Assembly (NCBI RefSeq): GCF_964355755.1
Contig: NC_092676.1
Location: 7,918,288 to 7,982,287 of the forward strand
Origin: Antedon mediterranea
Taxonomy: Eukaryota; Echinodermata; Crinoidea; Comatulida; Antedonidae
DNA: 64,000 bases
Direction of reading: 5' to 3'
Every line of letters starts with the position of its first letter. Position 1 is the first letter of the stretch. This document shows, in pieces, positions 1-64,000 of this stretch. Both the position numbers and the translations under genes were made by a program. A model generated the notes under the pieces. That model saw nothing but the letters and a program-made list of their open reading frames with translations. It was not told where the DNA came from and did not search any database.

Positions 1-804
1 GATATTATATAAGAGTATATTAAAGAGAAGTAGCAACATTTTTATTCAATGAGTTTTTTGTACTCCTATTTTTTTTTTCAGATTTTATTAACACCCCTAA
101 ATTATACTGCAGATTAATAAAGATCAAATTAAATATACGCCATAAAGCATCCAAGTATTGTGGGGAATAGTTATATAGAATTACATGGATACGACTTTTT
201 GTTTGAAATCGAGTGAAACCCCCATAGCCGAGTTAAGACCCTGGGATACTTCTGCCCATGTTGCAAGCCGTCTAAAGCTCCAGTAGTCCCACTTTCGGTT
301 TTTTTTCTTCTGTCTTCCAAAGGGACACTGTATTGATTGATGGAAAGTGCCTGTTTCCAGTCACCTTTAGGGTCAAATCTATTATTTTAACTGTTCTCTT
401 GTATATAAAAGTTCTACTGGATGTCCTATTATTAATGAAACTGACGCCGTTTTTTACACCAGTAGCCAATCCGATGGGCAGGAATTTGGCTTGGTAGGGA
501 TCAACGTCTGAATATTATAGCAGTATAGTTCACTATATATCTTTTGATTATAGATACCTGAAACAACTTTAGTTCGGAGTTGAATGGAATACAAAGATTA
601 TAAAGTGTTTTTAAAGTCATAATCAATCATATAAATTATATATTAAAATATAGATAAACAGGTTGTTTATTAATCTCATTGGGGATACTAGTGACCTATG
701 GGGCCGGGTACTGTACAGTCACAGGACAATTAACATTCTTGGTTTGGTGACCAGTGAATACACTTGCTTTTAGCACCAGTTCAGTTAAAATCAGAATACC
801 AAAA
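1..804. other. No gene recognised (left edge)
   Basis: AT-rich sequence. A minus-strand open frame at 272-469 reads like degraded transposon protein, but I cannot assign it to a family. No splice-bounded exon or RNA gene was seen. Confidence 0.5.
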
Positions 805-900
805 TTAAAATTCTATGTCCTCTACTTCCAGTTCCTTTATTAGATCATGGTATGCTCCATGGGATTTTCGCCGCTGTATCCATGCTTTTACGTTTCTTTT
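805..900 (-). pseudogene. Fragment of a PIF/Harbinger nuclease N-terminus
   Basis: The minus-strand reading contains WIQRRKSHGAYHDLIKELE and then an acidic VED before a stop at 805-807. This resembles the start of HARBI1-type nucleases, where a W-I-x-R-R-x-x-H/Y-G-A-Y-x-x-L-x-x-E-L motif precedes the catalytic domain. Nothing of the DDE core follows, so this is a short relic of a PIF/Harbinger DNA transposon and not a working gene. The family call rests on one motif of about 25 residues. Confidence 0.5.
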
Positions 901-1329
901 GCAATCGTTTTTTCTTCTGTTTGCGTTTATTTAGTTCTCTTACCATATACAAAATTATCAAAACTTTCGAAAGTACTAGGCCTACACTAAATCCATTTTA
1001 ATTTAATATCACAATTTAATTCTAAATGATAAATGAACAGTTATTTACAATTTATCAAGCATTTTTTACCACTTTTCATAGCAATTACAGGATTTTATTT
1101 GATTCTAAATGTTACCATATGATTAAAAAAAAAATAAACGTATCCCTCGAATAAACACATCCCTCAAATTAACTCCGCCTCCCCACCTCCGGAGAGGGCC
1201 CTACCAAACATTAAACACTATACTTTAATATGTTATTAATCATCTAAGACACGACGTCTGTGAAACAGAGTAGGTTTAGTTTTACGAATATCAAGCATTT
1301 CAATAATGGTAATCGACAGAAAACAAATT
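901..1329. other. No gene recognised
   Basis: AT-rich spacer with a small GC-richer patch near 1180-1205. No exon-like frame or repeat that I could name. Confidence 0.5.
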
Positions 1330-1935
1330 TTATTACATAATGTAATATGCTAAATAAGTACAAGAAGCAAGCAAATTATTAAAGAAATCACTGAAAATAT
1401 TTAATAATAAATAATACTAAATCACCAACAAATTCTAAAATTGTTAGAAATAAGCCCCCTTTAGTGGTAATAGAATAATCTAATTCTAACCATTAAAACT
1501 GATGAACAAACAAGAAAATTATACATTGAAAAAGAAAAAAAAGGTATATAAATTGTATATTAATGGATTAATAGATTTAAAGTTAGTAGATAAAATAAAA
1601 CAGAAAAGCTAACAATTATAAAACTCACTACAACAAAACAGGCTTAAATTAAGAAGAAATTAATCTTTTGAAATTGTTTATTTGGGGAAAGCTAAACTAA
1701 CTTTTTTGTGTTTATCACTTTCGTTCCAAATTTTGGTTCCACGGTAAGAAAAACACATTATCTGTATGATTGCCAATGAACTTTAAAACCCCTAATTACT
1801 TGACAAATGTGAAATTGGCAGGGAATGTCTAAAAATCTATATTGTATTGTAGTTACTAGCAATTTATTTGAAAAGAAGTCTTCTCATTAGTTTGCAAAGT
1901 ATAGAAATATCTTCAAATTTCCACAATGCCACAAC

Positions 1936-2049
1936 ATTCATATGGTGCCTCTCCAGTGTGCATTCTCATTCTTTTCAAAATTCCACTTGTCACAAGTGGG
2001 AATTTGAAAACGCATTTGAGAATACACACAGGAGAGGCACCATATGAAT
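1936..2049. repeat. Zinc-finger foldback (inverted repeat), copy A
   Basis: Two arms of roughly 55 bp, each a piece of finger plus linker, face each other around CCACTTGTCACAAGTGG (1983-1999). The right arm reads on the plus strand as finger sequence ([19 protein letters not shown]), whereas all intact fingers of the locus read on the minus strand. It is therefore an inverted copy of the array's own sequence. Confidence 0.85.
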
Positions 2050-2135
2050 GCATATTAAAAAGTTTGACGGCACCCATTTCCTTAGCGGAAGCTCGAATAT
2101 GGTGGAAAATCAGGAACTTTTGAACTAGTGGGTCG

Positions 2136-2345
2136 AGGCAGACGGATACGAATATTAGGTGAAAGAAAAGTGAATTCCTTATGGAGGGGGTGGTCTGTTT
2201 GGGAGAGTATACGTTTTACCAAGGAGAGAACACCTACATCATAGTTGAAATTAAGTACGGACACATCAACTCCAACAACCTGCCTGGCCCTTCTGGTAAT
2301 TTTATTTAATAGTTCCTTATCTTTTTCATATAAAAAAGCCTCCAA
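2136..2345 (-). pseudogene. Non-LTR retrotransposon ORF2 C-terminal tail, copy A
   Basis: The minus-strand frame includes LLNKITRRARQVVGVDVSV and DHPLHKEFTFLSPNIRIRLP. This matches the style of the C-terminal tail downstream of reverse transcriptase in non-LTR elements (a HPL-x-x-x-F-x-x-L-x-S segment before an R/K-rich motif). It is cut off just where copy B continues, and it lies directly beyond the zinc-finger stop codon at 2407. Confidence 0.6.
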
Positions 2346-2406
2346 GATAATTCTACAAAAAGATACTAAGACACTTTTGTATCAAAGAAGCCAATCACAG
2401 TAAGTA

Positions 2407-4027
<1,621 letters not shown>

Positions 4028-5870
4028 TCATATGGTGTCTCTTGTGTGTGTTCTCAAATGTTTTTTCAAATTTCCACCGTCTTTGAATTTCTTTCCACAA
4101 TGTTCACATTCATATGGTGTCTCTCCTGTATGTATTCTCAAATGCATGTTCAAACTCCCACTTGTTTTAAATTTCTTCCCACAATGTTCACATTCATATG
4201 GTGCCTCTCCTGTATGTGTTCTCAAATGTTTTTTCAAATCCCCTCTATGGTTAAATTTCTTCCCACAATGTTCACATTCATATGGTGTCTCTCCTGTATG
4301 TATTCTCAAATGCATGTTCAAATTCCCACTTGTTTTAAATTTCTTCCCACAATGTTCACATTCATATGGTGTCTCTCCTGTATGTATTCTCAAATGCTCG
4401 TTCAAATTCCCACTTGTTTTAAATTTCTTCCCACAATGTTCACATTCATATGGTGCCTCTCCTGTGTGTATTCTCAAATGCATGTTCAAATTCCCACTTC
4501 GGTTAAATTTCTTCCCACAATGTTCACATTCATATGGTGTCTCTCCTGTGTGTATTCTCAAATGCATTTTCAAACTAGAACTTTCTTTAAATTTCTTCCC
4601 ACAAAGTTCACATTCATATGGTGTCTCTCCTGTGTGTACTCTCAAGTGCGTTTTCAAACTCCCACTTGTTTTAAATTTCTTCCAACAATTTTCACATTCA
4701 TATGGTGTCTCTCCTGTGTGTACTCTCAAATGCGTTTTCAAACTACAACTTGTTTTAAATTTCTTCCCACAATGTTCACATTCATATGGTGTCTCTCCTG
4801 TGTGTACTCTCAAGTGCTTTTTCAAATTCCCACTTATTTTAAATTTCTTCCCACAATGTTCACATTCATATGGTGTCTCTCCTGTGTGTACTCTCAAATG
4901 TACGTTCAATTTCCCACTTCGGTTAAATTTCTTCCCACAATGTTCACATTCATATGTCATCTCTCCCGTGTGTACTCTTAAGTGCTTTTTCAAATTCCCA
5001 CTCTGTTTAAATTTCTTCCCACAATGTTCACATTCATATGGTGTCTCTCCCGTGTGTACTCTCAAGTGCTTTTTTAAATCCCCACTTGTTTTAAATTTCT
5101 TCTCACAATGTTCACATTCACATGGTGTCTCTCCTGTGTGTATTCTCAAATGCGTTTTGAAATGCCCACTATGGTTAAATTTCTTCCCACAATGTTCACA
5201 TTCATATGGTCTCTCTCCTGTGTGTAATCTCAAGTGCGTTTTCAAATTCCAATTTGTTTTAAATTTCTTCCCACAATGTTCACATTCATATGGTGTCTCT
5301 CCTGTGTGTACTCTCAAATGTATGTTCAATTTCCCACTTCGGCTAAATTTCTTCCCACAATGTTCACATTCATATGTCATCTCTCCCGTGTGTACTCTTA
5401 AGTGCTTTTTCAAATTCCCACTCTGTTTAAATTTCTTCCCACAATGTTCACATTCATATGGTGTCTCTCCCGTGTGTACTCTCAAGTGCTTTTTTAAATC
5501 CCCACTTGTTTTAAATTTCTTCCCACAATGTTCACATTCACATGGTGTCTCTCCTGTGTGTATTCTCAAATGCGTTTTGAAATGCCCACTCTGGTTAAAT
5601 TTCTTTCCACAATGTTCACATTCATAAGGTGCCTCTCCTGTATGTATTCTCACATTATTCCCACAATGTTCAGTTTCGTCTTCATCTATATCTACATCAC
5701 TCAGTTGTGTTTTAAAATCATCTTCATATAATGGTGTCTCCTGGTAGTGTTCACATTTTAACTTGTCTGTCTGTGTATGTATTCCTAAATGTTTCTTCAA
5801 ATCACTGAACTCAAATTTATCTCCACAATGTTCACATTTATATTTCATGATGTTGGTTTTTCGTTTATTC
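4028..5870 (-). CDS. C2H2 poly-zinc-finger protein (20 fingers), main exon
   Basis: Probable nuclear DNA-binding protein. From the ATG at 5846-5848 it starts MKYKCEHCGDKF, a divergent first finger, then an acidic spacer (about residues 30-65), then 19 tandem fingers of the type [10 protein letters not shown]-x5-L-x-x-HLRxH. The linkers are TGETPYE/TGEAPYE, close to the canonical TGEKPY linker. Helix residues vary among fingers (TSGNLKT, QSGNLKK, RSGKLNV, TSGDLKK, HRGDLKK), so several base specificities are likely. Fingers 1-5 and 6-10 of the tandem part form a 420-bp higher-order repeat. No KRAB, BTB or SCAN domain is visible. The frame ends in TRDTI-stop, produced by a 2-nt loss in a linker, so the protein is shorter than the ancestral one. 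A good acceptor (TTTGTAG) lies directly upstream at 5871-5873, and the frame is open through it, so an upstream exon is likely. Function is unknown. Confidence 0.8.
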
Positions 5871-5994
5871 CTACAAATTGTGACAATCAATGAATAAAGA
5901 TAAAATAAAGATTACTAAAATTAGAATTTGAATAGAATATTTGTAGTTTTAATAAAGTTTAAAAAAAATTAATGTTTTCACTTATAAAATGACA

Positions 5995-6190
5995 AAATAA
6001 TTGGTTAAATTCAACCAAAAACCCATTGGCTGGCAGCCAATTTGAAAATTTTTTGCTTTAAATTACAGTTTTTTAGGTAAAAACATTTGTTTCAGATCCA
6101 ACTTTTGGTGACATAAAATGGCATATTAAAAAAAAGAATAATTATGTTTTCAGGGGGACAATATATCTATAAATTAATCTGGCCAATTAC
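5995..6190. repeat. Dispersed repeat shared with 58.1-59.2 kb
   Basis: This stretch (TTAAATTCAACCAAAAA, TTTTTTAGGTAAA, AATGGCAT, TTTTCAGGGGGACAAT in order) recurs in the same order at about 58104-58190 plus 59131-59220, where a transposon splits it. It is an unclassified interspersed repeat. Confidence 0.65.
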
Positions 6191-7184
6191 TAAAAAAAAA
6201 AAATAAATAAATAAAAAAATTGCATTTTACCTTGAATTTAAATGCATTTGTGAGAAAATAAATGGAGGATAGTAATACCCTTTTTCATAAATAGCTTATT
6301 GTTTAAGCAAAAAACATTTATTTGTTTATTACATAATGTAATATGCTAAATAAGTACAAGAAGCAAGCAAATTATTGAAAAAATCACTGAAAATATTTAA
6401 TAATAAATAATACTAAATGGTCTGGTTGTAAAATCAACTAGAAATCACTGGACGAGAGAAGCCCTTGATCAATGTCAGGACCAATCAAGGTGCTTTAAAC
6501 AGTCCTGGCTTTGTTTGTATCAAACCTGTTAGTGGCGGTAATTATCGCTGTTGGTTTCGATTGAATAAAATAAAATTTAAAAAAATTAAATTGTTAGAAA
6601 TAAACCCTCTTTAGTGGTAATAGAATAATCTAATTTTAACCATTAAAAAGTCACTAAACATAAATTACCCTTGATATACAGTAATGGTACAACCAACCAT
6701 TAAAAAAAATCTTAGTTTTGTAGATCTTAGTTTTCTAGACACCCTTCCATGAGGCCGTATGAAAGAAATAAAACTACTATACATTATCACAGTTTATCAA
6801 ACTGATGAACAAACAAGAAAATTATACATTGAAAAAGAAAAAAAAGGTATATAAATTGTATATTAATGGATTAATAGATTTAAAGTTAGTAGATAAAATA
6901 AAACAGAAAAGCTAACAATTATAAAACTCAGGCTTAAATTAAGAAGAAATTAATCTTTTGAAATTGTTTATTTGGGGAAAGCTAAACTAACTTTTGTGTT
7001 TATCAATTTCGTTCCAAATTTTGGCTCCACAGTAAGAAAAACACATGTGTATGATTGCCAATGAACTTTAAAACCCCTAATTACTTGACAAATGTGAAAT
7101 TGGCAGGGAATGTCTAAAAATCTATATTGTATTGTAGTTACTAGCAATTTATTTGAAAAGAAGTCTTCTCCACAATGTCACAAC

Positions 7185-7298
7185 ATTCATATGGTGCCTC
7201 TCCTGTGTGCATTCTCATTCTTTTCAAATTTCCACTTGTCACAAGTGGGAATTTGAAAAAGCATTTGAGAATACACACAGGAGAAGCACCATATGAAT
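7185..7298. repeat. Zinc-finger foldback (inverted repeat), copy B
   Basis: Same inverted finger pair as in copy A, centred at 7240. The inversion therefore predates the segmental duplication. Confidence 0.85.
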
Positions 7299-7745
7299 GC
7301 ATATTAAAAAGTTTGACGGCACCCATTTCCTTAGCGGAAGCTCGGATGTGGTGGAAAACCAGGAACTTTTGAACTAGTGGGTCGATTTCTTTTTGTCTAA
7401 AAAGATTTAATAAGATCAAAACAAATTCTATTTTTATATAAAAATTAAAAATAAATTTTCTAAATATTAGCGCCGGACTTTAAAGTTTATGTAGCTAATT
7501 TAGTTTTATTTGCAGCGTAAATTATGCAAAAATCCCGATTTTGATTGATCAAGCTTTAAAATTTTGCATCACAACTCCGCTGTTCCTGGAGTGATTTTCT
7601 TTGACCAAAAACTTTTAGCAAGCTTCCTCTTATATACACTGCAGAGATAGTAACAAATATACATACAAAATACAAATCAATATAAAATCACATATAAAAT
7701 ATCAAAAAGTCAAAAAGTCTACGATCCAGGTGTTTTCTCCGTGAG

Positions 7746-8055
7746 TTAGCGTTGGACAAATTTGATGACAATAGATTGTGGGACAAATGATTTATTGTAG
7801 CGTTTAGTACGGCTTCGAGGCAGACGGATATGAATATTAGATGGAAGAAAAGTGTATTCCTTATGGAGGGGGTTATCGGTTTGGGAGAGTATACGTTTTA
7901 CCAAGGAGAGAACACCTGCATCATAGTTGAAATTAGGTACGGATACATCAACTCCAATAACACGCCTGGCTCTTCTGGTAATTTTATTTAATAGTTACTT
8001 ATCTTTTTCATATAAACAAGCCTCCAAGATAATTCTACAAAAAGATACTAAGACA
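7746..8055 (-). pseudogene. Non-LTR retrotransposon ORF2 C-terminal tail, copy B
   Basis: The minus-strand frame gives GVDVSVPNFNYDAGVLSLV, NPLHKEYTFLPSNIHIRLPR, then KRYNKSFVPQSI and a stop at 7746-7748. K-R-Y-x-x-S-F-x-P-x-x-I is the classical terminal motif of CR1/L2/Rex-type ORF2 proteins. One internal stop occurs near its start. It gives the full version of the truncated tail in copy A. Confidence 0.65.
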
Positions 8056-8088
8056 CTTTTGTATGAAAGAAGCCAATCACAGTAAGTA

Positions 8089-10291
<2,203 letters not shown>

Positions 10292-10347
10292 CTACAAATT
10301 GTGACAATGTAATAACTATATAATGTATTTACAGATTGTCATACTGT

Positions 10348-10390
10348 ATTATTATTATTATTATTATTGTTATTATTATTATTATTATTT
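10348..10390. repeat. (ATT)n microsatellite
   Basis: Trinucleotide run with one GTT interruption. Confidence 0.95.
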
Positions 10391-10529
10391 TGCATAACAA
10401 GCACGTACACAATGTGAACAGTTGACAATAAAAAAATAACAAATCAACCAACAAAACAATGAGATATAGGATAACGTGTGGCTGGTTGATCCTCTCAGGT
10501 TCGCTATTTGTATTGACGCGTTCCGACTT

Positions 10530-10591
10530 CAATAGACACGTTTCGCGCTCGCGACCAATCAGAAATAGTGGGTATAGATTTGTAAACAAAC
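10530..10591 (+). repeat. Inverted-repeat arm 1, promoter-like
   Basis: CAATAGACACGTTTCGCGCT ... TAGTGGGTAT ... GTAAACAAAC recurs in opposite orientation at 12949-13021. Both arms end shortly before an ATG with a downstream splice donor. The arms may be a duplicated promoter or the terminal repeats of an old element. Confidence 0.65.
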
Positions 10592-10630
10592 CGAACACCT
10601 CTCGCCTAGTGCGTGTTGAAGCATAGCGAA

Positions 10631-10818
10631 ATGGCGACTGCCGAGTGCTTTTGTTGCAAGGTGCATCATAAATGTTGTATATGTTGGATAAATCGTGAAT
10701 TTAACTACACAAAATCACTGAATAATATTCCTGTTTTTAATTTTCAAACACTTGCTGAGTGGTTTGCGTCGGCTCCGAAGGATAGTGGCGCAAAATCTTG
10801 GAAATTTTTCAAGGAAAG
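10631..10818 (+). CDS. Candidate first coding exon, unknown protein
   Basis: An ATG in good context (GCGAAATGG) opens a frame with a Cys/His-rich start (MATAECFCCKVHHKCCICW) followed by a polar segment ending WKFFKER. It stops at a strong donor, AAAG|GTACGT (10819). The composition is GC-richer than its surroundings. No downstream exon was identified, because the following 1.9 kb is transposon sequence. It could be the first exon of a gene whose remainder is outside recognition, or part of the element bounded by the inverted repeats. I do not recognise the family. Confidence 0.35.
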
Positions 10819-11140
10819 GTACGTCCACGATGTGCTCGTGTCTCTCCGCCCGCCCGGTGGCGTTGCCTGATGCGGTACTTCGTCTACTAGGCCTAGGAGG
10901 CTTGGGTGTCTGTTTAAGCACCGAAGAACATCACATAATACATGGAAGATGCAATAGGAGCATGAAGAAGAATGAAAGATAATAATTAATATATTTACGC
11001 AACATTTGTAAATAAAATCAACAGTTAACATGTATTAACACTTTGACTGCCAGAGGTTTTTCCAGTTAGAAACTGCCACCGCCAGCGTTTATAGCCCAAT
11101 TCGATGTTTTTATTAAAGCTGATTGAAACTATGTATGTGT

Positions 11141-12466
11141 CAGGGGCGCAGCCAGCAAAGAATTAAAGGGGGGGTCAACCAATATGTGAGTATTTTGCGA
11201 GCGAAGCGAGCAACCATGGGCTTGGAGCCAGGGGGCCGCCAAGGGCCCCCGGTTGGGGTCCAGGGGGCTTCGCCCCCTGGAAGCTTTGGCGGTCTAGGGC
11301 AATCTAGATCATTTGAATCGGTTTACGCACACACAAATATGACAATGTTAACACTAATAAACTGAAACAAAGAAAACAAAAAACAACTCTCATTTTCATT
11401 ACATAACATTTTTATATTCCAGGCTGCCACAGACAAACACAAGTTTTTCTTGCTTGTTTGTTGATTTGTGTAGAGAGGCTGTAAACTCAGAGGAGGAATT
11501 ATTTGAATTCCTCCCTTTTCACCAATACAAAAGTTGCATGAAATGAACGTAGAGATGCAAAAGTTTGAAAAAAGAAATTAGAATGATAGCATGGAGGGAG
11601 TGATATTATTAAATGAGAACCGTAAGGTTAGAGTTCATACACTGTGCAAGTCCAAGAAGCTATCTTGGCTCCATGTGTATGTGAGACGCTTATCATACCC
11701 AGTACATACAATATTTTGTTTAAAAATATACCTATTTTGTTCGAATGTATAGTATAGGTGATAGCTTATACATAATTGTAATAACTAACTTCTAAATTAT
11801 TATCATACATTTTACGTTAGTTACTATAACGGCGCTCTTGACATCGCGTGATGCATCTTTAAACATAAGTTTGGAACATTCTTCTTGGCTTGGAGACAGA
11901 ATTTGCGAATGACATTCTCTGTATTAATGTTCATGTTAAAGTGTATGTTCATGAGGCACAATCCCGAAAGCTGCTCATAAGACATGTGATTTCCCAAACA
12001 GGTTTTCGTTCTCCATAAAGTCGAAAAACTCCGCTCAGCTTCAGCAGACGTTACGGGCATAGGCCTACGCGATTAGAAGAAGTGCACGCACATTCGGGAA
12101 CACATTTGGATCCGCTAATTTTACACAGTCGCTTCCATCACTGAAGCTCGGAATGAAGATGTTCGTGTCTTGGCAGATCATCGTACCAAATTCAAGTTCT
12201 TTGAAGACTTCTTCAACATTACACTTCACTATAGACTCGGGTGCTACGCCAAATATTTTAAAGCATGGCCTGTTATCGGCAGAAAAACGGGTTTTTAACT
12301 CGGTTTGTAATCAAGAAGTTGATTTGGTAATACTGCTCGGTAGTAATCTTCCACAGTATCTCCAGGATGATTTGATCTGTATTGTTGTCTCATGTTTTTA
12401 TTTATTTTTTCTAAAAAAAAGGGGGGGGTCAGGACCCCCGTGACCCCCCCACTGGCTGCGCCCCTG
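11141..12466. mobile_element. hAT-family DNA transposon, degraded
   Basis: Perfect 15-bp terminal inverted repeats CAGGGGCGCAGCCAG (11141-11155) and CTGGCTGCGCCCCTG (12452-12466). Subterminal sequence contains the self-complementary GCGAGCGAAGCGAGC. A minus-strand transposase remnant lies inside. An exact 8-bp target duplication is not evident; the flanks share only part of GTGTATG. Confidence 0.85.
11824..12400 (-). pseudogene. hAT transposase C-terminal half, broken
   Basis: An upstream segment reads ADNRPCFKIFGVAPESI and PSFSDGSDCVKLADPNVFP. After an in-frame stop and shift it continues VTSAEAERSFSTLWRTKT and LCLMNIHFN. SAEAERSFSTL with the following L-x-L-x-x-IH is the C-terminal hAT dimerisation motif. 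At least two lesions separate the parts, so no active enzyme is encoded. Confidence 0.8.
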
Positions 12467-12857
12467 AGTGTATGTTATTTCGACAGATACCATTTTGACA
12501 ATCGTTCGTAACCAGATTAGTTACTTTCAAAAAGTAAAATATTCACGGTCCAGACCGAATATATAGTGTCCCTATTTATATAATATACCAATAATTAACC
12601 TATCTACCGGATTTTGTAAAAAAACGCGAAAAACGAAGATCTTCGTGTTTGGCAGTCAAGCGTTGTGTTTCCAAAAACGAAGATCTTCGTGTTTGGCAGT
12701 CAAAGTGCTAAATGCACCGTAAAATAGTAATATAATCCTATGTGTCAAACCAAAAATGACAATATACATAAATAAAGTCGATGATTCCGAACCAAATGCC
12801 CAAATAATTCTACAGTGAATATAAAACATAAGTTTAGAAAATAAATAACATCCTTAC

Positions 12858-12925
12858 CATGCCATTCCATCAAAGGCTAGTTTTGACGATTGCTTTTTAA
12901 GATGATCATCTCTCAGTTCTCCCAT
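12858..12925 (-). CDS. Candidate first coding exon, possibly of the zinc-finger gene
   Basis: Minus-strand ATG at 12923-12925 opens MGELRDDHLKKQSSKLAFDG and ends at the strong donor ATG|GTAAGG in phase 2. It lies about 7 kb upstream of the copy A exon on the same strand. Joined to the acceptor at 5871, the frame runs on without a stop into NKRKTNIMKYKCEHCG. Joined to the matching acceptor of copy B, it hits a stop because of the 5-nt insertion there. The link is inferred from splice phase only. Confidence 0.35.
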
Positions 12926-12948
12926 GCTTTACATACCTCTCTCGCTGT

Positions 12949-13021
12949 GTTTGTTTACCATTGTATACCCACTAAAAGGTCAAACTGACGGTGACCTCGC
13001 GAGCGCGAAACGTGTCTATTG
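12949..13021 (-). repeat. Inverted-repeat arm 2, promoter-like
   Basis: Partner of the arm at 10530-10591. It sits just upstream of the minus-strand ATG at 12925, as arm 1 sits just upstream of the plus-strand ATG at 10631. Confidence 0.65.
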
Positions 13022-14159
13022 CAACTCGACGAAGTATAAACAACACTGTTCAGCCAGCCTGTTACTTTGCTGGCGAGATGTTTTTAATCTTGTGGCCTCC
13101 TCCCCACCTCCTCCTTCCCTTTTTCGCACCTTTCTTGTATATTGCGACTCCAAATTTGTTAACCTACTTGGATCGATCCATTAACTTTCTCCTAAATATT
13201 ACACCTTAGAATAAGTTTTTACAGACGTGTTTCTATTTCGCACATAACATAACATTCTACACAACTTACTATTAATTACTTCTAAAGCCTTCTCGCGAAT
13301 TTCGCCAAAGAACTTATAACACAAGAATCTTCTGTTAAATAGTTCGATCCCCGAAAACACGGGTTAAAAGGTCAAAACTGGGCTACGCCATTTCACAGCA
13401 TGGAGCAGCGCCCTCTCCAAACTAGGAAGTCAAAACAAAGATCTTAGAAAAGTAAAGATGGAACACTCTACGCGAAATGCGTGACAGCGTCAGAGCCATA
13501 TGGCTCTCACGCTTAGACAAGTTTCGAACTTTCACAGCGTGACGATCACTTATTCATTTGAATGGAGGAAGAAACTAAGTCTAAATAAATTATTAATAAA
13601 TAGTTATTAATTATGAAGGATAAAATATAAAAAGTAGAGGCAGATACTGTGCAGCAATTAATTACAAAAGCAATGCAAAGAGTAATCCAGAACTTAGTTT
13701 TTTCAATTTTCCTAAAGATAAAAACAGGTAAAATGTTAGCTAACAAGTTGACTAGCCTATTTATGGCTTACCTAGGCCTAGTCTAGGCCTAGATGAGGCT
13801 TAAATCAATTCTTTGGGCTTTTTACTGATTTTAATATTTTATATATAAATTTTATGCCTAGGCCTATTGATAACATCTGCATATCACCTGGCGGTTTATA
13901 ATTTATTCTGTGCCTGTTAATTTATATTTTATTGACCTAGGCCATAGTAGGGTAGGCCTATATTTATACAGTATTATTATACTTAAGCCTATATAGGATA
14001 GGCCTAATATTTATGTAGTCTATGCCTTTAACATTATCAATTTGATCAAGTTATTATTAGTAAAAAATAGGCATATGAGTATCATTCATTGAGTCATTTT
14101 ATCATTATTAATAAAATTATACCCATTATACCGTATATCAATAATTCAGGTGTGCTAGA
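13022..14159. other. Intergenic, AGGCCTA-rich, with a diverged MITE-like stretch
   Basis: About 13120-13330 resembles the long terminal arms of the element at 43591-44489 (TTTCGCACCT ... ACACCTTAGAAT ... ACAGACGTGTTTCT). The perfect palindrome AGAGCCATATGGCTCT lies at about 13493-13508. The motif AGGCCTA occurs repeatedly at 13778-14010. No gene seen. Confidence 0.6.
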
Positions 14160-16260
14160 TGGGCCGTAAACACAAAACGTTCAGAAAATTGATTTAAAAA
14201 AACAAGTTCCTACATTCACCGCCGCAATTTCCATTATGTAGCCTTCATTTTGAAAATTCACAAGTTTTGGAGTTTCCGGGACGATTAGTGTGGAATGCGG
14301 TGCCCACATTATTTAACATTCCGAACCCACCACGCACTTTGACAATTAGTCGAAAACTGCCAACAAAGATCGTCGAAGATGTATTTCAATCTGTTAACAC
14401 AGGGAAGAGTTAAGTAATTTAACTCTTCCCTGGTTAACTGTTGGAAATAATAGTTAAGTACAAATCAACAATGTCATAAATAATTTTTTTATGTATTTTT
14501 ACAATATTTATTCTGGATGGACACTTTTTGTTGTTGCATGTTCGTTCTCATTGCAATCACACATACGCATCATCAATATCTTTTAACTCCTACTTCAGCA
14601 CATTGTGTAGGTGAAGGATGTACAACAAGTAAGTAGACCTCCTTCATCATATATCATTATATTCATTGTTTTGTAACAAAAGAACTGTTTAATAGTTATG
14701 TATAATCAGTGTTTACAATTAAAACATAATTATACGTCCAATGTTTCGATTGCGACTTAAAGCACAAGTGAAGAAGCAAGTCCACCATTAAAGACCTAAA
14801 AAAATGTCACATGGTTGATAATATCATCGGTAAGGCTAAGTGTATGCCAAAGAGAACTTTAGATTTTTTTCCGATCAATTGAAAACATTTAAAAGAAAAC
14901 CAACGGGGCGTATGTATACCACATCACACAAACTGTTTGCAATGGCATTGCGCTATCAAGGGGCCAGAGTCTATAAGTTTTGTAGAAAAAATTCAACCTA
15001 CCGCATCCAAAATCCCTCAAAATGTGGCTACGTAATATAAAGATAGGGCCAGGTTTCAATGATGTCACATTTTCATCGTTGAAAAAACAAGTAACAAACT
15101 TGGATTATCGAGAGCGCGTATGCGTTTTGGCAATCGACGAAATGTCTATAAAATAAGTCATACATTTCGATAAGAACAACGATCGTATTGAAGGTCTGGA
15201 AGACTTCGGCAGCATTGGCATAACAAAAAAGGTTGCAACACAGGCCCTCGTTTTTATGTTACGAGGGTTGACTTCGAAATGGAAGCAACCACTTGGCTAT
15301 TTTTGGCGAATGGGGCAACGCCCGGGGGTACATTGGCTTGCCGTCTGAAAGAATGCGTTCGTCGTTTATTTAAGGCTGCTGGTTTAACTGTAAAGGCAGT
15401 TATAGTTGACCAAGGGTCTAACAATATAGACGAATGTAGGCCAACAATATCATGGGTGTATGTGAAACTAAGCCTTACTTTTATCATTACCATTCACCAA
15501 CACAAGGTGTACACATTGTTCGATCCTCCACATTTGATAAAAAGTGTCCGCAACAACCTGAAGAACCACGAACTGGTTGTGGATGGAAATGTCATAAAAT
15601 GGGACCACATTGTTGAATTTTTCAAGGATGGACAAGCTCTTTGACTCATGCAATGCTCGACATACAAAGAATGCGAACATCTAAAAGCGGGCTGCTACGA
15701 AAGATTCATTTCATGTAAAGTTTTGGGAAGAATGTTATGAATGACGGCTCAACAAAAAAAGTAGCTTGTATCAACGGATGGCTTCAAGTTCGTTTTAGCG
15801 GGAAGGTTAAACCAAGATTTCCTGGAGAATCTGTTTTCAATTGTTAGAGGAAGAGATGGTTACAGATACAATCCGATGGCCCATGAGTTTCAAACATCTT
15901 GAAAAGAAATACGTGTAACAAACTAATGATTCCTTTGGGTAATTCCAATTGTATGCCGGATTCCGATCAGCATGCAACTTGTCCATATTGACCAAGCAAC
16001 ACTCCAACTGGTGCCATAGACAACATCGGGCATACGCAAAACCACCACAGATGTAATTGAACACGATGGCTCCATTAGAGCAGATGATTGTCTAAGTTGT
16101 TTAGATAAATTGACATAACAGAACTTAACACACTTGTATACGTTGCTGGTTATATTGTGAGAAACCAGCATACCAACCTCAAGCCGCATTGCGAAAGCTC
16201 ATGACAGATTTCATATGAAATTAAATGTATGTAAACCTGACATCGAAACAATGTTTATTG
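14160..16260 (+). pseudogene. P-element/THAP9-like transposase, dead copy
   Basis: The reading jumps among frames but keeps family order. First comes the end of a THAP zinc-binding domain (CSLHFENSQVLEFPGRLVW, then NAVPTLFNIPNPP) at about 14240-14330. A helical region follows (FFSDQLKTFKRKPTGRMYTT) at about 14865-14930. Then come the RNase H-like catalytic segments: YRERVCVLAIDEMS at about 15107-15145, VIVDQGSNN at about 15400, and FDPPHLIKSVRNNLK at about 15520. These match the P-element/THAP9 arrangement. Many stops and shifts show it is inactive. It ends about 0.4 kb upstream of MAGOH. Confidence 0.85.
14393..14437. repeat. Perfect 14-bp-arm hairpin
   Basis: CAGGGAAGAGTTAA (14400) and TTAACTCTTCCCTG pair around GTAAT, with GTTAAC on both outer sides. 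It lies just after the THAP remnant and may be a small insertion or a terminal relic. Confidence 0.8.
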
Positions 16261-16629
16261 CAACATACACTAACCTTAGCATATTCTATGTTGTAAAATA
16301 AACTTAACTGGTTATAACTTTGTTTTAAAGATTTTGTACAGTAACCTGTAATTTACATACCACTTTTATAACGTACTTGGTCAGTTTCTGAGGTTATTAC
16401 AGTCATGATACCCACCAAAAAATATTTTGAGTTAAAAGTCTATATTTTTGGTTTAATAAAAGCTATCTAGCAGATATTAATAAATTAAAAAAATTAAAAA
16501 AAGTTAGTTTTCTAGATCTTAGTTTTCAAGGCATCCGTTTTGGAAGCCTCTAAAATTCATGTAGAAAAGATAATAAAAATAAGTACAATATTATGAGGGC
16601 GCCCCATCAAATTGATTTTTTAACCAAGC

Positions 16630-16729
16630 ATGGCGTCTGGCGGTAACAGTGAGTTTTATCTTCGATATTATGTTGGTCATAAAGGAAAATTTGGCCACGA
16701 ATTTCTTGAATTTGAGTTTAGACCAGATG
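16630..16729 (+). CDS. MAGOH: MAGOH exon 1
   Basis: From ATG to GATG|GTAAGA; encodes through RPD of the first conserved block and leaves one base of the next codon. Confidence 0.97.
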
Positions 16730-19441
16730 GTAAGAATGTTTGTTACATAAGGAACAAATCTATTTTATATAAAAAGAAAATTATTACTTTTAAACTTGTG
16801 ATTAAGGGGGTTTTCCACAGGCTACAGTACCAAGCCGTACAACGCGAGGCGTACCTAAAAAGTATCCTATTTACCTGATCCCGTACGTGGCTTGTCGAAG
16901 TGTTTGTTGGAGGCGTCTCTCTTACCCCTCTTATCACTAGGCCTACTAGGCCAAACATAACAAACATAACATTGCGTATTATTATTTTCCCCTTTTCATT
17001 GGAATTTATAACATTTTTCATGAATTACATTTCTTCCACAACAGGAAAACTTCGATATGCAAATAATTCCAATTACAAAAACGATGTTATGATCAGAAAA
17101 GAGGTAAGTTTAGGGGTTTACGATGAAATCGGTCGCGATAAAATCAAATTCCGGTATTTTGTATGGCGCGCCGCTAGAGCTATACGTTTGATGATATCGG
17201 TCGCGCTATTTTGTATGGAGCGAGATACATGCTAGCGGGATATACATTTTCTTCTTGAAAATTTATATAATCTAGATTTAATTGAAATTTTTTATGTAGA
17301 AACTAGATTATTTATGTGGATATTTTTTATTTTGGTTAATAAATATTTATTATCAATCATTTTTTTTTATTTCACAGGTCTCGGAGAAGGACGGTCTTTT
17401 CAAAATGGCCATTTCGAAACACGTTTAAATATTTTATTTAAGGCATATAATAATTTACCTACTATTTTATTATGTACTGAGAATATACGTCTGTGTCTTT
17501 TTTTATGCAAATAATGCAAAACGTAAAAGAGAACAATTTATTTTAAAACAATTTAATTGTTACAATGTATAGCCCGTAAAGCCAGCGTATCCATTTTTAT
17601 ACTTATTCATACTGTGGCAGATATATAATATCCATGTCGTTAACAACTTACTATTGGATCACCTTATTTTAATTTCAATTTAATTTATGTCCGTACGTTA
17701 TGTAGGATATTATTAAGTATATAATGATTATTGTTGAGGCAAATCACGTGTATATTTTTATTTCTAATGTTTAGGCCTAAAATAATTTCTAGTAAAAATG
17801 ATTATTATATGCAGATCGTTAAAAGGTGAGTTACTGAAATAAACCCCGAAATCAGCCATATCGTGGATGCGCCTTCTATGATAGTGCAGCCGTTAACTGC
17901 ACGTTATTTTGCTGACGGGGATTCCCTTTTTAAAAAAAAACAAGCACTATAGTAGTGTGTCAAATCATCGACAAAACACGTACGATCGTTGTCCATGGCC
18001 AGATAAAGATAGGCCTATTACTAATAACCATACGTTTGAAACATCTATATGCCTCCTGCCCGTGATTTATAACGGCATATTATTTTATTAGTATTATCCT
18101 AAAACCATGCTTACGTAAGAGTGGCGGATATCGAACGTAAAAATCATCGTCGTACATCATCTTCCTTTATTGCATAATAGGCGCGTCTACTATAAATTAT
18201 TTCAAAATTTTCAAAACTTTTTAACAGTGGCATGCTAATCTTCAAAAACTTAAACAATATTTTCTAAACGAACACATTACAATTATTCACAACACCTAGG
18301 TAAGAGGTAAGATAAAATGAAAACACAAATTATTTATAAATAATGAGATAAATATTTATATTTACTGTACTAAAAAAATAATAACGGTCGAGGTATTAGA
18401 AATTCTATATTCAAAATGACTAAAAACATAATTGGCGTTTTCATTAAAAATGTATCTAGTGCGTCCCATGCAAATAACGCGACCGATTTCAAACGCGACC
18501 GATATCATCAAACGTATAGCTCTAGCGGCGCGCCATACAAAATACCGGAGGTTGATTTTATCGCGACCGATTTCATCTGACGCCAGTTCAGGTCTAGTCT
18601 ACTCTACATTAACTAAATATGCCTAAGGCCCTACTACTAGCCTACATTTACATAAAAATTTGGTGTTTTTTAGACCAAAATAACTTGGCATACTTGTCTG
18701 GATCCTACTTGTCTTTACCAACACACATCCACACCAGTCTCTAATGGGTTAAGATCAAGGATAATACTATAGTCTAGCCACAATGTGTGTGGGTACAGGT
18801 TACGGGAATCTCTCGCTAATAAAGTGTAATATAACCTGTAAATTGTATTTATTATAGGCATTTGTACACAAAGCTGTAACGCAGGAACTGAAGAGGCTGG
18901 TAGAAGACAGTGAAGTGATGCAAGAAGACGATGGACTGTGGCCACCTCCAGACAGAGTTGGAAGGCAAGAGTTAGAAATTGTCATGGGTGATGAACATAT
19001 CTCATTTACAACAAGCAAAATTGGATCTTTAATTGATGTAAATAATAGCAAGTAAGTAGGGGATATATTGGACTTTAATTGTTTAATTCATTTTGTGAGC
19101 CATGTTTTTAACATCATTTAAATTTGCATATGCATCCAACATACAGTGAGTAACTCGATAATTACAGGATGGATAAACTATTTATTTATCGTGCGTACTA
19201 AGTCGTGAGTTACAACCCTGGTACTACAGTACTGTAGGGTCAGGATTGAACCCTGGACCTTAGGCAAGAAGGCAAGCATGTTAACCACCAAGCTACAGCT
19301 CCACTATATATAGAACATTTGTATTTTCTGTTTAATTTCAGGGATGCAGAAGGGCTAAGAACATTCTACTATCTGGTACAGGACCTTAAGTGCTTTGTTT
19401 TCTCTCTCATTGGTCTACACTTTAAGATCAAGCCTATATAA
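16630..19441 (+). CDS. MAGOH: Mago nashi homologue, exon junction complex core
   Basis: Complete gene of four exons: 16630-16729, 17045-17103, 18858-19051, 19342-19441. All introns have GT-AG ends and joining phases, giving 150 residues against about 146 in human. MAGOH forms a heterodimer with Y14/RBM8A and clamps eIF4A3 on spliced mRNA, acting in mRNA localisation, export and nonsense-mediated decay. The diagnostic start [20 protein letters not shown] follows a short variable [40 protein letters not shown] and the C-terminal [13 protein letters not shown] are as in the family. The ATG is the only plausible start. Intron 2 hosts a 1.46-kb transposon starting 18 bp after the donor, and intron 3 hosts a tRNA-like SINE. 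The gene is transcribed away from the dead P element. Confidence 0.98.
17045..17103 (+). CDS. MAGOH: MAGOH exon 2
   Basis: Acceptor ACAACAG, donor GAG|GTAAGT. Encodes [20 protein letters not shown]. Confidence 0.97.
17122..18577. mobile_element. DNA transposon with 84-bp terminal inverted repeats
   Basis: Left arm 17122-17205 and right arm 18494-18577 match with only about two differences (both begin GATGAAATCGGTCGCGATAA; both contain GGCGCGCCGCTAGAGC). The arms are much GC-richer than the interior. No transposase is recognisable inside, so it is a non-autonomous element. No clear target duplication was found. The near identity of the arms suggests recent insertion into MAGOH intron 2. Confidence 0.85.
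18858..19051 (+). CDS. MAGOH: MAGOH exon 3
   Basis: Starts AFVHKAV after TATAG and ends in phase 2 at AGCAA|GTAAGT. Carries the [14 protein letters not shown] core that packs against Y14. Confidence 0.97.
19205..19312 (-). repeat. tRNA-like SINE fragment in MAGOH intron 3
   Basis: The minus strand reads AGCTTGGTGGTTAACATGCT ... CCAGGGTTCAATCCTGACC, i.e. an A-box-like and a B-box-like motif with tRNA spacing. Not a functional tRNA: no acceptor stem pairing was evident. Confidence 0.55.
19342..19441 (+). CDS. MAGOH: MAGOH exon 4 (terminal)
   Basis: Acceptor AATTTCAG; encodes [17 protein letters not shown] and the FKIKPI end, TAA at 19439-19441. Confidence 0.97.
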
Positions 19442-20282
19442 TCTGATTCTGACCTTTTTTGTTTAGGTAATTCCTTTTTTTTAAACCTTAAAATAATGAG
19501 TGCAAGTATCAATGTTGTAAAAACATTCAATGAAGGAAAATGATCTAATATCCCTATATATAAACCAGTGGAAATGAATTGTCTCAACACAAGATACAGT
19601 AGTACAGTACTGTAAAACGAAAGATGGATAATAACAGTGTACAGTGCCATGGTCGCCAGCTCTGTACTATGTAATGACTAAACCTCAATAGTTAAGTTGA
19701 TTCACAATAGGTGAACATTTTATACAATTTATTCTTGTCATTTCACCATAGTTTTGTCGTACAGTTTTGAATAAAATCTTTGTGAAATGTTATTTTAAGA
19801 ATTTTTATTTTTCTGTCAAAGCTGCAATAATCAACATAGTCTTGCAAATTGCACAATCCTGAATAGAAGACTTAGATTATAATTCCTATAATTGTGCATG
19901 AATAAAATTCAGGATAAAATTAACCATGTCCTCCCGACAACCTAAAGACTACGCCTGACACAATCTCAAAACTTGTCTTGTCCGGATTGAGGACTTGAGG
20001 AACTACGTAACAGTAATAATATGAATAGAGGTGCTCTTTACCAAAAAGCTGTTTCAACTTAACGAATTACGTATAAAATAAGGTAATGGATTCCAAGGTG
20101 GTGTCAGAAGTGGAATTTGCCTGGTAAGTTTAACAGTGGATGATAAATGGATATAAGGCCTTGAATATAGAACGGGGCAGGGTTGTGGAAACAGTAAAAT
20201 ATTGAATTTGGCCCTGTTCTTGCTGTGAATGATATACGGTATATTTTTATGGCAGCATTCATAAAATAGGCGTAATGAATAG
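19442..20282. other. MAGOH 3' flank, no other gene
   Basis: AT-rich 3' UTR and intergenic sequence. AATAAA-type signals are present (e.g. about 19770, 19900), but the used polyadenylation site cannot be fixed. Confidence 0.5.
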
Positions 20283-20460
20283 GTCTGTAAGGGCGTGTGG
20301 TGCAGTGTGTTGGACTGATCGTGAGATCGAGGTTCGAATCCAACTCCCGCCGCATTGCTTGTATCCTTAGACAAGATACTTTAATTATGTTTGCCTCTCT
20401 CCACCCAGGTGTATAAATGGCAACCTGGTTAGATCAAGACATAACTTTGTGCTGATTACT
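20283..20460 (+). repeat. tRNA-derived SINE, family 1
   Basis: The head GTGGTGCAGTGTGTTGGACT ... GAGGTTCGAATCCAACTC has a B box. The body continues CTTGTATCCTTAGACAAGA and CCACCCAGGTGTATAAATGG with ACCTGGTTAGATCAAGAC. The same body recurs at 49325-49620. Confidence 0.8.
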
Positions 20461-20469
20461 AACTGCATT

Positions 20470-22370
20470 ATTATTATATTATACGGTATATTCCAAAATA
20501 GTATATACCGTCTATTTCGTGCACCATTTTTGCTGCCTTCAAAATATACCGAGAGAATCTGATGCAACAGAATTGAGGAACTTGGAACAAAAATTGCATC
20601 TTAGTGATTGTAATACAACAAAAAAAGCGACAACACATTCTCTTTAAATCTCTTTGTTGACATAAATGCAGTCCCAGCAGGACAAATTCCACATGTTTTA
20701 TTTCTACTGTTTTTCATTTGAATCTTTGCTTTTATACCTTTTTTGTACATGACAACATCACTACAGAAAGCTGTAAGACAACATCAAATGTTATTACGCA
20801 CTTCGCTGGAGCAGGCCAGCTTTTGCTAAGTTGATTTTTAACAGTACTATGCTATTTGAATTCAGTAACATCTTTTAAATCTTTAGTTATCAAATCAAAT
20901 CGGTGCCAATTTACACCAAGCTTAGTTACCAACAGAAATGAAACGAGAAATTACATTATTAAACTTATAAGCCAGACTTTATAAACACCAAAAAATGTAT
21001 TTAAAACTAATTAAAGAACAATTTACATACATGAAGAAATAAATATATCACTAATTTTTAATTGATTAGTTATCTTACATAAAGTTGGTTACATTTCTGT
21101 TGGATTGCATTATTTTCATAGTTTTTATTTAAGCATGATAATGGCCCACTGACAATAACCCAAGAATTCTGCATCTTAACACGATCCAACACAAAATAAA
21201 CCACTTTAAAAATTCTTATATATAACATACTAGTTCATACGATTGCAGTACACTCCTTGGCTGTATACAGTCTCCCTCATTAATATACAGTCCCTCATTA
21301 ATATTCATAAGGGTCATGCAACCTTTGCCCCTTAATTAATATTCACATAATTACGCTTCATGATCAGCTTGAACATGATAATAAATATTGCAACAGAGTA
21401 TTTGTATAATAATTATTGGCTAGACATTTATTTCTTTTTTTTCTAATCTAGTACACTCATTTTTTAATAGTACACTAAATTAAATGAATTGTTTAATCAG
21501 TGTTTGTATACAACACAGTATAGTCATTATAATATTCAACGGGCCTTGTATATTTAAACATTTTTTTAAACACCAATGGAAAAAATTTAAACACGGTAAA
21601 TTCATTGTAAACCTAGTATACTTAACACACATTACACAAGCTTTATCAGTTTCTTACATTTGCTGTTCTTGCCATTGTTTAATTAAGATGAGCTTTATTT
21701 TAACGAACAGACTTGCTCAGCTAAACAAAGGGAATTTGATCCTAACACAGATTCCACAGCCTTTACTATTGTATAATCTATTCACAGGGTTTTTTTTTTG
21801 CAAATTTATCTCTAGTCTGACATAGAAGTGATGTATGTTTTGCCGATTCTGACGGCAGCCAATCACTGCACTTGGCAAGATCCTTCTCAAAAGCCATCAG
21901 AACAACAAAATAAAGTAAAACTTTAAAATCATCACAGGTTGAAGTCCTCCGTGAAGTTACACATCATTAAAATGCATTTTTATTTAACAATACACAATAC
22001 ATCAATGGAATATAACCTTATGGTTAGTTTTTATTGTCAAATAAAAAAAAAGTACTCATGCAAAATAACTATGGAGTCATGTGTAATAATATAATATCAC
22101 ACCTTTTCAAGTATTTTGTCGACACATTTACACTGCTTCTTCCGTCTGTACATGTCATCAATATATTTATAAGGAAGAAGTCAAACAAATTCCACATAAA
22201 AACACAAAAAAGATGTGCATGGGCAGTCAAGCATGACGACCTCTTGATCATATATGGCTTGGCCATTCATATGATGCTGATGAACAGTTTATTAGATTTA
22301 TTTGATATGGTATTCAGTAATCCATTGAAAGATGGAGTCTCTTTGATCACTGATGGTCTTTTGGTTGTTG
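20470..22370. other. No gene recognised
   Basis: AT-rich. A short duplicated tract CCCTCATTAATAT (about 21273-21305) is visible. If the exon at 22371-22436 is real, about 21960-22370 could be its 3' UTR (an AATAAA on the minus strand lies near 21975). Confidence 0.4.
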
Positions 22371-22436
22371 TCAGAGGTTACCCATCGTGATTAGTGGATT
22401 ACTGCTCATATGACTTCGATCTTTCTCACACAGCAT
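22371..22436 (-). CDS. Possible terminal coding exon, unknown
   Basis: After a good minus-strand acceptor (TTGTTTACAG, intron side from 22437) only one frame stays open: MLCEKDRSHMSSNPLITMGN plus one residue and TGA at 22371-22373. It could be the last exon of an unknown minus-strand gene or an alternative 3' exon of MAP7, whose 3' UTR after the stop at 26578 contains a weak donor. Very short, so uncertain. Confidence 0.2.
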   Translation of the reverse strand: MLCEKDRSHMSSNPLITMGNL

Positions 22437-22549
22437 CTGTAAACAATAACAAATATCAAATATAAACTAGTATGTCAATATTTAAATATATTTTTATTAA
22501 TATTATGTTAAAGCCAACTAAATAATGTGTAAATTAGAGAAAAGGGAAA

Positions 22550-22961
22550 TACAGTAGAACTCCTCCTTTGGGACATCGGGGGGACACTCCTGTTGAGAGG
22601 ACACCGCTATTGAGAGGACACTGCTATTGTGGGGACACCGCTATTCAGAGGACACCACTATTCAGGGAGGAGGGGGGAACATCCTTATTCAGGGGACACA
22701 TCCTTATTCAGAGGACACCACTATTCAGGGGGATGGGGGGGGGACATCCTTATTCAGGGGACACCGCTATTCAGAGGACACCACTATTCAGGGGGAGGGG
22801 GTGGAGACATCCTTATTCAGGGGACATACCTATTCAGGGGACATCCCTATTCAGGGGACATCCCTATTCAGGGGACATCCCTATTCAGGGGACATCCCTA
22901 TTCAGGGGACATCCCTATTGTTGGGTCTCAAAGATGTTCCCTTAAAAGGGGTTCTACTGTA
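22550..22961. mobile_element. MITE with TACAGTAGAAC ends and an internal 17-bp array
   Basis: Ends TACAGTAGAAC (22550-22560) and GTTCTACTGTA (22951-22961). The interior is a tandem array of GGGGACATCCCTATTCA, most regular at 22810-22920. Three overlapping plus-strand open frames here are by-products of the 17-bp period. Relatives at 30.7, 39.2, 41.1, 56.9 and 59.9 kb. Confidence 0.8.
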
Positions 22962-23356
22962 CTATTTTACACATTTCTATAGTAAAAATAATATTTATTA
23001 TATTATTATTTAAAATTTATATAATATGTTGTTAGTAGCACACAAACCATTAAACTCTTTCCATCACAAGACAACACATATAATAGGGGCGTAAGCCAGA
23101 AGGGGAAGGCGGAGGGTAAATGTTTATGTTAGCATTGATTTACACCATAACCACTACAAGCAAACCATACTCAATACCCACACACCGTGAAGAAACATAC
23201 TACAGTGAAAAAAGTAAGCAATTCAGATGAATTAATAAAATATCATGCAAAAAGAAATATTGTTGCAGTGCAAAGCAAAACAAATTATATTAATGTTATC
23301 AAAAGTTCTTTGATAAATCATTTTTAGATGAAATGAAATGCATTCATATTGATTAA
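22962..23356. other. No gene recognised
   Basis: AT-rich spacer between two mobile elements. Confidence 0.5.
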
Positions 23357-24963
23357 TTGGTTATCCGCAACGAAGTTGCAGGATAACCTCTTGTGATTGT
23401 ACGAAATCATCATCATCATCATCATCATCAACTTTTTATTCTTCTTCTTTCTTTCTGTATGATTTTTGTGTAACGCTTTTCTCTAAAACTCGCAAACATA
23501 ACATTTTGTTAACTATGTTAACATTTTGACATTTATGTAACGTCGTCAAGCGAAGCTTTTCATGATGTTTACAATTGCGCAACGTGACGTACGCGCGATT
23601 TAACGATTTTATCGTATTTAACATATGTCGAAAACCAAATAACATTTTAAAGTAAAACTATTCAAAAGTTTAATTTATATCATGCGCTAAATTTCTGTTG
23701 AAAAAAAATTGCGTGTTTTACACAAAGTTACGCGCGCACGCACATTTAAAATTTCAAAATGCGCAAAATTAATTTATAATCAACTTTCTACGCGTTTCAT
23801 GTCGTTTTAAGCATGTCAAAAATTCCCACGCGTGCGCACATTTCTACGTGTGCGATGCGCACGTAGCATTGAAAACGTATTTTTTTCGCGTGATTTATGT
23901 TTTTCCAGCCTTTTCTAGTAATTTTACCAAATTTTAAACAATTTCGACTTAAAGATACGTCATACGAGCACGTCGAATTGGACAATTTGCGCGCGTTTTT
24001 TATAAAAAGGTTAAAAAATTCGTTTAAAATATTCCTTTTTTTAAAAAGTCGTAATTTCTAAACTAGACGGTCAAATTTTTGTGGATGACATATTCTGGAA
24101 GTAGATGAGTTGTAGATATCGGATCAGGTATTAATATGGCTAACCGGACATTGTGACGTCATCGTATGGCCACGCGAATATAAAATTTAGTATTTTTATA
24201 TCTTTCGTCATAGCTCATCACATTGAATAGAGCGCATCTCCACTTATCCGTTTTCCATTTTCACCCCGATTTTGATATTGTCTAGGTCAATCAACTATCT
24301 TTCGCATGAGTTAAAAATATTTTAATTTTTTTGACGTCATCATGCCTAAAAATTTAAATCACGTGTGGCATCAATTTCATCTTTACAGTAAATTTTAATC
24401 TGTTATAGCTCGTAAGAATAAAATGTGATAATCACGATTAAAACTTTTTCTGGAAGCTATTGGATTGCAGATATGAAATTATGTAAAAATGTTGCCAATC
24501 GGATGTTGTGACATCATCATATGGCCAGTTAAATAAAAAAGGTCGTATTTTCATCTTTTGCGTCATAATTCATTACATTTAAAAGAGCGCGCATCAATAT
24601 TTAACGTATTCAAATTTCTTCTACACGCTAATACGTTGTTGCTGAGATAATTTCCTTTCGGAATTGCTAACTTCGCGTTTCATTTTAAAACCGTCAACAT
24701 GTTAAAAATTGCAATAAATAGCGGGTCCCGTAATTTCACCTATTCTACACTGTATGTGATATGGATACAGATTATACTGTGTATACTATATATGAATTTA
24801 AATAATAAAATTCAGCAATAACAACAGATCATATTCTTCAGTTCAGGTCATAATGCCAACGTGAACACTTCCTTTTGTCCTCAACCTATCCCCTTAATGT
24901 TAATGTTGCACCACTTGCGCGGCGGATAACCAAACTCGTCAAAGTGACGAGTTACATGTCTAG
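23357..24963 (+). mobile_element. Helitron-like (Helentron-type) non-autonomous element
   Basis: Begins TTGGTTATCCGC. The inverted partner GCGGATAACCAA (24922-24933) is subterminal and is followed at once by the hairpin ACTCGTCA-AAG-TGACGAGT (24934-24952) and, 7 nt later, CTAG before T (24960-24964). An asymmetric terminal inverted repeat with a 3' hairpin and a CTAG end is the layout of Helitron2/Helentron elements. The interior has CpG-rich tracts and a (CAT)n run at about 23407-23430, and no helicase frame. Confidence 0.7.
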
Positions 24964-24964
24964 T

Positions 24965-26577
24965 TATGGTTACAACTTGTAAAATGGATGATCAATTTAC
25001 AAGATAAAGTTAGTAAATATGGTAGTGAAATATATGAAGAAATCTTGAATTTAATTTTAAAACAATCCAATTTGTTGTCCAAGATAATAATCCACCAAAT
25101 CACATTTTTTCCCTGATTATCTAACACTGTTATGTTCAAACTACTAATTCAAGCAAAAAACTAAATTAAAAGAAAACAAATTTATAAGTGATATACTATC
25201 TATGAAGGCTGGACCATGCAACCTATACAAAGCATCCTAGAGGACTCAGAATCATGTCATTGTTGATAAAAATTATATAAATATCTACCAAACAAAATAA
25301 TGTGTTCACTTTCAAATGTATAAAAATGAATTGTAAATATGCCCCAAAATTAAACCTCGCATGAAATGAGCTAAATGGATGAAAGTGCTAGTAAAAAGGT
25401 TACTTTTTGAGTGGTACTTTACCCAACAAACTCAAGATTACACAACATATTAAAATCTTATACTTAATGACTTGTGTTAAGATTTGAACCAAACCAATGT
25501 GTATAATATGCAAAATTCTACCACAGTATTAATCTATGATTAGCTTACTAAAATGATAAATACTAAATCTCAAATATCTCTAATCTGTAAGTGAAAAAAT
25601 AAACTAATGCAAATAAACTATGCAATACTTTGATGTTATGTACGGCCAAAAGGTTAAAGGTTAAAGGACTAATACATGCATACCATGCAAAAATTAAGTA
25701 GAGTTCTGAGGGCGGGCTTTTTATCACATGATCATTGTTTAGTGTTATGTATGACATGAACATGTTAGTATGTACTGAATGTATGGAATGTTCAATGTGG
25801 CATCAGCACTGAAATAACAGGAGTGGATGGACACAGCTTTGGAGAACAACATCACTTGGCTCGGATGGAAATTAAGAGAAAACTATATGAAAGAAAAAAG
25901 AGAAACCTACAAAATGAAGTATAAAAACAAATAAATAAGTAAAAATAAAGAAAAATCTATTTAAAAATAAACTAATGACAATGCAAACATAAAAAAAATT
26001 ATATTTAACGACGACAGTTACGTTAATCTATTGATGTTCTTGGTAACATATAAGTAAAATGTAAATACAATTAGGTGCAAAACTAGAACTACAGGTATCA
26101 CAGACGAACACTGTTTCTTGATTTCTCTTAATTTGACACTTATTGAGCAGGATTCATTATAATTATTAGAATTAATTATAATTAAAAGAACTAAATTTTT
26201 TTAAAAATAATAAAGGGAAAGAATTGGAATTTTAAAACATTAAAAAAATAAAAAATTTGGTACATTGAGAAAGTTTAGTTTGACAGTAAAATTGGTCAAA
26301 TTCGGTTTTTGATTAATAAAAGTGAAAGCGTGATGCACGAAATGGCAAATTCACTCACAAAACTGCAACGTGTTCTAAATGTACAATGCAACGACAGAAG
26401 AATGAAACGTCACTAAAAACAATGTGAACAAACTAATACAGACACACAGGGATAGATTAAAAATAAAGAAAAAGAACTGAAAATCTACTATAACCAGTTG
26501 ATCAAGCAAAAGAAGTAAAATAAAAAAGGGCAGTGTTGAGGCTACATGGAAGTACCTGATGCGTATGGCAATGGCGT
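24965..26577. other. MAP7 3' UTR and downstream flank
   Basis: Directly beyond the MAP7 stop codon (minus strand). AT-rich, no recognisable repeat or exon. The poly(A) site cannot be fixed. Confidence 0.5.
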
Positions 26578-29500
26578 TCACAATTCAGTGCTGACCGACA
26601 CTTCTTCCTCATTGTCATCAGCCTGTGCTGATCGGCCATTCAAGCCATCATCGTCGACCTCCATGACTGCATCTAAGCCCTTGGCAGGGAAATGATCCTG
26701 ATCGGCTCCAATGTGTTTGGCAGGATGTTGTTGAAATGTATTTGGTAAATCATTGACATGTGTTAAATCATCATTTTTATGATATTCTACAGGATTAGCA
26801 GTGTAGCTGCCCTCAGAAGATGAGGTGGAGTTAGTTGAGGGAGATGAAGTTAGTTGCCGCCCACCCATACCATTCTCCCCTCGGTCTACATGCTCTTCTA
26901 CCTCTTTGACACTATCTACATCATCCTCATCCTCATCACTATAATTCCCATTGTGGTCTTCTCCAGAGAGGAATTGGTTTTTTACAAGGATTTCTGAAGG
27001 TGTTTGCCCCAAAACCTTTACATCCTCTGAACCACCATCAACCTTTTCAACACCTTCACGGTCAGACGAACTCTCATCATCATACGACAACTGTTCTTCC
27101 TCATCAGGGGTTTCCTCATCTTCAAACTGGGGCCTAACATCAGCAAGACTACTATCAGTATCCAATAAATCTCCACTACTACTAGGCTCACCACTCTCAC
27201 ATCCCTCACCTTCTACCTCTTCACCTACATCCACTTCAGGAGTCTCTTCTACATCACCAACAACTCTATCACTTTCTTGATCAACAATGTCTTCAGACTG
27301 GACACTGATATCAACTATTGGACTACCCCTGGTTGCATTTAGACTTGATACTTCAGGGAAGGAATCAGCAGCTTCTTCCGTCTCTGAAGCACTACTATTA
27401 AAATCCAACTTTTCATCATCATCAACTCTAGGGCTACGAGATGCAATGTCAGGACTACTACTCTGAGCACGCTCCTCATCTGCAAGATATCCTAAGCTAG
27501 CATCAGCCTGGAAAGTATGACCCTGACCATCTTTATTAAATTTCATTCTATGCTCATTTTCACTATCAGAACTACTAGATGAATCATCTTTTAGTTTTTC
27601 AGAACTTTGGTCAAACAATCTATCACGGTAATCTAAATTTCCCTGATCTCCCTCAAAAAAGGCAGATTTCTGAACATTAGGGGACTCAATTTGACTATCA
27701 TCTGAACTAGAATGTGAATCAACATCATCTTCAGCAACACCTTCTGCAATATTAGATTCAACAGGTTTAGTATCATCTTCATTATTATCATCATCATCAT
27801 CATCATATTGTTCAAGAGCATCTACTCTGGGACTAAGTTCTTTAGATTCCTCCTCAGGAATTTCTGCCTCATTAGATTCAAAGTTTTCTATAGCTGCATC
27901 ATCTAAATTTGAAACTACTTGTTCAGGTTCGACCTGATCTATTGTTTGATCAGAGATTTCACTTTCTAATTTATCATCATTCTCATCAATGGCAACTTTC
28001 TCTTGACCAACTACATCTTCCTCCTTAACCTCTTGTTCCTCCTTCTCGTCTTCAATTTCATCCTCTTCTTCTATTTCATCTCCAACTTTCTTCTCTTCTT
28101 CATCATCCTCTTCCAGCACTTCTTTCTCCTGAGCAACTTGGTCCTCATATGTAGCAGCTTCCAAGCCACTATCACCCATGCCCTCATCCTCACTATCACC
28201 AGTACGTTGTACCGCAACTGGTTCATCTTCTTTACCTACTTCATCATCAGAACTATTTTGATGGACATATTCTACTTCATCTAAGGTAATTTCTGGAATA
28301 GTGCCAACATCTTTAGGTGCCTCAACAACCTCTTCATCATCATGATCACTCTGTTCTATTTCATCCTCTGGAATATTTTCACTATGATCACTTATGGGAA
28401 GTAATTGGTTACTATCTTCTGGGATTTCCTCGCCTTTGAAAGACCCATCATCAGAATTCTCATCACCTTTTTCTAAAGATTTTTCATCAATGACAACAAA
28501 CCTTTCAGATGAGTTAGATTGCAATAACTCATTCTCTTCCTCCTCCTCTTCTTCATCATCTTCATCTCCTATATTTTCATGTGCAGTTTCTTTCACTTCA
28601 TCCTTAATATCTTCATCCTCTTCTGGAGATTCTTCATTGATGTCTTGCAAACCTTGTGGATCATATGTCATTTCAACTCTATCCTCATCATCATTCGGGT
28701 TAGACCAAGTATCAAAATCAGAACCTGTTGGGTCAAGATCACATGGGTGTCTGATGTCGGCATCACCAGCTGAAGGGTTTAACTCTACTGGGGAGATATC
28801 AATCTCACCAGTTGAGGTGTCAACATCTCCTGCTTGTGCAGCAGTGGAATCATCATCTTCAGTAGCATCACTTTCTTGACGACAAACTGCAAGATTGAAA
28901 GCTTTCTTCACATCATATTGATGTAAATCCTGTACTACATCATCTTCATCAACACTGCTACCTTCATACTTACCACCTAGGCCATTATCTACATCGGTAC
29001 CTAAAGGATCAAACTCAACATCACTTTCAGGTTTTGGTATAGAGAACACAGCACCATCTGCACTATCTTTCTCACCAAGCAGATCTACAGCCTCTTTATT
29101 AGCAGATAACTCACTCTCAACACCAACGGCCTCAAAAACTGGGATCTCGCCATTTTCAGGGGTGTCATCAGCAGCAACAATCTCAGCAAACCTTACCGGT
29201 TGTTGAACCTCACCTACTAATGCTTCCTCCTGGTCTTCCCACTCACAACTATCATCCCTAACTTTTAATGTCTCAATGTCTTTATTCTCTACCAACAAAG
29301 CATCTTTTTCTTTCTCACCAACTTCCTCTGTCACAGCTTTCTCAAAGAACAGATCATCAGATCCCTGATCACTTTGTACCTCTTCCTCTTCTTTTCCATC
29401 TTCTTTCTTATCCCTTCCTTCATCCTCTTGGTCACCCACTGCTTCACTGTCTTTCTGATCATCTTCTTCACTCTCTTTCTCCTCTGTCTCCTCATCCTCT

Positions 29501-29787
29501 TTCAACTCTTCACTTTCATACTCTTTCACACCTTCAGAAGATTCCTCAAGGTAACCCCCCTCTGGTGCCACTTCTTCCCCTTCCCCAGAAGTGGTGTCAT
29601 CCTCTACCATCACCCTCTCGTCCATCTCACCTGACAGAGCTTCATGACTGGCTACCGCTGATCCATTCTCAATATAATTTCTATATTTATCATTATCATT
29701 GTTTAAATATATATTTCCTTCTATTCCATTCTCGTTTTCTGCTTGTGTATCGATATCTTTATCTTCATCTCTATTGTCACGTTCATC
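26578..29787 (-). CDS. MAP7: MAP7 last exon: giant acidic tail
   Basis: Acceptor CAG at 29788-29790; the frame joins RTTPVAKND to DERDNRDEDKD and stays open to TGA at 26578. It encodes about 1,069 residues dominated by Glu, Asp, Ser and Val, with pure acidic runs (EEEEEE, DDDDDD) and almost no Cys, aromatic or basic clusters, so it is predicted to be disordered. The many acidic Ser contexts (SSSD, SEDE) are typical casein kinase 2 targets. It might shield the basic domains or bind microtubule-associated partners; that is an inference. Confidence 0.9.
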   Translation of the reverse strand, partial: DERDNRDEDKDIDTQAENENGIEGNIYLNNDNDKYRNYIENGSAVASHEALSGEMDERVMVEDDTTSGEGEEVAPEGGYLEESSEGVKEYESEELKEDEETEEKESEEDDQKDSEAVGDQEDEGRDKKEDGKEEEEVQSDQGSDDLFFEKAVTEEVGEKEKDALLVENKDIETLKVRDDSCEWEDQEEALVGEVQQPVRFAEIVAADDTPENGEIPVFEAVGVESELSANKEAVDLLGEKDSADGAVFSIPKPESDVEFDPLGTDVDNGLGGKYEGSSVDEDDVVQDLHQYDVKKAFNLAVCRQESDATEDDDSTAAQAGDVDTSTGEIDISPVELNPSAGDADIRHPCDLDPTGSDFDTWSNPNDDEDRVEMTYDPQGLQDINEESPEEDEDIKDEVKETAHENIGDEDDEEEEEEENELLQSNSSERFVVIDEKSLEKGDENSDDGSFKGEEIPEDSNQLLPISDHSENIPEDEIEQSDHDDEEVVEAPKDVGTIPEITLDEVEYVHQNSSDDEVGKEDEPVAVQRTGDSEDEGMGDSGLEAATYEDQVAQEKEVLEEDDEEEKKVGDEIEEEDEIEDEKEEQEVKEEDVVGQEKVAIDENDDKLESEISDQTIDQVEPEQVVSNLDDAAIENFESNEAEIPEEESKELSPRVDALEQYDDDDDDNNEDDTKPVESNIAEGVAEDDVDSHSSSDDSQIESPNVQKSAFFEGDQGNLDYRDRLFDQSSEKLKDDSSSSSDSENEHRMKFNKDGQGHTFQADASLGYLADEERAQSSSPDIASRSPRVDDDEKLDFNSSASETEEAADSFPEVSSLNATRGSPIVDISVQSEDIVDQESDRVVGDVEETPEVDVGEEVEGEGCESGEPSSSGDLLDTDSSLADVRPQFEDEETPDEEEQLSYDDESSSDREGVEKVDGGSEDVKVLGQTPSEILVKNQFLSGEDHNGNYSDEDEDDVDSVKEVEEHVDRGENGMGGRQLTSSPSTNSTSSSEGSYTANPVEYHKNDDLTHVNDLPNTFQQHPAKHIGADQDHFPAKGLDAVMEVDDDGLNGRSAQADDNEEEVSVSTEL

Positions 29788-32700
29788 CTGAAAGAATGAA
29801 TGAATGATGGTTAATACTACATCTTATCTTCTTCCAGCTAATCTAAAAATTCTACCAAATTTAATTTCATGGAACACTAACAACAACAAAACAAAAAGAT
29901 AACGAGAAGATACGCAACATGTCCATATAAACACTTACATCATTTTTTGCTACTGGCGTGGTTCTTCTTGCTCTTTTCATAATTTCATCTACACGCTGTA
30001 ATAAAAGAAAAAAAATGTTTTACAAAATGCTGAAAATGTTAAAACCATGGTGCTATAATTAAGCATTGATATCTCGCTGATGGTGCCAAAGACATATGCT
30101 TACTACATGCACAGCACTAAACAACCAAAATAATTTTTTTTTTAAAGTAAATAAATGATGGTACCTTCTTCCTTGCATCTCGTGCTTCTTCTTCCTTCTT
30201 TAATTTTTCTGTTAATTCTTCTTCCCTTCTTTTCTTTTCTTCTGCCTTGACTCGTTCTTCCTCTTCCTTCTAAAAATATAAAAATTAAATAATGTCAAAA
30301 AAATTAAATTACAGTGACCAAAGATTTCCAACACTAATGAGAAGGTACATCAATGTACATATCCACACTGCGATAAGTTTGCATTATGGGATTATGTTTC
30401 CATTCGTATTTGATCAAAATAATAACCGGGGTAAATAATAACAATTTTATTATGTTAAATTGCAAGATATAAACTTTACTCTTTTCTCATCTTCTTCTTG
30501 CTGTAATTTTTCTTCTTCTTCCCTTTTTTCCTGTTCTTCTATTGCCTTTTGTAACCGTTCCTCCTCTGCCTTTCTGTATTCCACTGCTATTCTTTGTTGC
30601 TCCTCTTCTTCTCTTATTCTTTCCTCTTCCTCTCTCTTTAGTCGTTCTTCCTCGTCTTTTCTAAGAGGTTTAAATATTAACGTGTGAATAACTACAAATT
30701 GAATTCAATGAAATACAATATACAGTAAATCCCTTCCTTTGGGACAACCCTATTCAGGGGACACCCCACACTATCCTTTTTTTTTTGGATCCCAAAAGTG
30801 CTGAATCTTAATTAATAATAGACTTATCTACAAACAGAATTTCCGACACATTTTGCCAACAACGATAATAATAAAATGCACAAAAGACTTACTTTTCTTG
30901 TTCTATACGTTGTCTTTCTAGTTCTGCCTCCCTTTCAGCTTTCTCTCTCATTTGCCGCCTCTTCTCTGCCAAAGCCTGTTTTGCCCTTTCCTCAGCTGTT
31001 AATTCAGGTGGTGGGCTACTTGTTTCAGAAACAGGACCTACAAAATAGTTGTACAACCGTTGTTAAATATTATACAACACACAATAAATACAAGAGGTAC
31101 TCACTTCTGTTTTGAGCCTTCCTCTTGGGCTATTTGCAAAATTGTTAATAAATAAATACAGTGTCATGTTGAGCTGTGGGACAGGGATTATACCATTTTT
31201 TGCCAATACTTTGGGATATATTTGTCATCTACCTACTTTTTCTATCCTGTTCTACAGGTTGTGGAGCGTCAAATTTAGGAAGTGCCTCCTCTTTTGGTGT
31301 TGTTGCTTTTGGAGGCTCTTTGTTTTCTTGAACTTTAGGTGCAGTAGCTGCGGCTTTGGGTGCTGTCGCTGCTTTGGGGGGAGCTGTTGCTGTTTTGGGT
31401 GGTGCTGTGGTTTTGGGCGTTGTTGCAGTTTTGGGCGTTGTTGCCGTTTTGGGTGTAGCTGCTGGTTTAGGCGTTGATTTGTTGGCGGCTGGTGTTTTTG
31501 CAGTCGACGTCCTTAGGCTTGTTGGGGTTTTAGCGCCCGATGTTCGAGTAGTTGGTGTTTTACTGGATACTGGAGTTTTATTAGTACTTGGAGTTCTAGG
31601 GGTTCGTGTTGGAGATGATTTTGCTGGTGTCAATGCCTTTTTAATTGGAGGAGGCTGACTTGATTTGGATACTGTAAAATACAGGAAATAATACACTAAT
31701 AATACAATAAATACATAACATTAACAGGATCTAGTTGTTTAACAACTGTAATTTCTTTGTTTCAGTGTGAACTAATAGGCCTGATTAGCACTCTGCAAGT
31801 TTATTGCATTGTAATGACCAATTATCTTTGCTACATTATATTGACTCAACTTAGTACTTGATTAGCATTACTAGTTGTATCATAAAGTCATTCTCAAACT
31901 TTTTTGGAAACACATAGTATACACAGCAAAGCTAACTTTACTAAAGCTCTATCTAAACTATCAAACTAGTGTGATGTGACAAAATATGGTTGTGATGACA
32001 TCATCATGTCCATACATTTTGATAGTGTATATTTAGATGGTTACAGTAACAACATAGGCAAAGGCAATATCTGGAAAGTAAATATAAATACTGATGTGAA
32101 CTGACCTGGTGTTTTACTATTTTTATCAGCTGGACTCTTGCTGTCTACCGTTGTTGCGTTCTTCTTCAATCTTAGCGATGGTTGTCTAACATGCATACTG
32201 GAATTATTAGAACTAGTTGGTGTACCCGCTGAGGGTTTAGGAGAGGGTGCTCGAATACCTTTAGGTGAAGCCGGTCTTTGAGTCTGTAAGGAAAAATTGT
32301 ATTAATTTATAATGGCACAAGAAAAAAAATTGGTGGATTTATTCCGAGTAGACTTGTTTAACACAAAGTAGATTTTGTTATAGTTACTTTAAATACAGTA
32401 TATGGCCATACTGCATTGAAACACCGGATGGCCTGGTTGTGTTCTGAATGTATACACTGAGAGTGATGGTAATGATAATATCGAACTAGCATGATAGGCA
32501 TGGGTTCAAGCCTATCTGTGCCATACTTAGGCAAAATGCTTTACTATAATTGCCTCGTCCTTCGGATGGGATGTAAAGCCATTGGTCTTGTGTACATATA
32601 GTGTATGTTAAAGAACTTGGTACGCTATTTAAAATGGGTAGGAGGCCGTCTCCCTGTGAGCTGATATGGTAGGGGCTGCACTGCTGGCTGCTGTGGGTTC

Positions 32701-35700
32701 GTGGAGAGTCTAAACCAAATTTCCTCAGTTTCCAGTTAAGCTTGAGGACCAGAATGAATACCGTTACCTTTAAGAGTTCTTATATTTACCTTGTTAGCTG
32801 TTGCTTCAGGTGGTGAAGCTTTAGCTGCTGACTGTGCCGGAGAAGGCGTCTTTCTTTCTGTACTGCGCCCACGACTACCGCTTGGAGTCCTTCGTATAGG
32901 TGTGCCTGGTGATGACTTATTCTGGGAAGTTGCAGCTATAAAATGATACAAGACAGTTGTATATGTTAATTTTGAGAAGTAAATCAAAAAAGTAGCAAGA
33001 AAAGAAAAAATTATTTTAGATAATAAGAAGCAAAGAGAAGGAAAATGTAATAAGAAAAACAAAATTTAGCTTTCAGAATATTTTAAATATTCATGATTTC
33101 ACCTGCATGCCGACAAAACAATCCCAATGTATAAAAAAAGGTAAGCCATTACAAATGTTAGATTTTAAAATATTCTGTTTAAAATTATCAGATTATTATT
33201 AGAAATAATAGTAAAATTTATGATTTGAAAGCAAATAAAATTCATTCATTATGCAAAGTAATAATCATTTTGCTGTATATATTTTTTCAACCAATTATTA
33301 TTATTAAAAAGTATTTCGAGGCATTCCTAAATTATTATTTTAAAATAGATTTATGTGTATATGAATTTACAATATAGTTGGTTACCTTTTAGAGACTTTA
33401 ACTTTTGCCGATCATTAAAATTAAATTTATGTTAGAACTTTACCCTATTAAAGTTGGGTTTTAAAATAAATAAATATATGGTCCCAAATTGTAAGAAAAA
33501 GCATAATAATTTATACTCAGTAATATATATTTAGGTTTCTAAAGAAATTTATATAAAAAGAAACAACAGATATAGCTTAAATATAATTATTGTATATGAA
33601 TACATATATGTTTGTCTTTTGTCTTTTACAACGACAATATACATATAACTATGATGAAAAACTACAAGATAAGAATGACATACTACAAGATAGAATGACA
33701 AAACTGTAAAAACTATCAAGAAAAATCTACACAAAACCCATCCAATAAAGAACCATAATACAGCAAGTACAACACACAGCACTGTGATAACAATCTCGTA
33801 AACATAGACAAAAAAACCAAGACAATACGGTCATGTGATCGGGGAATGATGATGGTAATGAGATAGACTCACCACGATATCGCCTCCTAGTGGCATCTAA
33901 AATTGATCAAAACAAATAATTAAAGTTAATTTAAAATTAAAAATTTGAAATAATATTTTAATAATAATATTGTATTGAATGTGGATATAGAATGATGTAG
34001 GAATGGGATTGATATACGAGTTATTGCGTTTTGAAAATTGAATGATAAAAATGTTTTAATGGGACCTTTATATTTGTACTACTACTACATAGCATCAAAG
34101 CAACGTAATAAACAAACACCTTTGTACACTAACAAACTAATTTGCATTGTGATAGCTATTACAACCAACAGCAAATTCATGAATTTTGGGTATTTACGGA
34201 AGCTATCACAATGCTACTTAGTTTGTAAGTCGGCATGTTTGTTACGCTCTGTTGCTTCCTAGTATGTAGTGTTGTGGAAAGCTGATGAGTTACTAAACTA
34301 TGTTTAATGTGATGGCAATATTTAAATGAGGCAGATTATGTAGGCCTGAATTAGATAATTAAACAATTAATTTGTGATCAACTGATTGGTAAATTTCACT
34401 TTGTTAACGTTGTTGTTAAGCAGGGAAATGTTATGTCGGTGGAAAGGAGGAGGGGGTTGTTAAAGTCAATTTATGATACAGTTGCTAAATCTGTAATCTG
34501 TATTTAATGTTAAAAAACTAATATAACAGTTCTTCACACATCAAAGCATGCAAACCAGTTTGTATTGGGTTAGAGAATTAGCAACTGACCACAATTTGAA
34601 AAGAAAATATTACTGAAATTAAATCTGGTTTTCAAGAAAAGTAGGGCGCATTATTTTTGTTATTCTATTTCAAGCTTAGTTTCCACTTAGACGCAACACA
34701 AGAACACAAGTCCAACGCAAGTGAGTTGACCAATGACAAGCGATAGTTTGGATGATCCATAGCGTCGCGATTGGTCAATTTACTTGCAGCACACTTTCCA
34801 TCCTTCCATTGCGTCCAAGTGGTACCCAAGCCTTACACTATTTGTAAAATTTAAAAAAAAAGCAATCTACATAAAATAATTAAAGATAAGAAAGTAGTTT
34901 TTAGAGGGTAATAATTATTTTAAAAATGTAAATATGAAAATAGGTTGCTTTCTTTCAGTGTTTATGTTAAAATACAGTATTATACAATCTAATGTTTACA
35001 ATCAACGGAAACAATACGTAACATACACCCCTCGGCTCGATACAATATAGCCATGCAGAACACTGTAAAGCATTCAAACATATCATAGCAATCCTCGTAC
35101 TAGCAAAGCATCCCATTGGTTGGCTACTCAGGACCCCGAATATTTACGAATAGAACCTCAAAAATAGGCCACCAAAACTAATGTGTTATTAAAAAAATTT
35201 GGATGGTAATTAGAGGTCTACTATAAATAACAAAATACAAGGAACACCATCACCTAAAGAACACCCACTATTATCAGACGCAGTACAGATATTTTTAATG
35301 AAAAAGGTTCCAAATTTGACTAACAACTTGGGAGAAAATACAAAAGAGCAAAAGAAGAGACTTAATTAATAAGAATGGGTAACCACCACCAAACAAAGTT
35401 ATCATTTGGAAACCTAATAAGATATACCCTCAATAAACATATAACTTGTAATCAGAACAATATAACAATGTGGGACACAATACTACAGTGTTACTAGACA
35501 ACAAGATGTACACTGCTAACTAAAGAAATGAAAACTAGCTATTGTGACTTGAGAACCCAAAACCTAATAAGGAAAGAGGGAAATATAATTAGAAAGAAAA
35601 TAAACTCGTAATATTCATCTCTGAGCAGTTGCCACTTTTTGACAACATAGAAACTAAGTTTAATTTAATATTAATTATTTAAATGTAATGATTAAATTGT

Positions 35701-38700
35701 TTACAATAAGACAAACTAAAACCGAGATGTTAGTATAAATCTAGATAAATTCAATTAAAGAAAAACTTGTGTTTTCATAAAAATCGTGTGTAAAAAGAAC
35801 AAATTTAGCCTTTTTGTAAAGCACAGTCTAGAGTGTGCACTCACTATATATCTATGATGGCACACAACAAACATGATTTTTAATAATTAAAGCAAGGATC
35901 ATGAGAAGAGCAAGTTGCTAAGAGGATCAGCAATAAGAGACCCAACAGCAAAAAGTAGAAGAGAGAACAGGTTGAGAGATTACAAGAGGAAAGGACACTT
36001 CAAATCATAAAATCCATCAAAGTTACATATTCGGCTACGACTGCTTGCCGTGCTGCATGCATATCTGTGTTTTTGTGGAAATGCCTCGCCGACGTGTTCC
36101 TCCTCTAAAATGTCCTCAAAATCCTCCAAGTATTCAACACCCTCAAAAACTGTTAATTACAGGGTGAAACTTTTCAGTCAAAGAAATTATTACAATTGGA
36201 GTGTAATAGAATTTTAGTGTTCTTTCCAGAATTACTAAAGATGTGTATTTGTTTACCTAAGATATTTAAATATATTGTTAATATTAAATCATACTTTAAA
36301 AGTCTAAAATAAGAAAACTGAAGAATTAAATAGTGGTGACATATAAATATTAAATTACCCATTGTTATGTTTTAGAATTTAAAATAGATTTAGTATAGTG
36401 ACTTATATTTGACTTCTAATCTTTTGTTATTCTTCTTTGAAAAAAAAAGTTAGTAGGGCATTATTTTTAAATTGATTGCAGCAACTAATAATATTTTTGT
36501 TTTTATGTATCACAAAATAAATCTATCGAACTAAGCTAATTGAGACATTTAAAAAAAATGGATTTATTGTTAGGAGATTAAATGACAGCATCAATTAAAA
36601 AACGGAGCGATTATTAGTTTCTATAAATCATTTTAAAATGGGAAAATTCTGCTTTGCTTTCTGATGGTATGATTATGAGCAATACAAAACTGACACAATC
36701 ACAATCTGAATGTATACGTTCAAACGTAAAAAAAGCAATCAAAAAGGTTAGGTAGCAACATAAAATGAATCTAAATAAAATAAACAAAGATATCAAATAT
36801 ATATCAAACATCAATGTATATACATATTGGTTAAATATACATGCTATATAATATATATTTCAAAACAATATTATTAAATGTTATATATAGAGAAATAAAA
36901 CATTAAATTAAGCGGTAGACTTACAGTTAAGCTGATCAAACTATCAATTTTTTATACTAAAGTAATAAGCGTATTGATTTTTATATTATAAACACTGTGT
37001 TAATAACTAAAATCAAATAATAATACCCTACGCTATGTGGGATGATATTAACAATGATGATAACAATTGACAATGATGTTGATAATAATAATGATTATGA
37101 TGAATGCAATGATGATGATAATGATGAATGTCATGATATTGCAAATGAGGACAATAATGATGATATTGAAGATGATGACGATGCTGATGATGAAAGCAAG
37201 GATGATGGTGAAAATTCTATTTTAACTAAAAATTAATTCTACTATAAATCAATATCCTATCGATATTTGGCTAGCTTATAAAAACAATTTTTCCTAAAAA
37301 AAAAATACTTTTATAAATTTGGCAAACCCAATGTGTTGACTGACGTACTATAACAGCTGAAATGCATATTGCAAGTCTAGAGGGAACCCTATTATAAATA
37401 ATAGCATTAACTAAACTAAATATCTAACTATTTAGGATTTGTAACAAAATACACTAGTTTAAACAGTGAATTGAAAATCCCAAGACTTAAACTAATCTCA
37501 TTTTACTAGAAATAAGGCAGTAATTCTAAAATTGCGCTAGCTGTCCTTTTTAGATTCTGCACCGCCACTACTTAACATGAGAGAATAAAAATATATAAAA
37601 CAATAACAGAAAGATGTAGCAACATAAATAAAGGATGGATGAGAATGGTACGAAGCAAATTGTTTGAAGATCTTTGCAAAATAATAATATTGAAGATAAA
37701 AATTGAAAATAAAAAGATATAACGGAATAGTGAAAAGCAAAAGAAAATAGAATTTGAAATGATAATTTAAAGCAGAACTTAGGATGAACCTTGAACGTGT
37801 GGAGGGAGTTCGATTAAGGCTGCTAGGGTACTTCGCACCCAAGTTGTATTTACTAAAAGTAGAGAAAAATCAAGTATAAAAATAATAGTGACATTTCGAA
37901 CAAAAATAAGATGGAATAGATGAGTTTGGTAAGAATTAACTAAGAACAAATTATAAAAAAGGGTCCTTTTTTTATTCTAGGAAAGGCTAGGCTAAACCTG
38001 ATAGAGATAGGTATAGTCTTCCACTATCTACTAAAATAATCTATTAAAGCAAAGAAAAAAAAATAAATAAAAACTTATGCTAAACATGGGGAACAGACTT
38101 TAACAATTATGATTATAAACTATGTCTTTACTGCAATATGTTACTTACGGTAAACTCTAAACTGAACAAAAATAAATATTTTTTAAATTTTAAAATAATA
38201 TTTTCTAAAAAATAAAAACTATAAATAAATAATTTAAGTTATTTTTACACAAGCTTTATAATGCCAAAAGCAATGCTTGAAAGCTAGCAACTTTAAAAGC
38301 AAATACTGTAAATGTAAATATACCTATTCAAGCTAAATTTTGTGAGCTAACCCTTTGAGGTCAAAGGTTAAAATCACCTGGGTAAGAGTAAACTATCACA
38401 GGTCATAGGATATATGCTTTAATGTTGTTTGTAGTACTGGTGCCCAACCAAACAATTTAAACTTTTATAACGTTATGACCTCAAAGGATTATTAAATCTA
38501 TTATACTTAAACCTAACAATCTTATTTACAAGGTTCTAAAAAGAATAGTATTATTAAAGCACTACTTTATGGATGTTAGTTTAGTTAACGCTTACATGCA
38601 AGATTAGGGGATGACGAGTGATGGCGAGGGGTGTACGTGCTATTGGAATCATCAATGCCTGGTGAAGGGCTCCTTAGTTCCTTTGGTCGTGGTGTGTGTA

Positions 38701-41700
38701 CTTCAAACCAGTCGTTTTCGTTAGGTCCAAGTCGTACAAGCTGCACAGGATTCCATAGTGTTGAAACGGAAGAAGATAGTCTTTTGTTGACACCCCCACC
38801 GGCTGGTACAACCTCTGGTGTGTCGTTTAATCGTTCCATACTGCGACCTCTAGGTGGCGCACTCACAGGAACCTCTTTAGTCGGGTCCCACGATCGCCTT
38901 TTCTCACGGCTACCTGCACTCTGCGATCGTTCTATTGACCGACGTACTATAGATTCCCGATGAACCTAAGATAAAAAACAATTAGTTTTCACGATTATCA
39001 ATGGTTTAATATTTTGAATGAGCTTCAAAATAACTTATAATTTTAAACGAAGCAGAACAAAATACAAACAATTGACCAGGTTAGTGATAGTTCAGAATGA
39101 GTCACCTACTGCTAGCAATAATAGACAATGCATCAGTTATGATTCACTCTCCCTGTCTGGTTTTATATCTTTTAGTTTATATTAGTGAGTTTAACATGTA
39201 TCTAGTACAGTTAATGCAGTTATTAAATCAAGTAGAAATCCTCCTTTGGAACACCCTATTAAGAGAACAATGAACAAGGGGCAATGTATGTTTTAACACT
39301 AATGCCCTTTTCACACCTTAAAAAAAAAAACTACTTATAACACGTTTTAACCAGGTTTGCAAAGACACTCTCAAGATTTCACAAGGGACTCCTGTGAAAT
39401 TTTGGAAGAAAACACTTGTTCCAAGATGTTACTGCGTGTGCGTGTCTTGCCCTTGTATTAAACTGACCAATCATAGTAATCAAATAGCGCACAACTATGC
39501 TTTCTCCCGAGATTTCTTACGGTTTGCATGCGCTTATGGAAACGTGTAATAAATTGAGAGATCAAACCTGGTTACCACTTGCGAAGACGTGAAAAGGGTA
39601 TGAGGCAATTAAGGAGAGACTTTGTCGTGTCTCAAAGGTGCATCATTGCTATTAATCAGGAGATTTTACTGTGAAGTATCCATATCACTCACACAGGTGG
39701 TGAAACAGAACAAAAACCATAATGGACAAAATCATTTTTTTAAATATTTTTTTATACTGTATGTTTCATTAATATTTGACTCATTATTGCGTGCCTTTTA
39801 GACACATTTCAATGATCAAAACTAGCAAGACCACCAACTACAAAATACCTTCTTTTCTTCCTCCTGTTTCTTTCTACGTTCTTCAACGGCTTGTCGTTTC
39901 TGTTCCTTAGTTTGTTTTTGTTGGTCTATCGCCTGCTTTTGTAGTTGTAATTGCTTGTTTCTATATTTCTGTTGACGAACAGATTTGTCCTTTAATTTCG
40001 AGGCATCTATAACTGTAAAATAAATAAACAGATTTGTCCTTTAATTTCGAGGCATCTATAACTGTAAAATAAATAAACAGATTTGTCCTTTAATTTCGAG
40101 GCATCTATAACTGTAAAATAAATAAACTTATTTTTAACATAGAATTACCTATACTTAAGATACAGTTTATAATGGAATGTATTTACAAAAAATTTAAAAA
40201 AAGTCTTCTTGGATAAAAGGACTATAAACCGTAGGTCCAGTGTACACATCTGGCTCATGTGCATTTTAAAGAACCCAGTACATCTTTCGAGACGAGTATG
40301 GGGTTACCCCGGTGTACTACTAGTATACACACAGGCACTGTAACACACAACCACTGTCACACTCATCAAGAGGGCCCCTTGATTGTCAGCATACGCTGTT
40401 TAGGGTCACACTATAAATAAGGTGAAATAAATAATAACGATTAGATAACGCAATATCTAAGGAAATGAACCCTTTCTTCAAAAAGTGAAGGTGCAGCCAC
40501 AAGCTATGCTTCTTGAATCTTTCAATATTAAATCCAGATTTTACATGAATTTTTAAGGCAAATAGCAAAAACTCTGTGCACCTATATAAGACAATGGTAA
40601 CAATCTTTAATAGTTTTCTATGTCATAGATCTATTATATCAAAATTAGTTTACTATATTTACAAAATATGATATTATTAATAAATCAAGGCTATACTGTA
40701 CATCAGGACACATCAACCTCCATCATACTGTACGTTTTTGTTTTATTTTCCCTCAGGATATTTTGATAAAAAATGTTGAAACATACATTAACAGATGAAA
40801 TAGATATGTGTGGAAAGCTGTTCATGTGTGTCATCACAGGCACTCTACTACTATCTAACGCTTTTCCTGTTGAAATATTGATGGTACCCAATTATCACAT
40901 CGCACCTATCTATTTCTCACCTTTCTGTCCCATCCTACATTTGAATATTATTAGTATGATCACTCTAACTTCCTGTTCTCCATCAGGTATAAACCACACC
41001 TACTTATCAAATTTCTCAACAGTTCCATATGACTGGATTTGAAGAGGGATAGATAATTGCGATGTACAGAGTAATCCTTATTTAGCTAGGTAGGTAGGCA
41101 ATCACCAAGTTGGCATATAGTAGAACCTCTCATTTCAAACACCCCTATTAACATAAGGGGGGGGGGGGGAATTTCCCTTGAAACGAACAAGGGAAATGCC
41201 AACACACTAAGGCTTACCTCCCTATTCAGCTGGGGCACTATATAATATAAAGGGGACAATTTTCACTGAAAAGAAGGAAAGGGTGTTTTCTAAGGCCAGC
41301 CTCTATTAAGGGGACAACAATACAAACAAGAGAAAAAAATGTTTAACACTACTAAAGAAAATCTATTGAGGGAACGCTTGTTAGTTTCCTAAGGTGTCCC
41401 TTTAATAGCGGTTCTACTGTATCATGAAATAGTTTAGAATTAAATTCAAATTTATTCCTTACATCAATCAATTTTATTTCAAAATAATATTGTCTATTGA
41501 ATGAAAATTAAGTATTTTTTTTAAATACATCAGAAACTAAACTACAAAGAAATGAATCTCATAACCTAATTCTTAATCTAAAAATAAAATTCTGAAATAG
41601 TACATTAATGAAAAATAGTATCATCTAAAAAAATATCTTCAAAAGTAATTTAATTGCAAACTGATCGAGGATTTACATTTGACAAAATCAGGGCGTTTCT

Positions 41701-44700
41701 CTTGTAGTAAGTATACTGCTTTCAAATCTAATGAAAAACAGATCAAGGAATTGAGTTTTTTTTTTCAATCTGGGCGTTTCTCAATCATAGCGTTATTCTT
41801 TGATTACTACACAAAAATATAGTAATGGATTTAAGCAATTTTTCCCTACGCTAAATTGAGTCCCAGTCACAGTTTTTTACAGTAACTTCTTGCTTTTGAT
41901 TTTTTTATGCAAAAAAACTGATTGAAAGTAATACTGTACAACTTTCATGGAAAAAAAAAAAAGGGGAAAAACGAACATTTGTCGCAATTATCACGGGTCA
42001 AATGTGATCATGTGATAAAGCGATTTTCTTAAACTGTTCTCTCAAGACACACTTCAAACTATTAACACACACAACATTTCCGTCAAAACATATATTTTTT
42101 TTTCAAGATTCGTTGAAAATCTTATCTGACATACAATCCGATTTACTTTTCCCAAGTTAGAGGCAATGTGATTTAAAGATTTAATGACTTAATAGAAAGA
42201 AGATTGTTACTAAAGATTTCTAATAATATACTCAGAAATAAAAAAAAATGAAATAAAAAAACAATTTTGAATAGAGTACATAATTTTATGATCATGTCAA
42301 AATTGTTCTCATGCAATTACTGCAGTAAACTACATTTTTTTTAGTGTGTTTCTATGTACTGTAGAAGCTTAAAGGCAGTCGAAATTACCCATAAAGGTTT
42401 TTAATAATATTGCCTAAACTAGTTAATTTAGAGTATACAAATTACTGCAGTTGTTGGTCCCTTATAAAATTACTGCAGTTGTTGGTACCTTATAAAATTA
42501 CTGCAGTTGTTGATACTGTACCTTATAAAATTACTGCAGTTGTTGGTCCCTTACAAATTATGGCAGTTGTTGGTCCCTTATAGAATTACTTTTTATTATA
42601 CAGTAGATAGATTTATAATCATTTAGCCAAACAAGAATATAACATTTAATTTATTTACAAAATTATCAAATATTATACCTATTTGATTGAACATGCTTGT
42701 GGACAAATGCATAAGATTTTTGTTTACTGTAAATCTAGGTCGCTAGATTCATGTAAACTGATTTTGATGGAAAGGTCACAGGGTCAAATAGCCAGTTTGT
42801 AGGAATTATTAATCAATTTAATAGTGGTATTTGAGGTTTGATGTGAGGCAATACAGAGGGCATGATTCACAACCATTCATGTGTATTCCAGGAACACCAA
42901 TTTACTATCAATGGAAGTACATCTAAATTTAATTAGTAAAATAGAAAAAAAGGCTATTTGTAGGTTCTGACTTTAAACAAAATAAATTTAATTAATAAAA
43001 TAGAAAAAAAAAGTTAATACCACTTTTTAAACTAAACTATTTTTTTCCCTGACTTTAAAAATAAAGGATTTAATTTTATTGTTCATTACGCAAAACATCA
43101 CTATTTATAGAAAACATTGTTGAGGAAAAACATTTTATGATTTTATTACGATAGTCCTACCAAGCGACAAACAATTAGGAAAAATAAAATATTACTAATA
43201 ATATTTTTAGCAGTGCAAAATAACTATGTTGCTCAAGTTATAAAAGTAAAAGGCTGCAGATTTATACTATACTATCATTAGTATTATGTCAATTTTAATA
43301 AACCAGGGCATCACGTATGCAAAACCCAGGAGAGCAACAAATCGCTCTCCTCAAATCACCGAGGAGAGCAATTCGCTCTCCTTGCAAAAATTTTAAATCG
43401 CTCTCCTCAAATATTTATGTTGAAGTTGAAGGATGGTCGCCCTTATTAAAAATGGCTGGCCCTTATTAATTTTTTGTACACATTTTTTTGCCCGACAGGG
43501 GATAACCCCCCCCCCCCCCCCCGGGCACAACAAATGTATACTGTACCTCTCCCCTAAAATCCCCCACACCCACCTTTACACACAATATTTGGCGCTAGTT
43601 CCGTTTCGCACCTGTCGTTTATTTCGACTCAAAATTGGTTAAGTAACTTTATCGTGAGTACCACACCTTAGAATGAGGCCTCAAAAATACTTTTACGAAG
43701 GAGATCACACAAAAAGTAAAAAACAAATCCTTTAAATTGATGAATTTACAGACGTCTTTCTCGAACATCGGTTCGTGAATTTCGCATACTCCATGTTCAA
43801 TGTTGTTGTTTTTATGGAGCGCCAACAGAGCAATCATAATAGAGGGCTAAAAACTCAGTAAATTGCGTATATTTAATGCATTTATTGGTGAAAATTACGT
43901 TCAATTTTATCATATTTTGTCAATGTCAATGCAACAAAAATATTACTGTTGATACTGTACATGGTTTTTGCAGGAACTTTTAGGAATGAAAATCGACAAA
44001 TTCATCATCATATTACATGTACTGTAGGGGTATATCTGATCTAAATAATATTCCTGTTAGTCTTAGTCTTACTCTTAGGCCTAGCTAGGGGTGGTTGCTA
44101 TTTGAAAACAGCAAATTATTAGCAGTAAAATGTTACAGCATTTTATTGACAAAATATATTAAAATTAAACGTGTATTTCAATAAAAAATGCATTAAAAGA
44201 AGACGCATTCCACTGAGATTTTAACCATCTATTGTTGTTGCTCTTTTGGCGCTCCATAGAAACGAAAATATTGAACTTCGAGTATGCTAAATTCGCGAAC
44301 GGTATGCGCGAGAAACATGTCTGTAAAATCATCAATTTAAGGTTTTATTTGTTACTTTTTATGTGATTCTTCTTCATAAAAGTACTTATAAGGCCCAATT
44401 TTAAGGTGTAGTATTCACAATAAGCTGCTTAACAATTTGGAGTCAAAAAGAAGTCGAAATAAAAACAGGTGCGAAACGGAACTAGCGCCCAATATTTTCC
44501 GTGGGGATCGTATTATTCTACAGTACAAAAAACTCAAGCCAATTTTTTTTTTATGGCCTGCCTGGGTAGATTGGGTTTCAGGAGCCTGGAGAATCCTGTC
44601 CTGGCCAACTATATCATATGCCTAGGCTTTAGCCTAGCTTGTTGGCCTAGAAATCAGACAGAAAACCTGAAAAGTATTTACCTGCAATTCATAAATTATA

Positions 44701-47700
44701 CAATTCTAACATGCAACAGGCATTAAAATATTGATAATAAGTTACAAAGTGTCATTTTAAAATAATTAAGAAAGATATTTGATCGTGTTTACATGTGTCA
44801 CACATGGGCGCACGCACAATAGGGGAGGGCTGAGAGAGCTTCTAGAAGATGCTGACGTCACACATCAGCACGTGTTTTGAGGAGGATTTGAGTGACCAAA
44901 ATTGGTTAGAACTTTCGAAGAAATAATCCATCTTCAAAATGACTTAATTAAAGCAACCAGCAGCTAAGCTTTTTTAAATAATAAACATTATATTTAGGCC
45001 TCCTATATTAATGTTTCCTTTTAAAATTAAATATATTTTATTAACTCGTTCCATAAAAACATAAAGGGAAAAATTATTGGTTGGGACTTGATCTTCCTGT
45101 AAAGGAGGTGTTTCTATGACACCGTACTGGTTGCACTATGAGGCGATGAAGTAAACTCGCCCTTGAATGCGCGCAGGCAGGGGAATCCCCTTTGTTGGTA
45201 CCTCGCACTGTGAGATGGAGCGCGATGAATTGCTCTCCTTTTCGAAGGTTGTTGATTGCGATCGCGCTCGCGATCCTTAAAAACGAGGGACTGCCATTAG
45301 GCTTGTAGCTTTATAACTTAGCTTATATATTATTAGCCTAGGCCTAGATTGGTTTTAACTTTTAAAAATCCACGTGTTTTTAGGCCTCTTGACAGAAAAG
45401 TCAACACTGTCAAAATCTAGGCTCTATTTTGAAAATTAAGGAGCGCGATAAATTGCTCTCCTCGAAGCCTGTTGAGGAGCGCGGAGGAGCGCGGTCGCGC
45501 AGGCGCTCCTTATAAATGATGCCCTGATAAACAGAAAATTAATGACAACTTGTTATAAATTGACAATTCTCTATTGTAAGGTGATAAATTACCGACATTA
45601 CCTACACAAAGCTATGAATTATAAGTACCAATCTCAAATCTCTTTTAAACAACCAAACAATACAACGAAAAAATTTTAAGATACTTTAATAGTCAAAGTA
45701 TTAATTTGGTTTCATTAACTTGTCCATTTATCTTTATAATAATTTGGAATTTGACATGTCGATACTAAAATAAACAGTTGGAAATAGCTTTATCATGATG
45801 ATGATGCATTTGCACTAATTTGAGGTGGGGCAAAACATTCTAAATTGTCTGATAAGTCTATACAGTAGATACAACATTTAGTAACTAGCCAACAAGCCTT
45901 AGTACAGTGCCATATCCAGGAAAATAAAGTGGTGAGGTGGTCGCAAAAAAGGGAATAATTCCCTTTCCAGCCCATGCAGTTCATAGTTCATTTAATCTGT
46001 CCATACGGATTCATGTGACATACAATTTCTCAAAGTTAAAAGGTTAATACAATAAAATTACATAGCAACAAAATTCAACGACATAACAACGGTTATTAAA
46101 ATGTCTAATTGAGTACGGAATAAAATAATTAAGAAAGCGTTTTGTTCTACAACGTGTAGCCCTCAAACACCTTCCAGTTGTCAACATTTCTGTTAAAAAG
46201 TGGTCAGGTTGAAACCTTACCAACCGTTCTGGTAGCTATTAAAGGCCCTGTAGTAATTGTTACCTCCTATGGCACAGTAGCTTCACCAACTAGCTTCTTT
46301 AATCAAATTTTTCACATCACTTCAATAGTAGCCTCACCAACAATCCTCATATAATATATATTCATTCTAAAAACATCACACCACCCACCCTAGATCCACA
46401 TAATTATTACTACAATGATGAATTACAACACACTCGATACATAAGCTTCCAACATTTTACATCATTATTTTGTCGTCATGCTCCACATCATTAATTTTAC
46501 ATACATACTTGCTAATGTATGTACTACACAAGTATTCACACAGCTCATATTATTAACAGCTCTAGTGATTCCTAGCATCAGCCAACACAACCTTAAACAT
46601 CAACCAATGACTGTTCATATTCTGCTACCAACATAAAAGAGTATTTTTTCCTGTAATTCTCTGTCTTCACTATCAAACTAGTTTGACAAAAAAAGTGTGA
46701 TGCACCCAAATATGGTAGTGATATGCCCAAATATGGTTGTGATATAACATCATGTCCATGGGCACATTACATTTTTTTTGTCCCATAAAGTTTGATTGTG
46801 TAGACTGACAAAACTGACTACTGAAGCCATCTACTGTACTCATTGAGGCTGAAAGATGGCGGGAAGGGGAGGGATGTTTAGGGAGTTTTATATACATTTT
46901 TTTGTTAAATATAGGTTGGTTATCTGATAAACCTGGCCATAGCATGGCGGTGTATAAGTAGTAGTAGCATTATGGGAGTATGTTTGCAGACGCATTTGAT
47001 CCAAACATGACCGGGATAATAATATGGCCTTGTGCATTAAGCACTAAAAGAACGACGTATTATTATTACAAGAACCTGGGGTTAAAAATTCAAGTTTCAA
47101 GTTTAGTGTTTCACAGAATATAATATAAGAAAATATACAGATGATTTGCTAAATTAATAAATATAATTGTGTGAAGAGGATGCATTAAGCCAAGGCTTTA
47201 AGTTTGGTCCTCCAAATAAAAGATATATCCAATCTGCAGTATATATAAATAATATGATTATTTAATTTAAGTGAGAGAGAAAAAAAACACACTTCACAAT
47301 TATTATATACACAAAAAACAAAGTAGATTTATTAGGGGTGGGGGGGATGGGGTATCTGGATTTCACAGACACCACCCCCTGGATCCGTTGTAAGGGATGG
47401 GGTTAGGTAATACTTACCAGGTAGGGATGAGGTGTCTGGATTACATGGACAGCACCCCCCCCCCCCCTCCCCCGGATCCATTGTAAGGGATGGGGTTAGG
47501 TAATACTTACCAGGTAGGGATGAGGTGTCTGGATTCCACAGACAGCACCCCCCCCCCCTCCCCGGATCCATTGTAAGGGATGGGGTTAGGTAATACCTAC
47601 CAGGTAGGGATGAGGTGTCTGGATTTCACAGACACCACCCCCCGGATCCATTGTAAGGGATGGGGTTAGGTAATACCTACCAGGTAGGGATGAGGTGTCT

Positions 47701-47835
47701 GGATTTCACAGACACCACCCCCCGGATCCATTGTAAAGGATGGGGTTAGGTAATACCTACCAGGTCGTCTATGCTTTGCTTGATTGTCACTGTCAGTGGT
47801 TTTGTCTTTATCTTCTTCTTTTTTGTCGTCAGTAT
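26578..47835 (-). CDS. MAP7: MAP7/ensconsin-family microtubule-associated protein
   Basis: Reconstructed gene, 5' incomplete. Main exons in transcript order: 47835-47761, 40012-39849, 38965-38596, 32935-32790, 32283-32106, 31671-31237, 31037-30893, 30660-30480, 30269-30165, 29995-29939, 29787-26578. All junctions are GT-AG with matching phases and give about 1,687 residues. MAP7 proteins bind microtubules through an N-terminal coiled coil and recruit kinesin-1 through the C-terminal MAP7 domain. Here the coil ends EEEKKVHRESIVRRSIERSQ, like human HEAVVRRTMERSQ, and KRLSSSVSTLWN matches KRLSSSSATLLN. The MAP7 domain spans five exons from ELTAEERAKQALAEKRRQ to ARKKRVDEIMKRARRTTP (human ERKKRLEEIMKRTRRTE). 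The following tail of about 1,070 acidic residues is not known to me from vertebrate members. Cassette exon candidates lie between the third and fourth main exons. Confidence 0.9.
29939..29995 (-). CDS. MAP7: MAP7 exon: end of the MAP7 domain
   Basis: 57 nt, phase 0 at both ends; RVDEIMKRARRTTPVAKND. VDEIMKR is the family hallmark. Confidence 0.93.
30165..30269 (-). CDS. MAP7: MAP7 exon: MAP7 domain helix
   Basis: 105 nt, phase 0 at both ends; KEEEERVKAEEKKRREEEL ... EARDARKK, a charged single helix or coiled coil. Confidence 0.93.
30480..30660 (-). CDS. MAP7: MAP7 exon: MAP7 domain helix
   Basis: 181 nt; the first base completes a Lys codon. E/R/K/Q-rich helix (ERLKREEEERIREEEEQQR). Confidence 0.93.
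30720..30800. repeat. Partial TACAGTA-type MITE
   Basis: TACAGTAAATCCCTTCCTTT with CCCTATTCAGGGGACACCCC, a single-ended relative of the element at 22550-22961, inside a MAP7 intron. Confidence 0.6.
30893..31037 (-). CDS. MAP7: MAP7 exon: start of the MAP7 domain
   Basis: 145 nt; SETSSPPPELTAEERAKQAL then AEKRRQMREKAEREAELERQ. Matches the family start E-A-x-R-x-L-A-E-K-R-R-x-x-R-E. Confidence 0.93.
31237..31671 (-). CDS. MAP7: MAP7 exon: basic Thr/Pro/Ala/Lys linker
   Basis: 435 nt; imperfect repeats of ATPKTAT/APPKAAT flanked by SKTPTTRTSGAKTP. Low-complexity, basic and Pro-rich like the P-domain of MAP7, expected to be disordered and microtubule-proximal. Confidence 0.9.
31941..32040. repeat. 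Palindromic MITE, CTATCAAACT family, copy 1
   Basis: AAGCTCTATCTAAACTATCA ... core GACATCATCATGTCCAT ... TGATAGTGTATATTTAGAT. Four more copies at 46.7, 52.6, 54.2 and 60.0 kb. Confidence 0.75.
32106..32283 (-). CDS. MAP7: MAP7 exon: Ser/Pro-rich linker
   Basis: 178 nt; TQRPASPKGIRAPSPKPS and RQPSLRLKKNATTVDSK. Multiple SP sites. Confidence 0.9.
32440..32760 (+). repeat. tRNA-derived SINE, family 2
   Basis: Head with GGCATGGGTTCAAGCC, body CTTAGGCAAAATGCTTTAC, CCTCGTCCTTCGGATGGGA, TAAAGCCATTGGTC and GTTAAAGAACTTGGTACG. In a MAP7 intron, sense to the plus strand. Confidence 0.7.
32790..32935 (-). CDS. MAP7: MAP7 exon: Ser/Pro/Arg linker
   Basis: 146 nt; ATSQNKSSPGTPIRRTPSGS and ERKTPSPAQSAAK. 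Begins with two bases of a split codon, completed by T from the constitutive upstream exon or by the last base of a cassette exon. Confidence 0.9.
33873..33896 (-). CDS. MAP7: MAP7 24-nt cassette microexon (candidate)
   Basis: Bounded by a TAG acceptor (33897-33899) and a GTGAGT donor (33867-33872). In the required phase it adds ATRRRYR plus split codons, a strongly basic insert, with no stop. Insertion or skipping keeps the frame. Confidence 0.6.
34672..34834. repeat. MITE with inverted ends
   Basis: AAGCTTAGTTTCCACTTAGA pairs imperfectly with CCAAGTGGTACCCAAGCCTT; internal GACCAATGACAAGCG / GCGATTGGTCAATT are also inverted. Confidence 0.6.
36027..36149 (-). CDS. MAP7: MAP7 123-nt cassette exon (candidate)
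   Basis: Acceptor ATTAACAG at 36150-36152, donor ATAT|GTAACT at 36021-36026. In the phase set by the upstream exon it encodes FEGVEYLEDFEDILEEEHVG, then AFPQKHRYACSTASSRSRI: an acidic-aromatic half followed by a basic/Ser half, with no stop. Its GC content and codon-like structure stand out from the AT-rich intron. 123 nt is a multiple of three and both ends match the neighbouring phases. Confidence 0.7.
37042..37236. repeat. GAT/AAT-rich low-complexity tract
   Basis: Degenerate trinucleotide tract (GATGATGATAATGATGAATG-like). Its plus-strand Asp/Asn open frame is a consequence of the repeat. Confidence 0.8.
37790..37852 (-). CDS. MAP7: MAP7 63-nt cassette exon (candidate)
   Basis: Preceded by an excellent polypyrimidine tract and acceptor (TTTTTCTCTACTTTTAG) and ending at AAG|GTTCAT, a weak donor. 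In the phase of the upstream exon it is open and reads NTTWVRSTLAALIELPPHVQ. GC-rich compared with its flanks. The weak donor is the main doubt. Confidence 0.45.
38596..38965 (-). CDS. MAP7: MAP7 exon: end of the N-terminal coil and linker
   Basis: 370 nt, phase 0 start; VHRESIVRRSIERSQ ... KRRSWDP, then NKRLSSSVSTLWNPVQ and RSPSPGIDDSNSTYTPRH. The first two blocks align with conserved positions of vertebrate MAP7. Ends SSSPNLA plus T of a split codon. Confidence 0.93.
39305..39598. repeat. MITE with nested inverted repeats
   Basis: Outer CCCTTTTCAC / GTGAAAAGGG and inner TAACCAGGTTTG / CAAACCTGGTTA; lies in the MAP7 intron. Confidence 0.7.
39849..40012 (-). CDS. MAP7: MAP7 exon: N-terminal basic coiled coil
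   Basis: 164 nt; ASKLKDKSVRQQKYRNKQLQ ... KRQAVEERRKKQEEEKK. The Q/K/R/E-rich helix corresponds to the microtubule-binding coil. An alternative TAG acceptor 5 nt inside the exon would shift the frame and is unlikely. The first 34 nt of the exon and its acceptor are part of the 49-bp tandem repeat. Confidence 0.9.
39979..40125. repeat. Three tandem 49-bp copies across a MAP7 3' splice site
   Basis: The unit starts ACAGATTTGTCCTTTAATTT at 39979, 40028 and 40077, and each contains exon-start sequence, the acceptor CTGTAAAATAA (minus-strand TTATTTTACAG) and a short intron stub. Copies look identical. Acceptors fall at 40013, 40062 and 40111. Confidence 0.95.
40205..40345 (+). repeat. SINE family 3, copy 1
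   Basis: ACCGTAGGTCCAGTGTACAC, CTCATGTGCATTTTAAAGAACCC and GGGGTTACCCCGGTGTACTA. Reverse-oriented relatives at about 55850 and 63067. Confidence 0.7.
41116..41421. mobile_element. MITE with TATAGTAGAAC/GTTCTACTGTA ends
   Basis: Same termini and CCCTATTA / GGGGACA vocabulary as 22550-22961, but without an array expansion; a run of G occurs at about 41156-41170. Confidence 0.75.
42440..42590. repeat. 28-bp minisatellite, five copies
   Basis: Unit AAATTACTGCAGTTGTTGGT plus CCCTTATA; one copy is 5 bp longer. Intronic. Confidence 0.85.
43304..45526. mobile_element. DNA transposon with 6-bp target duplication
   Basis: CAGGGCATCA (43304-43313) and TGATGCCCTG (45517-45526) are perfect inverted ends, flanked on both sides by ATAAAC. 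Near both ends GCTCTCCTC/GAGGAGAGC words are repeated. No transposase recognised. It contains a second, younger element. Confidence 0.85.
43591..44489. mobile_element. Nested MITE with long arms and 8-bp target duplication
   Basis: Starts GGCGCTAGTTCCGTTTCGCA and ends with its reverse complement style (GGTGCGAAACGGAACTAGCGCC region). Arms of about 250 bp are inverted copies. CAATATTT is duplicated exactly at 43583-43590 and 44490-44497. 8-bp duplications are made by hAT and P superfamilies. Confidence 0.9.
46661..46808. repeat. Palindromic MITE, CTATCAAACT family, copy 2
   Basis: CACTATCAAACTAGTTTGAC ... CCCAAATATGGTAGTGATAT ... AAAGTTTGATTGTGTAGAC. Confidence 0.8.
47340..47760. repeat. Minisatellite carrying five splice-donor copies
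   Basis: Units of 93, 90, 80 and 80 bp (GGATCCATTGTAAGGGATGG ... TAATACCTACCAG). On the minus strand each copy has CTG|GTAGGTATT or CTG|GTAAGTATT; the last one is the true donor of the MAP7 exon at 47761. Donor bases end at 47417, 47510, 47600, 47680 and 47760. Poly-C tracts vary between copies. Confidence 0.93.
47761..47835 (-). CDS. MAP7: MAP7 exon: most 5' coding exon found
   Basis: 75 nt, acceptor CCTTTTCCAG, donor CCTG|GTAGGT. Encodes TDDKKEEDKDKTTDSDNQ then AKHRRP and joins in frame to VIDASKLKDK. Acidic then basic, no start codon. The initiator exon must lie further right or outside the window. Confidence 0.8.
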
Positions 47836-48126
47836 CTGGAAAAGGAAAACGAAAGAGCACTGTAAAAAAAGGTCTTTTTGGACAGTGAACATGTTCATAT
47901 AGTGACATGTAAATTACATCATACTGTACTAGGTTTCATTAGGTATTATAAAAACACAATGATTACTGTACATACACAATGAGTTTAAAAATTAAAAAAC
48001 ACATCATCAGCTTAATACAAAAAGCAATTTATGATAATTACTATAAAAATTCTTATTTAAATAGATACTGTACCAACTTTTTGGAATTCAAATATCTCGC
48101 CAATATCTAGGCATCGTTAACAACAA

Positions 48127-48600
48127 ATGGCCAGGCTTCCCAAATATAGGACCAGGCTTCCCAAATATAGGACCAGGCTTCCCAAATATAGGACTAGGCT
48201 TCCCAAATATAGGACAAGGCATCCCAAACATAGGACCAGGCTTCCTAAATATAGGACCAGGCTTCCTAAATATATGACCAGGCTTACTAAATATAGGACC
48301 AGGATTTCCAAATATAGGACCAGGCTTCCTAAATATAGGACCAGGCTTACTAAATATAGGACCAGGCTTCCCAAATATAAGATCAGTCAGGCTTTCCAAA
48401 TATGGGACAGGCTTCCTAAATATAGGCCCAGGCTTCCTAAATATAGGACCAGGCTTCCTAAATATAGGACCAGGCTTCCAAAATATAGGACCAGGCTTCC
48501 CAAATATAGGACCAGGCTTCCCAAATATAGGACCAGGCTTCCAAAACATAGGACCAGGCTTCCCAAATATAGGAACAGGCTTCTCCAATATTTTTACAGG
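48127..48600. repeat. 21-bp minisatellite, more than 20 copies
   Basis: Unit AGGACCAGGCTTCCCAAATAT and variants. Because 21 is a multiple of three, all strands stay open (minus strand PIFGKPG, plus strand RLPKYRT), but there is no splice context or start supporting a protein. Confidence 0.95.
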
Positions 48601-48618
48601 CTTGTCTGCATATCGCAA

Positions 48619-49314
48619 TCCTATTTAAATAGGACTACAATGTATACAAGTAGTGCCTGGATATTGCTACAGCTGCCTATGATCAGCTTTATTTATATTA
48701 TGGTTCCGTAATAATCAGGACCAGACAAGGAGGCATGTTAATGGATCATTACACAGCCTACGTTAGGTACAAGCTTGCAGGATAAGCAATGGATTCTACA
48801 CATTGTTATAAGCCAATTTATTTTAGCACATTTTTGACAAACGAGTTAAAATTATGCAAGTTGAACAGCAACGAACAGAACACAATTTCTTTAGATTATT
48901 TCGGAAGCAAGCAAAAAGGTAATACACAAATGCAATACCCTATTTACACTATGATTTACCCTTTTACTTAGTGAAATGACATAGTTTGATCATTTATTTT
49001 AGCAAAAGATGATTTTACAATAACTATATTAATAAATAATAACTACTACTATTATATTATTAATGTAACTTGTTTGCATCCTTAAATAAATGAGGTTTGC
49101 CTTCATTTCAATCCTTTAAATTTTAAAATAAAAATAATAAATAACTAGATATTTTGAAATTTTTTAAACAAAGTCAAAGGACATAGTTCAATTCTTGTGA
49201 TAACAAATATGACAGCTGTTTAATGGGATATTGAATGACAAAAATTATCATATTCATTAGACCTTGTCTACGCAATAAAGTCAGATGTATTAATGGGTTG
49301 TGTCTTTGTATAAA
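48619..49314. other. No gene recognised
   Basis: AT-rich, presumably MAP7 intron or upstream sequence. Confidence 0.45.
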
Positions 49315-49324
49315 TCTGCAGAAC

Positions 49325-49620
49325 ATGCACCGGTAGTGTGGCACAGTGTCCGACTACTGATAGTGAGATTGTGGGTTCAAATCCAACTCTTGTCGCATTA
49401 CTTGTATCCTTAGGCAAGAAGACACTCTACTATACATTCACCTCGCTCCACCCAGGTGTACAAATGGGTACCTGGTTAGATCAAGACACAACTTTGAGCT
49501 GATCACAAGCTGCATCATGGGTATATGTTCCATACGTGGCCAATCCCATATTGACCAGCGTAATACAACGTACAGTGCTTGGTTTCACAACATTAGGTGC
49601 TTTATAAATCCAGGATATTA
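49325..49620 (+). repeat. tRNA-derived SINE, family 1, long copy
   Basis: GTGGCACAGTGTCCGACTAC ... GTGGGTTCAAATCCAACTC ... CCACCCAGGTGTACAAATGG ... GATCAAGACACAACTTTGAG, then TTGGTTTCACAACATTAGG and a tail GTGCTTTATAAATCCAGGAT. Longer 3' part than the copy at 20283. Confidence 0.8.
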
Positions 49621-49624
49621 TAAA

Positions 49625-52560
49625 TTACTAAAATTTGACGAAAACAAGCCTGTAGCCAGGATATAGGGCGGGCCTTTTTTCCACAAAAAAAGACAAACAA
49701 TCAAAATTACGTAGGCTAGTTCGGCATATTTACCACCACTTCCACTGTTACTAGTCTCTAGGTTGATAAAAGGCACTTCGGCAAAAAGAACCCCTGAAAA
49801 AATCCTGGCTAGCTACTAATTGGTAACTGAAAGCTGTTGATGAATTCAATACATTTGGTTGTAATAGTAAAATACATCATTAGATAGACTTCATGTGAAG
49901 TGTATTAAATGTATGCGAGATTACCACTTGCAGAGAGACATAGCACTTGTATCAAGGATATATTATGATAATGTCATTATAACTATAATATAGAGCCATT
50001 AGTGGATGTTGGTTTCGGTAAAACTAAGTTACGACTGTAGTGTAAGCACAGATCAGACCACTGTACCCTTAAATATCATAAATGAAGGTCCACAAATGAG
50101 AAAGTATGTTATGGCCTCAGATCTTTCGATTAATTGCCTACAATGGCTATTTTATATTGTGAATACATTTTAACAATTGAATTCTGACCTTGAGACATAT
50201 AGATTATGTAATATAAAAATTTTTATTAAAATCTACATGACAATTGAATTAAGGATATACAGCTGTCATAATTTATGTCACAAACATTCATATCCCCGGG
50301 TACAGTCCCAGTATTGACTTTTGGTCGGGGTGTAGTCCTCTCTTTAGCCAGTTAAAGATGAGTTTTTATAAGAAATGCTTAGCAATAATTTTTTTTTTTC
50401 GTGAACCAGGCTTTCCCTGGGTATACATCCCAATATGGGCCCATTTTCATTTTCTAGGGAGTGGATTAAACCAGAGGATATAATAAGGTATATAGCCTTT
50501 TTTTAAAACTTCATTATGATATTGTAGTAATATTACTGTATAGTATAGATGTAAAAATGAGAACAACCTTGAGATTATAGATTTTACTCTTACTCCATTT
50601 CCCGTTCGTCTTTCACAATCAGTCTGTTGCAGTATATATTAATCTATTACTCTTTATTAAGGTAGGCGTATGTGGCTTACAGGATACCCAAAGCCCTGCA
50701 GATATTATAGTACAGTGATTATTATAAACATTAGCCTTGCAAAGATGCATATTATAATATCTGTTACAATTGAACCTCCTGTTAAAGTTAATAAAAAAAT
50801 ATACTTAATATATTCATTTCAATAACACACCTACAATCATCATCACGTTGGTATCTAGAAATTGATATTAACACACGCATTGTGGAAAATATTGAACAAT
50901 CGAAAAAAAAAAATTAAATCTAATGAATATATACAATGATAAGGGAAAGTGTTAGGATAAATTAGGATTGGTATATAAAAAAAGGAATGGTGTGGATAGG
51001 AAATAATATTTAAAGGAATCAAACCAAAGCAATCTTTAGTCAACTTTCCAAAAATTAGACACAATAATAGGGCTTTTCCAAATTGTGTCTTGGGTTTTAA
51101 CAATTGCATTTTATTTAAGATTTTATTTGCTTGCTCATTTTGCTATAGGAAGATTGGTTTGGAAAAGTTGACCATATTTTTGTTTAAATTTAGGAAATCT
51201 ATAAATAAAAAAAAATTTTAAAATTCAGAATAGTGCTTTGTAAGAAATCCTGACCTTAGAGTGAATATTAAAGGATCAAGTGAAGATAAACCTTTAGAAT
51301 GAATGACCACTTGTAATGGTCAAGTAGTTAATGGTCAGCAGGTTGACCACAGTAGTACCATAGAGGGTGCCAATAATAAGACTGTGCTGTTGCCCAATAA
51401 AACAGTAGGTCTGATTAAAAAATGGCAAAATTTCCCACAGAAAATCTTTCCCACACCACTCCCAAAGGTTTATGAGAGCTATTTTCATATTCTGAGTTGA
51501 TCATGATGAAATTAAACAATGTGAACGTGCCAAGTGACTGATAGTGACAGCTAATAAAACCAGACAACAGAAAGACAACAAAGCAAAATAAGTATCACCA
51601 ACAAAAAAAACACATATTGAACATTATGCACAAAATTCATACTCGTACACTCTGCATGTACTAAATGTTTTAGATCTTGTTTTGAAATTACTGCATCAAT
51701 GGTTGATTACTGCAGTAAAAATGTCTAGCAGTTGGTGCTATGACCTTTTTTGCCACTCTTCACAAAATGTTCTGTTTTTTAAAAATACCGAAATCAACAA
51801 CATAAAATACCATAGGTTTTTACAGCATTTAATTGATAATAGTAACAGTTACTTAAACTGAAAGATAAGACCCAAAAAAAATAATTTTTAAAAAAGGGCT
51901 GAATTTAATCAAAATGTTATGGGTACATGCAAAGTATTTTTAAATGTTAAAAGTGACGACAGAGTACAAAATGATCCAACAAAAGGTGCCAGTAAGGCTC
52001 ACCATTCGCAAAATGAACGTGGCGCGTTTTCAGTCCAGTTACTAAAAATAAAGCAGGTGAAAAGAAAAAGTTTTAATGTTTTGTTTTTTAAAGAAATGCG
52101 TGAAAAAGAAATGATTATTAGTTTAATGATGTATTAATAAGAAATAAATATGTAAAAAAACACATGCAATTGCATAAATTGGCAAATGATATTTGGTAAT
52201 ATTACAGTGCTTATTTAAATGACATAAAATGTATAATTCCATCACATTAACAACAATACATTTGTCAACATCTATTGGATTGGATAATGAAAGAAAAACA
52301 TCATTAAAAGCATTTTATTCAAAACTTTACAAAGAGAATGTAAATTCTCAGATATTCAGCACAACTTGAGACTATTATCTGCAATATTTGTTTTAAAAAT
52401 ATGAACCGATATACTGTAAAATAAACAATATACAGTATAATTATTAAAAAACATATTGTAAAATACAATACAAATAATAAAACATAGTCAACATTAATAT
52501 GAAATGATGGGTCTGTTTGAAAATATAAGATCATAAAAAGATGTTGTTTGTTTATTGAAT
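49625..52560. other. No gene recognised
   Basis: AT-rich. A possible small MITE at 49651-49815 (CTGTAGCCAGGAT / ATCCTGGCTAGCTAC). At 50295-50460 two imperfect copies of a CCCGGGTACAGTCCCAGTAT-like segment are separated by about 120 bp. Confidence 0.4.
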
Positions 52561-52703
52561 ACATTATCAAAGTTTGTGACAAAAAAATGTGATACAAACC
52601 GTATGGTAGTGATATACCCAAATACGGTAGTTATTTGACATCATCATGTCCATGGGCACATCACATTTTTTTGGTCAAAGTTTGATAGTTTAAACAGAGC
52701 TTA
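52561..52703. repeat. Palindromic MITE, CTATCAAACT family, copy 3
   Basis: ACATTATCAAAGTTTGTGAC ... GACATCATCATGTCCATGGG ... TTTGATAGTTTAAACAGAGC. Confidence 0.75.
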
Positions 52704-54216
52704 AGTTCAGCCTGATATTAGACTGGACTAATTGAATTTGGTTAAATAGGGTGTCTTCAATTAAACTGACCAAGCTAACTGATACTTAACAACCACTTTC
52801 TGTTTAGTATAACTTTCAACATAAGGTACTAACCATGTTACTATTAAAAGTTAAAAAGTTACATCAAGGCAAAACCATGATGAAACTAAACATGTGAATA
52901 ATCCAAGTGCAAAGTACCCATGACTTAATTACTTCAATTTTTTATGTCAGTGTGAACAAGGCTTTATTCTTCAAATTTAAACTTTTAAGTATAAATTAGG
53001 TTAATTGACAAAAATAACAGGTATAGAACGTTCTGTTAATTAAAACTTAATTAATAATTACAATTAGTGGCTAGCCAGTTTAATTACAAAACGATGTCAT
53101 TTGGGTTTGGAGAATAATCGTGTAAGACAGCGTTAACCTCATTTTAATTAAAGAGGACAGGAAAGTGTCTAATCCATGTTGTAATTAGCTAATAGCATAC
53201 AAGGAGAAATGATAAACGAAACTAAAGTAACATGTGTACATCACTGTGTATATTACAAATCTTGTACCTAGGAAGCATAGAAACAGCATGATATTTAATA
53301 GGCTAGGTAGTGCCTAAAGGCAAAGAATATATATCACAAGAATGAGTAATCCGCGATTTTCCCTGTAACAGTAATATTGTCCATGTGGTAGGGCGCCGCC
53401 ATAAGTGTGGATGTATCTGGGATGTATACAACTTTTTGTGACGGTTTCACTAATCAAAGGCTGGACCACCGGTAGTATTTTCATGATAAAAAATCAACTA
53501 CATGCCAACATCATGTTAAATACTATTTGGATATTTAATTGTTCGTTTTATGCAATTTATTTAGTAAAAACTGTCGTATAAACAGTTTGCTTTATCAACC
53601 GGGCGATACGATAGCGTGACCGGGCGTGTTGGTGTTTAGGCGTTTTCATAAAGGATAGTTTAATAATATTCCTATATTTAACTTGTTTCTGGTAAAACAA
53701 ATAAATGTTAATGACATTTGACATTTTGTCCTATTAATAACATGTATTTTATACTAATTTATATCATAAAAACAATACTTAATTTACCGGGCGTAGAGTA
53801 GTATGCGGCAATGGTAAAGAATAGGCCGTGCTGAGTAACGATTCGTTGATTTTTGGTGTTGCTGTGTTAGGCCTTTTAGAAGCATGTTAGTAAATAATTG
53901 TCTGTAAAAGTGAATGTACACTAGTTTGTTAATAAATATGTATTATAACATAGTTTACAATTGCAAAATATATTATCATAATTCTATTTAATGTGACATG
54001 TATAATATCTATTAAATCAAGTCTTATCTAGTATGTATAAATCCGCCCTTATGAGGACGGGTATCACTCACTGGAGCTTTCTGTTACAAATTTCTCATGC
54101 AAAAATCGCGGAATACTCATTCTTGTGATATATATTCTTTGCTAAAGGTGAATGTGCAATACATAAGGAGTTTCAATTTTTTTTACATAGAAAAGAGTTA
54201 TTTACATGTCAGGTCT
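52704..54216. other. No gene recognised
   Basis: A GC-richer spot at 53385-53415 has a minus-strand ATGGCGGCGCCCTACCACAT, but no donor in a useful position, so I do not call an exon. Confidence 0.4.
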
Positions 54217-54373
54217 AAAGCTACACTATCAAACTGGTTTTTTTTCAAAAAAAGTGTGCCCAAATATGGTAATGATATGCCTAAATATGGTAGTGATATG
54301 ACATCATCATGTCCATTATATTGGTATCACATTTGTTTTTCACATAAAGTTTGATTGTGTAGACAGAGCTTTA
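54217..54373. repeat. Palindromic MITE, CTATCAAACT family, copy 4
   Basis: AAAGCTACACTATCAAACTG ... two tandem CCAAATATGGTARTGATATG ... TTGTGTAGACAGAGCTTTAG. Best preserved ends of the family. Confidence 0.85.
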
Positions 54374-54939
54374 GTTTGCTGGCACCAGCATAGTGAAAAT
54401 TCAGGGGGCATGCTTTTGATAGACTTCAGAAGACCCAGTATTAAGATCAAAGTACTTGCGCTGGTATATACACATATTAAACAGTGACAGTATGTACAGT
54501 TGAAAGAATACACAGCTCTCTACAAATTCTTCCCAGTATGACAGTAGTAAGGAACGATATAACATGCTGTTAAATATGCCATTGTCAGCATATAACCTAG
54601 ATGATGATCGTAACATGGTTGAAAAACACCATGGAACATTTATAATATAGGTTTTAGTGAAAGTCACAATGGCAACATCGCCTTGTACTGACAACCCTGG
54701 AGAGACTGCTCATCAGTGCACAGGTACCATGAGACTACTGACTTGCTAAAGATATCAATGACAGCATAGCTTTCTAATTACAGGTACCATAATGGTAGTT
54801 TGCTCTAGAATCTTGAAAACTAATAAGCTAAAGTGACTACTGACTTGCCATATGAAAGGTATCAGTGACAACATAGCTTTATGATCTGGGAAACAGGTTT
54901 ACTTGTTTACTTACTTACTTGTTTACTTGTTTCCGGAGC

Positions 54940-55195
54940 TCAGCAATGCTGGGTCCGGAGTCGAGGCTAGGCTATGCCTATAAGCCCCTCTTGATAATTA
55001 CATCAACTCTTGAATATGGCGCAAATTTAAGAGGGTGGTTGGACCATGCCCGTTCAAGACCGGACTTAAATTGATTGGTTGATCTTGAAGCTACTACATC
55101 CTCCGATAACGAATTCCATAATATAATAGCTTTTCGACCAAATGAGTCCCTCATCCAATTTGTGCGTGAGAACTTAAATTTTAATTTAAAAGAAT
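54940..55195 (-). pseudogene. Non-LTR retrotransposon ORF2 terminal fragment
   Basis: The minus-strand frame reads FSRTNWMRDSFGRKAIILWN then SLSEDVVASRSTNQFKSGLE. The R-x-x-F/S-x-R-x-x-x-x-WN-x-L-x-x-x-V-V-x-x-x-S-x-x-x-FK motif is the usual C-terminus of CR1/Jockey-clade proteins. Only the last 80 or so codons remain. Confidence 0.7.
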
Positions 55196-55844
55196 GACCA
55201 CCATGATGGCATGTTGGTCTAGAATCTTGACAACTACTTTAGTGTGAATAACAAAAAAGACTACTAACCTACCCAGCTAAAGGTACAGCATCATGACAAC
55301 ACGGCTTAATGCGGACAACCCTAAAAAATAACGTTTCAACCTACAATGCTGACAACACTACTGTATGAACCGAAGATATCACACTAATCAGGCCACTAAA
55401 CAACATACAGAAAAATCTATGAAAAGACTGATTCTCTTGTAAACATAAGCTACTGATTGTAATTTGATCTTTTGACATAGGTGTCATACCTGGATCACAT
55501 TTCATAATTTACTGTTTTAAGGAAGTTTTTGATGAGCATCACTGACAGAATTAAGTAGTGAAATGTGAAAGGTTTAAAAGAAAATAGACTTTCAACTACT
55601 TAAAGAAATCAATAAAACTGGATCTGTCTTGAATCAATACTCTAGTTTTTAAGTAAGTATAGAGTGTCTTCAATAAATCACGGATTCAATTCTTGAATGA
55701 TGAAATATATTAATATTAATAACTATTTCAAATCAGAATCAGTGTAATTGTTTGATTGATTGATTGAAATATATATTTATACTGGGTAACCTCTTCAGTC
55801 AAAGACTGGTCTCCCAGAGGCCCCAGTTGGTGATCAGTGGCTGT
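55196..55844. other. No gene recognised
   Basis: AT-rich; nothing beyond simple sequence. Confidence 0.4.
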
Positions 55845-55945
55845 GATGTACTAGTACACCGGGGTAACCCCCTACTCGAACCCCTGCCGATGTTATGGCT
55901 ACATAATTACGGTTCCACTCGCTCGGCCACTCACCCACTGTTTAG
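55845..55945 (-). repeat. SINE family 3, copy 2
   Basis: TACTAGTACACCGGGGTAACCCC followed by CGAACCCCTGCCGATGTTAT and CACTCGCTCGGCCACTCA. The minus strand has a tRNA-like head (GGCCGAGCGAGTGG, GGGTTCGAG). Confidence 0.6.
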
Positions 55946-56919
55946 ATTGGGTGGAGGTTTTTGTGCTTGGCTGACGTGGGCAAAGATACCACCTTTGGAG
56001 TCCTCCACCCAATCTAAAGCTTACATTTTTTTGAAGTCTTCCACACAGCTTAATTTTACCACAGCAACCACTCCAAGGGGGTGGGGATTCAAAATTTCGA
56101 AAATTGTATTATGCAAGACATAAAATTAAATTCAGAACTTCATATCAATGTTTAGGCACATTCCCCCACCTCCCGCCCTTTTTACTCGGGGTACCCGAGT
56201 CTAGGACTCTCTTATCTTCTCTTCCACCTGACAATATTGAGTAAAAAGTGCGATTTATAAAGTACTACTCCTTCCTTATTCGTTGTAGTATTGAGCTGGG
56301 ATTTGGCATGGGTATACTACAGGGACTTGTCCTCAAAGTTATAGTTTAATTTCAAACCGGATGCAGTCATCTGACGTCTCGAAGATGGTACAGTATAGCC
56401 ATATTACAGTAGTTGCAAGCTTATTGATGTGTATGTGATGTCACATCCCATCTTATGACGTCATTACAGCTTTTTTTGCTGTACCCCGAGTATCACACAT
56501 TCGTGCTTGTTTTTTCAAAATCCTGGATCAGCCGAAAACAATGTTGGGTACCTATTATTAAAAAGCACTGTTTATATTTTCCCTGCCCATCCTTATTTTT
56601 CTACACAAATCCCTAGACATCTGTACCTATATCCCTGGACATACAGTATTACAATGTGACAATAATACCGAATACTGCAATCTAGTAATGGGTTGAATTA
56701 ATGCAGTTATTACACAATGACATAGGCTCTATTGGGTATTGCAACATCAACTAAGCATAGCACACATAAATTAAAGTATCTAATGGTTATATTTTCATAG
56801 TAAAATATTCTTATAGTTATAGTGGTATTTAATATTAATGTTCTAGTGACTACAGTAGTTAAAACGCCATGCAGGCACCAATAGATGTGATGTCATCATT
56901 ATAGGATTACAATAGGCAG

Positions 56920-57355
56920 ACCTATTAAGGGGACACTTTTCTTTGAAACAAATAAGAGGCATATCTGCAACCCCTATAAAGGGAACATCCCTATAAAGGG
57001 AACACCCCTATTAAGGGAACACCCCTATTAAGGGAACACCCCTATTAAGGGAACACCCCTATAAAGGGAACACCCCTATTAAGGGAACACCCCTATAAAG
57101 GGAACACCCCTATTAAGGGAACACCCCTATTAAGGGAACACCCCTATTAAGGGAACACCCCTATTAAGGGAACACCCCTATTAAGGGAACACCCCTATAA
57201 AGGGAACACCCCTATAAAGGGAACACCCCTATAAAGGGAACACCCCTATTAAGGGAACACCCCTATAAAGGGAACACCCCTATAAAGGGAACACCCCTAT
57301 TAAGAGGACATTTTGTTGGGTCCTGAAGGTGACACCTGAATAGCAGTTTCACCTA
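56920..57355. repeat. 17-bp array of 20 units in a TACAGTAGAAC-family remnant
   Basis: Unit CTATTAAGGGAACACCC or CTATAAAGGGAACACCC from 56975 to about 57303. Outer pieces (CCTATTAAGGGGACAC; GGTGACACCTGAATAGCAGT) belong to the same family as 22550-22961. Writing A for ATAAAG and T for ATTAAG, the order is AATTTATATTTTTAAATAAT. Confidence 0.92.
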
Positions 57356-58193
57356 CATACCATAATAATTGATGAAAAGAGATCATACCTCTGATGTCCT
57401 ACACTGAAAACAAAATGTTTACACATGCTCAAGTTGTACGCATTGCTTACACATGTTCAATACATTCAATATGGTGATGCATGTGCTAAGAATCAAACTG
57501 CAACGATTAATTATCAACAATAGTTGGCTTAAAAAATACATCAAACATTGCTGTGAGTCACAACCAGTGTGTTCTAAATAAATTAAGCTACCCCTCTAAA
57601 ACAATATTTGCTCACTTTATATTCAGTAGTTGAGTCAGACATTGATGAATTTTGGTCGGTTTGGAAGCCTCTGACTGGTCACGTTCGTGTAACATTAACA
57701 TTTGGTGATAATAAGTAGTAGTCTAAAGGTCTGAAAACTGTTGATCATAGAGATATGATATAAACGGGAAGCTTAACAACATTAGCAACGCTTCTTTGTT
57801 CTATTCTAATGCTACCAAATGGAATTAGTACTAGTGACGTTATAGGTTGTTACTGCAGTAATTCAATTTACTGCAGGATCTAGACCGATTGTTTACTTGT
57901 TGTATTTAAAATTCACTAAAAAAAAGTGGTAGCTTAAAAGTACTTTTGATGCATACAGCTTAAAAAATGTACTAATTCATTTAAAATACTATACTCTTAA
58001 AGATGTATTCCAAAAAAACTTTGAATAGGCCATTTCAGTTTCAATTAATCACTTCCGTTGGAAAAAACTTTACAAAAATAATGTTTGCACTAATAAAAAG
58101 ACACAAAAAAACAGTTAAATTCAACCAAAAATCCTTTGAATTCCAGTCAATTTGACGTTAAATTACTTTTTTAGGTAAACCATTTTTTTCTTA

Positions 58194-59130
58194 CCGTATT
58201 TTCCGGAGTATAGGTCGAGACTTTGTGGGAAAATTTTAATTGCAAAATCAGGGGGTCGACTTATACTCCGACCATGCGATTTTTGAAAAAAAATCAAGCC
58301 GAAAAAATTCGTTCAAAAGCCGTCAGCTGTCAAGGCCTAGCAAGGTCAGTGGCCTATCATCAATCACTCACAGGAGTTTTCAATTTAATAATACCTACAT
58401 TGTACAAAATAATACAACTCCAACAAGTACTGGTACAAGTACTATTAATATATAACAAAGATTAATTTTGATGTTTATATTACGCTTTTATTAAAATAAT
58501 TAAGAATAAATAGTTTTCGTTTGTGTTTCATATGCTTCGTATTCACTCGCGAAAACATCGTAACACACACCACAAAACGAACTACACGATGTTGGAATGT
58601 CCATGCAGCATGTTTGTTATTGCGCGATATTTTCATCTATACACATGCGCAGTTTGTTTGTTTGTTCGTAATTACAATTACTGCGCATGTCTATTCATAA
58701 AATAAATTCTCCTCAGTCCGGCGCGTGTACATTTACAGATAACGCGATTTACAACTACTCGCCTGTACAATTAATAAGCCTCCTAACGAAAAACTCGTTT
58801 TAATTTATTCGAGTGACGCGAAAAAACATCGCTGATGGCAAGTACTGTAACGCTACATCGCTGTCATTTATTATAGGCTGGCGAAGACGGCGGCGAAGCC
58901 GTTGTGATTACGTCCGTCCGATATTGATTAGGCCTACACTTTAATAATTGTATAAACAAACAACCACATTTCATACATTTCTAGCCTTCTTTGAACTTTA
59001 AAGTAAGTTGTGTTATTAGCCGATTTTGGGGGTCGACTTATATTCAGGTCATACCAAAATCAACGATATTCTAGGTCAAAGTTGGGGGTCGACTTATACT
59101 TGGGGTCGACCTATACTCCGGAAAATACGG
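58194..59130. mobile_element. MITE with CCGTATTTTCCGGAGTATA ends, TA duplication
   Basis: CCGTATTTTCCGGAGTATAG and CTATACTCCGGAAAATACGG face each other, flanked by TA on both sides (58192-58193, 59131-59132). GGGGTCGACTTATA words recur near both ends. No transposase. It is inserted inside the dispersed repeat also present at 5995-6190. Confidence 0.9.
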
Positions 59131-59923
59131 TATCCAATTTTTGGTCAAAGTGAATATCTATGTGACATTAAAATGGCATAGTCAAGCAAACATTTTTATT
59201 TTTCAGGGGGACAATCTTTAAAACGTGGTATTAAAGTTGCATTAACAAATAACAAAATTTCCCTTAACAGTACCTACAATCAACTGATAAAATTCTCATA
59301 TTTTCTGTCAAAAGTATCACAATACACACTGAAAATAAATGTTATTTATAGATGTACATTATGTATGGCAAAGTCTCCTGAGGCTGAGACAGTCACTTAG
59401 TATTGCTGTTGATGAAATACTCTTTCAAACTCACAAAAACAAAACTATGAAATGAAATCTAGCAGCTGAAATCAGTGAATAATGTAGACAATAAATGACA
59501 TGAAAAGCAGTAGTCATTTTAACATTAATGTATTCATTTATGATGTTCTAATGTTTTCAGCAAATAAGACATTACTACAATATTAGAATATTTTATTACG
59601 GTTCCAGACATTGTTTAATCATCAAGCTACTGTAAATCAAATACAATGCTCACTTTCAATAAATTAATTTGTAAGAATTTAAAAATCCTGGTGCCTCCAC
59701 CAGGATATGTGTTTAAAATAAATATTTTTCTCATAATTAAAAAAAAAAGTCTGTTTAAATATGAATGCGTTCTCTGGTATTAAGTAGAACCCATATTGGA
59801 GATAAAGAAATCAGTTTAAAAACAATAAGCAAAATACCAAATTATTCAGAATCGGCTTTGAAAAAACAATGGGATACATTCAATAGGGGTGACCTCTGAA
59901 TAGGTGTCCAAAAGGAGGATTCA

Positions 59924-60040
59924 AAAGCTTTGTCTACAATATCAAAAGTGTGATGCGAGTGATATGACATCACCATGTCCATATATGGGCACATCACATT
60001 TTTTTGTCATATAAATTTGATAGTGTATAGATAGAGCTTT
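59924..60040. repeat. Palindromic MITE, CTATCAAACT family, copy 5
   Basis: AAAGCTTTGTCTACAATATC ... ATATGACATCACCATGTCCA ... TTTGATAGTGTATAGATAGA. Confidence 0.8.
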
Positions 60041-61051
60041 ATTGTTATTATAACAATTGTATCTGGTAAACTAATTAATAACTTCAATATCTCAAGTATA
60101 ATTTTTAGAGCATTAATAATATAAATAATATCGATTGTATTCATGTCATAGAATTTAGAGCATATTAAATAAAGTATAAGCATGTACAGTAGTTGTAATA
60201 GCTATTGGTAGGCTAGGTTACCAACTATCAAAGTCTTCCGATAAACTTTCACCTACTGACTGTACACTCAACCCAGTACTGTCCCAAGGCTTTTAGTACG
60301 GCTGCCAGTATCCATAGCTGTAGAATACACAAGTAAACATCCAGGTATCGTATAGTTAAATTATATGGCTACTGGCCTGGTCACATGGGAAATCATGATG
60401 AGATGCGTTTGACTATTGATTGACTCCTTGCATACATTGGCTAGTCTAGCGACAGGCTACTTGAGTAATTAATTATACTCAGCCAAAACTTGTCTTGCTA
60501 GACAACCATATTATAATCAGGTATATTGCAAAATGTGCAACCCTGTTTTCTATCTAAGAAATTTTAGAAACATGAAAGTAAAATGTAAAGCAACAAATAT
60601 CTTTTCGCACCTTACGTTCGCATAGGCAATGCTGCTAACTGAGTATATTAAATAGCACTGAACTATTGCTAAGGTGATCTACCTAAAAAAATGAAGTGTC
60701 TGACCCTGTGAGGATGAAAAACCATAGAGTAGAACCGACATACATCTTCCGTACTAATACTCACACAGCATCCTATACCTGTACAAACAACACATCAATG
60801 TCAGGAAAGATTTATGTAAACTCTATCATAGTATAGAATACATCATTTTGAAGATGCGTAATCTGCGAGAGTCAAGAAAATATTTTTAATCTTTTATTTT
60901 AATATCGTATTATAACAAATTTAACTTTGTACAGTATATTGATTTCATATTCTGAGTGACCACTGCAAACATATTGCATGAATAAAATCAAGTAGAAATC
61001 TATAATTTGCATAGCAGCAGACTCCACTGTTGATACGACTCCATTAAAACA
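60041..61051. other. No gene recognised
   Basis: AT-rich, no repeat or exon that I can name. Confidence 0.4.
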
Positions 61052-61240
61052 ATGAATTCAGAAAGTAGTGGTGAAATAATTCCTCACTGCGGCGGCCATG
61101 TGTCCTTTAATTCTTGCCCGGAGGCCAACTGCAAGATTTCCAATCCTCATCAATGCCAGCCATAATCATCACCAAGCAATCACAATTATCACACAAAACA
61201 AATTACCCGCTGAGAGGGAATAATTTTGTAGATAGAAATG
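61052..61240. promoter_or_regulatory. Candidate conserved non-coding element (or 37-codon ORF)
   Basis: A balanced, non-repetitive block stands out from AT-rich surroundings: CTCACTGCGGCGGCCATGTG, TTTAATTCTTGCCCGGAGGC, CAATCCTCATCAATGCC, CATAATCATCACC, CACAATTATCACAC. It is rich in TAAT/ATTA homeodomain-like and CAATCA-type sites. A plus-strand ORF 61052-61165 encodes 37 residues with four Cys (MNSESSGEIIPHCGGH ... NSCPEANCK). No splice sites bound it. Regulatory function is an inference. Confidence 0.35.
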
Positions 61241-61246
61241 TACTGT

Positions 61247-61281
61247 TTAACCATGGAGTAAATCTTTACTCCATGGTTTAA
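61247..61281. repeat. Near-perfect palindrome
   Basis: ACCATGGAGTAAA and TTTACTCCATGGT (13 bp perfect) around TC, extended by GTTTA/TTTAAC. Sits between the GC-richer block and the next element. Confidence 0.85.
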
Positions 61282-61304
61282 CACTGATGCAAACTGTATT
61301 TTAA

Positions 61305-61930
61305 AGCCCCATTCCCTACGTTTTTTAGATCTATTTTAAGATCACAAACTATATTTAATGTAAAAATAATACTATATGGTCCTATTGCGATAACTTTTTT
61401 CGTCTTTAAACGGTTAAAAATGTGAAAAATAAATCGATTCTAATAATTATAGAGGCCCGCTATAAATCCCAAAATGCATTGCGCGCGGATTGATATTTTT
61501 GTTTTTCACCTGTAATTCGCCCACTTTTCGATCGATCGTGAAGTCAAAACAAATGGAAGACTCCTAACTTTTCAGCGAAAATACCGGGTTTTCCCCAATT
61601 TGTATCAACGGAGTCTGGCAAAAATAGAAAGACAATTAATGCAGCAACTATACAACGTCAGGCTAGGTATATAGCTAGCGTACGATGTTCGTACGTTATC
61701 GATGTTTACCAGCTAGGCCTACAAAACTAAGCCTAGCTAGGCTAGGCCTAAGACCGTCCACGAGAGGTCGATCGCCGCGAGCTACTTAGGTAGTGCATTG
61801 TTTCTCACTTTTTATCATAATTTACCATAAAACGTACATTTAAGACAAGGAATGACATGGTTTAATGTTTTTAAAGTGATATATATGTATTATTTTCCAA
61901 AAAACGTCCAAAATTGCAGGGAAGGGGTCT
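61305..61930. mobile_element. TTAA-flanked MITE
   Basis: AGCCCCATTCCCTACGTTTT at the left and AAAACGTCCAAAATTGCAGG plus GAAGGGGTCT at the right are imperfect inverted ends. TTAA is present on both sides (61301-61304, 61931-61934), as for piggyBac or Kolobok-type insertions. The interior is AGGCCTA-rich. No transposase. Confidence 0.75.
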
Positions 61931-61934
61931 TTAA

Positions 61935-63060
61935 ACATGTACAGACACATACTCAAATACCCACTGCTCCAACAGTGAGAATTTTACACATTGCAGACTA
62001 AAGAATGATTGCATGACAAACATAAATACTGTGCATGTTAATTAGGACTAAAACCAAATATAAGCCCATGGTCCTCAAAATGCTAGTTTGTACACCGATG
62101 TTTGATAAATTCTTTTGCTTCGTGGTAAAAAGTCCAGTTAAATACAAAATAAGCAGTGTTGTATGCCAATTATACACAGATCCAATTAGGTCAGGAGGGT
62201 TTTTAGGAGGGCTTTTACTTGAGGGAGGCGTATTTGAAATAAATACGGTATTGAATTAATCCAAGTATTAAAAATATCTCCTGCAGATTTAGTAGTGTAG
62301 TATGAACCTGGGATGGTTGCACATGGCTAGGCTATCCCAATCTGATTGTGCCCAGTTGTCCAGTAAAAAGTTTAGGCAGTCTGAGGGAGCCTCGTTAGGT
62401 CTACATCTATATGGGCTAAAAAACATAAAGCTATCTAGTTCAGTAGTACAAAATCATTGTTATGGAAAAGGAAAGTGTTATTCTTTATCAGCCATAACAA
62501 ACACTAATACAATCGTCCAGTATATGTAATTTAGTACTAATATACTGTACCTTAATTTATGTAAACAATTTGAGATTACTCCTATATTTCATGGACTCGT
62601 TTCGTTTTGGTAAGCTATAAAAACACTATCTACTACTGCCTACTGCAACTTAACATTAACAAATTCCAATCATACTGTATTGACTAATTCACGAGTCAAC
62701 GAGAGGTCTAGCGTTTTAATCGCAAATATCACCAATCAATAACAACGATGAAAATACGAACAGAAATCAATGAGGAATTTCAAAAATTCAAACAAATATT
62801 AAACTTACACAGAAAAGGCATAATGCATTAATAATTATATAATATAATATTTACATAATTATTAATTGCTAGAATTAGCACTAGTGAATACAGTATTTCA
62901 AATTACCTGTTAAAACCAATAATTTGAATTACAGTTGCAATTTAACGTAATAACAACCTTTTATATATTCAAATTTTCACTAAAATGTACACATTATTGA
63001 AGGATGGGACAAACAACACGTGGTAAAACCTCTCTAAATCTGTCCAGTCCCAATTGCACA
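61935..63060. other. No gene recognised
   Basis: AT-rich. Plus-strand open frames of about 75 codons are not exon-bounded and show no family features. Confidence 0.4.
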
Positions 63061-63066
63061 GTGGTT

Positions 63067-63215
63067 ACTCAAAAGATGTACTAGGTTCAAGTGCACATGA
63101 GCTAGATGTGTACACTGGACCTATGGTTTATAGTCCTTATCCGAGAATAACTTGTTCTACCACCAGAACCATGGAGCGAGTGGGACTCTTGCCGATGTTA
63201 ACCACTCGGCCACTT
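63067..63215 (-). repeat. SINE family 3, copy 3 with tRNA-like head
   Basis: The minus strand reads GTGGCCGAGTGGTTAACATC and CCCACTCGCTCCATGGTTCT, like the A-box side of a Ser/Leu tRNA. The body GTACACATCTAGCTCATGTG matches 40205-40345 in reverse. Confidence 0.7.
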
Positions 63216-64000
63216 ACTTGCCTTAAAACATACCGTTTTACCAACTATTTTATCAATTTCATTGACAATTCTTTATTACAAATGCTCTAATAATGGTGGC
63301 AATGTCTGTGATGAATTACAATTTGTTAATTGGTTTTTCTTGCCATTTCGTAAATTATAATATTTATTGAATTTTAAATTATGCTGTTTTTAGGACAATT
63401 TTGATTGTATTATTGAAAACCATGGCAAGGAATAAATTAATTCTAAATCATCAAGAATATTGATAATGAATTTTCCAAGTAAAGCATCTACGGTATTGCC
63501 TGATAGTAAAAAATTGGAATTTTTATTTTTATTATGTATTAAAATGCACATGCCAATGCTACTTTGTCTGCCAAAGTGTTCACAAATTCTTCCATTTGGA
63601 ATCCTATCTTTATTATAGCAAGCAGCTACTCAAATGTTTATAGACTATAAGTCCAGTATAAAGTAAATGATAGAAATAAAGTTGTTGGTTTGTGTTCTTG
63701 TGAAAGCAGACATCTGTTTGCTGCCAATTAGCAATATAAATACTTTATTTTGAGTTTTTATTACAACATATATGTTTGTAGAAATTAAATCCTAAGCATT
63801 GATTATTTGTGTTAATTACAAATCTGTTTGTACTGTACATTCAAAAGTATGCCGGTATTTAGTGGTGCAACGGCTATGAGCACTCCCTGGCTAAACCCAG
63901 GAGCTCCCAGAGATTAAAGAACCCGAGAGCATGAGCCGCACAACCACCCAGCGTTGGAGGACCCTTAGGTGTGCTAAACCAGGTGCTTTTGCTCCCTGAG
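63216..64000. other. No gene recognised (right edge)
   Basis: AT-rich until about 63850, then a GC-richer end (GAGCACTCCCTGGCTAAACC) that may be the start of another repeat running out of the window. Confidence 0.4.

Follow-up and report, generated by a model that had tools for sequence, protein, structure and literature searches.

The splice sites at both ends of a long intron in a gene assigned to the MAP7 family of Antedon mediterranea have been multiplied in tandem, the acceptor three-fold and the donor five-fold. We conclude that these are probably two independent minisatellites that each span a splice junction and are tolerated since an intact junction remains beside each exon. The arrays look less like a device than like a by-product that a repeat-rich genome tolerates. 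The observations behind this reading are the anatomy of the locus, the reading frames produced by each choice of sites, the recurrence of such arrays at the acceptors of two other genes and the scarcity of local repeats at the ends of domain matches. Positions are those of the window (the whole stretch of 64,000 nucleotides that was analysed) unless another locus is named.

The intron and its neighbouring exons are arranged as follows:

39849–40012, minus strand: 164-nt downstream coding exon, starting at the exon-proximal acceptor A1, at the edge of an Ensconsin-like N-terminal region
40013–47760, minus strand: intron, 7,748 nt in the open pairing of donor D1 with acceptor A1
47761–47835, minus strand: 75-nt upstream coding exon, in phase 1 on either side, ending in CGACCTG and with acceptor CCTTTTCCAG

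The reading frame through D1/A1 is open, in agreement with the extent that a first-pass annotation had given this intron. Its gene name, MAP7, also holds. Joined translations of exons further downstream contain the Pfam domain MAP7 (PF05672; E = 9.5e-18, 64.9 bits, cut-off 28.5), and the piece that includes the 75-nt and 164-nt exons, in which no Pfam family was found at E 0.01, resembles the solved-structure chain 7sgs, Ensconsin (E = 3.4e-9). The domain and the Ensconsin-like N-terminal region support membership of the MAP7 family. The alignment with 7sgs starts inside the 164-nt exon and leaves the 75-nt exon outside it. We rejected the possibility that the 75-nt exon is spurious, as its codon score is higher than that of all 3,876 stop-free windows (72 nt) taken from introns close by, whether or not the training set included MAP7; it also joins the next exon in phase. 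Both introns flanking the 164-nt exon are long, the downstream one, which begins at 39848, extending for about 880 nt until the following exon starts at 38965.

The acceptor and the start of the 164-nt exon are present in three copies:

39978–40127, minus strand: acceptor array, three identical 49-bp units, each TTATTTATTTTACAG plus 35 nt of exon start
40012, minus strand: first exonic base of A1, the real acceptor, after TTATTTTACAG
40061, minus strand: first base after the AG of A2, a decoy acceptor, after TTATTTTACAG
40110, minus strand: first base after the AG of A3, a decoy acceptor, after TTATTTTACAG

Tandem-repeat analysis (TRF) describes a 49-bp unit in 3.1 copies with 100% matches, which confirms the triplication of acceptor plus exon start proposed in the first-pass annotation. 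A1 and A2 are identical in sequence from −66 to +35; the upstream identity between A1 and A3 is 17 nt. Because A1 and A2 share 66 nt upstream and 35 nt downstream, a local model cannot prefer one over the other, and wider context alone could separate them. At all three acceptors the strict YTNAY branch-point matches found within 45 nt are too near the AG, and our guess, made by eye, is that a looser TTAAA near each acceptor (inside the exon copy for A1 and A2) serves as branch point. A second AG, which the earlier annotation did not mention, lies 6 nt into the exon (TTATAG) and likewise keeps the frame.

The donor end of the intron carries an array of a different unit:

47376–47765, minus strand: donor array, five CTG/GTARGT copies (the slash marks the junction) 80–93 bp apart
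47760, minus strand: first intron base of D1, the exon-proximal donor, CTG/GTAGGT
47680, minus strand: D2, decoy donor, GTAGGT
47600, minus strand: D3, decoy donor, GTAGGT
47510, minus strand: D4, decoy donor, GTAAGT
47417, minus strand: D5, decoy donor, GTAAGT

All five units carry CTG/GTARGT, and each donor copy is preceded by five exon-like nucleotides (ACCTG). From D1 to D5 the successive spacings are 80, 80, 90 and 93 bp, and TRF reports 4.5 copies with 91% matches, so that the claimed five-fold copying in a unit of 80–93 bp stands. Single substitutions distinguish the copies, as does the length of a G tract, which is short in the D1, D2 and D5 copies and long in the D3 and D4 copies. The base that distinguishes the donors divides D1–D3 from D4–D5, unlike the G-tract split, and the variants therefore follow no single order along the array. 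Such mosaic variation resembles that of other minisatellites. Minisatellite units are roughly 10–100 bp long, and both MAP7 arrays fit this range (49 bp; donors 80–93 bp apart). A chance simulation was superfluous because three exact 49-bp copies and five in-register donors are present.

Two decoy donors had been described as better matches to consensus than the real one. This is correct for the sequence (GTAAGT against GTAGGT), but the gain in energy is small: computed U1 pairing is −10.7 kcal/mol for D1–D3 and −11.0 kcal/mol for D4 and D5, with −14.0 kcal/mol for the consensus CAG/GTAAGTAT. A hairpin with arms GGUAGGU and ACCUAACC is predicted at the real donor (−5.5 kcal/mol), and the predicted unpaired fraction is 0.09 at D1 versus 0.41 at D4 and 0.49 at D5. 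We rejected a hairpin that hides the real donor, since 76 of 200 shuffled sequences fold as well (z = −0.35) and the fold is thus no more stable than shuffled sequence.

We combined each of the five donors with each of the three acceptors and read the frame through the resulting 15 pairings. D1/A1 alone is open. Stops occur in the other 14, four of which have an added length divisible by three (D2/A2, D3/A3, D4/A3 and D5/A3). Use of an extra acceptor would lengthen the exon by 49 or 98 nt and shift the frame in either case, as the first-pass annotation had stated. When the +6 AG was used at each exon copy, one of 15 pairings was open (D1 with A1 minus 6 nt), giving two of 30 overall. These counts support the earlier statement that splicing must select the proximal site accurately. 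Skipping of the 75-nt exon, whose length is divisible by three and which has phase 1 on either side, would preserve the frame and could bypass the donor array.

When a tandem duplication extends across a splice junction, an intact junction always stays adjacent to the exon, and the change would be almost neutral provided that the spliceosome pairs D1 with A1, the sites nearest the exons, most of the time. Passages of one source state that under exon definition, when strengths are near-equal, the sites closest across the exon are favoured (PMC9225289); here these would be D1 and A1. For the 75-nt exon, whose neighbour upstream of 47835 was not located, exon definition is an assumption. The extra copies would then be decoys inside the intron, and leakage to them would produce early-stop transcripts, which nonsense-mediated decay would probably clear. 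The acceptor array, with its 100% identity, is presumably young, and the donor array, with its mosaic variation, may be older. Two considerations count against this choice of sites. Passages of the same source give the stronger 5′ site as dominant in 86% of events (PMC9225289), and the slightly better computed U1 pairing of D4 and D5 would thus speak against D1. An excerpted account of acceptor recognition describes a search for the first AG downstream of a single branch point (PMC1431707); such a scan, if its branch point lay upstream of the array, would choose A3, the wrong site, instead of A1. Exon proximity points to D1/A1 and first-AG scanning to A3, and the locus therefore separates two published rules.

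As a control, we examined kinesin and myosin domain matches in the same genome, testing 160 ends of 80 matches for local repeats; match ends serve as proxies for exon ends and may miss the true ends. Three of the 160 ends were positive (two of 96 in a smaller earlier test), and two of these lie at acceptors and repeat the MAP7 pattern, a rate of 2/80 for acceptor arrays in this sample:

L011:92–1526 (kinesin locus G000:C5:31793997–31797206): array of a 70-bp unit × 20.5, upstream of a kinesin exon
L036:2316–2470 (G000:C5), minus strand: 51–52-bp units, upstream of a myosin acceptor

At the kinesin locus the acceptor and exon start recur as 20 decoys ahead of the real acceptor; every one of the 20 keeps the AG, and every one leads to a stop when read in the frame of the real exon. 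At the myosin locus two full copies and one partial copy of the exon start ACTTTCACTGGATCCATT lie ahead of the real ACTTTTACTGGATCCATT, and the TAG of the real site is AAG in the decoys. MAP7 is not unique: junction-spanning repeats also occur at the acceptors of two other genes. The third positive end (L037:1465–1520) is an imperfect 28-bp pair beside a predicted myosin donor, apparently with no donor copy, and was left out of the count of splice-site copies, as were arrays at L005 and L017 that lie near but not over a junction. None of the 80 donor-side ends in the control had a copied donor. The MAP7 donor array is without counterpart in the kinesin and myosin sample, which only bounds the donor base rate. 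Within the window, 18 of 19 other MAP7 junctions placed by eye had no local repeat; the remaining one, the donor at 30164, has a single local match at −72.

We searched the genome with each array, and each matched its own locus and nowhere else, which bears out the earlier claim that the two repeat units are unrelated. The donor core, with up to three mismatches, occurred five times in the searchable 354-Mb assembly, all in the donor array; this search gave no control matches, and its coverage stops short of masked stretches and very common words. Within that coverage the donor unit is found only here, and we rejected a dispersed element or introner (a mobile intron-generating element). No link between the acceptor and donor arrays was found (different units; 100% versus 91% matches), and their presence in one intron could be a coincidence.

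The genome is minisatellite-rich. Tandem repeats (period at least 15, score at least 60) account for 10,234 of the 155,808 bases in the control loci, with overlapping loci counted twice, and the local-repeat test was positive at 19 of the 352 window positions examined. They are rarer at match ends (3/160) than in the flanks of the control loci (77/864), although the Fisher p value of 0.001 is only indicative, because neighbouring positions share arrays and are not independent. Junctions look disfavoured for repeats, and selection seems to keep many repeats away from them. If the rates at each end were both about 1%, both ends would be hit by coincidence about once per ten thousand introns; we assume of the order of 100,000 introns in the genome, and some introns would therefore carry arrays at both ends. 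Coincidence can account for the two-ended arrangement, which this sample cannot prove.

A different account is regulated unproductive splicing, in which the decoys divert a controlled fraction of MAP7 pre-mRNA to decay and copy number tunes output. We consider this unlikely. The stops in 14 of 15 pairings are what it calls for, but stops inside an intron are expected by chance. The real donor is slightly weaker than two of the decoys, and the local identity of A1 and A2 makes some leak likely; against this, the identical acceptor copies look recent, arrays of the same kind sit at acceptors of unrelated genes, and the myosin decoys carry AAG instead of the TAG of the real site, as expected of useless copies. 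Tolerated repeat growth is the simpler account because like arrays are present at kinesin and myosin acceptors. We give little credence to a broader version, in which junction-spanning minisatellites form a genome-wide class here (both ends of the MAP7 intron, the 20-decoy kinesin array and the myosin array) and act as length-variable splicing rheostats, copy number setting the loss to decoys gene by gene.

Assembly errors behind the copy number, or behind the arrays themselves, are very improbable. Three 49-bp units with 100% identity are a pattern that such an error could give, but the donor copies differ in substitutions and G-tract length and so are not a single read repeated several times, and the sequence at the array edges looks ordinary. 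It is scarcely credible that up to four identical in-frame 18-nt micro-exons, each adding DTSSLP, are included as cassettes: by eye an AG and 18 nt precede each of D2–D5 (ATCCAG/ACACCTCATCCCTACCTG/GTARGT) and the 18 nt keep the frame without a stop, but the tract before the AG is pyrimidine-poor (for example GGTGTCTGTGAAATCCAG) and the implied introns would be about 62–75 nt and G-rich.

The reading that we favour, two tolerated minisatellites, has relatives in other systems. Human IFI6 is described as containing a minisatellite with several splice donors (work from 1995, cited in PMC4526556 and listed by title in the references of PMC2572611). As in IFI6, the MAP7 array spans an exon–intron boundary and has a donor in each unit (5/5). 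Downstream units are reported to be used in IFI6, whereas the MAP7 decoys are candidate donors in 80–93-bp units, and every decoy pairing tested meets a stop; in addition, the acceptor of the same MAP7 intron is multiplied. According to passages of another report, minisatellites (internal tandem repeats) at exon–intron boundaries of human paralogs can alter splicing (PMC2812944); compared with what is described there, the MAP7 intron keeps its place and gains decoys. Excerpts on Drosophila genes describe intron sliding or tandem duplication, in which proto-splice sites are copied in tandem and all 18 intron sequences of this type carry premature stops (PMC2891723). The MAP7 arrays are similar to that case in the tandem duplication of splice-site sequence accompanied by premature stops, but they involve no claimed novel intron position, the duplicated piece being an existing junction. 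In the splice-site proximity experiments of Reed and Maniatis, as described in passages of PMC9225289, the competitors have a common partner site and the outcome depends on distance; MAP7, in contrast, is a natural locus with a long intron and both ends multiplied. A search of literature titles, at the level of listings and passages, found none on an intron with both ends multiplied. The kind is already known from the IFI6 minisatellite and from boundary repeats, and the unusual points are the two-ended arrangement and the 20-decoy kinesin array.

The identity of A1 and A2, together with the 20 near-identical kinesin decoys, offers a natural test of how a choice is made between near-identical splice sites. 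Models of splice-site strength cannot split A1 from A2, and junction counts would therefore test exon distance against a first-AG scan and against leak followed by decay. Should copy number be variable in the population, its alleles would supply a natural dose series.

Other repeats were seen in the window. A minisatellite of 21 bp × 21.8 occupies 48131–48591, about 300 nt upstream of the 75-nt exon, and another of 17 bp × 19.7 (96% matches) occupies 56970–57304. Two long arrays of an 84-bp unit lie at 2412–5652 and 8094–10076 (38.7 and 23.7 copies) and are zinc-finger-like in length alone. Among the myosin matches of the genome, 19 myosin-head matches at about 19.6–25.1 Mb of G000:C3 cover about the same profile positions (342–408) along one chromosome region, which suggests a possible amplified myosin family.
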